A stretch of 42,061 bases of DNA, taken from an uncultured Clostridia bacterium (GTDB lineage: Bacteria > Bacillota > Clostridia > Oscillospirales > Acutalibacteraceae). A program made the translations under genes and the position numbers. The stretch is taken from positions 74,728 through 116,788 of the forward strand of contig CANRMX010000003.1 in assembly GCA_947631855.1 (NCBI GenBank), read 5' to 3'. This document shows positions 1 through 42,061 of the stretch, in pieces (position 1 is the first letter of the stretch; every line of letters starts with the position of its first letter). Under the pieces are notes generated by a model that was given only the letters and a program-made list of their open reading frames with translations, ran no database searches and had not been told where the DNA came from.

Positions 1-1273
1 TGGTGTAGGGGAATTCGTCCATGCTGGGGATCACGGGCAGCAGCGCGCGCTCTGCCAGCGCCCCGTGGCCGATCTCCCGGCGGCCGGGGCCGCGGCTGGG
101 CTTGGTCTCGCCCACGGAATAGGAGGGCATGTTGTAGTGATGGAGGTACCGCTTGGTCTCCTCGTCGTCGATGCCGTCCAGCAGCTGATTATCCCGCACA
201 GAGCCCAGCGTGGCCACGGTGAGCACCTGGGTCTGCCCGCGGGTGAACATGCCGGAGCCGTGGGTGCGGGGCAGCAGGCCCACCTCCGCCGCCAGGGGCC
301 GCATATCGTCCATGCCGCGGCCGTCCACGCGCTTCTGCTCATCCAGCAGCCAGCGGCGCACCACATATTTCTGGGTCTGGTAGAGGCACTCGTCGATCTG
401 GGCCTCCTGCTCGGGATAGAGGGGATCGAACTGCTCGTGCACCTTGGCGTATACGGGCTTGAGCCGCTCGTCCCGGATGTTCTTGTCGTCGGTGTCCAGG
501 GCGGCGCGCACGTCCTCCTGGGCAAATTCCTTGATGGCCTCCAGCAGCTCGGGATCGGGCTTCAGCGACGGGAAGGTGAACTTCTCCTTGCCGATCTCTG
601 CCTGGATCCCCTTGATGAATTCCACGATCTTCTGGTTCTCGGCGTGGCCGGCCATGATGCCGTTGTACATATCCTCGTCGCTGACCTCGTTGGCGCCCGC
701 CTCGATCATGGCGATGCGCTCGTCGGTGGAGGCCACGGTGACGGCCATCTGGCTCACCTTGCGCTGCTCGGCGGTGGGATTGATGACGAATTCGCCGTCC
801 ACCAGCCCCACGGAGACGCCGGAAATGGGGCCGTCCCAGGGGATATCGGAAATGGACAGGGCGATGGAGGTGCCCACCAGGGCGGCGATCTCCGGGGAGC
901 AGTCGGGGTCCACGGACATCACGGTGCAGACGATGGCCACGTCGTTGCGCATATCCTTGGGGAACAGCGGGCGGATGGGCCGGTCGATCATACGGCAGGC
1001 CAGGGTGGCCTTTTCGCTGGGGCGTCCCTCCCGGCGGAGGAACGCGCCGGGGATCTTACCCACGGAATAGAGCTTTTCCTCAAAATCCACCGACAGGGGG
1101 AAGAAATCGATCCCATCCCGCGGCTTGGCGGAGGCGGTGGCCGCCACATGCACCACCGTTTCACCGTAACGGACCAGGCACTCGCCGTTTGCGAGCTGGG
1201 CCATCTTGCCGGTTTCGATCTTCAGCGGCCGGCCTGCGAAATCCGTCTCGTACACTTTGAACTTCTCAAACAT
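1..1273 (-). CDS. pnp: polyribonucleotide nucleotidyltransferase (PNPase), N-terminal part
   Basis: 3'-to-5' phosphorolytic exoribonuclease that degrades RNA to nucleoside diphosphates; cytoplasmic, often part of a degradosome. The minus-strand frame opens at ATG 1273 (MFEKFKVYETDF) after a GAAAGGAAAAG ribosome site and stays open to the left edge, giving about 424 of the usual ~700 residues. The first RNase PH-like domain (to about residue 210), the helical linker, and the start of the second RNase PH domain (RGQTQVLTVATLG, then GRREIGHGALAERAL) are visible. The KH and S1 domains lie outside the window. It is the last gene seen in the rpsO-pnp end of the operon, 105 bp behind rpsO; that gap holds a GCCGG-TGG-CCGGC hairpin, in the place where other bacteria process the rpsO-pnp transcript. 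Family call is certain; truncation is only the window edge. Confidence 0.97.
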   Translation of the reverse strand, partial: MFEKFKVYETDFAGRPLKIETGKMAQLANGECLVRYGETVVHVAATASAKPRDGIDFFPLSVDFEEKLYSVGKIPGAFLRREGRPSEKATLACRMIDRPIRPLFPKDMRNDVAIVCTVMSVDPDCSPEIAALVGTSIALSISDIPWDGPISGVSVGLVDGEFVINPTAEQRKVSQMAVTVASTDERIAMIEAGANEVSDEDMYNGIMAGHAENQKIVEFIKGIQAEIGKEKFTFPSLKPDPELLEAIKEFAQEDVRAALDTDDKNIRDERLKPVYAKVHEQFDPLYPEQEAQIDECLYQTQKYVVRRWLLDEQKRVDGRGMDDMRPLAAEVGLLPRTHGSGMFTRGQTQVLTVATLGSVRDNQLLDGIDDEETKRYLHHYNMPSYSVGETKPSRGPGRREIGHGALAERALLPVIPSMDEFPYT

Positions 1274-1378
1274 ACTCTACTTTTCCTTTCGTTGACTTGG
1301 GGGCGTTCAAAGACCCCTGCTATGACAAAGGCTGCGGCGCCGGCCACCGGCCCGCGACCACAGCGCTTTGATTTGCTC

Positions 1379-1642
1379 TTATTTGCGAAGTCCCAGATCC
1401 GCGACGATCTTGCGGTACCGCTCGATGTCGATCTTGGTCAGGTAATTGAGGAGGCTTCTCCGCTGGCCGACCATCTTCAGCAGGCCGCGCCGGGAATGAT
1501 GATCCTTCTTGTGGATGCGCAGGTGCTCGGTGAGATCGTTGATGCGCTTGGTGAGCACGGCGATCTGTACCTCGGGAGAGCCGGTATCGCCCTCATGGCG
1601 GGCATACTGCTGGATGATTGCGGTCTTTTCTTCTTTTGTCAT
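1379..1642 (-). CDS. rpsO: 30S ribosomal protein S15
   Basis: Primary 16S rRNA-binding protein of the small subunit platform. The 87-residue product, from ATG 1642 ([19 protein letters not shown]) to [11 protein letters not shown], has the family's exact length and the signature [14 protein letters not shown] plus [12 protein letters not shown]. An upstream in-frame extension to 1783 exists but has no S15 homology. ATG 1642 has an AAGGTG ribosome site at good spacing. It sits between ribF and pnp, the classical order. It has its own promoter (1740-1768), giving a leader of about 90 nt that ends in a GCGGC-GAAG-GCCGC hairpin just before the ribosome site. S15 represses its own translation in several bacteria through such leaders, so autoregulation here is an inference. 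Confidence 0.97.
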
Positions 1643-1739
1643 AGGTTTCACCTTTTCCGCGGCCTTCGCCGCTTGATTATTTTCCCCCGATCCGCAGACA
1701 GGGTCGGTGTGTCCCGTATCCGAGGATGGGCGTTCCATT

Positions 1740-1768
1740 ATTTTAACACATCCCCCGCCGGTTGTAAA
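1740..1768 (-). promoter_or_regulatory. sigma-A promoter of rpsO-pnp
   Basis: Read on the minus strand, a -35 TTTACA (1763-1768) and a -10 TAAAAT (1740-1745) are separated by exactly 17 bp. Transcription should start near 1733, giving a ~90-nt leader before rpsO. This allows rpsO-pnp to be expressed separately from the upstream ribF/truB genes. Confidence 0.75.
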
Positions 1769-1795
1769 GGGGAAATTTCGCAAGGACCCAAATTC

Positions 1796-2698
1796 TCACG
1801 GCCCCAGCAGCTCCTGCTCCGGCCAGGTCGCAAGCGGATATCGCGCCGCCATCGCCCGGGCCTGTTCCGCGTTTTGCAGGATCTCCGCCCGCAGCGCGTC
1901 CAGCGAGGGGAATTTCCGCTCCGGCCGGATGAAGCCCAGCAGGAAGATGCGCACCCGTTTGCCGTAGAGGTCGCCGGAAAAGCCGGGCAGCCAGGTCTCG
2001 GCCAGCACCCGGTCGCTGCCCACCGTGGGCTTCACGCCGATGTTCGTCACCCCGTACCAGTCGCCCATGGGCGTGCGGCACCAGGCGGCGTACACGCCGA
2101 ATTTCGCCGCCGCCAGCGCCTTGGGGTACGCCTGGTTCAGGGTGGGCGTGCCCAGCCCCGTGCCCAGGTGGTTGCCGTGGATCACTTCTCCCGCAAACCC
2201 GAAGGGCCTGCCCAGCAGCCGGTTGGCGGTCTCCATGTCTCCCGCCTCCACCGCCTGCCGGATGCGGGTGGAGCTGATCTTCCCGGCGTCGTCCGTCACC
2301 GGCGGCGCCACCTGGAATTCCGCGCCTGCCGCTTTGCACAGGGCCTGGAGCAGCCCGGCGTCGCCCTCTGCGCTGCGGCCAAACCGGAAATCCTCCCCGC
2401 AGGCGAAGCGGCCCCCTTGCCACCGGCCCAGCAGGTAGTCCCGGAAAAAGGTCTCAGCGGGGATGTCCCGCACGTCCTCAAACCGCAGGGTGTACACTTC
2501 CCGGAAGCCCGCCCTGCGCAGCAGCGCCTCCCGATCCTCCCCCGTCAGCAGGGAAGGCTCGCCCGAGGGACTGGCGGCAAAGGTCAGCGCCGCGGGCAGA
2601 TATTCCCCGCAGTCCAGCGCCCGTTCCAGCACCGCCCGGTGGCCCCGGTGCAGCCCGTCAAAGGCCCCCAGCGCGATGGATCGTTTCTCTGAATTCAT
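1796..2698 (-). CDS. ribF: bifunctional riboflavin kinase / FAD synthetase
   Basis: Converts riboflavin to FMN and FMN to FAD using ATP. The 300 residues match the family length. The N-terminal nucleotidyltransferase domain shows GAFDGLHRGH (about residues 11-20, the HxGH-type adenylylation motif) and SSTRIRQAVEAGD at the end of that domain. The C-terminal riboflavin kinase domain begins at NRLLGRPFGFAGEVIHGN and carries the PTLN form of the kinase's PTxN motif, followed by FGVYAAW and VTNIGVKPTVG. The ATG at 2698 overlaps the truB stop by 4 bp (ATGA), so the two are translationally coupled. Position inside the nusA-pnp operon is typical for Firmicutes. Confidence 0.96.
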   Translation of the reverse strand: MNSEKRSIALGAFDGLHRGHRAVLERALDCGEYLPAALTFAASPSGEPSLLTGEDREALLRRAGFREVYTLRFEDVRDIPAETFFRDYLLGRWQGGRFACGEDFRFGRSAEGDAGLLQALCKAAGAEFQVAPPVTDDAGKISSTRIRQAVEAGDMETANRLLGRPFGFAGEVIHGNHLGTGLGTPTLNQAYPKALAAAKFGVYAAWCRTPMGDWYGVTNIGVKPTVGSDRVLAETWLPGFSGDLYGKRVRIFLLGFIRPERKFPSLDALRAEILQNAEQARAMAARYPLATWPEQELLGP

Positions 2699-3600
2699 GG
2701 CTCCGCCTCTTTGAACAGCTTGAGAAATTTGACCTGCCCCGCCGCCAGCTCCACCTGTCCCAGGCCCAGAAATTCTCCCTCCGGACTCTGGATCCGCAGC
2801 CGCTGGCCGTCGGCGGGCATATGGGGGAGATGGAGCCTTTCCAGCGCCAGCGACCCGCCGTTTTGGAACCGGGCGGCCTGGGCCGCGCTGACCCGCACCG
2901 GCGGGTGATCCGCAAACAGGCTCTCCGTGGGCCGCAGCCGGGCAGGAATGTCCTCCGGCCTTGCCCGCAGAGTTTCCAGCGGGCAGGCGTCCGCCTCCAT
3001 GAAGCCGCAGGCGGCGGTGCGCCGCAGGGCGGTCATGGCCCCCAGCGCGCCCATTTCCCCGGCAATATCTTCGATCAGCGTGCGGATGTACGTCCCCTTG
3101 GAGCAGCGCACCAGCAGTGCCCCGGCCCGGGCCGCTTCGTCATAGTGCGCAAGCTCCAGCCGGAAGATCCGCACCTTCCGGGGCTTGCGCGGCACTTCCA
3201 CCCCTTGCCGGGCGTATTCGTAGAGCCGCTTGCCCCCTATGGAAACCGCCGAGACCATGGGCGGCATCTGGTCGATCTCCCCCCGGAATTTGTCCAGCGC
3301 CGCCTCCAGCTGCGCCCGGGAGACGGGCACGTCCCGCTCCTCCAGCACCCGGCCGGTGGAATCCCCCGTATCGAACCGCTTGCCCAGGGTGAACTCCGCC
3401 CGGTATGCCTTGTCGGTGTCGGGCAGCAGGTCTGCCGCCTTGGCCGCCTTGCCCAGCAGCATGGGCAGCACGCCGGTGGCCATGGGGTCCAGCGTCCCGG
3501 TGTGGCCGATCTTCCGCTCCCCGGTGAGCTTTCGCAGCACCGCCACCGCGTCGAAGGAGGTGAATCCTGCGGGCTTGTCCAGCACCAGCACCCCGTTCAC
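2695..3600 (-). CDS. truB: tRNA pseudouridine(55) synthase
   Basis: Isomerises U55 in the T-loop of nearly all tRNAs. The 301-residue protein opens MNGVLVLDKPAGFTSFDAV and has the catalytic motif GHTGTLDPMATGVL with the nucleophile Asp38. Later motifs include KGTYIRTLIEDIAG, which lines the active site, and a C-terminal PUA-like domain from about residue 225. Translation starts at GTG 3600, overlapping the nrnA stop by 4 bp (GTGA), with a GGAGG site inside the end of nrnA. It overlaps ribF downstream in the same way. Confidence 0.97.
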   Translation of the reverse strand: MNGVLVLDKPAGFTSFDAVAVLRKLTGERKIGHTGTLDPMATGVLPMLLGKAAKAADLLPDTDKAYRAEFTLGKRFDTGDSTGRVLEERDVPVSRAQLEAALDKFRGEIDQMPPMVSAVSIGGKRLYEYARQGVEVPRKPRKVRIFRLELAHYDEAARAGALLVRCSKGTYIRTLIEDIAGEMGALGAMTALRRTAACGFMEADACPLETLRARPEDIPARLRPTESLFADHPPVRVSAAQAARFQNGGSLALERLHLPHMPADGQRLRIQSPEGEFLGLGQVELAAGQVKFLKLFKEAEP

Positions 3601-4553
3601 AGGCCCAGCGCCTCCAGATAGGCCGCGCAGGCCGCTTTCAGTTTCCGGGCGGCCCCTTCCATCGTGTCATCTGGGAAGGAGCACCCCGCCGCGCCGGTGT
3701 GACCGCCGCCGCCGAACTGCCCGCAGAGGGCCGCCGCATCCGCCGGAGGATTGGCCCGCACGGAGGCATGTATCTCCCCGTCGGCCTTTTCCTTCACGGT
3801 GACGCCCAGCACCACCCCTTCCACCTGCCGCGGGAAGGAGGCCACGCCCTCCAGGTCGCTGTCCTGTGCGCCGGTCTCCTGCCGGATCCTGGCCGGCACC
3901 TGCACCATGGCGGCCTTCCCGTCGCAGAAGATTTCCATGGTCTCCAGCACCATGCGCTCGGCCTCGGCCTGGGCCCGACTCTTGGTCTCAAAGAGCCTGC
4001 GGGCCAGTTCGTCGGCGGGCGCGCCCAATTCCATCAGCTCCGCCGCGATGCGGTGGGTGCGTGGGGTCACATTGGAATAGCGGAAGCAGCCGGTGTCGGT
4101 GATGATCCCGGTAAAGAGGCACCGGGCGATATCCGGGGTGATGGCCGCCCCCATCGCTTTGAGCAGCTGATAGATCAGCTCGCAGGTGGCGGCGGAATCC
4201 GGCTCGTTCCAGCAGCGGGGCGAAAAGGGCACATGGGTGCCGTGGTGGTCGATTGCCAGCTCCACCCGCTGCCCGTATGGGGCCTCCAAATCGCCCAGCA
4301 GCTTTGCGTCCGCCACGTCCACGGAAACGATATGGGCCGGGGCGTCCGACAAATCCTCCAGGCCCTCAAACAGATAGGCGTATTTCGCCGGCACCGGGTC
4401 CCCGCAGGCAAAGGACGCCCGCTTGCCCATGGCCCGCAGCCCGCGCACCAGCGCCGCCGCAGAGCCCAAAGTGTCCCCATCCGGGGAGGCGTGGCAGAGG
4501 ATCAGCAGATCGTCCCAGCTTTGCAGCAGGACGCAAGTTTCTTCACAGTTCAT
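3597..4553 (-). CDS. nrnA: DHH-family bifunctional oligoribonuclease / pAp phosphatase, NrnA type
   Basis: Manganese-dependent phosphoesterase expected to degrade short oligoribonucleotides and to dephosphorylate pAp. Motifs in order: HASPDGDTLGS (motif I, about residues 21-31), the SVDVADAKLL aspartate (motif II), AIDHHGTH (the DHH triad, motif III), and the C-terminal DHHA1 domain with GQFGGGGHTGAAG. The 318-residue length is typical. A TTG six codons upstream (4571) is possible, but the ATG at 4553 has a GAAGAGG site at proper spacing. In Firmicutes this gene commonly follows rbfA and precedes truB, as here. Other DHH enzymes such as c-di-AMP phosphodiesterases are longer and membrane-bound, which this one is not. 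Confidence 0.9.
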   Translation of the reverse strand: MNCEETCVLLQSWDDLLILCHASPDGDTLGSAAALVRGLRAMGKRASFACGDPVPAKYAYLFEGLEDLSDAPAHIVSVDVADAKLLGDLEAPYGQRVELAIDHHGTHVPFSPRCWNEPDSAATCELIYQLLKAMGAAITPDIARCLFTGIITDTGCFRYSNVTPRTHRIAAELMELGAPADELARRLFETKSRAQAEAERMVLETMEIFCDGKAAMVQVPARIRQETGAQDSDLEGVASFPRQVEGVVLGVTVKEKADGEIHASVRANPPADAAALCGQFGGGGHTGAAGCSFPDDTMEGAARKLKAACAAYLEALGL

Positions 4554-4595
4554 GGTACCTCTTCTTTCCAAGGGGGTTTTCGTTGGCCGCGGCGC

Positions 4596-4970
4596 TTATT
4601 CCTCCGGCTCGCCATCGGTCTGGGGCGGCAGGTCCAGATCATCGATGAGCCTGGAGATATGCGCCCCGTACTCGATGGAATCCGTGGGCTTGAAAATCAG
4701 CTCCGGCACATGGCGCAGATCGAGCCGCCGGCCCGCCTCCCGGCGGATGAATCCCGCCGCTGACTTCAGCCCCTGCACCGCCGTCTTGATCCGTTCCATC
4801 CCTTCCACCGTGCTGACGTACACCGTGCAGTAGGAGAGGTCGTTGGTGACCTCCACCCGCACGATGCTCAGCATGCACCCCGTCACCCTGGGGTCCTTGA
4901 TCTCCCGCAGGATGGCCGTCAGTTCCCGGTGCATGTCCTCGGTGACCCGGGCAATTTTATAGCTGGGCAT
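4596..4970 (-). CDS. rbfA: 30S ribosome-binding factor A
   Basis: Small KH-type factor that assists late 16S rRNA processing and 30S maturation. From ATG 4970 (MPSYKIARVTEDMHRELT) it gives 124 residues, with IKDPRVTGCMLSIVRVEVTNDLSYCTVYVS as the conserved core and RRLDLRHVPELIF near the end. The start was moved 36 bp inside the longest frame because 4970 is preceded by a perfect AAAGGAG with 8-nt spacing and matches the family N-terminus. The tail (about 20 residues) is acidic. It lies 81 bp behind infB, and that gap contains a strong hairpin. Confidence 0.96.
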   Translation of the reverse strand: MPSYKIARVTEDMHRELTAILREIKDPRVTGCMLSIVRVEVTNDLSYCTVYVSTVEGMERIKTAVQGLKSAAGFIRREAGRRLDLRHVPELIFKPTDSIEYGAHISRLIDDLDLPPQTDGEPEE

Positions 4971-5016
4971 TGTTCTCGCTCCTTTCGCAAGCTGCGGTCT
5001 TTTCACAGCGAAAGGC

Positions 5017-5036
5017 CGGGCCCGCTTTCGGGCCCG
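5017..5036 (-). other. GC-rich hairpin between infB and rbfA
   Basis: Two copies of CGGGCCCG flank a 4-nt loop (CTTT on plus, AAAG on minus), forming an 8-bp stem 15 nt after the infB stop. It is followed on the minus strand only by GCCTTTC, so it is at best a weak terminator. It could act as an attenuator or RNA-processing site that lowers the expression of rbfA and later genes. Confidence 0.5.
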
Positions 5037-5051
5037 AACCTTTTTCCGGGA

Positions 5052-7538
5052 TCAGTCCCGGTATTCCTCCATCATATAGGCTTCCAGAATATCGCCCTGC
5101 TTGATGTCGCTGAATTTCTCCAGCATGATGCCGCAGTCATAGCCGTCGGCCACTTCCCGCACGTCGTCCTTGAACCGCCGCAGGGAGGCCACCTTGTCGT
5201 CGGCGATGATGATGCCGTCCCGCACCAGCCGCACCAGTGCGCTGCGGGTGATCTTCCCCGCCGTCACGTGGCCGCCGATGACCATGCCCACGTTGGAGAT
5301 CTTGTAGGTCTCCCGGCACTCTGCCCGGCCCAGGAAGACCTCCCGGTACTTGGGGGCCAGCATGCCCTTCATGGCGCTTTCGATCTCCTCGATGCAGTCG
5401 TAGATGATCCGGTACAGTCGCATATCCACGCCGTCCCGCTTGGCGTTTTCCTCCGCTACCGGGTCGGGCCGCACGTTGAATCCCACGATGATGGCGTTGC
5501 TGGCGTTGGCCAGCATCACGTCGCTTTCGTTCACCGCGCCCACGGCCCCGTGGATGATATTCACCCGCACCTCCTCGTTGGAGAGCTTCTCCAGCGACTG
5601 GCGCACGGCCTCCACCGAGCCCTGCACATCGGCCTTGACGATGATCTTCAGCTCCTTCATCTCGCCCTCGCGCATCTGCTCGAACAGGTTATCCAGCGTG
5701 ACCTTGGTCTGGGCGCGGAAGGTCTCCTCCTTCTGCTCGCCCTTGCGCTGCTCCACCAGCTCCCTGGCCAGCCGCTCGTCGGAGACGGCGTTGAAGGTGT
5801 CGCCGCCGGTGGGCACGTCGCCCAGGCCGGTGATCTCCACCGGCACCGAAGGCCCGGCAGATTTCACTCTCCGCCCGCGTTCATCCATCATGGACCGCAC
5901 CCGGCCCACGGCAGTGCCTGCCACCACGATATCCCCCAGATTCAGGGTACCGTTTTCCACCAGCACCGTGGCGATGGGCCCCATGCCCTTGTCCAGCCGC
6001 GCCTCGATCACGGTGCCCCTAGCCGCCCGGTCGGGGTTGGCCTTGAGCTCCATCATGTCGGCGGTGAGGACGATCATCTCCAGCAGGTCGTCGATGCCCT
6101 CTTTCGTCACGGCGGAGACCGGCACGCAGGGGGTGTCGCCGCCCCATTCCTCGGGCACCAGATTGTATTCGGTGAGCTGTTCCTTCACCCGTTCCGGGTT
6201 GGCCCCGGGCTTGTCGATCTTGTTGATGGCCACGATGATGGACACCCCTGCCGCCTTGGCGTGGTTGATGGCCTCGATGGTCTGGGGCATGATGCCGTCG
6301 TCGGCCGCCACCACCAGCACCGCGATATCGGTGACCTGTGCGCCGCGGGCGCGCATGGTGGTGAACGCCGCATGGCCGGGGGTATCCAGGAAGGTGATCT
6401 CCCGGTCGCCCGTCTTGACCCGGTACGCGCCGATATGCTGGGTGATGCCGCCGGCCTCGCCCTCGGTGACGTTGGTGTGCCGGATCACGTCCAGGATGGA
6501 GGTCTTGCCGTGGTCCACGTGGCCCATGACCACCACCACCGGCGCGCGGGCGGTCAGGTTGGCCTCGTCGTCCTCGCTGTCGTCGATGATCTGTTCCTCG
6601 ATGGTGACCACCACTTCTTTTTCCACCTTGGCGTGGAATTCGTCCGCCACCAGCGAAGCGGTGTCGAAATCGATGGTGTCGTTGATGGCCGCGAACACGC
6701 CCATGCTCATCAGCTTTTTGATGACTTCCGGTGCGGAGACCTTCAGCCGCAGGGCGAATTCTCCCACGGTGATCTCGTCCGGCACCTCGATGGTGATGTG
6801 CTTCGCCTTGCGCTCCTGGGCGATGCGCTGCAGGCGCTGGGCCTCGGTCTCCCGCTTGCCTCTGCGCTGCTGGCCTCTGCGCTGCTGGTTCCGGTTGGTG
6901 AACTTCTGCTTGGTCACCACGTTGTCGGTACGCACCTTCTGGTCGGCCAGCCGGTCATATTTCTCGTTGTACCGGTCGATATTCACATTGGACGCCCGGG
7001 TATCCACCACCCTGCGCACCGCCGGCTTATGCTCACCGCCCTGAGGGCGATCACTTGGCTTGACCGCAGCTGGGTTCTTTTCGCCCTGCTTGCTCCCGGC
7101 CTGAGGCCGATCACTTGGCTTGACCGCAGCTGTGCTCTTTTCGCCCGTCTTGCTCCCGGCGCCCTGAGGGCGTTCACTTGGCTTACCGCCAGTTTGTGCT
7201 TTGTCGCCCGCCTTGCTCCCGGCCTGGGGCCGTTCGCCTGGCTTGCCGCCGGCCTGTGCTTGTTCCTCCTGGCTCTCGACGGCCACGGGCGTTTCTTCTG
7301 CCTCCGGCTCCTCCAGGACGATCTCCTCTTTGGTCTGCCGCTGGGCAAAATATTCCGTCAGGCTCTCCATGTTTCGGGTCTGGGTGAACACGTCGAAGAT
7401 CACGTCCAGCTCCGCTTCGTTGAGCACCGTCATGTATTTTTTCGGCTCCGTAAAATACTTCGCCAGCAGATCGATGACCTCCTTGTTGGAAATGCCCAGA
7501 TCCTTCGCCACTTCCCGTACCCGGTATTTAATCATCAT
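5052..7538 (-). CDS. infB: translation initiation factor IF-2
   Basis: GTPase that brings initiator fMet-tRNA to the 30S subunit and promotes subunit joining. Order of domains: IF2-N (residues 1-50, [21 protein letters not shown]), a linker with a tandem repeat array (about residues 95-168), a basic stretch ([15 protein letters not shown]), a second IF2-N module, then the G domain with GHVDHGKT (339-346), DTPGHAAF and NKID. Domains II, III and the C-terminal fMet-tRNA-binding domain follow, ending MMEEYRD. ATG 7538 is preceded by AAGGAGGAG; ATG 7535 is an equal alternative. The start overlaps the end of ylxQ by 11 bp. The linker repeats are the odd part: units of 20-21 residues built around KPSDRPQ and GSKxGEK, related to repeats in the GldG-like protein at 12.5-14.3 kb. 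Confidence 0.97.
7035..7256 (-). repeat. in-frame tandem repeat in the IF-2 linker (4 units of 60-63 bp)
   Basis: The plus strand shows four consecutive units, each with a TCACTTGGCTT-type core (7051, 7111, 7174, and degenerate at 7234), spaced 60, 63 and 60 bp, so the reading frame is kept. Each unit contains a short palindrome with variable but self-matching arms (GCCCTGAGGGC, GGCCTGAGGCC) and a TTTTCGCCCxxCTTGCTCCC segment. At protein level the unit is roughly [20 protein letters not shown]. The same unit type recurs at 14005-14208 in an unrelated gene. Confidence 0.85.
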
Positions 7539-7866
7539 CTCTTGCTTCTCCTCCTTGCTCTCGTTCCGTGGGCCCCGCCGCCGTGATCGCCTTTGCAAAA
7601 CCCTCGTCCAATACGCTTACCACGCCTGTCTTTATGCCGCAAGCCCGGCTGATCTCTGCCTGTGTCCGGGTGAGCCTGATCACCGGCGTCCCGGCCCGTT
7701 CCCCTTCAAATGTCAAATTCTTCCAGGTCTTCTCCGATATATCCCCGGCCGCCGCCAGCAGCCTTGCGCTGCCGTTTCTGGCCGCGGCCTTTGCCGCCTC
7801 GAATCCGATGGCCAGCTTGCCCGCCCGGCGGGCCAGCCCCAGCAGGGACAGGACCTTATCCTGCAT
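7528..7866 (-). CDS. ylxQ: L7Ae/L30e-like RNA-binding protein, YlxQ
   Basis: Small kink-turn RNA-binding protein of the L7Ae family, found with ribosomes or RNase P-type RNAs; its exact role in bacteria is not settled. From ATG 7866 ([21 protein letters not shown]) it has 112 residues. Visible family features are [11 protein letters not shown], an [20 protein letters not shown] stretch and the C-terminal [14 protein letters not shown]. It overlaps ylxR upstream and infB downstream by 11 bp each, so the three are tightly coupled. A longer version from 7896 is possible but overlaps ylxR more. Confidence 0.9.
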
Positions 7867-8158
7867 CCTTCCCCATCTCCTCTTCCAGCCGCGCATACAC
7901 CTCGTCGGGGATCTTGCAGGCGAAAGCGCGTTCCAGCCGCCGGGATTTCCGCGCCGCCCGGAGGCAGTCGGGGTCCTTGCACAGATATGCTCCCCGGCCC
8001 GGCTTTTTGCCGGTGAAGTCCAAACTGATCTCCTGGGGCAGGGGATTTCCCGCTTCGTCCGTTTTTTCCGGGCTGCGCACCACCCGCACCAGTTCTTTTT
8101 TCGGCTTCATCTCGCCGCACCCCGTGCACATCCGCATGGGGACTTTCCTTGGCCGCAT
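7856..8158 (-). CDS. ylxR: YlxR/RnpM family nucleic-acid-binding protein (DUF448)
   Basis: Small basic protein. In B. subtilis the family member (RnpM) is reported to bind and modulate RNase P RNA. The 100 residues begin MRPRKVPMRMCTGCGEMKPKKELVRVVR, showing the CxxC pair and the conserved basic surface. The GRGAYLC motif and CLRAARKSRRLERAF follow, the classic YlxR core. ATG 8158 has AAGGAGG at 8-nt spacing. It lies between nusA and ylxQ as in most Firmicutes. Confidence 0.93.
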   Translation of the reverse strand: MRPRKVPMRMCTGCGEMKPKKELVRVVRSPEKTDEAGNPLPQEISLDFTGKKPGRGAYLCKDPDCLRAARKSRRLERAFACKIPDEVYARLEEEMGKDAG

Positions 8159-8194
8159 TCCCTTCGCCTCCTTCGCGCCCTTGGCAAATTCCGC

Positions 8195-9277
8195 TCAGTC
8201 CTCGCCGTAGAATCCGCTTTCCGGCTTGATGTCGATCTTCCACCCGGTCAGCCGCGCCGCCAGCCGCACGTTCTGGCCCTTGTTGCCGATGGCCAGGGAA
8301 AGCTGATTGTCCGGCACCGTCACCTTGCAGGCCCGGGAGCCGTCCTCGGCGGGCTCCACGTTGAGCACCTTGGCGGGCGACAGCGCCGCCGCGATAAACG
8401 CCTTGGGGTCCTCGTTGTATTCGATGATGTCGATCTTTTCGCCGCCCAGCTCCGCCACGATCTCGGACACGCGCACGCCCCGGGTGCCGATGCACGCGCC
8501 CACGGCGTCCACGTCGGGGTTGTGGCTCAGCACCGCCATCTTGGTGCGGGAGCCCGCCTCCCGGGACACGCCTTTGATCTCCACGGTGCCGTCGTAGATT
8601 TCGGGCACCTCCGTTTCAAACATCCGCTTCACCAGATCGGGATGGGTGCGGGAAATAATGGCCTTGGGGCCCTTCTCGGTCTCCCGCACGTCCACCACGT
8701 ACACCTTGATGTAATCGCCCTCCCGGACGTTTTCACCGCCCACCTGCTCCACCTTGGGCAGGATCGCTTCCGCCTTGCCGATGCGCAGGGACAGCGCCCC
8801 GGTCTGGGGGTCCACCCGCTCCACCAGCGCGCTCACCAGCTCCTGGTGCTTGCTCTGGAATTCCTGCAGCATCTGGCCGCGCTCGCTGTCCCGGATGCCC
8901 TGCCGGATGATGTTCCGAGCGGTCTGGGCCGCCACCCGGCCAAACTGCTTGGTGTCCAGGGCGATGCCCACGAAACCGCCCACCTCGGCCATGGGGTCCA
9001 GCTGTTTGGCGCGCTCTAAAAGGATCTCCCGGTTGGGATTCTCCACTTCCTCCACCACTTCCTTCTGGAGGTACACGTCGAACTTGCCGGTGGCCGCGTC
9101 CACATCGATGGCCACTTCCTCGTTGCCATAGCTGTTCTTGCAGGCGGTGGAGATGGCCTTCTTGATCTTATCCAGCATGAATTCCACCGGGATGCCCTTT
9201 TCCTTTTCCAGCAGGACAAGCGCCTGGAACAGTTCTTCGTTGCCGACCTTTTCAGGTTCTTTCTTTTTCGATGCCAT
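8195..9277 (-). CDS. nusA: transcription termination/antitermination factor NusA
   Basis: RNA polymerase-binding factor that modulates pausing, termination and antitermination. The 360 residues are the standard length for Firmicutes NusA without extra C-terminal acidic repeats. Domains: N-terminal RNAP-binding domain (1 to about 130), S1 (about 135-200, VERVDPQTGALSLRIGKAEAILPK), KH1 with GACIGTRGVRVSEIVAELGG, and KH2 with LAIGKG-like LAIGNKGQNVRLAARLTGWKIDI. The ATG at 9277 follows GAGGGAGAGG. Second gene of the operon, 65 bp after rimP. Confidence 0.97.
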   Translation of the reverse strand: MASKKKEPEKVGNEELFQALVLLEKEKGIPVEFMLDKIKKAISTACKNSYGNEEVAIDVDAATGKFDVYLQKEVVEEVENPNREILLERAKQLDPMAEVGGFVGIALDTKQFGRVAAQTARNIIRQGIRDSERGQMLQEFQSKHQELVSALVERVDPQTGALSLRIGKAEAILPKVEQVGGENVREGDYIKVYVVDVRETEKGPKAIISRTHPDLVKRMFETEVPEIYDGTVEIKGVSREAGSRTKMAVLSHNPDVDAVGACIGTRGVRVSEIVAELGGEKIDIIEYNEDPKAFIAAALSPAKVLNVEPAEDGSRACKVTVPDNQLSLAIGNKGQNVRLAARLTGWKIDIKPESGFYGED

Positions 9278-9342
9278 AGTCCTCTCCCTCTTTAGAATGG
9301 TTTACTCCGTTGACGGCGCCGGGATTTTTTTGCGCCGCTCTG

Positions 9343-9840
9343 TTATAATTCTTCGTCTTCGTCCTCGGCCACGGCGTGGATCGCGGAGCAGTCCTTCTTC
9401 TGGACCGTCAGCGTACTGCCGTCCTCCAGCGCCAGGGAGACCTCCGCGCCCTCGCCGCCGGGGGCAAGGGTGCCGGTGAATTCCCGCCCGGCCTCGGTGG
9501 GGCGGATCAGCCGGATGTGCACCGGCCGGCCGGCGTAGGCCGTGAAGTGCTCCGGCCGGGTGAGCTTGCGCTCCAGCCCCGGAGAGGACACCTCCAGCAT
9601 ATATTCCTGGGGCACCGGGTCTTCCTCGTCCAGCACTGGGTCGATGGCGTGGGTCATCTCCACACAGTCGTCGATGGACACCCCGCCCTCTTTGTCGATG
9701 AGGATCCGCAAAAACCAGTCCGCGCCTTCCTTCATGTACTGTACGTCCCACAGGGTCAGTCCCAGCCCTTGGGCCAGGGGTTCCGCCAGCTCCCATACGC
9801 GGGCGGAGACGTTTCCTTTTTTTCCGGATTTTTGGGGCAT
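9343..9840 (-). CDS. rimP: ribosome maturation factor RimP
   Basis: Needed for 30S subunit assembly. The 165-residue protein runs from ATG 9840 (MPQKSGKKGNVSARVWELAE) and has the family motifs LGLTLWDVQY, LRILIDKEGGVSIDDC, and YMLEVSSPGLERKL (YxLEVSSPGxxRxL). The tail is acidic (AVAEDEDEEL). A much longer frame reaching 10329 is open in the same phase, but it would run backwards through the promoter and into spoVT. The 9840 start has a GGAAGGGAG site and matches the family. First gene of the nusA-infB operon. Confidence 0.95.
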   Translation of the reverse strand: MPQKSGKKGNVSARVWELAEPLAQGLGLTLWDVQYMKEGADWFLRILIDKEGGVSIDDCVEMTHAIDPVLDEEDPVPQEYMLEVSSPGLERKLTRPEHFTAYAGRPVHIRLIRPTEAGREFTGTLAPGGEGAEVSLALEDGSTLTVQKKDCSAIHAVAEDEDEEL

Positions 9841-9909
9841 ATTCTCTCCCTTCCTCCGACCTGTCCGGCGCCTTTTCGGCCCCGGTGATCGGTAAAGCCG
9901 GGTTGCGCT

Positions 9910-9942
9910 AAAGTGGGTGCAGCGTTTTGCTGCACCCACTTT
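9910..9942 (-). other. 14-bp hairpin at the 5' end of the rimP-operon mRNA
   Basis: A perfect 14-bp stem (AAAGTGGGTGCAGC with its complement, 5-nt loop) begins about 12 nt after the predicted transcription start. It is not followed by a T-run on either strand, so it is not a plain terminator. Likely roles are 5'-end protection of the mRNA or binding of a regulator. No known leader family was recognised. Confidence 0.6.
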
Positions 9943-9960
9943 CATCCCTATACTATGGCG

Positions 9961-9989
9961 ATTATAGCACTGTTCCCACGGAAAATCAA
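9961..9989 (-). promoter_or_regulatory. strong sigma-A promoter of the rimP-nusA-infB operon
   Basis: On the minus strand: -35 TTGATT (9984-9989), 17-bp spacer, and extended -10 TGCTATAAT (core 9961-9966). Predicted start near 9954, leaving a ~113-nt leader before rimP. Confidence 0.85.
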
Positions 9990-10016
9990 GGGTTTTTCTG
10001 CAAATCTTCCCGTTTT

Positions 10017-10556
10017 TTATGCTTCCAGCTGCCGGGAAAGGAACATGGCCGCCGCTTTCACGCTTTCCGCCGCCTCGCTGCTGAGCTTGGGCGGGGATTT
10101 CTCCCCCTTGAGCAGCACCACGCCGCCCATCACGTCTCCCACCGAGATCACCGGGAAAACCGCCAGCGCCGCCGCCGGCACGTCCTTGCAGGCCAGCACG
10201 GTGCCCTCGCCGTCGGTGATGAAGTTCCGCCGGGAGCGGAGCAGCTCGTCCAGCTGGGGCGCGATGCCCTTGTGCAGCAGGTCTTTCTTGGCGCTGCCCG
10301 CCACCGCGATGATCTGTTCCGTATCGCACACCGCCGCCCCGTGGCCGGTGAGGCTCACCAGCGCCTCGGCATAGGCCTGGGCCAGCTGGGACATCTCCCC
10401 CACGGGAGAATACTTTTTCAGGATCACCTCGCCGGACACGTCGGTGAAGATCTCCATGGGCATCCCTTCCCGAATTTTGAGGGTGCGGCGGATCTCCTTG
10501 GGGATCACCACCCGCCCCAGATCGTCGATCCTCCGCACGATCCCTGTCGCTTTCAT
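10017..10556 (-). CDS. spoVT: stage V sporulation transcription regulator SpoVT
   Basis: AbrB-family DNA-binding regulator that acts in the forespore late in sporulation. From ATG 10556 it has 179 residues, matching SpoVT (about 178). The N-terminal swapped-hairpin domain MKATGIVRRIDDLGRVVIPK...IREGMPMEIF is nearly canonical. The remainder is a GAF-like domain (about residues 55-178), ending SVKAAAMFLSRQLEA, which separates SpoVT from short AbrB/Abh proteins. The start has a GAGGT site 7 nt away; a longer in-frame start at 10613 lacks one. It is upstream of the rimP operon and separated from it by a promoter. Its presence is the main sign that the organism forms spores. Confidence 0.93.
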   Translation of the reverse strand: MKATGIVRRIDDLGRVVIPKEIRRTLKIREGMPMEIFTDVSGEVILKKYSPVGEMSQLAQAYAEALVSLTGHGAAVCDTEQIIAVAGSAKKDLLHKGIAPQLDELLRSRRNFITDGEGTVLACKDVPAAALAVFPVISVGDVMGGVVLLKGEKSPPKLSSEAAESVKAAAMFLSRQLEA

Positions 10557-10630
10557 ACGATTACCTCTTTCCTGTGTATTGATTTGGCCGCTGCAGCCGA
10601 AAAGTGTTTGCAAATTCGCTTGCGTGAGGT

Positions 10631-10659
10631 TAGTATTCGCCGGGAAACCGGGTTTATCC
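10631..10659 (-). promoter_or_regulatory. possible sigma-G-type promoter of spoVT
   Basis: On the minus strand, GGATA (10655-10659) and AATACTA (10631-10637) are separated by 17 bp, close to the forespore sigma-G pattern (GHATR, then CATnnTA), with one deviation in each box. It lies ~75 bp ahead of spoVT, a known sigma-G target in Bacillus. No good sigma-A promoter was seen in the same gap. Tentative. Confidence 0.35.
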
Positions 10660-10677
10660 TTTTTCGATTGATTTTTG

Positions 10678-10935
10678 CAGGCTGAGCCTGCACGCGCTTC
10701 GCGTTTCGCACGCTTTAGAGCGTGCTGGTGCGATTGAGAAACAACTCGGCCGGTCGCGGAACTTTTTGCCTGCTGGCCGAGGGTGCGTTGCTGTTTGTGC
10801 TCACTTTTGGGCGCGACCCAACGGACAGAGAAAAGTCCCTCCCCAATGGGGAGGGACGATTGCTATTGAGATTCACAGCCAATCGGTGCAGACATAGCAC
10901 ACCTTCGTCCTGCACGTAATTGATTCCGCGACCGG
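10678..10935. repeat. intergenic repeat block: direct and inverted copies of a GGTCGCG...CGCGACC element
   Basis: This 450-bp gene-free stretch (10557-11006) holds several repeats. At 10678-10692 is the palindrome GCAGGC-TGA-GCCTGC. At about 10703-10720 is GCACGCT-TTAG-AGCGTGC. At 10752-10818 is a 67-bp element ending in the inverted repeat GGTCGCG/CGCGACC. A partial copy lies inverted at about 10875-10935. The terminator at 10831-10857 sits between the two copies. Near-identical sequence occurs in the array at 33.2-33.7 kb. No coding potential is convincing here. Confidence 0.75.
10831..10857 (-). terminator. terminator of the ABC export operon
   Basis: A 10-bp perfect stem (GTCCCTCCCC with its complement, 3-nt loop) at 10835-10857 is followed on the minus strand by TTTTCTCT. 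It lies 150 bp downstream of the DUF4340 gene. A further hairpin, AACGGCG-TCA-CGCCGTT (10990-11006), starts at that gene's stop codon. Confidence 0.7.
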
Positions 10936-11006
10936 GCACTTGTTTCCAGCACTCACAAGCGCACGCAAACGTGCGCGTCACGCGTCGCGAAAACGGCGTC
11001 ACGCCG

Positions 11007-12482
11007 TTAGAAGAGGCTGGGAAGGTCTTCGCCGTTGAGGAGGGCGTCCAGATAGCGGACGACCTTGTCCACGTCGGCGGTGCGCATCTGGCCGTTGTAG
11101 TCGCCGTTGAGCAGGGCCGCGTAGCGGTCGGTACCGGCCTCACAGAACAGCACCTCGTCCGGGGCGGTGTTGTCGAAATACTCATAGCGGAGGCTGAGCA
11201 CCACGGCCTTTTCGTCATACTCCGTCTGCTCGGAGTTCAGCGCCGGGATGGCCATGGCCTGGCTGTAGAAATGCCGGTATTCGTCGGCGTCGATCTCCCC
11301 GCCGCCCTCCTCGGTGACGGCCAGATCGTAATTGGTCGTCGTTTCGGTGGAGGTCTCCTCGTTGACGGTGCGGGTGACATCGAACACATGGGTCTTGCCG
11401 TTGGCCGTCACCGTCAGGCGCTGCACGTTGTCCGCCTGGGCCACCATCACGTAGCTCATGCGCAGGGCGCCCAAAGACTGCTCCGCCCAGCAGGCCACGG
11501 TGTCCTTTGCCACCTGGTAGATCACGTCGTTGTTGTCGCACAGCAGATTCCGGTACCCGTCCGCCGCCGCGCTCACCGCCAGGGTGTGGGTCTGGCCGTT
11601 GAGGGTGAATTCCACCTGGGCAAAGGGCTCGTCCAGGCCGTATTCCGCCAGCAGCTCGTCGGTGATCCCCACCGCCATGACCTTGCTGGCCGTCAGGGAT
11701 TTCATCCCGTCGATCATTTCCAGGAAGGCCGTGTTGCCCGATTCCGCAGACACCGGCTCGGTGATGCGGTACTCGCTGAGCATCCCCTCGTCCCACTTCA
11801 CGGTGATGGGCTCCGGGAAATTGGTGCCGGTGAAGCGGATGGAGCTCATGAGATCATAGGCGGTGGCTCCGGCGGCCTGCTGCTCCTCGCTGAGCACCCG
11901 GTCGGAAATGGTATACAGAGAGGTGCTGATAAAGGCCGTGGGCGCTCCGTACAGCAGGCTGGACACCCCGGAAAGGATGTACACCTTGCCGTCTTTGAGC
12001 ACATACCGGCCGGAAGTCTCCGCGGCCTCGTTGCCCAGCACCAGCGTGTCCCCAGTGCCGTCGGTGTAGGTGATCTCCACCTCCGCCGCGTCCGCGCCTT
12101 TCAGGCCGAAATCCGCCAGATTGGCGATCTCGCCCAGCTCCCGGGCGGTGGAGGCGGAGAACAGGCTCTCCGCCGCGGTGCCTATGGAGCTTTCCAGCAA
12201 GTTGTAGTCGTCATAGCCCTCCAGGGTGAAGACCACGCCGTTCGCGCCCTGCTGCCCCAGCATCCGGTATTCGCCGTTGGGATTCTTCACCAGGATGGCT
12301 TCCACATCCCCTGCGCCGTGCTGGAACAGAGCTTCCTTTTCCGGCAGGGAGGCGGTTTGGGAGGACACAGGGTCTTCCTGCGCCTCTCCGGCCTGGGGCC
12401 AGAAGGCCACGGCGGCGGCCACGCCGCCCAGCACCGCCAGCACCAGCGCCAGGATCAATAGATTCCGCAAATTCTTCTTCAT
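11007..12482 (-). CDS. DUF4340-containing lipid-bilayer-anchored protein of an ABC export operon
   Basis: 491 residues with an N-terminal anchor (about residues 7-28, LLILALVLAVLGGVAAAVAF) and the rest predicted to be outside the membrane. There is no lipobox cysteine. The body shows the DUF4340 pattern: GDVEAILVKNPNGEYRML, a tyrosine-rich YDDYNLLESSIGTAAESLFS and repeated 'LVLGNEA...GRYVLKDGKVYILS' type beta segments, with a possible second copy of the domain in the C-terminal half. In other bacteria DUF4340 proteins are encoded next to GldG-like and ABC subunits and probably serve as an extracytoplasmic partner; substrate unknown. It begins 4 bp after the GldG-like gene and is the last gene of the operon. 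Confidence 0.8.
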   Translation of the reverse strand: MKKNLRNLLILALVLAVLGGVAAAVAFWPQAGEAQEDPVSSQTASLPEKEALFQHGAGDVEAILVKNPNGEYRMLGQQGANGVVFTLEGYDDYNLLESSIGTAAESLFSASTARELGEIANLADFGLKGADAAEVEITYTDGTGDTLVLGNEAAETSGRYVLKDGKVYILSGVSSLLYGAPTAFISTSLYTISDRVLSEEQQAAGATAYDLMSSIRFTGTNFPEPITVKWDEGMLSEYRITEPVSAESGNTAFLEMIDGMKSLTASKVMAVGITDELLAEYGLDEPFAQVEFTLNGQTHTLAVSAAADGYRNLLCDNNDVIYQVAKDTVACWAEQSLGALRMSYVMVAQADNVQRLTVTANGKTHVFDVTRTVNEETSTETTTNYDLAVTEEGGGEIDADEYRHFYSQAMAIPALNSEQTEYDEKAVVLSLRYEYFDNTAPDEVLFCEAGTDRYAALLNGDYNGQMRTADVDKVVRYLDALLNGEDLPSLF

Positions 12483-12486
12483 AGGC

Positions 12487-14304
12487 TTACAGGTGCCTCC
12501 TCTTGAGGAAGATCACCAGACCCACGATGAGGATCACCACAGGCAGGCCGATGGTGAACACGCCCAGGCCCAGCAGGGTGATGGTCTGGGCCGACATGCT
12601 GATGTCCATGGTGTTGGTCTGCACGGGATTGGAATACACCGTGACGGAGCTGCCGCCGGTGCCCGTGCCGTAGCGCATCAGGTCGGTGAGATACTGACCG
12701 TTGTCAAAGGCGGAGGTATTCACCAGGTTGTCGATAAATACATAGGAGGAGCCGAACACGAACAGGTTCCGCCGGTAGTCTTCGCCGTCCAGCTGGACGT
12801 ATTTGATGGAGACCGTGGCGGTGGTCTGCACGCCGGTGCTGGGGTTTTCCTTCTCCGCCTCGGTCATGTCGTCGGTGACCACATAGCCCGTGTCGGCGGT
12901 CTGCCACAGCCACTGGGCGCCGATATCGCCCACGCCGGAGAACAGCACCGTCAGCGGCGAGCTGTAGGGTGCGGTGAGCAGGCTATAGGAGCCGTCCATC
13001 ACGTCCGTGTTGGGGTTCATCAGCACGAAGGCCTCGTCGTAGCTGGCCTGGCGGCTGTCGTCACTTTCATACACCATGCCGGGCTCCACCCGCACGCCCC
13101 ATTCCTCCAGGAAACGGGCCAGATTGGGCAGCTCGCCCTGCTGGGGATGGCAGGTGACGATCAGGTTCAGGTTGTCCTTGCGCTCCTCGTCGTCCATATA
13201 GGCGCGGATCTTCTCCAGCTCGCCCTCGGAGTAATCGTTGGTGGGGGTGGGCAGCATCAGGATCTGGGTGTTCTCGGGCAGCTCCTCGGTGAGGATGTTG
13301 AAGGTGGTCACCTCATAATTCTGCCGCTCCATCAGGGTGGTGAAGTCGTTAAGGCTGCCGTCCAGCATATCCCCATGGCCCAGGGCGATGGCCACCACCG
13401 GCACCTTGTCCATGTTCGCGATCTCCATCGCGCCGGCCAGCGAACTGTCCACGTTGGTGTAGGTGCGGATCTGGCCGGTGGAGCTGTCCTGGGTCATGTC
13501 GAACAGGTCGTCGGGCCGCAGCACCTTGTGGCGCTTATCGGTCTCCACCAGCACGCAGCCGCTGGTGAGGGATTCATCCGCATACTTGGAGATGAAATCG
13601 GGATTGAGGTCGGGGTCCACGAATTCCATGGAGATGAGGGGATTGCACTCCACCAGCCGCTCCGCCAGGTTGGCCACCTGGCTGAATTCCAGCCCGTAAC
13701 TGCTGTACAGCTGGTCTTTGCGGTAGGCGTCCTCAGAGCCGATGAGGTAGATGCGCGTTTCGTTCTGCACGCCCTCGGCCACGGTCTGCGCCTGTTCGGA
13801 AAGGGTGTTGAAGCCCTGGGCGGTCATGTCGATATTCATGGAGGGGAAGCGGTCGGTGAGCAGGCTCACCAGGATGTTGATCACCACCACCACGGCCACG
13901 AAGATCACGGTGAGCAGGGTGGCCATGCCGCCCCGCTTGAACTTCTCCGTGCGCAGCAATCTCATGATCGACTTCTTCTTACTTTGGCCCGCAGTCGCTG
14001 CGGTATCGGCAGCCTGAGGCTGTTCACTTGGCTTACCGATAGTTTCTTCTTTTTCGCCCGTCTCGCTCCCGGCAGCCTGAGGCTGCGCGCTCTTGACTTG
14101 ACCAACAGTTTCTGTGTTGTCGCCCGACTGGCTCCCGTCAGCCTGAGCGCCCTGAGGGCGTTCACTTGGCTTATCGGTAGTTTCTTCTTTTTCGCCTGTC
14201 TGGCCGGTGGGTTGCTCGACGGCCTCTGCGGGCTCTTCCGTCTGGCCCTCGGGCCGGGTATTGGGCTCGTTCTCCTGCTCGGGCAGGTCGTTATAGTAAT
14301 CCAT
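12487..14304 (-). CDS. GldG-like ABC transporter auxiliary protein with a repeat-bearing cytoplasmic tail
   Basis: 605 residues. A disordered N-terminal tail (1 to about 110) carries three in-frame repeat units rich in KPSE-PQ and GEKEET (about residues 33-100). A first membrane span (about 127-150) is followed by a large external domain of the GldG/ABC-type uncharacterised family (NTLSEQAQTVAEGVQNETRIYLIGS, VVAIALGHGD, NYEVTTFNI, ILMLPTPTNDYSEGELEKI), and a second span lies near the C-terminus (about 577-601) before KRRHL. The ATG at 14304 has a perfect AGGAGGTG site. In Bacteroidetes GldG is needed for gliding, but in Firmicutes homologues are simply part of an ABC exporter of unknown cargo. 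The N-terminal tail is the unusual feature. Confidence 0.82.
   Translation of the reverse strand: MDYYNDLPEQENEPNTRPEGQTEEPAEAVEQPTGQTGEKEETTDKPSERPQGAQADGSQSGDNTETVGQVKSAQPQAAGSETGEKEETIGKPSEQPQAADTAATAGQSKKKSIMRLLRTEKFKRGGMATLLTVIFVAVVVVINILVSLLTDRFPSMNIDMTAQGFNTLSEQAQTVAEGVQNETRIYLIGSEDAYRKDQLYSSYGLEFSQVANLAERLVECNPLISMEFVDPDLNPDFISKYADESLTSGCVLVETDKRHKVLRPDDLFDMTQDSSTGQIRTYTNVDSSLAGAMEIANMDKVPVVAIALGHGDMLDGSLNDFTTLMERQNYEVTTFNILTEELPENTQILMLPTPTNDYSEGELEKIRAYMDDEERKDNLNLIVTCHPQQGELPNLARFLEEWGVRVEPGMVYESDDSRQASYDEAFVLMNPNTDVMDGSYSLLTAPYSSPLTVLFSGVGDIGAQWLWQTADTGYVVTDDMTEAEKENPSTGVQTTATVSIKYVQLDGEDYRRNLFVFGSSYVFIDNLVNTSAFDNGQYLTDLMRYGTGTGGSSVTVYSNPVQTNTMDISMSAQTITLLGLGVFTIGLPVVILIVGLVIFLKRRHL
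14005..14208 (-). repeat. in-frame repeat in the GldG-like gene, related to the infB repeat
   Basis: Three units with the AGTTTCT landmark at 14041, 14107 and 14179 (spacings 66 and 72 bp, both multiples of 3). They share with infB the segments TTCACTTGGCTT, TTTTTCGCCCGTCTxGCTCCC and the palindromes AGCCTGAGGCT and GCCCTGAGGGC. Encoded consensus is about GSxTGEKEETxxKPSEQPQA. Confidence 0.82.
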
Positions 14305-14319
14305 CTTTGCACCTCCTAA

Positions 14320-15024
14320 TTAGTTCCAACGGCGGCTTTCCAGCCGGCGCGCGGTCAGGAAGACAAACACGGCCATGACGCTGAGGAAAAACACGGTGCT
14401 GGAGATACTGAAAATTCCCTGGGTGAACACGTTGTACCGGGTGTTGAAGGAGATCCATCCCACCACCGCGTGGAACACCGCGTTGCTGGTGACAGAGGCC
14501 AGGTTGTCGATATACATCAGCGCCACCGCCACCACAAAGGTGCCGATCGCCGCGATGATCTGGCTGATGGTCAGGCTGGAGATGAACACCCCGATGGAGA
14601 TCATTGCGCCGCCATACAGCACGGTGCCCAGATAGTATCCGATGATCTCGCCCCAGGGCGGGCTGGAAAAGAAGGAGATGGCCACCGCCGGCAGCAGGGC
14701 CAGGGTGGAGGCCAGCACGAACACCGTCAGGCAGGCCAGGAACTTCCCCAGCACGATGGACGCCACGCCCACCGGCGCGGTGAGCAGAGCCTGATCGGTC
14801 TTGTTTTTCTGGTCATCCGTCATACTGCGCATGGTGATGATGGGGATGATCATCATGCTGAAAGAGAACATGGTGCTGTAGATCCAGCTGATCATGCCCG
14901 TGGAGCCCACGGCCATCACCTGGAAATAGAAAAATCCGTACAGGGCCAGCAGCACGGCCACGCACACGTAGCCCACCGGCGAATTGAAAAAGGAGCGCAG
15001 CTCCCGTTTATAGATCGCTCTCAT
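14320..15024 (-). CDS. ABC transporter permease, GldF-like (ABC-2 family)
   Basis: 234 residues with six predicted membrane spans typical of single ABC-2 export permeases: about 17-37, 48-66, 95-118, 125-150 (YYLGTVLYGGAMISIGVFISS), 152-170 and 205-225. It begins MRAIYKRELRSFFNSPVGYV, the usual GldF/NatB-like opening. The motif SMTDDQKNKTDQALLTAP matches the conserved cytoplasmic loop of this family. AAGGAGG precedes ATG 15024, which overlaps the stop of the ATPase gene. It is followed 15 bp later by the GldG-like gene. Confidence 0.88.
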   Translation of the reverse strand: MRAIYKRELRSFFNSPVGYVCVAVLLALYGFFYFQVMAVGSTGMISWIYSTMFSFSMMIIPIITMRSMTDDQKNKTDQALLTAPVGVASIVLGKFLACLTVFVLASTLALLPAVAISFFSSPPWGEIIGYYLGTVLYGGAMISIGVFISSLTISQIIAAIGTFVVAVALMYIDNLASVTSNAVFHAVVGWISFNTRYNVFTQGIFSISSTVFFLSVMAVFVFLTARRLESRRWN

Positions 15025-16025
15025 CGGTCTTTCCCTCCTTGAAGCAGCTCGGCATGGTCCATCTCGTCCCCATATTCCTCCGCGACCGCCGCGTTATCAG
15101 AGGTGGTCAGCTGCAGGAACAGGTCTTCCAGCGTCAGGTCCATGCTCTTCAGGGCCATCATGGGCCAGCCCCTGCGGGTCATCAGGGCGAACAGGTCCCG
15201 CCTGGGGTCGCTGTTGGGGTCGGTCTCGATGCTGATCTCGAAGACCCCCGGTTCCTTCTCGCCCAGAGAGATCACTTCCTGCACCCTGGGCAGCGCCCGG
15301 ATGGCGTGCACCATCTCCCGCTCGGGGCCCTCGGCCCGAAGCAGCAGCCGGTGATCCTTGGAGAGATCGTGGGACAGGGTGTCGGTGGCGCCGTCGGCCA
15401 CCAGCCTGCCGTTATTGATGACGATGATCCGCTCGCACACGGCCTGCACCTCCGGCAGGATGTGGGAGCTCAAAATCACCGTGTGGTTCTTGCCCAGCCG
15501 CTTGATCAGATCCCGGATCTCGATAATCTGCTTGGGGTCCAGGCCCACGGTGGGCTCGTCCAAAATCAGCACCGGGGGATTGCCCACCAGCGCCTGCGCG
15601 ATGCCCACGCGCTGCTTATAGCCCTTGGAGAGGTTGCCCACCAGCCGGTTGTACACTTCCTCGATGCGCACCAGCTGGCAGATCTCCTGCAAATGCTTTT
15701 CCCGGGGCAGCTTCACCTTTTTCAGGTCGTACATGAAGTTCAGATATTCCTTCACCGTCATGTCCATATAGAGGGGCGGCTGCTCGGGCAGGTACCCGAT
15801 GAGCTTTTTCACTTCCAGCGGCTCGTCCAGGGTGTTCTTCCCGGACACCAGCACCTCGCCGGAGGTGGCCGACAGGTACCCGGTGATGATGTTCATCGTG
15901 GTGGATTTCCCCGCGCCGTTGGGCCCCAGGAAGCCCACGATGGTGCCTTCCTCCACTGTAAAACTCACCCGGTCCACCGCAAGATTTGTGCCGTACCGTT
16001 TTGTGAGATTTCTGACCTCGATCAT
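15021..16025 (-). CDS. ABC transporter ATP-binding protein, GldA-like
   Basis: First gene of the operon; powers export by the permease encoded next. 334 residues from ATG 16025 (MIEVRNLTKRYGTNLAVDRV). Walker A is GPNGAGKST (about residues 37-45), the Q-loop is YLPEQPPLY, the signature is LSKGYKQR, Walker B is VLILDEP, and the H-loop is ILSSH. The extra ~110 residues after the ATPase core are common in GldA/CcmA-type subunits. An AGGAGG site precedes the start. Longer in-frame starts up to 16367 would read through the promoter and are rejected. Cargo unknown. Confidence 0.92.
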   Translation of the reverse strand: MIEVRNLTKRYGTNLAVDRVSFTVEEGTIVGFLGPNGAGKSTTMNIITGYLSATSGEVLVSGKNTLDEPLEVKKLIGYLPEQPPLYMDMTVKEYLNFMYDLKKVKLPREKHLQEICQLVRIEEVYNRLVGNLSKGYKQRVGIAQALVGNPPVLILDEPTVGLDPKQIIEIRDLIKRLGKNHTVILSSHILPEVQAVCERIIVINNGRLVADGATDTLSHDLSKDHRLLLRAEGPEREMVHAIRALPRVQEVISLGEKEPGVFEISIETDPNSDPRRDLFALMTRRGWPMMALKSMDLTLEDLFLQLTTSDNAAVAEEYGDEMDHAELLQGGKDR

Positions 16026-16069
16026 TGTCGCAAATTCCTCCTGTCTTTCCGTCTTACCTCGCACCCTAC

Positions 16070-16098
16070 AATATACCGCAAAATGTTGAACTTTGCAA
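16070..16098 (-). promoter_or_regulatory. sigma-A promoter of the ABC export operon
   Basis: On the minus strand: -35 TTGCAA (16093-16098), 17-bp spacer, -10 TATATT (16070-16075). It starts transcription near 16062, ~37 nt before the ATPase ATG. The putative operator boxes begin 6 bp upstream of the -35. Confidence 0.75.
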
Positions 16099-16103
16099 GT
16101 CCT

Positions 16104-16182
16104 TTCACAGATTCTTCTGTGAATTTTGCGGGAATTGTCCTTTATGATTGATTTTACCCGGCTTCTGTGAACTTTCTGTGAA
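16104..16182. promoter_or_regulatory. cluster of TTCTGTGAA boxes between divergent promoters
   Basis: Three exact TTCTGTGAA copies on the plus strand, at 16115-16123, 16163-16171 and 16174-16182. The last two are 11 bp apart, one helical turn. An inverted TTCACAGA at 16104-16111 forms a dyad with the first copy. The cluster lies just upstream of the -35 of the ABC promoter and ~24 bp upstream of the -35 of the rightward promoter at 16206. This placement suggests a transcription factor controlling one or both operons. The regulator is not encoded in an obvious way nearby. Confidence 0.55.
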
Positions 16183-16205
16183 GGCCCGGTGAGGGGCAAA
16201 TGGTC

Positions 16206-16234
16206 TTGACGGGAAAGGGCGAAAAGCATACAAT
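16206..16234 (+). promoter_or_regulatory. sigma-A promoter of the DUF1015-like gene
   Basis: TTGACG (16206-16211), 17-bp spacer, TACAAT (16229-16234). Transcription should start near 16241. That rules against the in-frame GTG at 16240 as the start codon and favours TTG 16261. Confidence 0.75.
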
Positions 16235-16260
16235 AAGGGGTGGAAATCGAGGTGACTGCT

Positions 16261-16899
16261 TTGGCGGATTTTCTTCCCTTCCCGGGCATCCGGCCGGAAA
16301 ACGGGGACTGGCTGCGCCCCGCCTGGTCGGCCTCTCCCGGCGGAGCCGTCCCCATCCCGCAGGTCAAGCAGGACCTGTGGGCGGGGCTCTATCTCTACGC
16401 CATCGAAAAGGACGGCCAGCGCTTTTTGGGATTCTTCTGCAAGCTGCGGCTGGCGGAATTTTCCACGGGCATCGTGCAAGTGGGGGAGAATACCCCCGAA
16501 GACGCTGCGTCCCAGCCCGGCTGGGACCCCGTGTGGGCCGCCTATGACGATCCCCGCGGAGTGACGGCAGCCCGGCTGGGCAATCTCATCCGCACCGTCC
16601 CGCCCCGGTACGACCGCCTGCTGGACGGCGCCCGGCACCGGCTGTGGGTGGTCAACGATCCGGTGGCCATCACCGCCCTGCGGGAGGACCTGTGCGATCG
16701 GCCCCTGACCCTCCAAAGGGGACTGGGCGCATACCGGGCGGCGCTGGCCCGCAGGCGTTCCCTTGGGGACGGTGCCTTGTGGACGGACGAAACCGAATTC
16801 TGCTTCGCGCTGCTGTCGGCGGCGGGAGAAGCCGATCTCCCCATCCAGGCCGGCTGGGTGCTGTATCCCGAGGCATTGGATGCCGGGCAGACGGTCTAA
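16261..16899 (+). CDS. truncated DUF1015-like protein
   Basis: 212 residues from TTG 16261 (MADFLPFPGIRPENG), with GAGGTG 6 nt upstream. In-frame GTGs at 16240 and 16252 lie too close to the predicted transcription start. The order of motifs follows the N-terminal half of DUF1015 proteins: the PF-GIRP opening, LYLYAIEKDGQRFLGFFCKLRL, STGIVQVGENTPED (family: GxIxxHExT), DPVWAAYDD and RHRLWVVNDPVAITAL. The family's hallmark ADGHHRYETA is replaced by QRGLGAYRAAL. The C-terminal half is missing, since the family is usually ~400 residues. Function of DUF1015 is unknown. The identification comes from motif order rather than an alignment, so it is moderate. It is the first gene of a plus-strand island. 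Confidence 0.6.
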   Translation: MADFLPFPGIRPENGDWLRPAWSASPGGAVPIPQVKQDLWAGLYLYAIEKDGQRFLGFFCKLRLAEFSTGIVQVGENTPEDAASQPGWDPVWAAYDDPRGVTAARLGNLIRTVPPRYDRLLDGARHRLWVVNDPVAITALREDLCDRPLTLQRGLGAYRAALARRRSLGDGALWTDETEFCFALLSAAGEADLPIQAGWVLYPEALDAGQTV

Positions 16900-16940
16900 G
16901 ACGCCATAAAAAAGTAAAATGGATAAATGTGCCTATAGTA

Positions 16941-16970
16941 TTGACGAAGTGTGTACAATAGGTATATAGT
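16941..16970 (+). promoter_or_regulatory. promoter of the DinJ-like antitoxin gene
   Basis: TTGACG (16941-16946), 18-bp spacer, TATAGT (16965-16970). Loosely inverted CCTATAGTATTG and CAATAGG lie around the -35 and spacer. They could be the operator for self-repression by the antitoxin, as is normal for RelB/DinJ. Confidence 0.6.
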
Positions 16971-16994
16971 AAGTAAGGAAAGGAGGCGCGTACT

Positions 16995-17273
16995 ATGACG
17001 CCGGTTAGCACCAACATCAAAATAGACCCTGTCTTGAAGGAACAGTCGCAGGTCCTTTTTGAGAGCTTCGGGCTCAGCCTGAGTGCCGCCATCAATATGT
17101 TTTTGCGGCAGGCCGTTCGGGAGCAGGCCATTCCTTTTCGCGTAGGGAATCCGCTTCCCAATTTGGAAACGCTCCAGGCCATAGAGAACGCACGGCAGGG
17201 GATAGGACTGAGCCGGAGTTTCACCTCTGTTTCTGCCCTGATGGAGGACTTGGATGCTGACGATAAGCATTGA
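16995..17273 (+). CDS. RelB/DinJ-family antitoxin, apparently orphan
   Basis: 92 residues. The N-terminal ribbon-helix-helix reads TNIKIDPVLKEQSQVLFESF then GLSLSAAINMFLRQAV (about residues 6-44), the classical DinJ/RelB DNA-binding dimerisation unit. The C-terminal part (FRVGNPLPNLETLQAIENARQG) is the toxin-binding region of this family. AGGAGG with 8-nt spacing precedes ATG 16995. DinJ normally represses its own operon and neutralises a YafQ/RelE mRNA interferase encoded immediately downstream. Here only a 13-codon toxin-like stub follows, then the Nudix gene. Confidence 0.88.
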   Translation: MTPVSTNIKIDPVLKEQSQVLFESFGLSLSAAINMFLRQAVREQAIPFRVGNPLPNLETLQAIENARQGIGLSRSFTSVSALMEDLDADDKH

Positions 17274-17295
17274 GCGCGAAGCTAAAAAGTTTTAA
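17254..17295 (+). pseudogene. stub of a YafQ/RelE-type toxin gene
   Basis: An ATG at 17254, overlapping the antitoxin's last 20 bp in another frame, opens a 13-residue product MLTISIEREAKKF that stops at 17295. The overlap and the opening (MLTI... followed by a KKF motif) are what a YafQ-type toxin start looks like. The rest of a toxin (about 90 residues) is absent, and the Nudix ribosome site follows 12 bp later. Most simply, the toxin body was deleted. Chance resemblance is possible because the piece is so short. Confidence 0.4.
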
Positions 17296-17315
17296 CAAGC
17301 AAAGAGGTTAAAAAA

Positions 17316-17864
17316 ATGAAGCTATCCGAAAAGACCCTGCACGAAAAGGAGATCTACAACGGCCGGATCATCCGCGTCCATGTGGACGACGTGGAGCTGG
17401 AGAACGGCGCCCGGGGCATGCGGGAAGTGGTGGAGCATCCCGGCGGGGTGTGCGTGGCCGTCCTCACCGGGCAGAACGAGCTGATCTTCGTACGGCAGCT
17501 GCGCTATCCCTACAAGGAGGTGCTGCTGGAGCTGCCCGCCGGCAAGCTGGAGCCCGGCGAAGACCCCTATGCAGCCATGCTGCGGGAGCAGCTGGAGGAG
17601 ACCGGCACCCGGGGCGAGCACTACATTTTCCTGGGCAATTTGTATCCCACCCCCGGCTACTGCGGGGAGATCATCCGCCTCTGGGCCTGCCGGGCGGTGG
17701 AAGCCACCGGGGAGCTCCACCTGGACGAGGACGAATTCCTCACCAATGAGCGCATCCCGCTGGACAAGGCCGTGGAGATGGTGCTGGCCAATGAGATCCC
17801 CGACGCCAAGACCCAGGTGGGTATTCTGAAAACTGCCGCCCTGGTGGAAAAGGGGCTGCTGTAA
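17316..17864 (+). CDS. nudF: ADP-ribose pyrophosphatase, Nudix family (NudF-like)
   Basis: Hydrolyses ADP-ribose to AMP and ribose 5-phosphate. 182 residues; starts MKLSEKTLHEKEIYNGRIIRV and has the NudF-type order DVELENGARGMREVVEHPGG, RQLRYPYKEVLLELPAGKLEPGE. The Nudix box is at about residues 76-98 (GKLEPGE...LREQLEETG; the position before LEE is Gln rather than the usual aliphatic residue). YPTPGYCGEIIRLW follows, typical of ADP-ribose specificity. An AGAGG site precedes ATG 17316. Last gene of the plus-strand island; it converges on gyrA and shares the terminator at 17962-17990. Confidence 0.92.
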   Translation: MKLSEKTLHEKEIYNGRIIRVHVDDVELENGARGMREVVEHPGGVCVAVLTGQNELIFVRQLRYPYKEVLLELPAGKLEPGEDPYAAMLREQLEETGTRGEHYIFLGNLYPTPGYCGEIIRLWACRAVEATGELHLDEDEFLTNERIPLDKAVEMVLANEIPDAKTQVGILKTAALVEKGLL

Positions 17865-17961
17865 CGCTTGACGAGCCTTGGGGAACCCCCTGCAGAGGGT
17901 TCCCAAAAATCTAATGTATTTATATCAGCCGCCCGGCGGCACAGACTTTTTGTAACGCTAC

Positions 17962-17990
17962 AAGAGCCTCCCCTTTCGGGGAGGCTCTTT
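17962..17990. terminator. bidirectional terminator between nudF and gyrA
   Basis: AAGAGCCTCCCC (17962-17973) pairs with its complement at 17978-17989 around TTTC. T-rich tails are present in both directions (CTCTTTCAATT rightward, CTCTTGTAG leftward). A second 8-bp hairpin, GGGAACCC...GGGTTCCC (17881-17904), lies nearer nudF but has no T-run on the plus strand. Confidence 0.8.
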
Positions 17991-18008
17991 CAATTACTGC
18001 TATGATCT

Positions 18009-20549
18009 TTACGCTTCGTCCTCGGGCAGGTCTTCCTCGGCTTCCTCCGGGCCGTCATCCTCGGGCAGCGCGTCCTCGGTCTCGCCCTCCTCGTGGGGCA
18101 CCCGGGCCAGAGTGACCACCCGGTCCCCTTCCGCCAGCCGCATGACCCGCACGCCCTTGGCGGGCCGGGCACAGACGCGCACGGAATTGGCCTCGATGCG
18201 GATAATCACGCCCTCCTGGGAGATCAGGATGATGTCGTCGTCCAGATCCACCGCCTTGATGCCCGCCACGCTGCCGAATCGCGCGGTGTGATAGTTGAGC
18301 AAGCCCTTGCCGCCCCGGTGCTGCAAGCGGTAATCCTCCGGCGCGGACAGCCGCCCGAAGCCGGTCTCGGTGACGGTAAGCACCAGACTGCCCTCCCGCA
18401 GGATGGACATCCCCACCACGCAGTCGCCGGGCTGGAGATCCAGCGCCCGCACGCCCCGGGCGGTGCGGCCGATCTCCCGCACGTCGGTCTCGTAGAAGCG
18501 GATGGCGTAGCCGTTTCGGGTGGCCACCAGCAGATCGTCGTGGCCGTCGGTGACCCGCACCCAGCTCAGCTCGTCGTCCTCGTCCAGATTGATGGCGATC
18601 AGCCCCGCCTTGCGGATGTTCTCATAGGCCGACAGCCGCGTCCGCTTGATCACGCCGCTGCGGGTGACCATCACCAGATATTTGTCGTCGCTGAAGGATT
18701 CCACCCGGATCATGGAGGTGATCTTTTCCTCGGGCTGCAGGGGCAGCAGATTTTTGATATTCATGCCCCGGCTGGTGCGGCCACCTTCGGGGATCTCATA
18801 GCACTTGAGCCGGTAGACCAGGCCCCGGTCGGAGAAGAACAGGATGCGGTCGTGGCTGCCCGTGACGAACAGCTCCGTGGCCACGTCCTCCTCCCGGCGG
18901 GTCATGCCGGCAACGCCCCGGCCGCCCCGTTTTTGGGTGTGGTACACGTCCATCTTCTGGCGCTTCACATACCCGAAGTTGGTCAGGGTCAGCACGCATT
19001 CCTCTCGCGGGATCAGGTCTTCCACGTCCACCTCCCCGGAAATGGCCGCGATCTCGGTGCGCCGGTCGTCGCCGAAGCGCTGCTTCATATCCAGCGCCTC
19101 GTCCTTGATGATGGCCAGCCGCCGGGTTTCACTCTGGAGGATTTCGCTGAGATCGGCGATCTTGTCATGGAGCTCCTGGAGCTCGCTTTCGATCTTTTGA
19201 ATCTCCAGCCCGGCCAATTGTCCCAGCTGGAACCGGCAGATGGCGTCGGCCTGCACGTCGTCGAAGCCGAACTGCTCCATCAGCGCGGCCTTGGCCTCTG
19301 CCCGGCCGCCCCTGCAGGCCCGGATGGCGGCGATGATCTCGTCAACGATGTCGATGGCCTTCTTGAGGCCCTCCAGAATGTGGGCCCGTTCCTGGGCTTT
19401 TTTGAGATCGAAGGCCGTGCGGCGGGCCACCACTTCGGACTGGAACTGGATGTACTTCTCCAAGATGCCCCGCAGGTTGAGAATTTCCGGCCGGCCGTTG
19501 ACGATAGCCAGCATGATCACGCCGAAGGTGATCTGCAGCTGGGTGAGGTTGAACAGATTATTCAGAACGATCTGGGGCGAAGCCTCCCGCTTCACGTCGA
19601 TGACGATGCGCATGCCGTCCCGGTCGGAGTGGTCGTCCACGTTGGAGATGCCCTCCAGACGCTTTTCCTTCACCAGGTCGGCGATGCTCTCGATCAACCG
19701 GGCCTTGTTCACCTGATAGGGCAGCTCGGTGACCACGATCTTGGCGCGGCCAGACCGCTCGTCCTCCTCGATCTCCGCCCGGGCCCGCACCGTGATCTTG
19801 CCCCGGCCCGTGGCGTAGGCGGCACGGATGCCGCTGCGGCCCATGACGATGCCGCCGGTGGGGAAGTCCGGCCCCTTGATGTGCTCCATCAGCTCCTCCA
19901 GCGAGGCGTCGGGGTTGTCGATGAGGCAGCACACGCCGTCGCACACCTCGCCCATGTTGTGGGGCGGGATGTTGGTGGCCATGCCCACCGCGATGCCCGT
20001 GGAGCCGTTGACCAGCAGGTTGGGGAAGTGGCAGGGCAGCACTGTGGGTTCCTGCAGCCGGTCGTCGTAGTTGGGCTGGAAATCCACCGTGTCCTTGTCG
20101 ATATCGCTGAGCATGGCCACGGAGAGCTTGCTCATCTTGGATTCGGTATATCGATAGGCGGCAGGCGGGTCGCCGTCCACGGAGCCGAAGTTGCCGTGGC
20201 CGTCCACCAGCATATACCGCTGGGAGAAATCCTGGGCCAGCCGCACCAGGGCGTCGTACACCGAGGCGTCGCCGTGGGGGTGATAGCTGCCCAGCACCGA
20301 GCCCACCGTGTCCGCGCACTTGCGGTAGGGGCGCTCCGGCCAGAGGCCGTTTTCATACATGGTGTACAGGATGCGCCTGTGCACCGGCTTCAGGCCGTCC
20401 CGCACGTCGGGCAGGGCCCGCTGCACGATCACCGACATGGAGTAATCCAAAAAGGACTGCTCCATCTCCTTGGTCAGGTTGACGTCGATCACCCGGCCGC
20501 GGCCGCCGCCATCCTCGGGGGGCATGGGGGTTTGTGTATTTTCATCCAT
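18009..20549 (-). CDS. gyrA: DNA gyrase subunit A
   Basis: Breakage-reunion subunit of gyrase, which introduces negative supercoils. 846 residues. The winged-helix/tower core has the catalytic tyrosine in AAYRYTE (Tyr134). The quinolone pocket reads [14 protein letters not shown], with alanine (Ala95) at the position equivalent to E. coli Ser83 and Asp99 at the Asp87 equivalent. The C-terminal beta-pinwheel has the GyrA box QHRGGKGL, which marks gyrase rather than topoisomerase IV. An acidic tail rich in Glu and Asp closes the protein. The start at ATG 20549 lies 15 bp after gyrB, so the two are co-transcribed. Upstream Ala in the pocket may be natural in this lineage. Confidence 0.97.
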
Positions 20550-20564
20550 CTGCGGTCACTCTCC

Positions 20565-23551
<2,987 letters not shown>

Positions 23552-23581
23552 TATTTCTTGCTCCTTCCTCGTGGATCGAAT

Positions 23582-23851
23582 TCAGAGGGTCTCCAGTCCC
23601 AGCCCCGCCCTTGCCCTGCGCAGCAGCGTGGCCGGAGAAATCTGGGAGAGATAGATCACCGTGCCCCGCTTTTCTCTGCACACCACAAAGGCTTTGGGCA
23701 GTTCATCGGACACGTTGACCACCCGGTTTTCCCGCTGGGCGCGGTTCAAAAATTCCCGGGTGTGCTTGGAAACGGTGGCGTTGTCCAGATCAAACACTCC
23801 GAGAATGGTATCGGTACGCACAATGGTATCCTGCCCCAAATGCAGGTACAT
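23582..23851 (-). CDS. remB: RemB/YaaB family regulator (DUF370)
   Basis: 89 residues from ATG 23851 (MYLHLGQDTIVRTDTILGVFDLDN), which matches the family N-terminus. The AAAGGA site is 8 nt away; an ATG three codons earlier sits on top of that site. Family features include DLDNATVSKHTREFL and the KAFVVCREKRGTVIYLSQISPATLLRRA segment. In B. subtilis RemB, encoded between recF and gyrB, works with RemA to activate biofilm matrix genes. Its partner RemA is not in this window. Same position here, 13 bp after recF. Confidence 0.88.
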   Translation of the reverse strand: MYLHLGQDTIVRTDTILGVFDLDNATVSKHTREFLNRAQRENRVVNVSDELPKAFVVCREKRGTVIYLSQISPATLLRRARAGLGLETL

Positions 23852-23864
23852 TTTCCTCATCCTT

Positions 23865-24992
23865 TCACACAGTCTCCGGGGTAATTTTGCCTGCCTCCAC
23901 CCGAAACCGTTTGCCGGTCTCCTGCAGGCCCGCCGTTTCCGGGCTGCAGCAGGTGATAAAGACCTGCCGCCCGTGGAGGTGGTTCAGCAGGTAATCCTGC
24001 CGGCTCTGGTCCAGTTCGCTCATCACGTCGTCCAGCAGCACGATGGGCGTTTCGCCGGAGGCCCCGGCCAGCGTCTCCGCCTCGGCCAATTTCAGCGCCA
24101 GCACCGTGCTGCGCTGCTGCCCCTGAGAGCCGAAAGACCGTGCCGACAGCCCGTGGAGGAAAAGCTCCAGATCGTCCCGGTGCGGGCCGTAGGAGGTAAA
24201 CCCCGTGCGGATGTCGGAAGCCTCCACCCGGCGCAGTTCCGCCAGAAAAGCCTCCTCCGCCTCCCCGGCGGTGAAGGATTCGGACAGCCCCTTCACCGAG
24301 GGCACGTAGGCCGCTTCCAGCGACTCTTTTCCCTTGGAGATGCCTGCGTAGATATCCGCGGCCCGGGCCGCCATCCGGCCCACGTAGTTCCTGCGCTCCA
24401 CCATCACGGCGGCGCCCAGCTTGGCCAATCGGGCGTCCCAAACCTCCAGCGTGTCCCGCAGTTCGGGAAAGCGAAATAAATCCTTCAAAAGCGCGTTGCG
24501 CTGCAAAAGCGCCCGGTTGTACATCCCTAAAGCCCCTGCAAAGCCCGGCCGCAATTGGCACAGCGCGCCGTCGATAAAGCTGCGGCGGCGGTGGGGGCCT
24601 TCTTTCACCAGCAGCAGGTACTCCGGGGAGAAGATCACCGCCCGCACCTTGCCTACCAGCGCCGACCCGGTCTTTTTGGCCACGCCGTTGATCACCGAGC
24701 TGCGCCGGCCGTTTTCGATTTGCAAGACCGCCTTCTGGTCCCGCTCCTCGCTGAAAAAATCCATCGCCAGCGCGGCCGAGGGCGCGTTCTTCCCGTCGGC
24801 GCCCAGCACGGGCAGCTCCCCGTCCTTTGCGCCCCGGAAGGAGTGCCCGCCGGTAAAGAGCCACAGGGCCTCCAGCAGATTGGTCTTCCCCTGGGCGTTG
24901 TCGCCGTAGATCACGTTGACGCCTGCATGGGGGAAAATCTCGGTATCCTCTAAATTGCGAAAGGACCGGGTGGCCAGCCGTTTCACGATCAT
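23865..24992 (-). CDS. recF: DNA replication and repair protein RecF
   Basis: SMC-like ATPase that loads RecA at gapped DNA with RecO and RecR. 375 residues; MIVKRLATRSFRNLEDTEI opens the protein. Walker A is GDNAQGKTN (about residues 30-38). RRRSFIDGALCQLRPGF follows, then SYGPHRDDLELFLHGLSARSFGSQGQQRSTVLALKLAE (signature region). Walker B is PIVLLDDVMSELD. Lies in the standard dnaN-yaaA-recF order, 29 bp after yaaA. Confidence 0.96.
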   Translation of the reverse strand: MIVKRLATRSFRNLEDTEIFPHAGVNVIYGDNAQGKTNLLEALWLFTGGHSFRGAKDGELPVLGADGKNAPSAALAMDFFSEERDQKAVLQIENGRRSSVINGVAKKTGSALVGKVRAVIFSPEYLLLVKEGPHRRRSFIDGALCQLRPGFAGALGMYNRALLQRNALLKDLFRFPELRDTLEVWDARLAKLGAAVMVERRNYVGRMAARAADIYAGISKGKESLEAAYVPSVKGLSESFTAGEAEEAFLAELRRVEASDIRTGFTSYGPHRDDLELFLHGLSARSFGSQGQQRSTVLALKLAEAETLAGASGETPIVLLDDVMSELDQSRQDYLLNHLHGRQVFITCCSPETAGLQETGKRFRVEAGKITPETV

Positions 24993-25021
24993 GAAAAACC
25001 ACCCATCCTTTCAATCCAGTT

Positions 25022-25228
25022 TTATCCCACCTGGGCCGTGCGGCCGCGATAGGCCACCACGTCGCCGGGTATGAGTTTCCTGCCCCGCTGGGTGCAGGTC
25101 TCTCCGTTCACCTGCACTTCTCCGCCCTGCACCACGGTCTTGGCCTGGCCGCCGGTCTCCAGCAGCCCGGCAAATTTCAAAAACGCGTCCAGCCGGATAA
25201 ACGGGGTCTCAATGGTCACGATCTCCAT
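25022..25228 (-). CDS. yaaA: S4-domain RNA-binding protein YaaA
   Basis: 68 residues forming a single S4 domain: IRLDAFLKFAGLLETGGQAK then VVQGGEVQVNGETCTQRGRKL. YaaA homologues sit between dnaN and recF in most Firmicutes and are thought to bind rRNA or assist ribosome assembly; the molecular role is unproven. GGGAGAG precedes ATG 25228. It starts 14 bp after dnaN. Confidence 0.93.
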   Translation of the reverse strand: MEIVTIETPFIRLDAFLKFAGLLETGGQAKTVVQGGEVQVNGETCTQRGRKLIPGDVVAYRGRTAQVG

Positions 25229-25242
25229 AGACTCTCTCCCGT

Positions 25243-26346
25243 TTATTCAGACCGCAGCCGCACCGGCAGCACCAGGAACAGGAAGCTGTCCCCGTCCTTG
25301 GGGGTGACGGTCATGGGGGCCAGGGGCCCGCTGAGCTGGAACCGCACCTCGTCGCACTCGGTGTTCCGCAGGGCGTCCAGCAGATAGCGGTTGTTGAAGC
25401 CAATCTCCAGGGTATCGCCGGTCATCTCCACGTTGACCCGGTCGCTGGCCCGGCCCATCACCGTGGTGCACAGCAGCTTAATCTCCCCGTCTTCGAACAG
25501 GCAGCGCACCGGACTGCGCAGCCGGTCGGTGATCAGCAGGGAGACGCGCTCCACACTTTCGATCATTTCCCGGGTCTTCACCACCACCTGGGTCTTGCCC
25601 TCCGGCGGGATGGCCGATTTGTAATTGATGAACTCTCCGCTGAGCAGGCTGGAGATCACGGTATAGTTGTCGATGGTAAAGAGGATGTGCCTGCGGCCCG
25701 CGGCGATCTCCACCGGGTCGTCGGTGTCCTTCAAGAGCTTCAGCACTTCGCTCAGCGTTTTGCCCGGCACCACGAAGGACAGGTCTTCGGGGAAGTCGAT
25801 GGGCTCGCTGCGGATGGCCAGCCGGAAGCCGTCGATGGACACCACGTCCAGCCTGCCGTTTTCGATCTGGAACAGGCTGCCCTGCATCACGGGCTTGGCG
25901 TCGGATTCGCCCACGGCGAACAGCGTTTGGCGGATCATGCTCTTGAGCAGGCTGGAGGGCAGCTTCAGCGCCGTGGCCTCGGAGACCTTGGGCAGCTCCG
26001 GGAATTCCTCCGCCGCGATGGCGATGATGGAGAACCGGCTCATGCCGCTTTCGATGGTGGTCATGTTCTTGTCGTCCACGGTGACGGTGATGTTTTCGTC
26101 GGGCGTCCTGCGCACGATGTCGGAAAAGATCCGGGCGGGCAGGGCGGCCTTGCCGGTCTCCTCGATCCGGGCGGGAATGGCCGTGGTGATGCCCAGCTCC
26201 AGGTCGTATGCGCAGAGCTCCAGGCCGGTCTCCGTGGCGGTGAGCAGGATGCACTCCAGCGCCGGCACGGAGGTTTTGGAGGAAACGGCCCGCTGCAAAT
26301 TGGAGACGGCTTCGGTGATTTCGCTTTTGGATACGGTGATTTTCAT
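25243..26346 (-). CDS. dnaN: DNA polymerase III beta subunit (sliding clamp)
   Basis: Ring-shaped processivity clamp that tethers polymerase III to DNA. The 367 residues are standard and contain three repeated clamp folds: 1 to about 120 (MKITVSKSEITEAVSNLQRAVSSKT), about 125-245 (LLKSMIRQTLFAVGESDAKPVMQG) and about 247-367, ending in the protein-binding pocket region MTVTPKDGDSFLFLVLPVRL. AAGGAG precedes ATG 26346. The usual MLMPMRL-type C-terminal motif is present in the form LVLPVRLRSE. Confidence 0.97.
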   Translation of the reverse strand: MKITVSKSEITEAVSNLQRAVSSKTSVPALECILLTATETGLELCAYDLELGITTAIPARIEETGKAALPARIFSDIVRRTPDENITVTVDDKNMTTIESGMSRFSIIAIAAEEFPELPKVSEATALKLPSSLLKSMIRQTLFAVGESDAKPVMQGSLFQIENGRLDVVSIDGFRLAIRSEPIDFPEDLSFVVPGKTLSEVLKLLKDTDDPVEIAAGRRHILFTIDNYTVISSLLSGEFINYKSAIPPEGKTQVVVKTREMIESVERVSLLITDRLRSPVRCLFEDGEIKLLCTTVMGRASDRVNVEMTGDTLEIGFNNRYLLDALRNTECDEVRFQLSGPLAPMTVTPKDGDSFLFLVLPVRLRSE

Positions 26347-26400
26347 CTTGATGTACTCCTTATGATGATGGGATGATTGTGTACAAAGTTTGCCGCGAAA

Positions 26401-26656
26401 GACTTTTCCACCGAGGGCTGGCTTGCTGTGGAATCTTCCTGCCCACCGCCCTCTAAAAGTCTTTCTCTGAACTGTATGGATTTAGACGTAGTAGTAGTGC
26501 TGTGGATACTGTGCAAAAGGGCCGCTGATCCCGAAAAGCCGGGAAAAACTTTTTGCTGCCCGTCGGTTTGCAAATCGTGGAAAAAGTGGAAAGATTCGGG
26601 CGATTGCACAGCTTGTGGAAAACTGCCCTGTGGAATGTGCAGGCGGCGGTGGAAAA
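26401..26656. other. origin unwinding region: DnaA boxes plus DnaA-trio
   Basis: The 310-bp gap between dnaA and dnaN holds a row of DnaA-box-like sites in one orientation (reading TTATCCACA on the minus strand): 26501-26509 (8 of 9), 26576-26584 (7 of 9), 26614-26622 (8 of 9), 26629-26637 (6 of 9) and 26648-26656 (7 of 9). A 7-of-9 site lies in the opposite direction at 26404. Directly beside the 26501 box, with a 2-bp GC step, is ACTACTACTAC on the minus strand (26488-26498). This is the triplet DnaA-trio that DnaA uses to open the duplex. The AT-richer flank at 26455-26487 would be the unwinding site. No such sites are seen in the dnaA-rpmH gap. Confidence 0.75.
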
Positions 26657-27970
26657 TTACTGGTCCCGGATGTTCTTGATGATGTCGTTGATGATGTCCC
26701 GGGTCCGGGAATCGGTCTTCACCCGCTGCTCGATCTGGCTGGTGGCGTATACCACCGTGGAGTGGTCTCTGCCGCCGAAGGTCTTTCCGATCTCCACCAT
26801 GGAAAGGTCGGTGATCTCCCGCACGATGTACATGGACACCTGCCGGGCCATGGAGATATTGGCGTTCCGCTTCTTGGAGAGGATGTCCTCGGGGGTCACG
26901 TTGCCGTAGGTGCGGGCCACCTCCTCGATGATCTTGTCCACCGTCACCGGGGCGGGCTGGGAATTGTTGATGATGTCGCTGATGGCCGCCTGGGCCGTGG
27001 TGATGTTGATGGGCTTCTCGTCCAGCAGATTGAAGGCCCGCAGCTTTTTCACCGCGCCCTCCAGCTGGCGGATGTTGTTTTTCAGCTTATTGGCGATGTA
27101 TTCGCACACCGCCGGGGGAATTTCAAAGGAGAGAGATTCCGCCTTCCGGGAGACGATGGCCGCCCGGGTCTCGAAATCCGGGGGCTGGATGTCCGCCAGC
27201 AGGCCCGATTCAAACCGGGATTTGAGCCGGTCTTCCAGCGTGGCGATCTCCTTGGGGGGCCTGTCCGAGGTGAGGATGATCTGTTTCTTCGCCTCGTGCA
27301 GCGCATCGAAGGTGTGGAAGAATTCCTCCTGGGTGGAAATTTTTCCGGCGATGAACTGCACGTCGTCCATCAGCAGCAGGTCGGCGGTGCGGTAGCGCTC
27401 CCGCACGTGGGGCATGGTGCCCCGGGCGATGCCCTCGATCACCTCGTTGGCAAAGTCCTCGCCCTTGATGTACACCACCGTTTTTCCGGGAAAGTTCTTC
27501 ATAAATTCCTTGCTCACCGCGTTGAGCAGGTGGGTCTTGCCCAATCCCGGCCCGCCGTAGATGAACAGGGGATTGTACAGCACCGCGGGCTTGGCCGCCA
27601 CCGCCTGGGCCGCCGCGTGGGCGAACCGGTTGGAGGAGCCCACCACAAAGCTCTCGAAGGTCAGGTCGTCCCCGTCGGTCTGGGGCATGGGCTCCGTTTT
27701 GGCCGCGGGCAGGATCTCCTCCTGCACCCGCAAAGTAAAGTTGATATTGGCGCCGAACACGTTTTGAAACGCTTCGCTCAGCAGGTCGCTGTAACAGCGG
27801 AGAAGGGTCTGCCGATGAAAGTCGTTGGGCGCTTCGATCACCGCCAGTCCTTCTTCAAAATTCAGAGAGACCGGCTTCAATCGGCTGAACCATGTATTAT
27901 ATGCTACCTCTGTGATACGCTCCTTACAAAACGCGCAGATCAGCTCCCAGGCTTGATCAAAAGACTCCAC
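26657..27970 (-). CDS. dnaA: chromosomal replication initiator protein DnaA
   Basis: AAA+ ATPase that binds DnaA boxes and opens the origin. 437 residues from GTG 27970 (MESFDQAWELICAFCKE), chosen because GGAGGG lies 8 nt upstream. An in-frame ATG at 27991 lies ahead of that site. Domain I is about 1-80, domain II is short, and domain III has Walker A GGPGLGKTH (139-147) and Walker B LLLMDDVQF. Domain IV has the DNA-binding signature GGRDHSTVVYATSQIEQRV near the end. First gene of the leftward replication operon. Confidence 0.97.
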   Translation of the reverse strand: MESFDQAWELICAFCKERITEVAYNTWFSRLKPVSLNFEEGLAVIEAPNDFHRQTLLRCYSDLLSEAFQNVFGANINFTLRVQEEILPAAKTEPMPQTDGDDLTFESFVVGSSNRFAHAAAQAVAAKPAVLYNPLFIYGGPGLGKTHLLNAVSKEFMKNFPGKTVVYIKGEDFANEVIEGIARGTMPHVRERYRTADLLLMDDVQFIAGKISTQEEFFHTFDALHEAKKQIILTSDRPPKEIATLEDRLKSRFESGLLADIQPPDFETRAAIVSRKAESLSFEIPPAVCEYIANKLKNNIRQLEGAVKKLRAFNLLDEKPINITTAQAAISDIINNSQPAPVTVDKIIEEVARTYGNVTPEDILSKKRNANISMARQVSMYIVREITDLSMVEIGKTFGGRDHSTVVYATSQIEQRVKTDSRTRDIINDIIKNIRDQ

Positions 27971-28017
27971 TGCCGATTCCCTCCAAAACATTCTTCTCCC
28001 CGGTCCCCGGGTCTTTT

Positions 28018-28046
28018 AGTATAGCATAAAACCGAAAATTTATCAA
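28018..28046 (-). promoter_or_regulatory. sigma-A promoter of dnaA
   Basis: On the minus strand: TTGATA (28041-28046), 17-bp spacer, TGCTATACT (core -10 at 28018-28023). Start near 28011, giving a ~40-nt leader with the GC-rich stretch CCCGGGGACCGGGG. Confidence 0.8.
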
Positions 28047-28171
28047 ATTTTTTTCCGCGTGCCCCTGGCCTGCCCATGCACAAAGTGTTGTGGTCAGTTT
28101 GCTCACGGGCCCAAGTTCTTCTGTTGTTTCCCGAAAAGAATCAAAAAAATTTTTTTGCCGCCGCCCCATCG

Positions 28172-28224
28172 CGGGATTCCGGGAAAATTTTTTGTTGACA
28201 GAATCCCGTGCTTTAGGCTATAAT
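28172..28224 (+). promoter_or_regulatory. rpmH promoter with an inverted repeat around the -35
   Basis: TTGACA (28195-28200), 18-bp spacer, TATAAT (28219-28224): consensus boxes. CGGGATTC (28172-28179) and GAATCCCG (28201-28208) form an 8-bp inverted repeat that brackets the -35. That is a plausible operator or cruciform. The 295-bp dnaA-rpmH gap holds otherwise only the dnaA promoter and A/T-runs; no convincing DnaA box was found in it. Confidence 0.8.
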
Positions 28225-28265
28225 AGGAAAACGTGAGGATATATACCCGAAAGGAGGGTTTAAAT

Positions 28266-28400
28266 ATGCTGAGAACTTATCAGCCGAAGAAGCTCCACCG
28301 CAAGAAGGAGCATGGGTTCCGCAAAAGAATGTCCGACAGAAACGGACGCAAGGTGCTTGCACGCCGCAGGGCAAAGGGCAGAGCGCGTCTTTCCTATTAA
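28266..28400 (+). CDS. rpmH: 50S ribosomal protein L34
   Basis: 44-residue, highly basic ribosomal protein ([20 protein letters not shown]..., ending [10 protein letters not shown]), the exact family length and pattern. AAAGGAGGG precedes ATG 28266. First gene of the rightward arm and unusually isolated: a terminator and ~0.6 kb of repeats separate it from rnpA, which normally follows closely. Confidence 0.97.
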
Positions 28401-28413
28401 GATAAGACGCTTC

Positions 28414-28443
28414 AAAGGTCACCTCGCGTGGCCTTTCCTTTTT
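28414..28443 (+). terminator. terminator after rpmH
   Basis: AAAGGTCAC (28414-28422) pairs with GTGGCCTTT (28428-28436), one G-U pair, 5-nt loop, followed by CCTTTTTG. It lies 14 bp after the rpmH stop, so rpmH is probably a monocistronic unit with partial read-through. Confidence 0.75.
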
Positions 28444-28930
28444 GAAGGCTGGGGGCTGAGCCCCATTCACGTTAGGCCTTGCAGCTTGGGTGGAACACCG
28501 CTGATGCGCGGGTCAGGCAATTGGGTGTCTTATAGGGACTTATAGTTTTCGGGGACTAAGATAAATCCCCATGCACGTTTGGCCTTGGGGGGCCGGGCCC
28601 CCTTGCACGTTAGGCCCTTCTACTTGGGTGAAACACCGACAATGCGCGGGCCAGGCAACTGGGCGGCTTACGAGAATGAAAGGCCCTTGGAGGCTGAGCC
28701 TTCACGCACTCTGGCCTTGCGGCTTGGGTGAAACACCGATGATGCGCGGGTCAGGCTAGTGGGTGCCTTATGGGGACTTATAGCTTTCGGGGACTAAGAT
28801 AAATTCCCATGCACGTTTGGCCTTGGAGGCTGAGCCTCCACGCACTCTGGCCTTTCGGCTTGATTGCAACACCACAACTGATCGGGCCAGGCAACTGGGC
28901 GGCTTACGATAATGAAAGGCCCTTGGGGGC
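28444..28930. repeat. A-B-A-B tandem repeat array between rpmH and rnpA
   Basis: Four units fill this gene-free stretch. Units start with a short hairpin of variable arms: GGGGC-TGA-GCCCC (28452), GGGGGC-CGG-GCCCCC (28588), GAGGC-TGA-GCCTT (about 28690) and GGAGGC-TGA-GCCTCC (28825). Each continues with a GCACGTTAGGCC/CGCACTCTGGCC segment, GGGTGAAACACC (itself a small hairpin) and TGCGCGGGxCAGGC. Units 1 and 3 then carry GGGGACTAAGATAAAT (28551 and 28789, 238 bp apart). Units 2 and 4 carry GGGCGGCTTACGA (28661 and 28897, 236 bp apart). The array is therefore a duplicated two-unit module. No reading frame in it is conserved between units. Confidence 0.85.
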
Positions 28931-29029
28931 TGCGATCAACTCCCGTTTCCTTTTGCCTTGTGATTTTCCCCCTTTTGCATCCTTTGCCGCCGGACACCCA
29001 CGCGCGGGGTAGCCAATGAAAAACATGGA

Positions 29030-29049
29030 CAGCGGGCCGCTGCCCGCTG
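29030..29049 (+). promoter_or_regulatory. hairpin directly upstream of the rnpA ribosome site
   Basis: CAGCGGGC, 4-nt loop CGCT, GCCCGCTG: an 8-bp stem ending 10 nt before ATG 29060, next to the weak GGGAAAAGAG ribosome site. It could limit rnpA translation. I found no clear sigma-A promoter between the repeat array and rnpA. Confidence 0.45.
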
Positions 29050-29059
29050 GGAAAAGAGC

Positions 29060-29410
29060 ATGAGATACAAGATCGTTTCCATCACGCGAAATAACGATTT
29101 CCACCGGGCATACGGTAGGGGCCAGAGTTTTGTGGGTTCTCTGCTGGTGAGTTATGTGCGCAGGAACCGCCTGCCCTTCACCCGGATCGGGATCACCACC
29201 AGTAAGAAGGTGGGCGGCGCCGTCCAGCGCAACCGTGCCCGCCGGGTGATCCGGGAATCCTACCGGCTGCTTTCTCCCGGCGTGAAGCCGGGCTACGACC
29301 TGGTCTTCGTGTCCCGGGGCAAGACGCCCTATGTGAAAAGCGGGGCGGTGCGCAAACAGATGGAAAAGCACCTGACGGAAGCCGGCGTGCTGGCCGGAAA
29401 CGCGCCATGA
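29060..29410 (+). CDS. rnpA: ribonuclease P protein component
   Basis: Protein subunit of RNase P, which trims the 5' leader of tRNA precursors with the catalytic RNA. 116 residues; opens [21 protein letters not shown] and contains the conserved RNR motif in [19 protein letters not shown] (about residues 51-69), then [12 protein letters not shown]. The yidD ATG overlaps its stop by 4 bp. Spacing from rpmH (659 bp) is far larger than the usual ~100-150 bp because of the repeat array. Confidence 0.96.
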
Positions 29411-29634
29411 TGAAGAAGCTCCTGCTGGGGATCATCCGCTTTTACCGCAAATACATTTCCCCCATGACCCCGTCCACCTGCAAGTATATCCCCACCTGTT
29501 CCGAATATGGGCTGGAGGCCGTGGAGCGTTTTGGCGCGCTGAAAGGCGGCGCGCTGACGGTCTGGCGGATCCTCCGCTGCAATCCCTGGAGCAAGGGCGG
29601 GTACGATCCGGTGCCGGAGAAGAAGCCCCGGTAG
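29407..29634 (+). CDS. yidD: membrane protein insertion efficiency factor YidD
   Basis: Small membrane-associated protein (75 residues) that helps YidC-dependent insertion. The family signature is intact: [27 protein letters not shown] and [23 protein letters not shown]. The start overlaps the rnpA stop (ATGATGA), implying coupled translation. It is followed by yidC after 81 bp. Confidence 0.95.
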
Positions 29635-29715
29635 ATTTTGTGCACCGCGCGGGCAACTGTGGAAAACCCGCGTCCTCTGGAAGAATACGGTACCATATAA
29701 AAAGGAGAAGGTACT

Positions 29716-30810
29716 TTGGGCATTTTTGATTTCTTTGGAAGCATTCTGGGCTACCTGCTGTGGTTCCTGTACACCATCTTCAAGAACTACGGCATGGCTA
29801 TCCTTTTGTTTACCGTGATCCTCAAGCTGGTGCTGTTCCCCACCACCATCAAGCAGCAGCGGATGATGGCCGCGCAGTCGAAGCTCACCGACAAGCTCAA
29901 CGACCTGAAGAAGAAATACGCGAACAATCAGCAGAAGTACAATGAGGAAGTCACCAAGCTCTACTCCCGGGAGGGGATCAGCCCCACGTCCGGCTGCCTG
30001 ACCTCCCTGCTGCCCTTCCCCATCATGCTGGGCATTTACCGTTCGGTGATCGCGCCCCTTTCCAACACGCTGCACTGCTCTGCCGACGCCGTGCAGCAGG
30101 CCACCGCATACATTTCCAAAATTCCCGGCGTGGTCTACACCACCGCCGCGGGCGATTTCTACTCACAGCTGAATATTATCCACAATTTCGACGCCCTGAA
30201 AGCCAACCTGACCATGTTCAGCGACGCCGATCTGGCCAAGATCGAGAGCTTCTCCCGGGGCTTCCGCATCTTCGGGCTGGATCTGCTAGCCACGCCTCAG
30301 GGCTCGTCCTTTACCACTTTCCTGTGGCTGATCCCCGCCCTGTCGCTGCTTTCCGGCCTGGCCTTCCAGCTGTACACCATGTGGTATCAGAAGAAGACCA
30401 CCGGCCAGTCCCAGCAGATGGGCTGCATGCTGGTGATGCTACTGTTTTTCCCGCTGATCAGCCTCTACTGGGCCTACACCATGCCCGCCGCCGTGGGCTT
30501 CTACTGGATCATCTCCAACCTCACCAGCTTTGTCCAGACGCTGATCACCAACCGGTATTTCAGCACCGGGCAGCTCACCGCCATGACCGAGGCCCAGCGG
30601 GCCGTCACCATGGAGGCCGCCGAGGCCGCCGTGAAGCCTTTGTCCGCCGCGGCGCAGAAGGAGATCGCCGATAAGATCGCCGCCAGCGCCCAGGCCGGCG
30701 CGGCCAATCAGCAGAAGAAAGCCGCCAATGCCAAGAAGGCCGGCAATAAAAAGAAAAAAAGCGGGTCGAGTTCTGACGACTCCAACGCTTATATTGGGAC
30801 GAAAAAATAA
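29716..30810 (+). CDS. yidC: membrane protein insertase YidC/OxaA
   Basis: Inserts proteins into the cytoplasmic membrane, alone or with SecYEG. 364 residues from TTG 29716 with AAGGAG 8 nt upstream. There is no lipobox signal, unlike the two Bacillus paralogues; the protein begins directly with a membrane segment (MGIFDFFGSILGYLLWFLYTIF). The conserved groove segment ILKLVLFPTTIKQQ (arginine replaced by lysine or glutamine nearby), the CL/CTSLLPFPIMLGIYR helix and the C-terminal spans LLFFPLISLYWAYTMPAAVGFYWI are present. The tail is Lys- and Ala-rich (NQQKKAANAKKAGNKKKK), typical of ribosome-docking tails. Confidence 0.93.
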   Translation: MGIFDFFGSILGYLLWFLYTIFKNYGMAILLFTVILKLVLFPTTIKQQRMMAAQSKLTDKLNDLKKKYANNQQKYNEEVTKLYSREGISPTSGCLTSLLPFPIMLGIYRSVIAPLSNTLHCSADAVQQATAYISKIPGVVYTTAAGDFYSQLNIIHNFDALKANLTMFSDADLAKIESFSRGFRIFGLDLLATPQGSSFTTFLWLIPALSLLSGLAFQLYTMWYQKKTTGQSQQMGCMLVMLLFFPLISLYWAYTMPAAVGFYWIISNLTSFVQTLITNRYFSTGQLTAMTEAQRAVTMEAAEAAVKPLSAAAQKEIADKIAASAQAGAANQQKKAANAKKAGNKKKKSGSSSDDSNAYIGTKK

Positions 30811-30830
30811 ATGAAAGGAAGGAACATCCA

Positions 30831-31754
30831 ATGATCAAGGAAGCTGTTGCTCAGGGAGCAACCGTAGAGGAAGCATTTAACCGCGCCTGCGCGGAGCTGG
30901 GGGTCGATCCCACAGAAGCGACCTGCGAGGTGCTGGAGCTGCCCGTGAAGAAGACCTTCGGTCTCTTTGGAGGCAAGCCCGCCAAGGCCCGGGCCTATAT
31001 TGAGATCCCCGATCCCGAACCGGCCCCGGCAGCGCCCGCCGTGCCGGAAGCCCCTGCGGCCCGGGAAAATAAGCAGCCGGAAAAAGCCGACAAAGCCGAC
31101 AAGGCCGAGAAGGCTGCGGCGCAGCCGTCCAAGCGGGCGGAAGGCGTGGATCCTGCCGAAGAAGCCGCCGCTTATCTGAAACGCGTGCTGGGGGCCATGG
31201 GCCTCAACGACGTGGAAGTCTCCGTGGAAAAGGACGACAACGGCGCCGCGCTGAATCTTTCCGGCGGCGATATCAGCTTTATCATCGGGCACCGGGGCGA
31301 GACCCTGGACGCCCTCCAGTATCTGGCCTCTCTGGTGGCCAATCATGTGGGCGAAGCCTACTACCGGGTCACGCTGGATGTGGGCAATTACCGGGAAAAG
31401 CGCAAGACCACCCTGGAGGCCCTTGGCCGCCGGATGGCGATCCGCGCCGTGCGGAGCGGCCGCAACGCCGCGCTGGAGCCCATGAATCCCTACGAGCGCA
31501 GGGTGATCCACACCGCCGTACATACCATCGAGGGCGCCACCTCCTGGAGCGAGGGCGAAGCCCAGAACCGCCACGTGGTGATCGGCCCCGAGGGCGGCGA
31601 GCGGCGGCAGCGCCGGGATAACCGCGGCAAGGGCGGGTACAATCGGGGCGGCGCCAGGCCCCGCAGCACCACCGCCGCGCCCAAGCCCAATCCCACGCCC
31701 CGGGCGGACGACCCCACCGCGCCCATCTATGGGAAGATCGAAGTCAAAAAGTAA
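30831..31754 (+). CDS. jag: RNA-binding protein Jag/KhpB
   Basis: RNA-binding protein partnering with KhpA, with effects on cell division and envelope genes in Firmicutes. 307 residues: Jag_N domain (1 to about 50, ATVEEAFNRACAELGV...KKTFGLFGGKPAKARA), an Ala/Pro/Lys-rich linker (about 60-105), and KH domain (about 115-190, with IIGHRGETLDALQYLASLV). The R3H domain (about 195-255) has NPYERRVIHTAVHTIEGATSWSEGE. An extra Arg/Gly-rich tail (RRQRRDNRGKGGYNRGG) and a terminal IYGKIEVKK follow. The RGG-like tail may add RNA affinity. Follows yidC by 20 bp. Confidence 0.94.
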   Translation: MIKEAVAQGATVEEAFNRACAELGVDPTEATCEVLELPVKKTFGLFGGKPAKARAYIEIPDPEPAPAAPAVPEAPAARENKQPEKADKADKAEKAAAQPSKRAEGVDPAEEAAAYLKRVLGAMGLNDVEVSVEKDDNGAALNLSGGDISFIIGHRGETLDALQYLASLVANHVGEAYYRVTLDVGNYREKRKTTLEALGRRMAIRAVRSGRNAALEPMNPYERRVIHTAVHTIEGATSWSEGEAQNRHVVIGPEGGERRQRRDNRGKGGYNRGGARPRSTTAAPKPNPTPRADDPTAPIYGKIEVKK

Positions 31755-31785
31755 AGGCCCGTTCTGAAAGGCCGTAAGAGCGCAG

Positions 31786-31811
31786 GGAGCGGCCACCGCC
31801 GCTCCTTTTTT
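31786..31811 (+). terminator. terminator after jag
   Basis: GGAGCGG (31786-31792), 6-nt loop, CCGCTCC (31799-31805), then TTTTTT. It ends the rnpA-yidD-yidC-jag unit. mnmE begins 45 bp later, so its promoter may overlap this stretch or it may rely on read-through. Confidence 0.85.
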
Positions 31812-31855
31812 ATGGCGGTGAGCGCGATCAATCAACAAAGAAAAAGGCGGTCAAC

Positions 31856-33223
31856 ATGAGCAGAACCATTGCGGCGGTCTCCACCGGATCGGCCCCGGGC
31901 GGCATCGGCATCGTGCGCATCTCCGGGCCGGAGGCCAGAGCCGTGGCGGACCGGGTGTTCCGGTCGAAAAGCGGGCGCACCGTCGCCCAGATGAAGGGCT
32001 ACACCGCCGCGCTGGGCGGGGCATTTGCCGTCGACGGCCAGCGGCTGGACGACGTGGTGGCCCTGGTGTTTGCCGCGCCCAAAAGCTACACCGGCGAGGA
32101 CGTGGTGGAGCTCTCCTGCCACGGCGGGCTGTACATCACCCGCCGCATCTTGCAGGAGGTGCTGCGGGCCGGGGCTGTGCCCGCCCAGCCCGGGGAGTTC
32201 ACCCGCCGGGCGTTTCTCAATGGGAAGATGGATTTGGCCCAGGCCGAGGCGGTGATGCAGTTGATCTCCGCCGGCGGCGAGCAGGCGGCCCGTGCCGCGG
32301 AGGCCGGGAGCAGCGGCAGGCTGTCCCAGGCGGTGGGCGCACTGCGGGAGGAGCTGTCCGATCTGGCGGCCCATCTGGCAGCCTGGGCGGATTTTCCCGA
32401 GGAGGATGTCCCGGCCATCACCGCAGAGGGCGCGCTGGAGCGCCTCCAGCATCTTGAAAAGGAATTGACCGATTTGCTCGCCACCTTTGACCGGGGCAAG
32501 CTCTACCGGGAAGGGGTGGAGACGGTGATCGCCGGGCGGCCCAACGTGGGCAAATCCACCCTGATGAACCTGCTGGCCGGGCACCAGCGTTCCATCGTCA
32601 CGGCGATCCCCGGCACGACCCGGGATGTGGTGGAGGAAACGGTTTCCGTGGGCGGCGTGCCCCTGCGGTTGTCGGACACGGCGGGGCTTCGGGAGACCAG
32701 CGACCCGGTGGAGAGCATGGGGGTGCTTGCCGCCCGCCAGCGGCTGGAAACGGCCCAGCTGGTGCTGGCGGTGTTCGATGGCTCCCAGCCGCTCACAAAA
32801 GACGAAGCGTCCTGGCTGTGTGATTTGGACCCCCGCCGCACCGTGGCGGTGCTCAACAAATGCGATCTTCCGGCGGGCCCTGCACGGCAGGCGGTGCAGC
32901 AGAAATTCCCCCAGGCGGTGGAGATCTCCGCCTCCACCGGCGCGGGCCTGGCGCAGCTGGAACAGGCTGTCTCCGCGCTGCTGGGCGCCCGGGCCTTTGA
33001 GGCGGGGGAGGCGGTGCTGTTCACCGACCGCCAGCGGGACGACGTGCGCCGGGCGCGGGATGCCCTGGGCGAGGCGGCGTCCGCCCTGCGCAGCGGCCTG
33101 ACGCTGGACGCGGCCACGGTCTGCGTGGAGGAGGCGTTGGCCGAGCTGTACGCCCTCACCGGCCAGCGGGTGTCGGAGGCGATCATCGACCGCGTCTTCG
33201 ACCAATTCTGTGTCGGCAAATAG
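31856..33223 (+). CDS. mnmE: tRNA uridine-5-carboxymethylaminomethyl(34) synthesis GTPase MnmE
   Basis: Works as a complex with MnmG to modify the wobble uridine of several tRNAs. 455 residues: N-terminal folate-binding domain (MSRTIAAVSTGSAPGGIGIVRISG; 1 to about 120), a helical domain, and the G domain with GRPNVGKSTLMN (about 223-234), PGTTRDVVEE, DTAGLRE and NKCD. The C-terminal motif FDQFCVGK carries the catalytic cysteine (usual form FCIGK). Its partner gene mnmG lies just downstream but is separated by a 547-bp repeat block, whereas the pair is usually adjacent. Confidence 0.97.
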   Translation: MSRTIAAVSTGSAPGGIGIVRISGPEARAVADRVFRSKSGRTVAQMKGYTAALGGAFAVDGQRLDDVVALVFAAPKSYTGEDVVELSCHGGLYITRRILQEVLRAGAVPAQPGEFTRRAFLNGKMDLAQAEAVMQLISAGGEQAARAAEAGSSGRLSQAVGALREELSDLAAHLAAWADFPEEDVPAITAEGALERLQHLEKELTDLLATFDRGKLYREGVETVIAGRPNVGKSTLMNLLAGHQRSIVTAIPGTTRDVVEETVSVGGVPLRLSDTAGLRETSDPVESMGVLAARQRLETAQLVLAVFDGSQPLTKDEASWLCDLDPRRTVAVLNKCDLPAGPARQAVQQKFPQAVEISASTGAGLAQLEQAVSALLGARAFEAGEAVLFTDRQRDDVRRARDALGEAASALRSGLTLDAATVCVEEALAELYALTGQRVSEAIIDRVFDQFCVGK

Positions 33224-33231
33224 GCCGTGGC

Positions 33232-33730
33232 CGGCCAGGCCAAGTCGCGCTTCGCACGCTTGAGGCGTGCTGGCGAGTACAGGAAATTACTATACAGGTC
33301 GCGGAATTTACTGTGTGCGGGAAACTGGTGAGCTTTGCTTGTCTTTCGGTTTGTTTTGACTTTTGGGCGCGACCACGCATTCGTAGTTTGATGACAATTT
33401 TCCCGCGAATTGCATGCGGCCTCAGGCCGCCGCGGAATTTTTTGCGTGCTGGACGAAGGCGGGCTGTTGTTTGTACTAACTATCGGGCGCGACCACTTAT
33501 CTACGGTTTGATGACAACTTTCCCGCGTCTTGGCAGCGGGCCCTGCCCGCCGCGGAATTTACTGTGTGCGGGAAACTGGTGAGCTTTGCTTGTCTTGTGG
33601 TCTGCGCTCACTCTCGGGCGCGACTACTTATCTGTGGTTTACTGGAAACTTTCTTGCGTCTTGGCAGCGGGCCCTGCCCGCCGCGGAATTTTTTGCCTGC
33701 GGGCCGAGGGTGCGCTTCAACGACAATCTA
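33232..33730. repeat. A-B-A-B repeat array between mnmE and mnmG
   Basis: GCGGAATTT marks the start of four units at 33301, 33432, 33552 and 33683 (steps 131, 120, 131). Units 1 and 3 share ACTGTGTGCGGGAAACTGG and GAGCTTTGCTTGTCT. Units 2 and 4 share TTTTGCxTGCxGGxCGA. Unit 1 is bounded by GGTCGCG (33297-33303) and CGCGACC (33368-33374). Units 2 and 3 keep CGCGACC/CGCGACT. Each unit ends in a palindrome (GCGGCC-TCA-GGCCGC, or GCGGGC-CCT-GCCCGC twice). Before mnmG there are four short tandem CAATCTA/CAATTTA copies (33724-33751). The array resembles sequence at 10.70-10.94 kb. No gene is seen in this 547-bp gap. Confidence 0.85.
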
Positions 33731-33770
33731 CAATCTACAATTTACAATCTACTTAGAGGAGAGGAACGCT

Positions 33771-35651
33771 TTGCAGACATACGCTGCGGGTACGGTGGAT
33801 GTGGCCGTCATCGGCGCGGGCCACGCGGGCATCGAGGCCGGGCTGGCCAGCGCACGGCTGGGCTGCAGCACCGCCGTGTTCACCATCAATCTGGATGCGG
33901 TGGGCAACTGCCCCTGCAATCCCAGCATCGGCGGCACCGCCAAGGGCCACCTGGTGCGGGAGATCGACGCCCTGGGCGGCGAGATGGGCCGGGCCGCCGA
34001 CGAATGCACCCTCCAGAGCCGGATGCTGAACCTGGGCAAGGGCCCGGCGGTGCACTCCCTCCGGGCGCAGATCGACCGCAATCACTACGCCCGGCGGATG
34101 AAGCACGCCCTGGAAACTTGTGAAAATCTTTCACTTTATCAGGCAGAGGTGGTGGATTTATCCCCCACCGATAGCGGGTGGCTGCTCACCACCCGGCTGG
34201 GCGCCCAATACAGTGCGGGGGCGGTGATCCTCTGCACCGGGACGTTCCTGGGCGGCAAGGTGTTCGTGGGGGAGGTCTCCTACGACAGCGGCCCGGACGG
34301 GATGTTCCCGGCCGCTTTCCTGCCCGATGCGCTGCGGCGGCTGGGGATCTCGCTCCGCCGCTTCAAGACCGGCACCCCGGCCCGGGTGTTGAAATCTACC
34401 ATTGATTTCTCCAACTTGGAGGAGCAGCACGGCGACGAGCTCTGCACTCCCTTTTCCTACGATACCGAGACGCCGCCGGAGAACCAGCGGGTGTGCCACG
34501 TCAGCTGGACCAACGAGCAGACCCGGCAGGTGATTTTGGACAATCTGCACCGCTCGCCGCTGTACGCCGGGAAGATCGAGGGCATCGGCCCGCGTTACTG
34601 CCCCAGCATCGAGGACAAGATGGTGCGCTTCCCGGACAAGGCGCGGCACCAGCTGTTCATCGAGCCCTGCGGGCTGGACACCGAGGAGATGTACCTCCAG
34701 GGCATGAGCTCCTCCCTGCCGGAGGAGGTGCAGCGGGCGTTCTACCGCACCATCCCCGGGCTGGAGCACGCCCAGATCATGCGCAGCGCCTACGCCATCG
34801 AATACGATTGCTGCGACCCCCAGCAGTTGAACGCCGCCCTGGAATTTCGCGCCCTGCCCGGCCTCTACGGCGCGGGGCAGTTCAACGGCAGCTCCGGCTA
34901 CGAGGAGGCCGCCGCCCAGGGGCTGATCGCCGGGATCAACGCCGCCCGGAAGGTGCAGGGCAAGGAACGGTTTATTCTGGACCGGGCCAGCAGCTACATC
35001 GGCACGCTGATCGACGACCTGATCACCAAGGGCGTCAGCGACCCCTACCGCATGATGACCTCCCGTTCCGAGTACCGGCTGGTGCTGCGGCAGGATAACG
35101 CCGATGAGCGCCTGACGCCGCTGGGCAGGGAGATCGGGCTGATCCCCGACCGCCGGTGGGAAAAGTTCCGGCGCAAGGAATCCCAGAAGCAGGCGGAGAT
35201 GAAGCGGGCCCTCACCACGGTCTTCCCGCCGTCGGAGGCGCTGAACGCCCTGCTGGTTTCACGTGGAACCTCTCCGGTGAGCACCGGCGTGAAGCTGGCG
35301 GAATTGCTGCGCAGGCCCCAGATCGGCTACGACGATCTGACAGCGATCGACACCGGCCGCCCGGACGTGCCCCGGGCCGTGCTGGAAAGCGTGGAGATCA
35401 GCCTGAAATACGAGGGCTACATCAAAAAGCAGCAGGCGGATATCGAGGAGATGCGCCGGCTGGAGCAGAAGCGTCTGCCCGCAGACATCGTCTATGGGGA
35501 GATCGGCGGCCTGCGGCTGGAGGCCAGAGAGAAGCTGGACAAGGTGCGGCCGGAGAACATCGGCCAGGCGGGGCGCATCTCCGGGGTGAGCCCGGCGGAC
35601 GTCTCGGTGCTGCTCATCTGGCTGGCCGCCCACGGGCAGCCGGAGGCATGA
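33771..35651 (+). CDS. mnmG: tRNA uridine-5-carboxymethylaminomethyl(34) synthesis enzyme MnmG
   Basis: FAD-dependent partner of MnmE. 626 residues from TTG 33771 with AGAGGAGAGG 6 nt upstream. In-frame starts further up lie inside repeat DNA. Motifs: FAD-binding GAGHAGIEAG (about residues 13-22), NPSIGGTAKGHLVREIDALGGEMG, TGTFLGGKVFVG, GRYCPSIEDK-like GPRYCPSIEDKM, and the C-terminal MnmE- and tRNA-binding part (ISGVSPADVSVLLIWL). An apparent parS-like site lies inside it (35255-35270). rsmG follows after 18 bp. Confidence 0.97.
   Translation: MQTYAAGTVDVAVIGAGHAGIEAGLASARLGCSTAVFTINLDAVGNCPCNPSIGGTAKGHLVREIDALGGEMGRAADECTLQSRMLNLGKGPAVHSLRAQIDRNHYARRMKHALETCENLSLYQAEVVDLSPTDSGWLLTTRLGAQYSAGAVILCTGTFLGGKVFVGEVSYDSGPDGMFPAAFLPDALRRLGISLRRFKTGTPARVLKSTIDFSNLEEQHGDELCTPFSYDTETPPENQRVCHVSWTNEQTRQVILDNLHRSPLYAGKIEGIGPRYCPSIEDKMVRFPDKARHQLFIEPCGLDTEEMYLQGMSSSLPEEVQRAFYRTIPGLEHAQIMRSAYAIEYDCCDPQQLNAALEFRALPGLYGAGQFNGSSGYEEAAAQGLIAGINAARKVQGKERFILDRASSYIGTLIDDLITKGVSDPYRMMTSRSEYRLVLRQDNADERLTPLGREIGLIPDRRWEKFRRKESQKQAEMKRALTTVFPPSEALNALLVSRGTSPVSTGVKLAELLRRPQIGYDDLTAIDTGRPDVPRAVLESVEISLKYEGYIKKQQADIEEMRRLEQKRLPADIVYGEIGGLRLEAREKLDKVRPENIGQAGRISGVSPADVSVLLIWLAAHGQPEA
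35255..35270. promoter_or_regulatory. parS-like site inside mnmG
   Basis: GGTTTCACGTGGAACC matches the 16-bp parS consensus TGTTTCACGTGAAACA at 13 positions, with the central TTTCACGTG intact. It could be a lower-affinity ParB loading site, as degenerate sites near oriC are known in Bacillus. Confidence 0.55.
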
Positions 35652-35669
35652 GCGGAAAGGAGAGGCATC

Positions 35670-36383
35670 ATGGAGGCGTTCACATCCATTTTGATCGGGA
35701 AAGCCAAGGCTGCGGGGATCAAGCTCACCCCGGAACAGGCGGAGAAATTCCGGCTCTACTATGAGCTGCTGACGGCGTGGAACGAAAAGATGAACCTGAC
35801 CGCCATCACCGGCCCGGCGGAGGTGGCGGAGAAGCATTTTATCGATAGCCTTACTCTGCTGGCCCACTGCAAGCTCAAGCCCGGGGCGAAGCTCATGGAC
35901 GTGGGCACCGGCGCGGGATTTCCCGGCGTGCCGTTAAAAATCATGCGGCCGGATCTCCAGCTGACCCTGCTGGACGGACAGAACAAGCGGCTGGTGTTCC
36001 TGGAGGCGGTGTGCGCCGCCCTGGGGATCGAAGCGGAGCGCATCCACAAGCGGGCGGAGGAGGCCGGGCGCATCCCAGCGCTGCGGGAATCCTTCGATGT
36101 GGTCACCGCCCGGGCGGTGGCGCCGCTGAACATTCTGGCGGAATACTGCCTGCCGCTGGTGAAGATGAAAGGCTTTTTCCTGGCCATGAAAGGCCCCGGC
36201 GCGGCGGAGGAATTGGCGCAGTCGGAACGCGCGCTGACGCTGCTGGGCGGCGAGCGGGCCAGGGTGATCGCCTTCACCCTGCCGGAAGCAGGGGAGCGGA
36301 ACATCGTCGCGGTGCAGAAGCGCGCCTTCACGCCCAAGGAATATCCCCGCCACGGGGGAACGATCACCAAGCACCCTTTATAA
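35670..36383 (+). CDS. rsmG: 16S rRNA (guanine(527)-N7)-methyltransferase RsmG
   Basis: SAM-dependent methyltransferase acting on G527 of 16S rRNA; loss gives low-level streptomycin resistance in other species. 237 residues. SAM-binding motif LMDVGTGAGFPGVPLKI (about 71-87), preceded by the family-typical YELLTAWNEKMNLTAIT and HFIDSLTLL. VVTARAVAPLNILAEYCLPL follows. AAAGGAGAGG precedes ATG 35670. Last gene of the mnmG-rsmG unit. Confidence 0.96.
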   Translation: MEAFTSILIGKAKAAGIKLTPEQAEKFRLYYELLTAWNEKMNLTAITGPAEVAEKHFIDSLTLLAHCKLKPGAKLMDVGTGAGFPGVPLKIMRPDLQLTLLDGQNKRLVFLEAVCAALGIEAERIHKRAEEAGRIPALRESFDVVTARAVAPLNILAEYCLPLVKMKGFFLAMKGPGAAEELAQSERALTLLGGERARVIAFTLPEAGERNIVAVQKRAFTPKEYPRHGGTITKHPL

Positions 36384-36458
36384 CACGCTGCTCGAGCGCG
36401 ATTATATTTTTGCGGTTTAATACTGCCCACTGCACGAGAGCGGTGTCAAGTTTTTCGC

Positions 36459-36592
36459 CAAGCCTTTTTTCCAAAAAGGCTTGCGTGGTGTGGAGCAGCG
36501 CTCCACGACCTTAACTTCTCCGGAACGCAGGAGGGGCGTGCAAACAGTCCAGTGGACTGTTTGCACTGGGGGACCCGAACGAGGGGTCCCCC
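36459..36592. repeat. cassette of four hairpins between rsmG and the GNAT gene
   Basis: Four hairpins stand in a row: 36459-36483 (11-bp stem CAAGCCTTTTT, 3-nt loop), 36490-36506 (GTGGAGC-AGC-GCTCCAC), 36538-36566 (13-bp stem GTGCAAACAGTCC, loop AGT) and 36568-36592 (GGGGGACCC, 7-nt loop, GGGTCCCCC). The first has T-runs on both sides and may act as a terminator for rsmG. The set looks like an intergenic mobile or structural repeat rather than a gene, and no open frame of note lies in it. Confidence 0.75.
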
Positions 36593-36642
36593 ATTGAAGC
36601 AGATCAAGTCTGCACGCAATGATCCATACAGGAGGAACACCC

Positions 36643-37089
36643 ATGAATTTGTTGATGAGACGGGCGGCGCTGGGAGATCTGGCAGCGCTGGACAAGGTCA
36701 TGCAGGTCATCAGCAACGGCCCGGCCGATCCTGCCAAGGCGGGCCCGCTGGTGGAAAAGCTGGCGGCGGCCGAGGACAAATACCTGTTGGTGGCCGTGGA
36801 TCAGGACACCGATACCCTCTGTGGCAGTCTGCTGGGGGTGGTGTTCGAGGATATCTGTGGGGATTGTCGCCCCATCCTGCTGGTGGAGAACGTGGCCGTC
36901 CTGCCGGACTATCAGGGCAAAGGCGTGGGCCGCGCCATGTTCCGGGAGATCGGGCTGTGGGCAAAGGAAAAGGACTGCCACTACGCCATCCTGGTCTCCG
37001 GGATGCAGCGGCTGGGCGCCCACCGCTTCTATCACGCCCTGGGGTACCAGGAAGTGAAGGGCTTCAAAAAGTATCGGCTGGGCGAATAA
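36643..37089 (+). CDS. GNAT-family N-acetyltransferase
   Basis: 148-residue acetyltransferase domain. The acetyl-CoA-binding segment is VENVAVLPDYQGKGVGRAMF (Q-x-x-G-x-G/A motif), followed by AILVSGMQRLGAHRFYHALGYQEV, the standard GNAT C-terminal part with the FYxxLGY pattern. Substrate cannot be predicted. AGGAGG precedes ATG 36643. It is an extra gene between rsmG and noc, where most Firmicutes have none, and is flanked upstream by the hairpin cassette. Confidence 0.9.
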   Translation: MNLLMRRAALGDLAALDKVMQVISNGPADPAKAGPLVEKLAAAEDKYLLVAVDQDTDTLCGSLLGVVFEDICGDCRPILLVENVAVLPDYQGKGVGRAMFREIGLWAKEKDCHYAILVSGMQRLGAHRFYHALGYQEVKGFKKYRLGE

Positions 37090-37183
37090 TCCCACGCCAA
37101 AAAATTTTTCGCCCCTGACAGCTTTCAGCAAAATGTGCGCCCGGGCCGTGGTAAAATCGTGCCTGTAAGGAGGGAACGGCACA

Positions 37184-37981
37184 ATGTTTACCAGGGACAA
37201 GCTCAAGCTGACGCGTCTGCCGGTGGAGAAGATTTTGCCCAATCCCTCCCAGCCCCGCAAATATTTCCCGCCCGACGAGCTGGAAAGCCTTGCCCAGAGC
37301 ATCCGGGAAAACGGCCTGCTGCAGCCCGTCACCGTGCGGAGGGACAACGGCGCGTATTTCCTCGTGGCGGGCGAAAGGCGGCTGCGGGCCTGCAAGCTGG
37401 CGGGGCTCCGGGAGATCCCCGTGCTGGTCACCGGCTGCGACCCGGTGGACAGCGCAGTGCTTGCGCTGCTGGAGAATCTCCAGCGCAGCGACTTGCAGAT
37501 GTTCGAGCAGGCCAACGCCATCGTCAACCTGCTGCGAGAGTGGCAGATCACCCAGGAGGAGGCCGCCAAGCGCCTGGGGATGAGCCAGTCCTATCTGGCC
37601 AACAAGGTGCGGCTGTTGAAGCTCACGCCCCAGGAGCAGGAAGAGGTGCTGGAAAACAAGCTCACCGAGCGCCACGCCCGGGCCCTGCTGCGCATCGACG
37701 ACAGCACCCTGCGGCAAAAGGTGCTGCGGACGGTGATCGACAAGAAGCTCAACGTCTCCCAGACCGAGGAACTGATCTCCGCCCTGGCCCGGCCACAGCC
37801 TGCCGGGCAGCGGCAAAAGCGCACCTTCGTGGCCAAGGACATCCGCATCTTCATGAACACCATCGACCATGCGGTGGACGCCATGAAGACCGCGGGCATC
37901 CACGCCGAGACCCGGCGAAAGGAGACGGACGACTATATCGAGTGCATCGTGCGCATCCCAAAATTACGAGTACAAGTTTAA
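37184..37981 (+). CDS. noc: ParB-like nucleoid occlusion protein (Noc-like)
   Basis: ParB paralogue. 265 residues: ParB N-terminal CTPase domain (RLPVEKILPNPSQPRKYFPPDELE, LVAGERRLRACKLAG, ENLQRSDLQMFEQANAI), a helix-turn-helix (ITQEEAAKRLGMSQSYLANKVRLLKL) and a C-terminal dimerisation part. Position between rsmG and parA is that of Noc. The N-terminus is only about 11 residues before the ParB core (MFTRDKLKLTRLP) and shows no clear amphipathic membrane-targeting helix as in B. subtilis Noc. It could therefore be a second chromosomal ParB rather than a membrane-linked Noc. Confidence 0.8.
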   Translation: MFTRDKLKLTRLPVEKILPNPSQPRKYFPPDELESLAQSIRENGLLQPVTVRRDNGAYFLVAGERRLRACKLAGLREIPVLVTGCDPVDSAVLALLENLQRSDLQMFEQANAIVNLLREWQITQEEAAKRLGMSQSYLANKVRLLKLTPQEQEEVLENKLTERHARALLRIDDSTLRQKVLRTVIDKKLNVSQTEELISALARPQPAGQRQKRTFVAKDIRIFMNTIDHAVDAMKTAGIHAETRRKETDDYIECIVRIPKLRVQV

Positions 37982-38043
37982 CCCATTCCCTTATTCATTT
38001 CCCACAGGGAGAAGGCCGAGGCTTTTGCGCCCCGGCCTTCTCC

Positions 38044-38059
38044 CGTTTCACGTGAAACA
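38044..38059. promoter_or_regulatory. parS centromere site
   Basis: CGTTTCACGTGAAACA matches the parS consensus TGTTTCACGTGAAACA at 15 of 16 positions. It lies between the Noc-like gene and parA, where ParB would load. This supports the parA-parB pair as a working chromosome segregation system. Confidence 0.9.
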
Positions 38060-38084
38060 AAAATAAACGCCCGACCCCCTTTTC

Positions 38085-38108
38085 TTTCCCGTTGATTTGT
38101 GGTAGAAT
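38085..38108 (+). promoter_or_regulatory. probable parA-parB promoter
   Basis: An extended -10, TGGTAGAAT (core 38103-38108), has only a weak -35 (TTTCCC or TTTTCT region near 38080-38088). The start would lie near 38115, ~33 nt before parA. The parS site lies ~45 bp upstream, so ParB spreading may influence expression. Confidence 0.5.
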
Positions 38109-38147
38109 AGGGCAGAATGAGAGAACAGACCCGGAAAGGAGCTGCCC

Positions 38148-38912
38148 ATGGGAAAGATCATAGCCGTCGCGAACCAGAAGGGCGGCGTGGGGAAGACCAC
38201 CACCGCCGTGAACCTGGCAGCGGCGCTGGGCGCGAATCACAAGAAAGTGCTGCTCATCGATGCGGACCCCCAGGGGAACGCCACCAGCGGCGTGGGCGTG
38301 GATCGCCGGGAATGCACCGTCAGCGTCTACGACGTGTTGATCGGCGGGGAGCCCGTCGCAAGCGGCGTGGTGCAGACCGACTTTGCAGGTTTATCGATCC
38401 TGCCCTCCCACATCGACCTGGCGGCGGCGGAGATCGAGCTGGCCTCCGCGCCGGGGAGAGAAAGCACCCTGAAAGCCGCCCTGGGCCCGGTGCGGGCCGA
38501 ATACGACTATGTGCTGATCGACTGCCCGCCCTCTTTGGGATTGATCACCACCAACGCCCTCACCGCAGCGGACACGCTGCTGATCCCCATCCAGTGCGAG
38601 TATTACGCCCTGGAGGGGCTCTCCCAGCTGATGAACACCGTGCGCAGGGTGAAACGGCAGTATAACCAGCGGCTGGAGATCGAAGGGGTGCTGCTCACCA
38701 TGTACGACGGCCGGCTGAACCTGACCCAGCAGGTGGTGGAGGAAGTGAAGAAATACTTCCCACGCAAGGTGTTCCGGGCGGTGATCCCCCGCACCGTGCG
38801 GCTTTCCGAGGCCCCCAGCTTCGGCCAGCCTGCCCTGTACTACGACCGCACCTCCCGGGGCGCATTGGCCTATGGGGAGCTGGCGGCGGAAATTCTGAAA
38901 AACGACCGGTAA
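38148..38912 (+). CDS. parA: chromosome partitioning ATPase ParA (Soj)
   Basis: Walker-type ATPase that binds DNA and works with ParB-parS in origin segregation; Soj also modulates DnaA. 254 residues: deviant Walker A NQKGGVGKTTTAVNLAAAL (residues 8-26, with the signature lysine KGGVGKT), DADPQGNATSGVG, and Walker B YVLIDCPPSLGLIT. The C-terminal part ends YGELAAEILKNDR. AAAGGAG precedes ATG 38148. parB starts 18 bp downstream. Confidence 0.96.
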   Translation: MGKIIAVANQKGGVGKTTTAVNLAAALGANHKKVLLIDADPQGNATSGVGVDRRECTVSVYDVLIGGEPVASGVVQTDFAGLSILPSHIDLAAAEIELASAPGRESTLKAALGPVRAEYDYVLIDCPPSLGLITTNALTAADTLLIPIQCEYYALEGLSQLMNTVRRVKRQYNQRLEIEGVLLTMYDGRLNLTQQVVEEVKKYFPRKVFRAVIPRTVRLSEAPSFGQPALYYDRTSRGALAYGELAAEILKNDR

Positions 38913-38930
38913 CGGCGGAAAGGAAAAACG

Positions 38931-39788
38931 ATGGCAGTGAAGAAACGCGGGCTGGGCAGAGGATTGGACCTGATCTTCGCCGAGAACACCGAGAGCGCCG
39001 CAGAAGGCGCCGTCAGCGTGAAGCTCAGCGAGATCGAGCCCAACCGGGAACAGCCCAGAAAAGAATTTGACAGCGAAGCCCTGTCCGAATTGGCGGATTC
39101 CATCGCCCAGCACGGCGTGCTGCAGCCCCTGCTGCTGAGACCCATGCTGTCCGGGGAATACCGCATCGTGGCGGGCGAACGCCGCTGGCGGGCGGCGCGG
39201 ATGGCCGGGCTCACCGAAGTGCCGGCGGTGGTAAGAGAGATGACCGACGCGGAGGAAATGCTCTTCGCGCTGATCGAGAACCTCCAGCGGGAAGACCTGA
39301 CGCCGCTGGAGGAGGCCAGAGGCTACCGCACGTTGATCGAGTCCCAGGGCCTCACCCAGGAGGAAGTCTCCCGGGCGGTGGGGAAATCCCGGCCCACGGT
39401 GACCAACGCCCTGCGGCTGCTGCATCTGCCGGAAGAAGTGCAGCAGATGCTGGAAGACGGGACCATCTCCGCGGGACACGCCCGGGCGCTGTTGAGCTTC
39501 AAGGATGAAAACGCCCTGGCGGCGGGTATCCTCAAGGCCCGGCAGGGTGCCTCCGTGCGGGAGCTGGAGGCCATGGCCCAGCGCACCGCCAAAAAGGCCG
39601 CCCCGGGCGGGAAAAGCGCCCCCAGGAACCGCTACTATGAGGAGGCCCAGCTGGCTGTGGGCCAATACCTGGGCCGCAAGGTGAAGGTGGCGGGCACGAA
39701 GAAAAAAGGCGTGCTGCAGATCGAATTCTACGGCGAAGAAGATCTGAAAAACCTGCTGGGCGAGCTGAAGCTGCAAGGCGGCGAATAG
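38931..39788 (+). CDS. parB: chromosome partitioning protein ParB (Spo0J)
   Basis: CTP-dependent DNA clamp that loads at parS and recruits SMC. 285 residues: ParA-stimulating N-terminus with GLGRGLDLIF, CTPase core with REQPRKEFD, RIVAGERRWRAARMAGL and ALIENLQREDLTPLEEA, and a helix-turn-helix (LTQEEVSRAVGKSRPTVTNALRLLHLP). The C-terminal dimer domain ends VLQIEFYGEEDLKNLLGEL. Clearly the orthodox ParB; the Noc-like gene 1.7 kb upstream is its paralogue. Confidence 0.96.
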   Translation: MAVKKRGLGRGLDLIFAENTESAAEGAVSVKLSEIEPNREQPRKEFDSEALSELADSIAQHGVLQPLLLRPMLSGEYRIVAGERRWRAARMAGLTEVPAVVREMTDAEEMLFALIENLQREDLTPLEEARGYRTLIESQGLTQEEVSRAVGKSRPTVTNALRLLHLPEEVQQMLEDGTISAGHARALLSFKDENALAAGILKARQGASVRELEAMAQRTAKKAAPGGKSAPRNRYYEEAQLAVGQYLGRKVKVAGTKKKGVLQIEFYGEEDLKNLLGELKLQGGE

Positions 39789-39832
39789 ACAGGCATTGTC
39801 CGGCGAAGCAAAGAAAAGCGAGGTAAATAGAT

Positions 39833-41110
39833 ATGCTGGATATCAAACTGATCCGCACCAACCCGGAGCTGGTGAAGGAGAACATCAAAAAGAAATTCCA
39901 GGACGAAAAGCTGGTCCTGGTGGACGAGGTGCTGGAGCTGGACGCGGCGTTCCGGGCCTCCAAGGGCCGGGGCGACGAGCTGCGGGCCAAGCGCAACGCC
40001 ATCAGCAAGGAGATCGGCGGGCTGATGAAGCAGGGCAAGCGGGCGGAGGCCGAGGAGGTCAAGCAGCAGGTGGCGGCCATCGCGGACGAGCTGGCGGAGA
40101 TGGAGCGCCGGGAGGAGGAGATGACCGAGGAGATCCGCAAGCGGATGCTGGTGATCCCCAACATCATCGACGAGTCGGTGCCCATCGGCAAAGACGACAG
40201 CGAAAACGTGGAGGTGGAGCGTTTCGGCGAACCCAAGGTGCCGGACTATGAAGTGCCCTATCACACAGATATCATGGAGAAATTCCACGGCATCGACCTG
40301 GACAGCGCCCGCCGCACCAGCGGCAACGGCTTCTACTATCTCATGGGGGACATTGCCCGGCTGCATTCGGCCATCCTCAGCTATGCCCGGGACTTCATGG
40401 TGGGCAAGGGCTTCACCTACTGCGTGCCGCCCTTCATGATCCGCAGCGACGTGGTCACCGGCGTGATGAGCTTTGCCGAGATGGAGAACATGATGTACAA
40501 GATCGAGGGCGAAGACCTGTACCTCATCGGCACCAGCGAGCACTCCATGATCGGCAAATTCATCGACGAGATCCTGCCGGAGGACGCCCTGCCCCAGACC
40601 CTCACCAGCTATTCTCCCTGCTTCCGCAAGGAGGTTGGCGCCCACGGCATCGAAGAGCGCGGCGTGTACCGCATCCACCAGTTCGAGAAGCAGGAGATGA
40701 TCGTGGTCTGCAAGCCCGAGGACAGCATGGAATGGTTCCACAAGCTGTACATGTACACGGTGGAGCTGTTCCGCTCCATGGATATCCCGGTGCGCACCCT
40801 GGAGTGCTGCTCCGGCGACCTGGCCGATCTCAAGGTGAAGAGCATCGACGTGGAGGCCTGGTCGCCCCGGCAGAAGAAATACTTCGAGGTGGGCAGCTGC
40901 TCCAATCTGGGGGATGCCCAGGCCCGGCGGCTGCGCATCCGCATCAAGGGCAAGGAGGGCAACTACTTTGCCCACACCCTGAACAACACCGTGGTGGCGC
41001 CGCCCCGGATGCTCATCGCGTTCCTGGAGAACAATCTCCAGGCCGACGGCACGGTCAAGATCCCCGAGCCCCTGCGCGCCTATATGGGCGGGCAGACGGA
41101 ACTGCACTGA
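39833..41110 (+). CDS. serS: seryl-tRNA synthetase
   Basis: Class II synthetase that charges tRNA-Ser (and tRNA-Sec where present) with serine. 425 residues: N-terminal antiparallel coiled coil (about 30-105, LRAKRNAISKEIGGLMKQGK...) that contacts the tRNA variable arm. The catalytic domain has motif 2 (YSPCFRKEVGAHGIEERGVYRIHQF) and motif 3 (VAPPRMLIAFLENNLQADG). Ends PLRAYMGGQTELH. A GAGGT site precedes ATG 39833, 44 bp after parB. No T-box fits in that gap. Confidence 0.97.
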   Translation: MLDIKLIRTNPELVKENIKKKFQDEKLVLVDEVLELDAAFRASKGRGDELRAKRNAISKEIGGLMKQGKRAEAEEVKQQVAAIADELAEMERREEEMTEEIRKRMLVIPNIIDESVPIGKDDSENVEVERFGEPKVPDYEVPYHTDIMEKFHGIDLDSARRTSGNGFYYLMGDIARLHSAILSYARDFMVGKGFTYCVPPFMIRSDVVTGVMSFAEMENMMYKIEGEDLYLIGTSEHSMIGKFIDEILPEDALPQTLTSYSPCFRKEVGAHGIEERGVYRIHQFEKQEMIVVCKPEDSMEWFHKLYMYTVELFRSMDIPVRTLECCSGDLADLKVKSIDVEAWSPRQKKYFEVGSCSNLGDAQARRLRIRIKGKEGNYFAHTLNNTVVAPPRMLIAFLENNLQADGTVKIPEPLRAYMGGQTELH

Positions 41111-41115
41111 ATACA

Positions 41116-41157
41116 CACGGCTTCGAGCAAAGAATCTGCCTGGAGCCGTGCTTTTTT
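41116..41157 (+). terminator. terminator after serS
   Basis: CACGGCTTC (41116-41124) pairs with GGAGCCGTG (41142-41150), 17-nt loop, followed by CTTTTTT. It closes the parA-parB-serS unit. Confidence 0.8.
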
Positions 41158-41186
41158 GGGATATCCGCCAAAAAACCCGGAAGGGC

Positions 41187-41215
41187 TTGCAAATGGCGGA
41201 TTCCGGTGCTATAAT
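41187..41215 (+). promoter_or_regulatory. sigma-A promoter of guaB
   Basis: TTGCAA (41187-41192), 17-bp spacer, extended -10 TGCTATAAT (core 41210-41215). Start near 41222. The ~53-nt leader is too short for a purine riboswitch, so any purine control must act on initiation. Confidence 0.85.
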
Positions 41216-41274
41216 ACAGACTTAAATTAGCAGAGGAATCAGAAAAATCCAAAGGAAAGAGAAGGGATGCGTGT

Positions 41275-42061
41275 ATGGAATTCAGCCAGAAGTTCCTCAA
41301 GGAAGGACTCACCTACGACGACGTCTTATTGATCCCGGCGGAGTCTCACGTCCTGCCCGCGGAGGCCGACCTGTCCACCCAGCTGACAAAGCGGATCCGC
41401 CTCAACACCCCCATCATGACCGCCGCCATGGATACCGTCACCGAGAGTGACATGGCCATCGCCATCGCCCGGGAGGGCGGCATCGGCATCATCCACAAGA
41501 ACATGACCATCGAGCAGCAGGCGGATCAGGTGGACCGGGTCAAGCGCTGGGAGAACGGCGTGATCGTCAACCCCTTCTACCTGGGGCCGGACAACACCGT
41601 CCGGGAGGCCGACGAGATCATGGGCCGGTTCAAAATTTCCGGCGTGCCCATCTGCCAGGACGGCGTGCTGGTGGGCATCATCACCAACCGGGATATGCGC
41701 TTCATGGAGGGCGAGGATTTCGATCAGCCCATCCGCACCGTGATGACCAAGGAGAATCTGATCACCGCGCCCGTGGGCACCACCCTGGCCGACGCCCAGG
41801 AGATTTTGCGGAAGCACCGCATCGAGAAGCTGCCCATCGTGGACGAGGCCGGGCGGCTCAAGGGCCTGATTACCATCAAGGATATCGAAAAGAACGTGCG
41901 CTATCCCAACTCCACCCGGGACGACCGGGGCCGGCTCATCTGCGGCGCGGCCATCGGCGCCACCCGAGACGTGCTGGAGCGGGTGGCCGCCCTCATCGCG
42001 GCCCAGGTGGACGTGGTGGTGCTGGATTCCGCCCACGGCCACAACAGCGGCGTGCTGGACG
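41275..42061 (+). CDS. guaB: IMP dehydrogenase, N-terminal part
   Basis: NAD-dependent oxidation of IMP to XMP, the committed step of GMP synthesis. Frame opens at ATG 41275 ([28 protein letters not shown]) after AGAAGGGA and runs off the right edge; 262 of the usual ~490 residues are visible. The (beta/alpha)8 barrel start with [34 protein letters not shown] is followed by two CBS modules (about 95-205; [23 protein letters not shown] and [22 protein letters not shown]). The barrel then resumes up to [13 protein letters not shown]. The catalytic cysteine loop lies beyond the window. Confidence 0.97.

Follow-up and report, generated by a model that had tools for sequence, protein, structure and literature searches.

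Intergenic REP-like repeats as the probable source of in-frame linker arrays in infB and a GldG-like gene of an uncultured Clostridia bacterium

We analyzed a 42,061-nucleotide stretch of the genome of an uncultured Clostridia bacterium (the window), in which infB and a GldG-like gene carry tandem in-frame repeats. The two arrays are homologous to each other and to intergenic copies at the DNA level, and nearly all of the family copies examined were intergenic or at gene ends. We consider it probable (roughly 0.8) that the two genes acquired a disordered linker from a REP-like extragenic repeat family that has expanded in this species. Both lie within one 10-kb stretch, and they are the sole genes known to carry the unit.

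Tandem arrays in infB and the GldG-like gene

The arrays were found where the preliminary description had placed them (Table 1). The start of infB was placed at 7538 by homology. In the GldG-like gene, AGGAGGTG, by eye a ribosome-binding site, stands upstream of the ATG at 14304, and the start and first residues resemble those of the congener G022 (MDYYNDLPEQEN / MEFYDNNLPEEEN). The conserved start and the open frame suggest that the repeat-bearing tail is translated; the codon-based caller did not carry the gene across it. Pfam gave nothing in either repeat segment. The coding units are rich in G, K, P, A, S and Q, a composition from which the encoded peptide is judged to be probably disordered.

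Table 1. Repeat units and host genes in the window. R1 and R2 are the repeat models described in the text; C3 coordinates are those of the contig
Feature	Position in window	Strand	Evidence
infB (translation initiation factor IF-2)	5052..7598	-	Pfam IF2_N, GTP_EFTU, IF-2; linkers of 25 congener orthologues
infB unit 1, core-to-X phase, core degenerate AAGCCAGGCGAACGGCCCCAGG	7190..7249	-	R1 C3:81917-81976, E 2.7e-14, in training set
infB unit 2, 63 bp	7127..7189	-	R1 C3:81854-81916, E 1.3e-16, in training set
infB unit 3, 60 bp	7067..7126	-	R1 C3:81794-81853, E 5.5e-16, in training set
infB last partial unit, only core and palindrome	7031..7066	-	R1 C3:81758-81793, E 3.4e-5
GldG-like gene, ABC_transp_aux PF09822	12487..14304	-	Pfam; N-terminal tail ahead of first membrane helix
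GldG first half-unit, X part, GQTGEKEET	14179..14204	-	R1 C3:88906-88931, weak, E 0.07
GldG full unit 1	14106..14177	-	R1 C3:88833-88904, E 9.6e-15, in training set
GldG full unit 2	14041..14103	-	R1 C3:88768-88830, E 2.3e-15; R2 C3:88798-88831, E 8.1e-11; both in training set
GldG last partial unit, core and palindrome	14007..14038	-	R1 C3:88734-88765, E 1.3e-5
Weak palindrome-only match, intergenic	10676..10699	-	R2 C3:85403-85426, E 0.05; between ORF 10017-10613 and DUF4340 gene
Intergenic palindrome copy GCGGCCTCAGGCCGC, without core	33411..33431	+	R2 C3:108138-108158, E 3.5e-4, model positions 14-34; codon-based caller

The palindromes at the unit ends are centred at window positions 7226, 7166, 7103 and 7043 in infB (spacing 60, 63 and 60 bp) and at 14154, 14079 and 14016 in the GldG-like gene (75 and 63 bp). 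Each of the five spacings is a multiple of 3, as had been described, and the unit length given for infB (60-63 bp) was correct; that given for GldG (66-72 bp) should read 63 and 75 bp. The multiple of 3 alone proves little, since the intergenic period of 66 bp is one as well, although neighbouring copies on C22 and C36 are 69, 70 and 40 bp apart. Six of the seven palindromes are perfect, the first infB one being the imperfect copy. Three perfect 11-nt palindromes occur per array, a number reached by 4 of 2000 resamplings for infB and by 0 of 2000 for GldG. GldG full unit 1 is laid out as core, palindrome, 9-12 extra nucleotides and X part.

A search of the own genome DNA with the infB array matched the GldG array (E = 3.8e-22). 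With GldG resampled synonymously 1000 times, the inter-array DNA score of 129 was never reached (maximum 78), nor was it in 1000 rounds with both arrays resampled (maximum 91). Among the segments previously listed as common, GCTCCCGGC and TTCACTTGGCTT occur in both arrays, and TTTTTCGCCCGTCT is not exact in infB, the stretch common to both in that region being 13 nt (AGACGGGCGAAAA on the coding strand). The longest identical stretch, 27 nt (TAAGCCAAGTGAACGCCCTCAGGGCGC), had been missed. Moreover, at each of the 12 residues that infB_u1 and gld_u3 have in common, the codon is also the same (6.6 such matches expected), and these include codons that are rare by their frequencies in the genes counted (ACT 0.02, GGT 0.04, CCA 0.04, AGT 0.05, CCT 0.05). 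Codon agreement was weaker in other unit pairs, with the lowest excess at 7 of 11 against 6.1 expected. These results indicate that the arrays are related as DNA, beyond the likeness of their peptides.

Paired −1/−2 indels that keep the frame were observed in four of five coding units, and they would convert the reading GQVKSAQPQ into GKPSEQPQ. The form common to infB unit 2 and GldG in the alignment is the core GGTAAGCC (−1) with a 3-nt spacer (−2), and this spacer is absent from all 26 non-coding rows compared. The aligner also places a 1-nt gap in the intergenic array C4, whose X part has no confident alignment. The core of GldG full unit 2 retains the intergenic-type GGTCAAG and a 5-nt spacer.

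The encoded style had been described as the same: strand and frame agree in both segments, and the peptides are similar (KPSERPQ / GEKxxT). This agreement is what would be expected if the peptide were a short functional motif that binds one partner and is under selection in either protein, the DNA likeness then reflecting a useful domain copied recently; nothing compels the frame to be the same, since three to four of six frames are open in the coding units. We nevertheless regard a functional motif as very unlikely. The core of gld_u2 lies in another frame (GQVKSAQPQ vs GKPSEQPQ of gld_u3), so that the peptide is not conserved even within one array, and amino acids change (RPQG / RPQA / QPQA) while the symmetry of the palindrome persists. 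Related DNA is also intergenic, and the motif was not seen in the orthologues of 25 + 25 congeners. A common binding partner would leave the intergenic copies, the shared rare codons and the palindromes without explanation.

Orthologues and gene order in congeners

No unit was seen in the infB linkers of 25 of the 28 congeners, nor in the GldG tails of 25 of the 28. The infB linker of relatives is P/A/K/E/Q-rich and of freely varying length, which fits the earlier proposal of a spreading repeat that is tolerated as a linker; the proposal is further supported by the mostly intergenic location of the additional copies. Neither of the two outcomes that had been named as speaking against it was found: an ancient shared domain is unsupported because the orthologues read lack the unit, and more DNA copies exist in the genome.

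The source assembly consists of 59 contigs and is 81% complete, and the assembly of G022 breaks within the infB linker, both of which could raise the suspicion of an assembly or binning artefact, such as a chimeric contig in a metagenome-type assembly. However, GldG, nusA and infB stand in the same order and on the same strand in G022, and both reading frames are intact. Nor are the arrays a single sequence pasted in two places, since they differ both mutually and from the intergenic copies. An artefact is therefore extremely improbable. The broken infB linker of G022 was itself considered as a unit carrier and rejected, since its contig ends, which contain a P/A-rich stretch, have no 9-mer in common with the units.

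The intergenic repeat family

The usual intergenic module comprises a GC-rich hairpin, a short linker, the core GGTCAAGCCAAGTG and the short palindrome GCRGCCTCAGGCYGC, and its flanks vary among copies. Two models were built, R1 from 6 copies and R2 (core and palindrome) from 16, both of which find their own input copies; in the own genome, 150 of 856 candidates were scored with R1 and 150 of 1831 with R2. R2 gave at least 77 matches, at least 25 of them with E < 1e-6; counts from both models are partial and biased towards the input forms, because the models were built from copies already found and only part of the candidates was scored. When 67 of the 77 R2 matches were examined in context, 50 were intergenic, 11 were at gene ends, 3 were in infB and 3 in the GldG tail. 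Ten of those at gene ends overlap the gene by 1-10 nt, and one (C56) is confined to the last codons. A search with the palindrome pattern gave 39 matches: 36 called intergenic (one actually lying in the GldG tail), 2 at gene ends and 1 inside a gene (C5), without the core.

The palindrome forms a 6-bp stem with a TCA loop and covaries. Paired cells amounted to 97.9%, and two-sided changes were observed at four of the six pairs, as in only 3 of 500 shuffles; the covariation score was reached by 0 of 500 shuffles and the further pair types by 18 of 500.

The infB array also matched an intergenic array on another contig, at C10:30784-30897 (E = 4.9e-16, 77%, own-genome DNA search), which is flanked by a MoxR-type ATPase gene and by an ORF of 622 aa in which Pfam found nothing. 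Tandem periods are 66 and 66 bp in C10 and 66 bp in C4, and four to five of six frames are open in the intergenic tandem units. Scored against C10, infB reaches 99 and GldG 68, and none of 1000 synonymous resamplings of either array came up to these values. Any identical stretch between GldG and C10 is shorter than 12 nt. The full unit was found at three loci only, infB, GldG and C10, by R1, which was built from those loci, and no clear counterpart of the X half was seen elsewhere.

As the full unit with its X half is strong only at these three loci, the unit might instead have originated in infB or GldG, through local duplication inside the linker, and from there have reached C10, the likeness to the wider family being limited to core and palindrome. 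This origin within a gene is unlikely, however, in view of the many intergenic loci at which core and palindrome occur together and of the sister genome G022, where the core occurs once, with a different palindrome. In addition, the palindrome of C10 has the centre CGTCACG, as do 62 of the 72 palindrome matches in congeners, in contrast to CCTCAGG in the coding units, and the indels of four of five coding units are absent from C10.

In the 28 congeners, the best R2 match had an E of 3e-8 (G022), followed by 1.8e-4. Among the congener palindrome matches, 44 distinct contexts were classified: 36 were intergenic, 2 lay at gene edges and 6 were intragenic. Four of these six lack the GGGT lead. Of the remaining two, L180 encodes a peptide that we take to be part of a conserved glutamate-dehydrogenase motif and was for that reason set aside as a chance match. 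L182, a candidate coding copy, starts from a gene call with a weak score and is located ~40 nt inward of its edge.

The species-specific core was found on 0 contigs of IMG/VR, and phage spread of this core was rejected on that ground; the genus-type 21-mer occurs there in 14 stretches on 13 contigs. Rfam at curated gathering scores (window, L050, L051 and L053) gave no match at the repeats, the sole match being a tRNA in L051, away from them. No mobile-element hallmark was found: the Y1 transposase family PF01797 had 0 matches in the own genome (81% complete), which gave no support to a REP transposase as the mover, and it was matched in 9 of the 29 genomes from the genus. Neither this repeat nor IF-2 linker repeats were named in the open-licence PMC titles and abstract openings searched.

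Comparison with known repeats and proposed origin

As far as the published descriptions consulted extend, the repeat works like Rickettsia palindromic elements (RPEs) and intragenic REPs, yet it lacks one tested defining feature of each. RPEs bear palindromes, occur between genes and in frame inside many unrelated conserved genes, where they are apparently tolerated, and measure 105-146 or ~150 bp with 12-bp terminal inverted repeats (PMC2229807, PMC10969869). The preliminary comparison with RPEs holds in principle, in that in-frame and intergenic copies coexist and infB, GldG and C10 share the unit. It does not extend to the RPE build of 105-150 bp with 12-bp terminal inverted repeats as one long stem-loop: by description, the present repeat differs in being 60-75 bp long and tandem, in carrying a palindrome of 11-15 nt at one end, and in occurring in two genes. 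GTAG/CGTC REPs are short, many-copy palindromes that stand alone or in groups and whose stems have alternative residues that remain complementary; some are intragenic, and there a dimer or group encodes 20-30 aa, which may be neutral where the linker is flexible (PMC3733652). The 6-bp stem and TCA loop found here agree with the GTAG REP stem of 6-13 bp, its loop of mostly 2-3 nt and its alternative stem residues, and the many, predominantly extragenic copies agree with REPs in general. In contrast, no GTAG/CGTC tag adjoins the stem in alignment A3 (16 rows) or the other aligned contexts, and the long conserved core GGTCAAGCCAAGTG precedes it. PARCELs, like the arrays described here, are tandem coding repeats with dyad symmetry, and they are thought to spread within genomes (PMC2996958). 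As described, however, they encode a conserved amphipathic 25-residue motif, whereas the present units are hydrophilic and belong to a mainly non-coding family.

We propose that the direction was from intergenic to coding DNA. One 66-bp module would have entered either infB or the GldG-like gene, in a presumably disordered linker hardly sensitive to length and sequence, and would have lost 1 + 2 nt with the frame kept. The array may then have grown in tandem in this first gene by ordinary repeat recombination or slippage, and the coding-adapted form would have been copied to the other gene, ~7 kb away. Because both genes have this adapted variant in common, copying between them is suggested rather than two independent insertions. 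With only two known carriers, both in one 10-kb stretch, a single local event would suffice. The encoded peptide would then be a plain hydrophilic spacer in IF-2 and the GldG-like tail, presumably neutral, and the family as a whole may move as a mobile element.

The surprise is limited, since the concept is already known from other bacteria through RPEs and intragenic REPs. What the present genome offers is a traceable case in which intergenic repeat DNA appears to have been turned into part of an essential protein, with intergenic relatives, coding copies, frame-restoring indels and unit-free orthologues at hand together. It makes testable both the turnover of disordered linkers and the question of whether selection or template switching keeps palindromes in coding DNA. 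A further-reaching view, which we hold only tentatively and consider somewhat doubtful, is that a non-coding REP-like repeat has become a frame-adapted coding repeat that spreads as DNA from gene to gene in this species and replaces natural linkers with its palindrome kept. If this view is true, an extragenic repeat family would be on its way to becoming a protein-linker family, with an essential translation factor and a membrane protein as its hosts.

Repeat arrays in infB and the GldG-like gene

Tandem units, each consisting of a core, a palindrome and an X half, were found in the infB (IF-2) linker and in the tail of the GldG-like gene, at the array coordinates that the preliminary description had correctly reported. 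Palindrome centres were spaced by 60, 63 and 60 bp in infB and by 75 and 63 bp in the GldG-like gene, which upholds the multiple-of-3 spacing proposed for both arrays, although the GldG spacings had been slightly misread and TTTTTCGCCCGTCT, proposed as a word common to both, exceeds the infB sequence by one T. Unit coordinates follow the core-to-X phase of R1, our model of the full unit; comparisons of codon identity and indels cut the units from X to core, with their own labels.

Loci carrying the repeat unit (C10, a contig of the same genome)
Locus	Coordinates	Strand	Repeat content	Setting
infB	5052-7598	minus	3 full units + 1 partial	linker separating two IF2_N regions
GldG-like gene (PF09822)	12487-14304	minus	2 full units + partial ends	tail ahead of first membrane helix
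Third unit locus	C10:30784-30897		head-to-tail copies, 66-bp period	MoxR-type ATPase on one side, 622-aa ORF without Pfam match on the other

Other tandem repeats were also observed in the window. A 15-bp repeat within infB (6854-6888) encodes an RRGQQRRG stretch, a peptide common to many congeners, and ACAATCT is repeated 4.3 times at 33723-33752.

A search of the genome with the infB query matched the GldG array at E 3.8e-22. Comparison of infB_u1 with gld_u3 showed the same codon at all 12 identical residues (expected, 6.6); codon identity also exceeded expectation in the remaining eight unit pairs, but more weakly, down to 7 of 11 (expected, 6.1) for infB_u2 and gld_u1. The observed infB/GldG alignment score was reached by none of 1000 synonymous resamplings. 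Codon usage was unusual in both arrays: of 406 gene windows, 9 had a score as low as that of the GldG array and 10 a score as low as that of the infB array. The two arrays are thus related as DNA, beyond the peptide.

Since the infB units lie between conserved domains, their translation is not in doubt. For N-terminal intragenic REPs (short extragenic palindromic repeats), the part of the published account considered here raises possible misannotation (PMC3733652). The codon-based gene caller made no extension into the GldG tail; the frame is open throughout, and the start codon, the upstream AGGAGGTG and the first residues resemble those of the congener G022.

The coding form of the unit

With the 66-bp intergenic form as reference, all full coding units except GldG_1 (four of five) had lost 2 nt in the spacer together with a compensating 1 nt upstream; GldG_1 showed neither loss. 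The 1-nt loss was of two types: GGTCAAG to GGTAAG (infB_1, GldG_2), and one lying slightly upstream (infB_2, infB_3). The GGTAAG form with its 3-nt spacer is common to both genes, which are identical over a 17-nt run across it and over a 27-nt run from TAAGCC through the palindrome. The longest identities to 14 other intergenic loci were 17 nt for infB and 21 nt for GldG, and those to C10 were 14 nt and under 12 nt. We infer that the coding form was transferred from one of these genes to the other.

The palindrome is perfect in six of the seven coding copies despite changing amino acids (RPQG, RPQA, QPQA). Its upkeep could reflect selection acting on the structure of the DNA or RNA. Alternatively, imperfect palindromes could have been corrected by template switching, a process addressed in PMC8604942 and PMC8794818.

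Intragenic REPs and RPEs (Rickettsia palindromic elements) are already published phenomena. Compared with the portions of those accounts considered, the present units differ in their tandem growth, frame-restoring indels and long conserved core, and no Y1 (REP-type) transposase (PF01797) was found in the genome, which is 81% complete. In contrast to GTAG/CGTC REPs, as covered in the same portions, the aligned copies carry no GTAG/CGTC tag.

Full units elsewhere and in congeners

The open frame of the C10 array runs antisense into the 622-aa ORF, and this array was therefore taken as non-coding. R1, trained on six units from infB, GldG and C10, gave at least 24 matches in the genome (150 of 856 candidates scored). 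Among these, 11 fell in the three training loci; 13 lay elsewhere (E 4.1e-5 to 0.09) and matched part of the model. The best E in 28 congeners was 0.016, with no match on contigs bearing their infB or GldG.

The infB linker was available in full for 25 of the 28 congeners, the exceptions being G022, whose linker is interrupted, and G014 and G015, which lack it. GldG tails were likewise read in 25 (none found in G011, G014 and G027). The unit was not seen in any of these linkers or tails. Between fixed anchors the infB linker measures 112 aa, compared with 54-132 aa (median 79) in the 25 congeners, indicating that the array stays within the natural length range. The GldG tail, at 121 aa, is the longest, those of congeners reaching at most 97. 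The G022 assembly break (L225 end/L226 start) lies in GC-rich, P/A-coding sequence.

The wider core and palindrome family

The half-unit model (core plus palindrome) gave at least 77 matches in the genome at E up to 0.1, at least 25 of them at E < 1e-6, counts that are neither independent nor complete, since the model had been built from 16 rows and scoring covered 150 of the 1831 candidates. Many weaker matches consist of the palindrome alone. Surroundings were classified for 67 of the 77 in two rounds (42 and 25): 50 sites were intergenic, 11 at gene ends, three in infB and three in the GldG tail.

The palindrome pattern occurred 39 times in the genome and 72 times in 19 of 28 congeners; its reversed control gave five copies across all 29 genomes. 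In congeners, 62 of the 72 read GCAGCGTCACGCTGC, and 36 of 44 distinct contexts examined were intergenic. In the window's own genome, the centre of 29 of the 39 is the doubly changed CCTCAGG, as in the coding units. The exact core 13-mer has eight copies there, two within infB, and was absent from the 28 congeners; single copies occurred in 10 of 397 further genomes from the same taxonomic family, where the reversed control gave nine hits. A looser, intergenic core copy with a different palindrome (GCAGGCTCCGCCTGC) was observed in G022 (L227, 1442-1475), and the core is therefore probably older than the species.

Across 398 genomes sampled from the phylum, the 19-mer GGGTGCAGCGTCACGCTGC was found in two, namely this one (two copies) and one of another family in the same order (six copies). 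The exact 21-mer TTGGGTGCAGCGTCACGCTGC was observed in 14 stretches on 13 IMG/VR viral contigs (L299-L312) with mostly different surroundings; thus, the palindrome with a TTGGGT lead occurs well beyond this genome.

Several palindromes of this genome start right at a gene's stop codon with a 1-nt overlap (L296 at 3822, L297 at 1374, L282 at 1414, L286 at 1394, L287 at 1499 and L290 at 1407), all with the same end towards the gene. Some viral-contig palindromes lead straight into TTA or TCA. The stop codon may be a preferred site of the palindrome. Other modular intergenic repeats, such as AAGTGAAGTTCTTTTTGCTTACTTTTTCTTTCAAGAAAAAG and CGCTATTTGAGCGCAGCGAAAATTGCG, alternate with the core in three stretches (L054, L095, L052), and the genome contains a mosaic of short hairpin modules.
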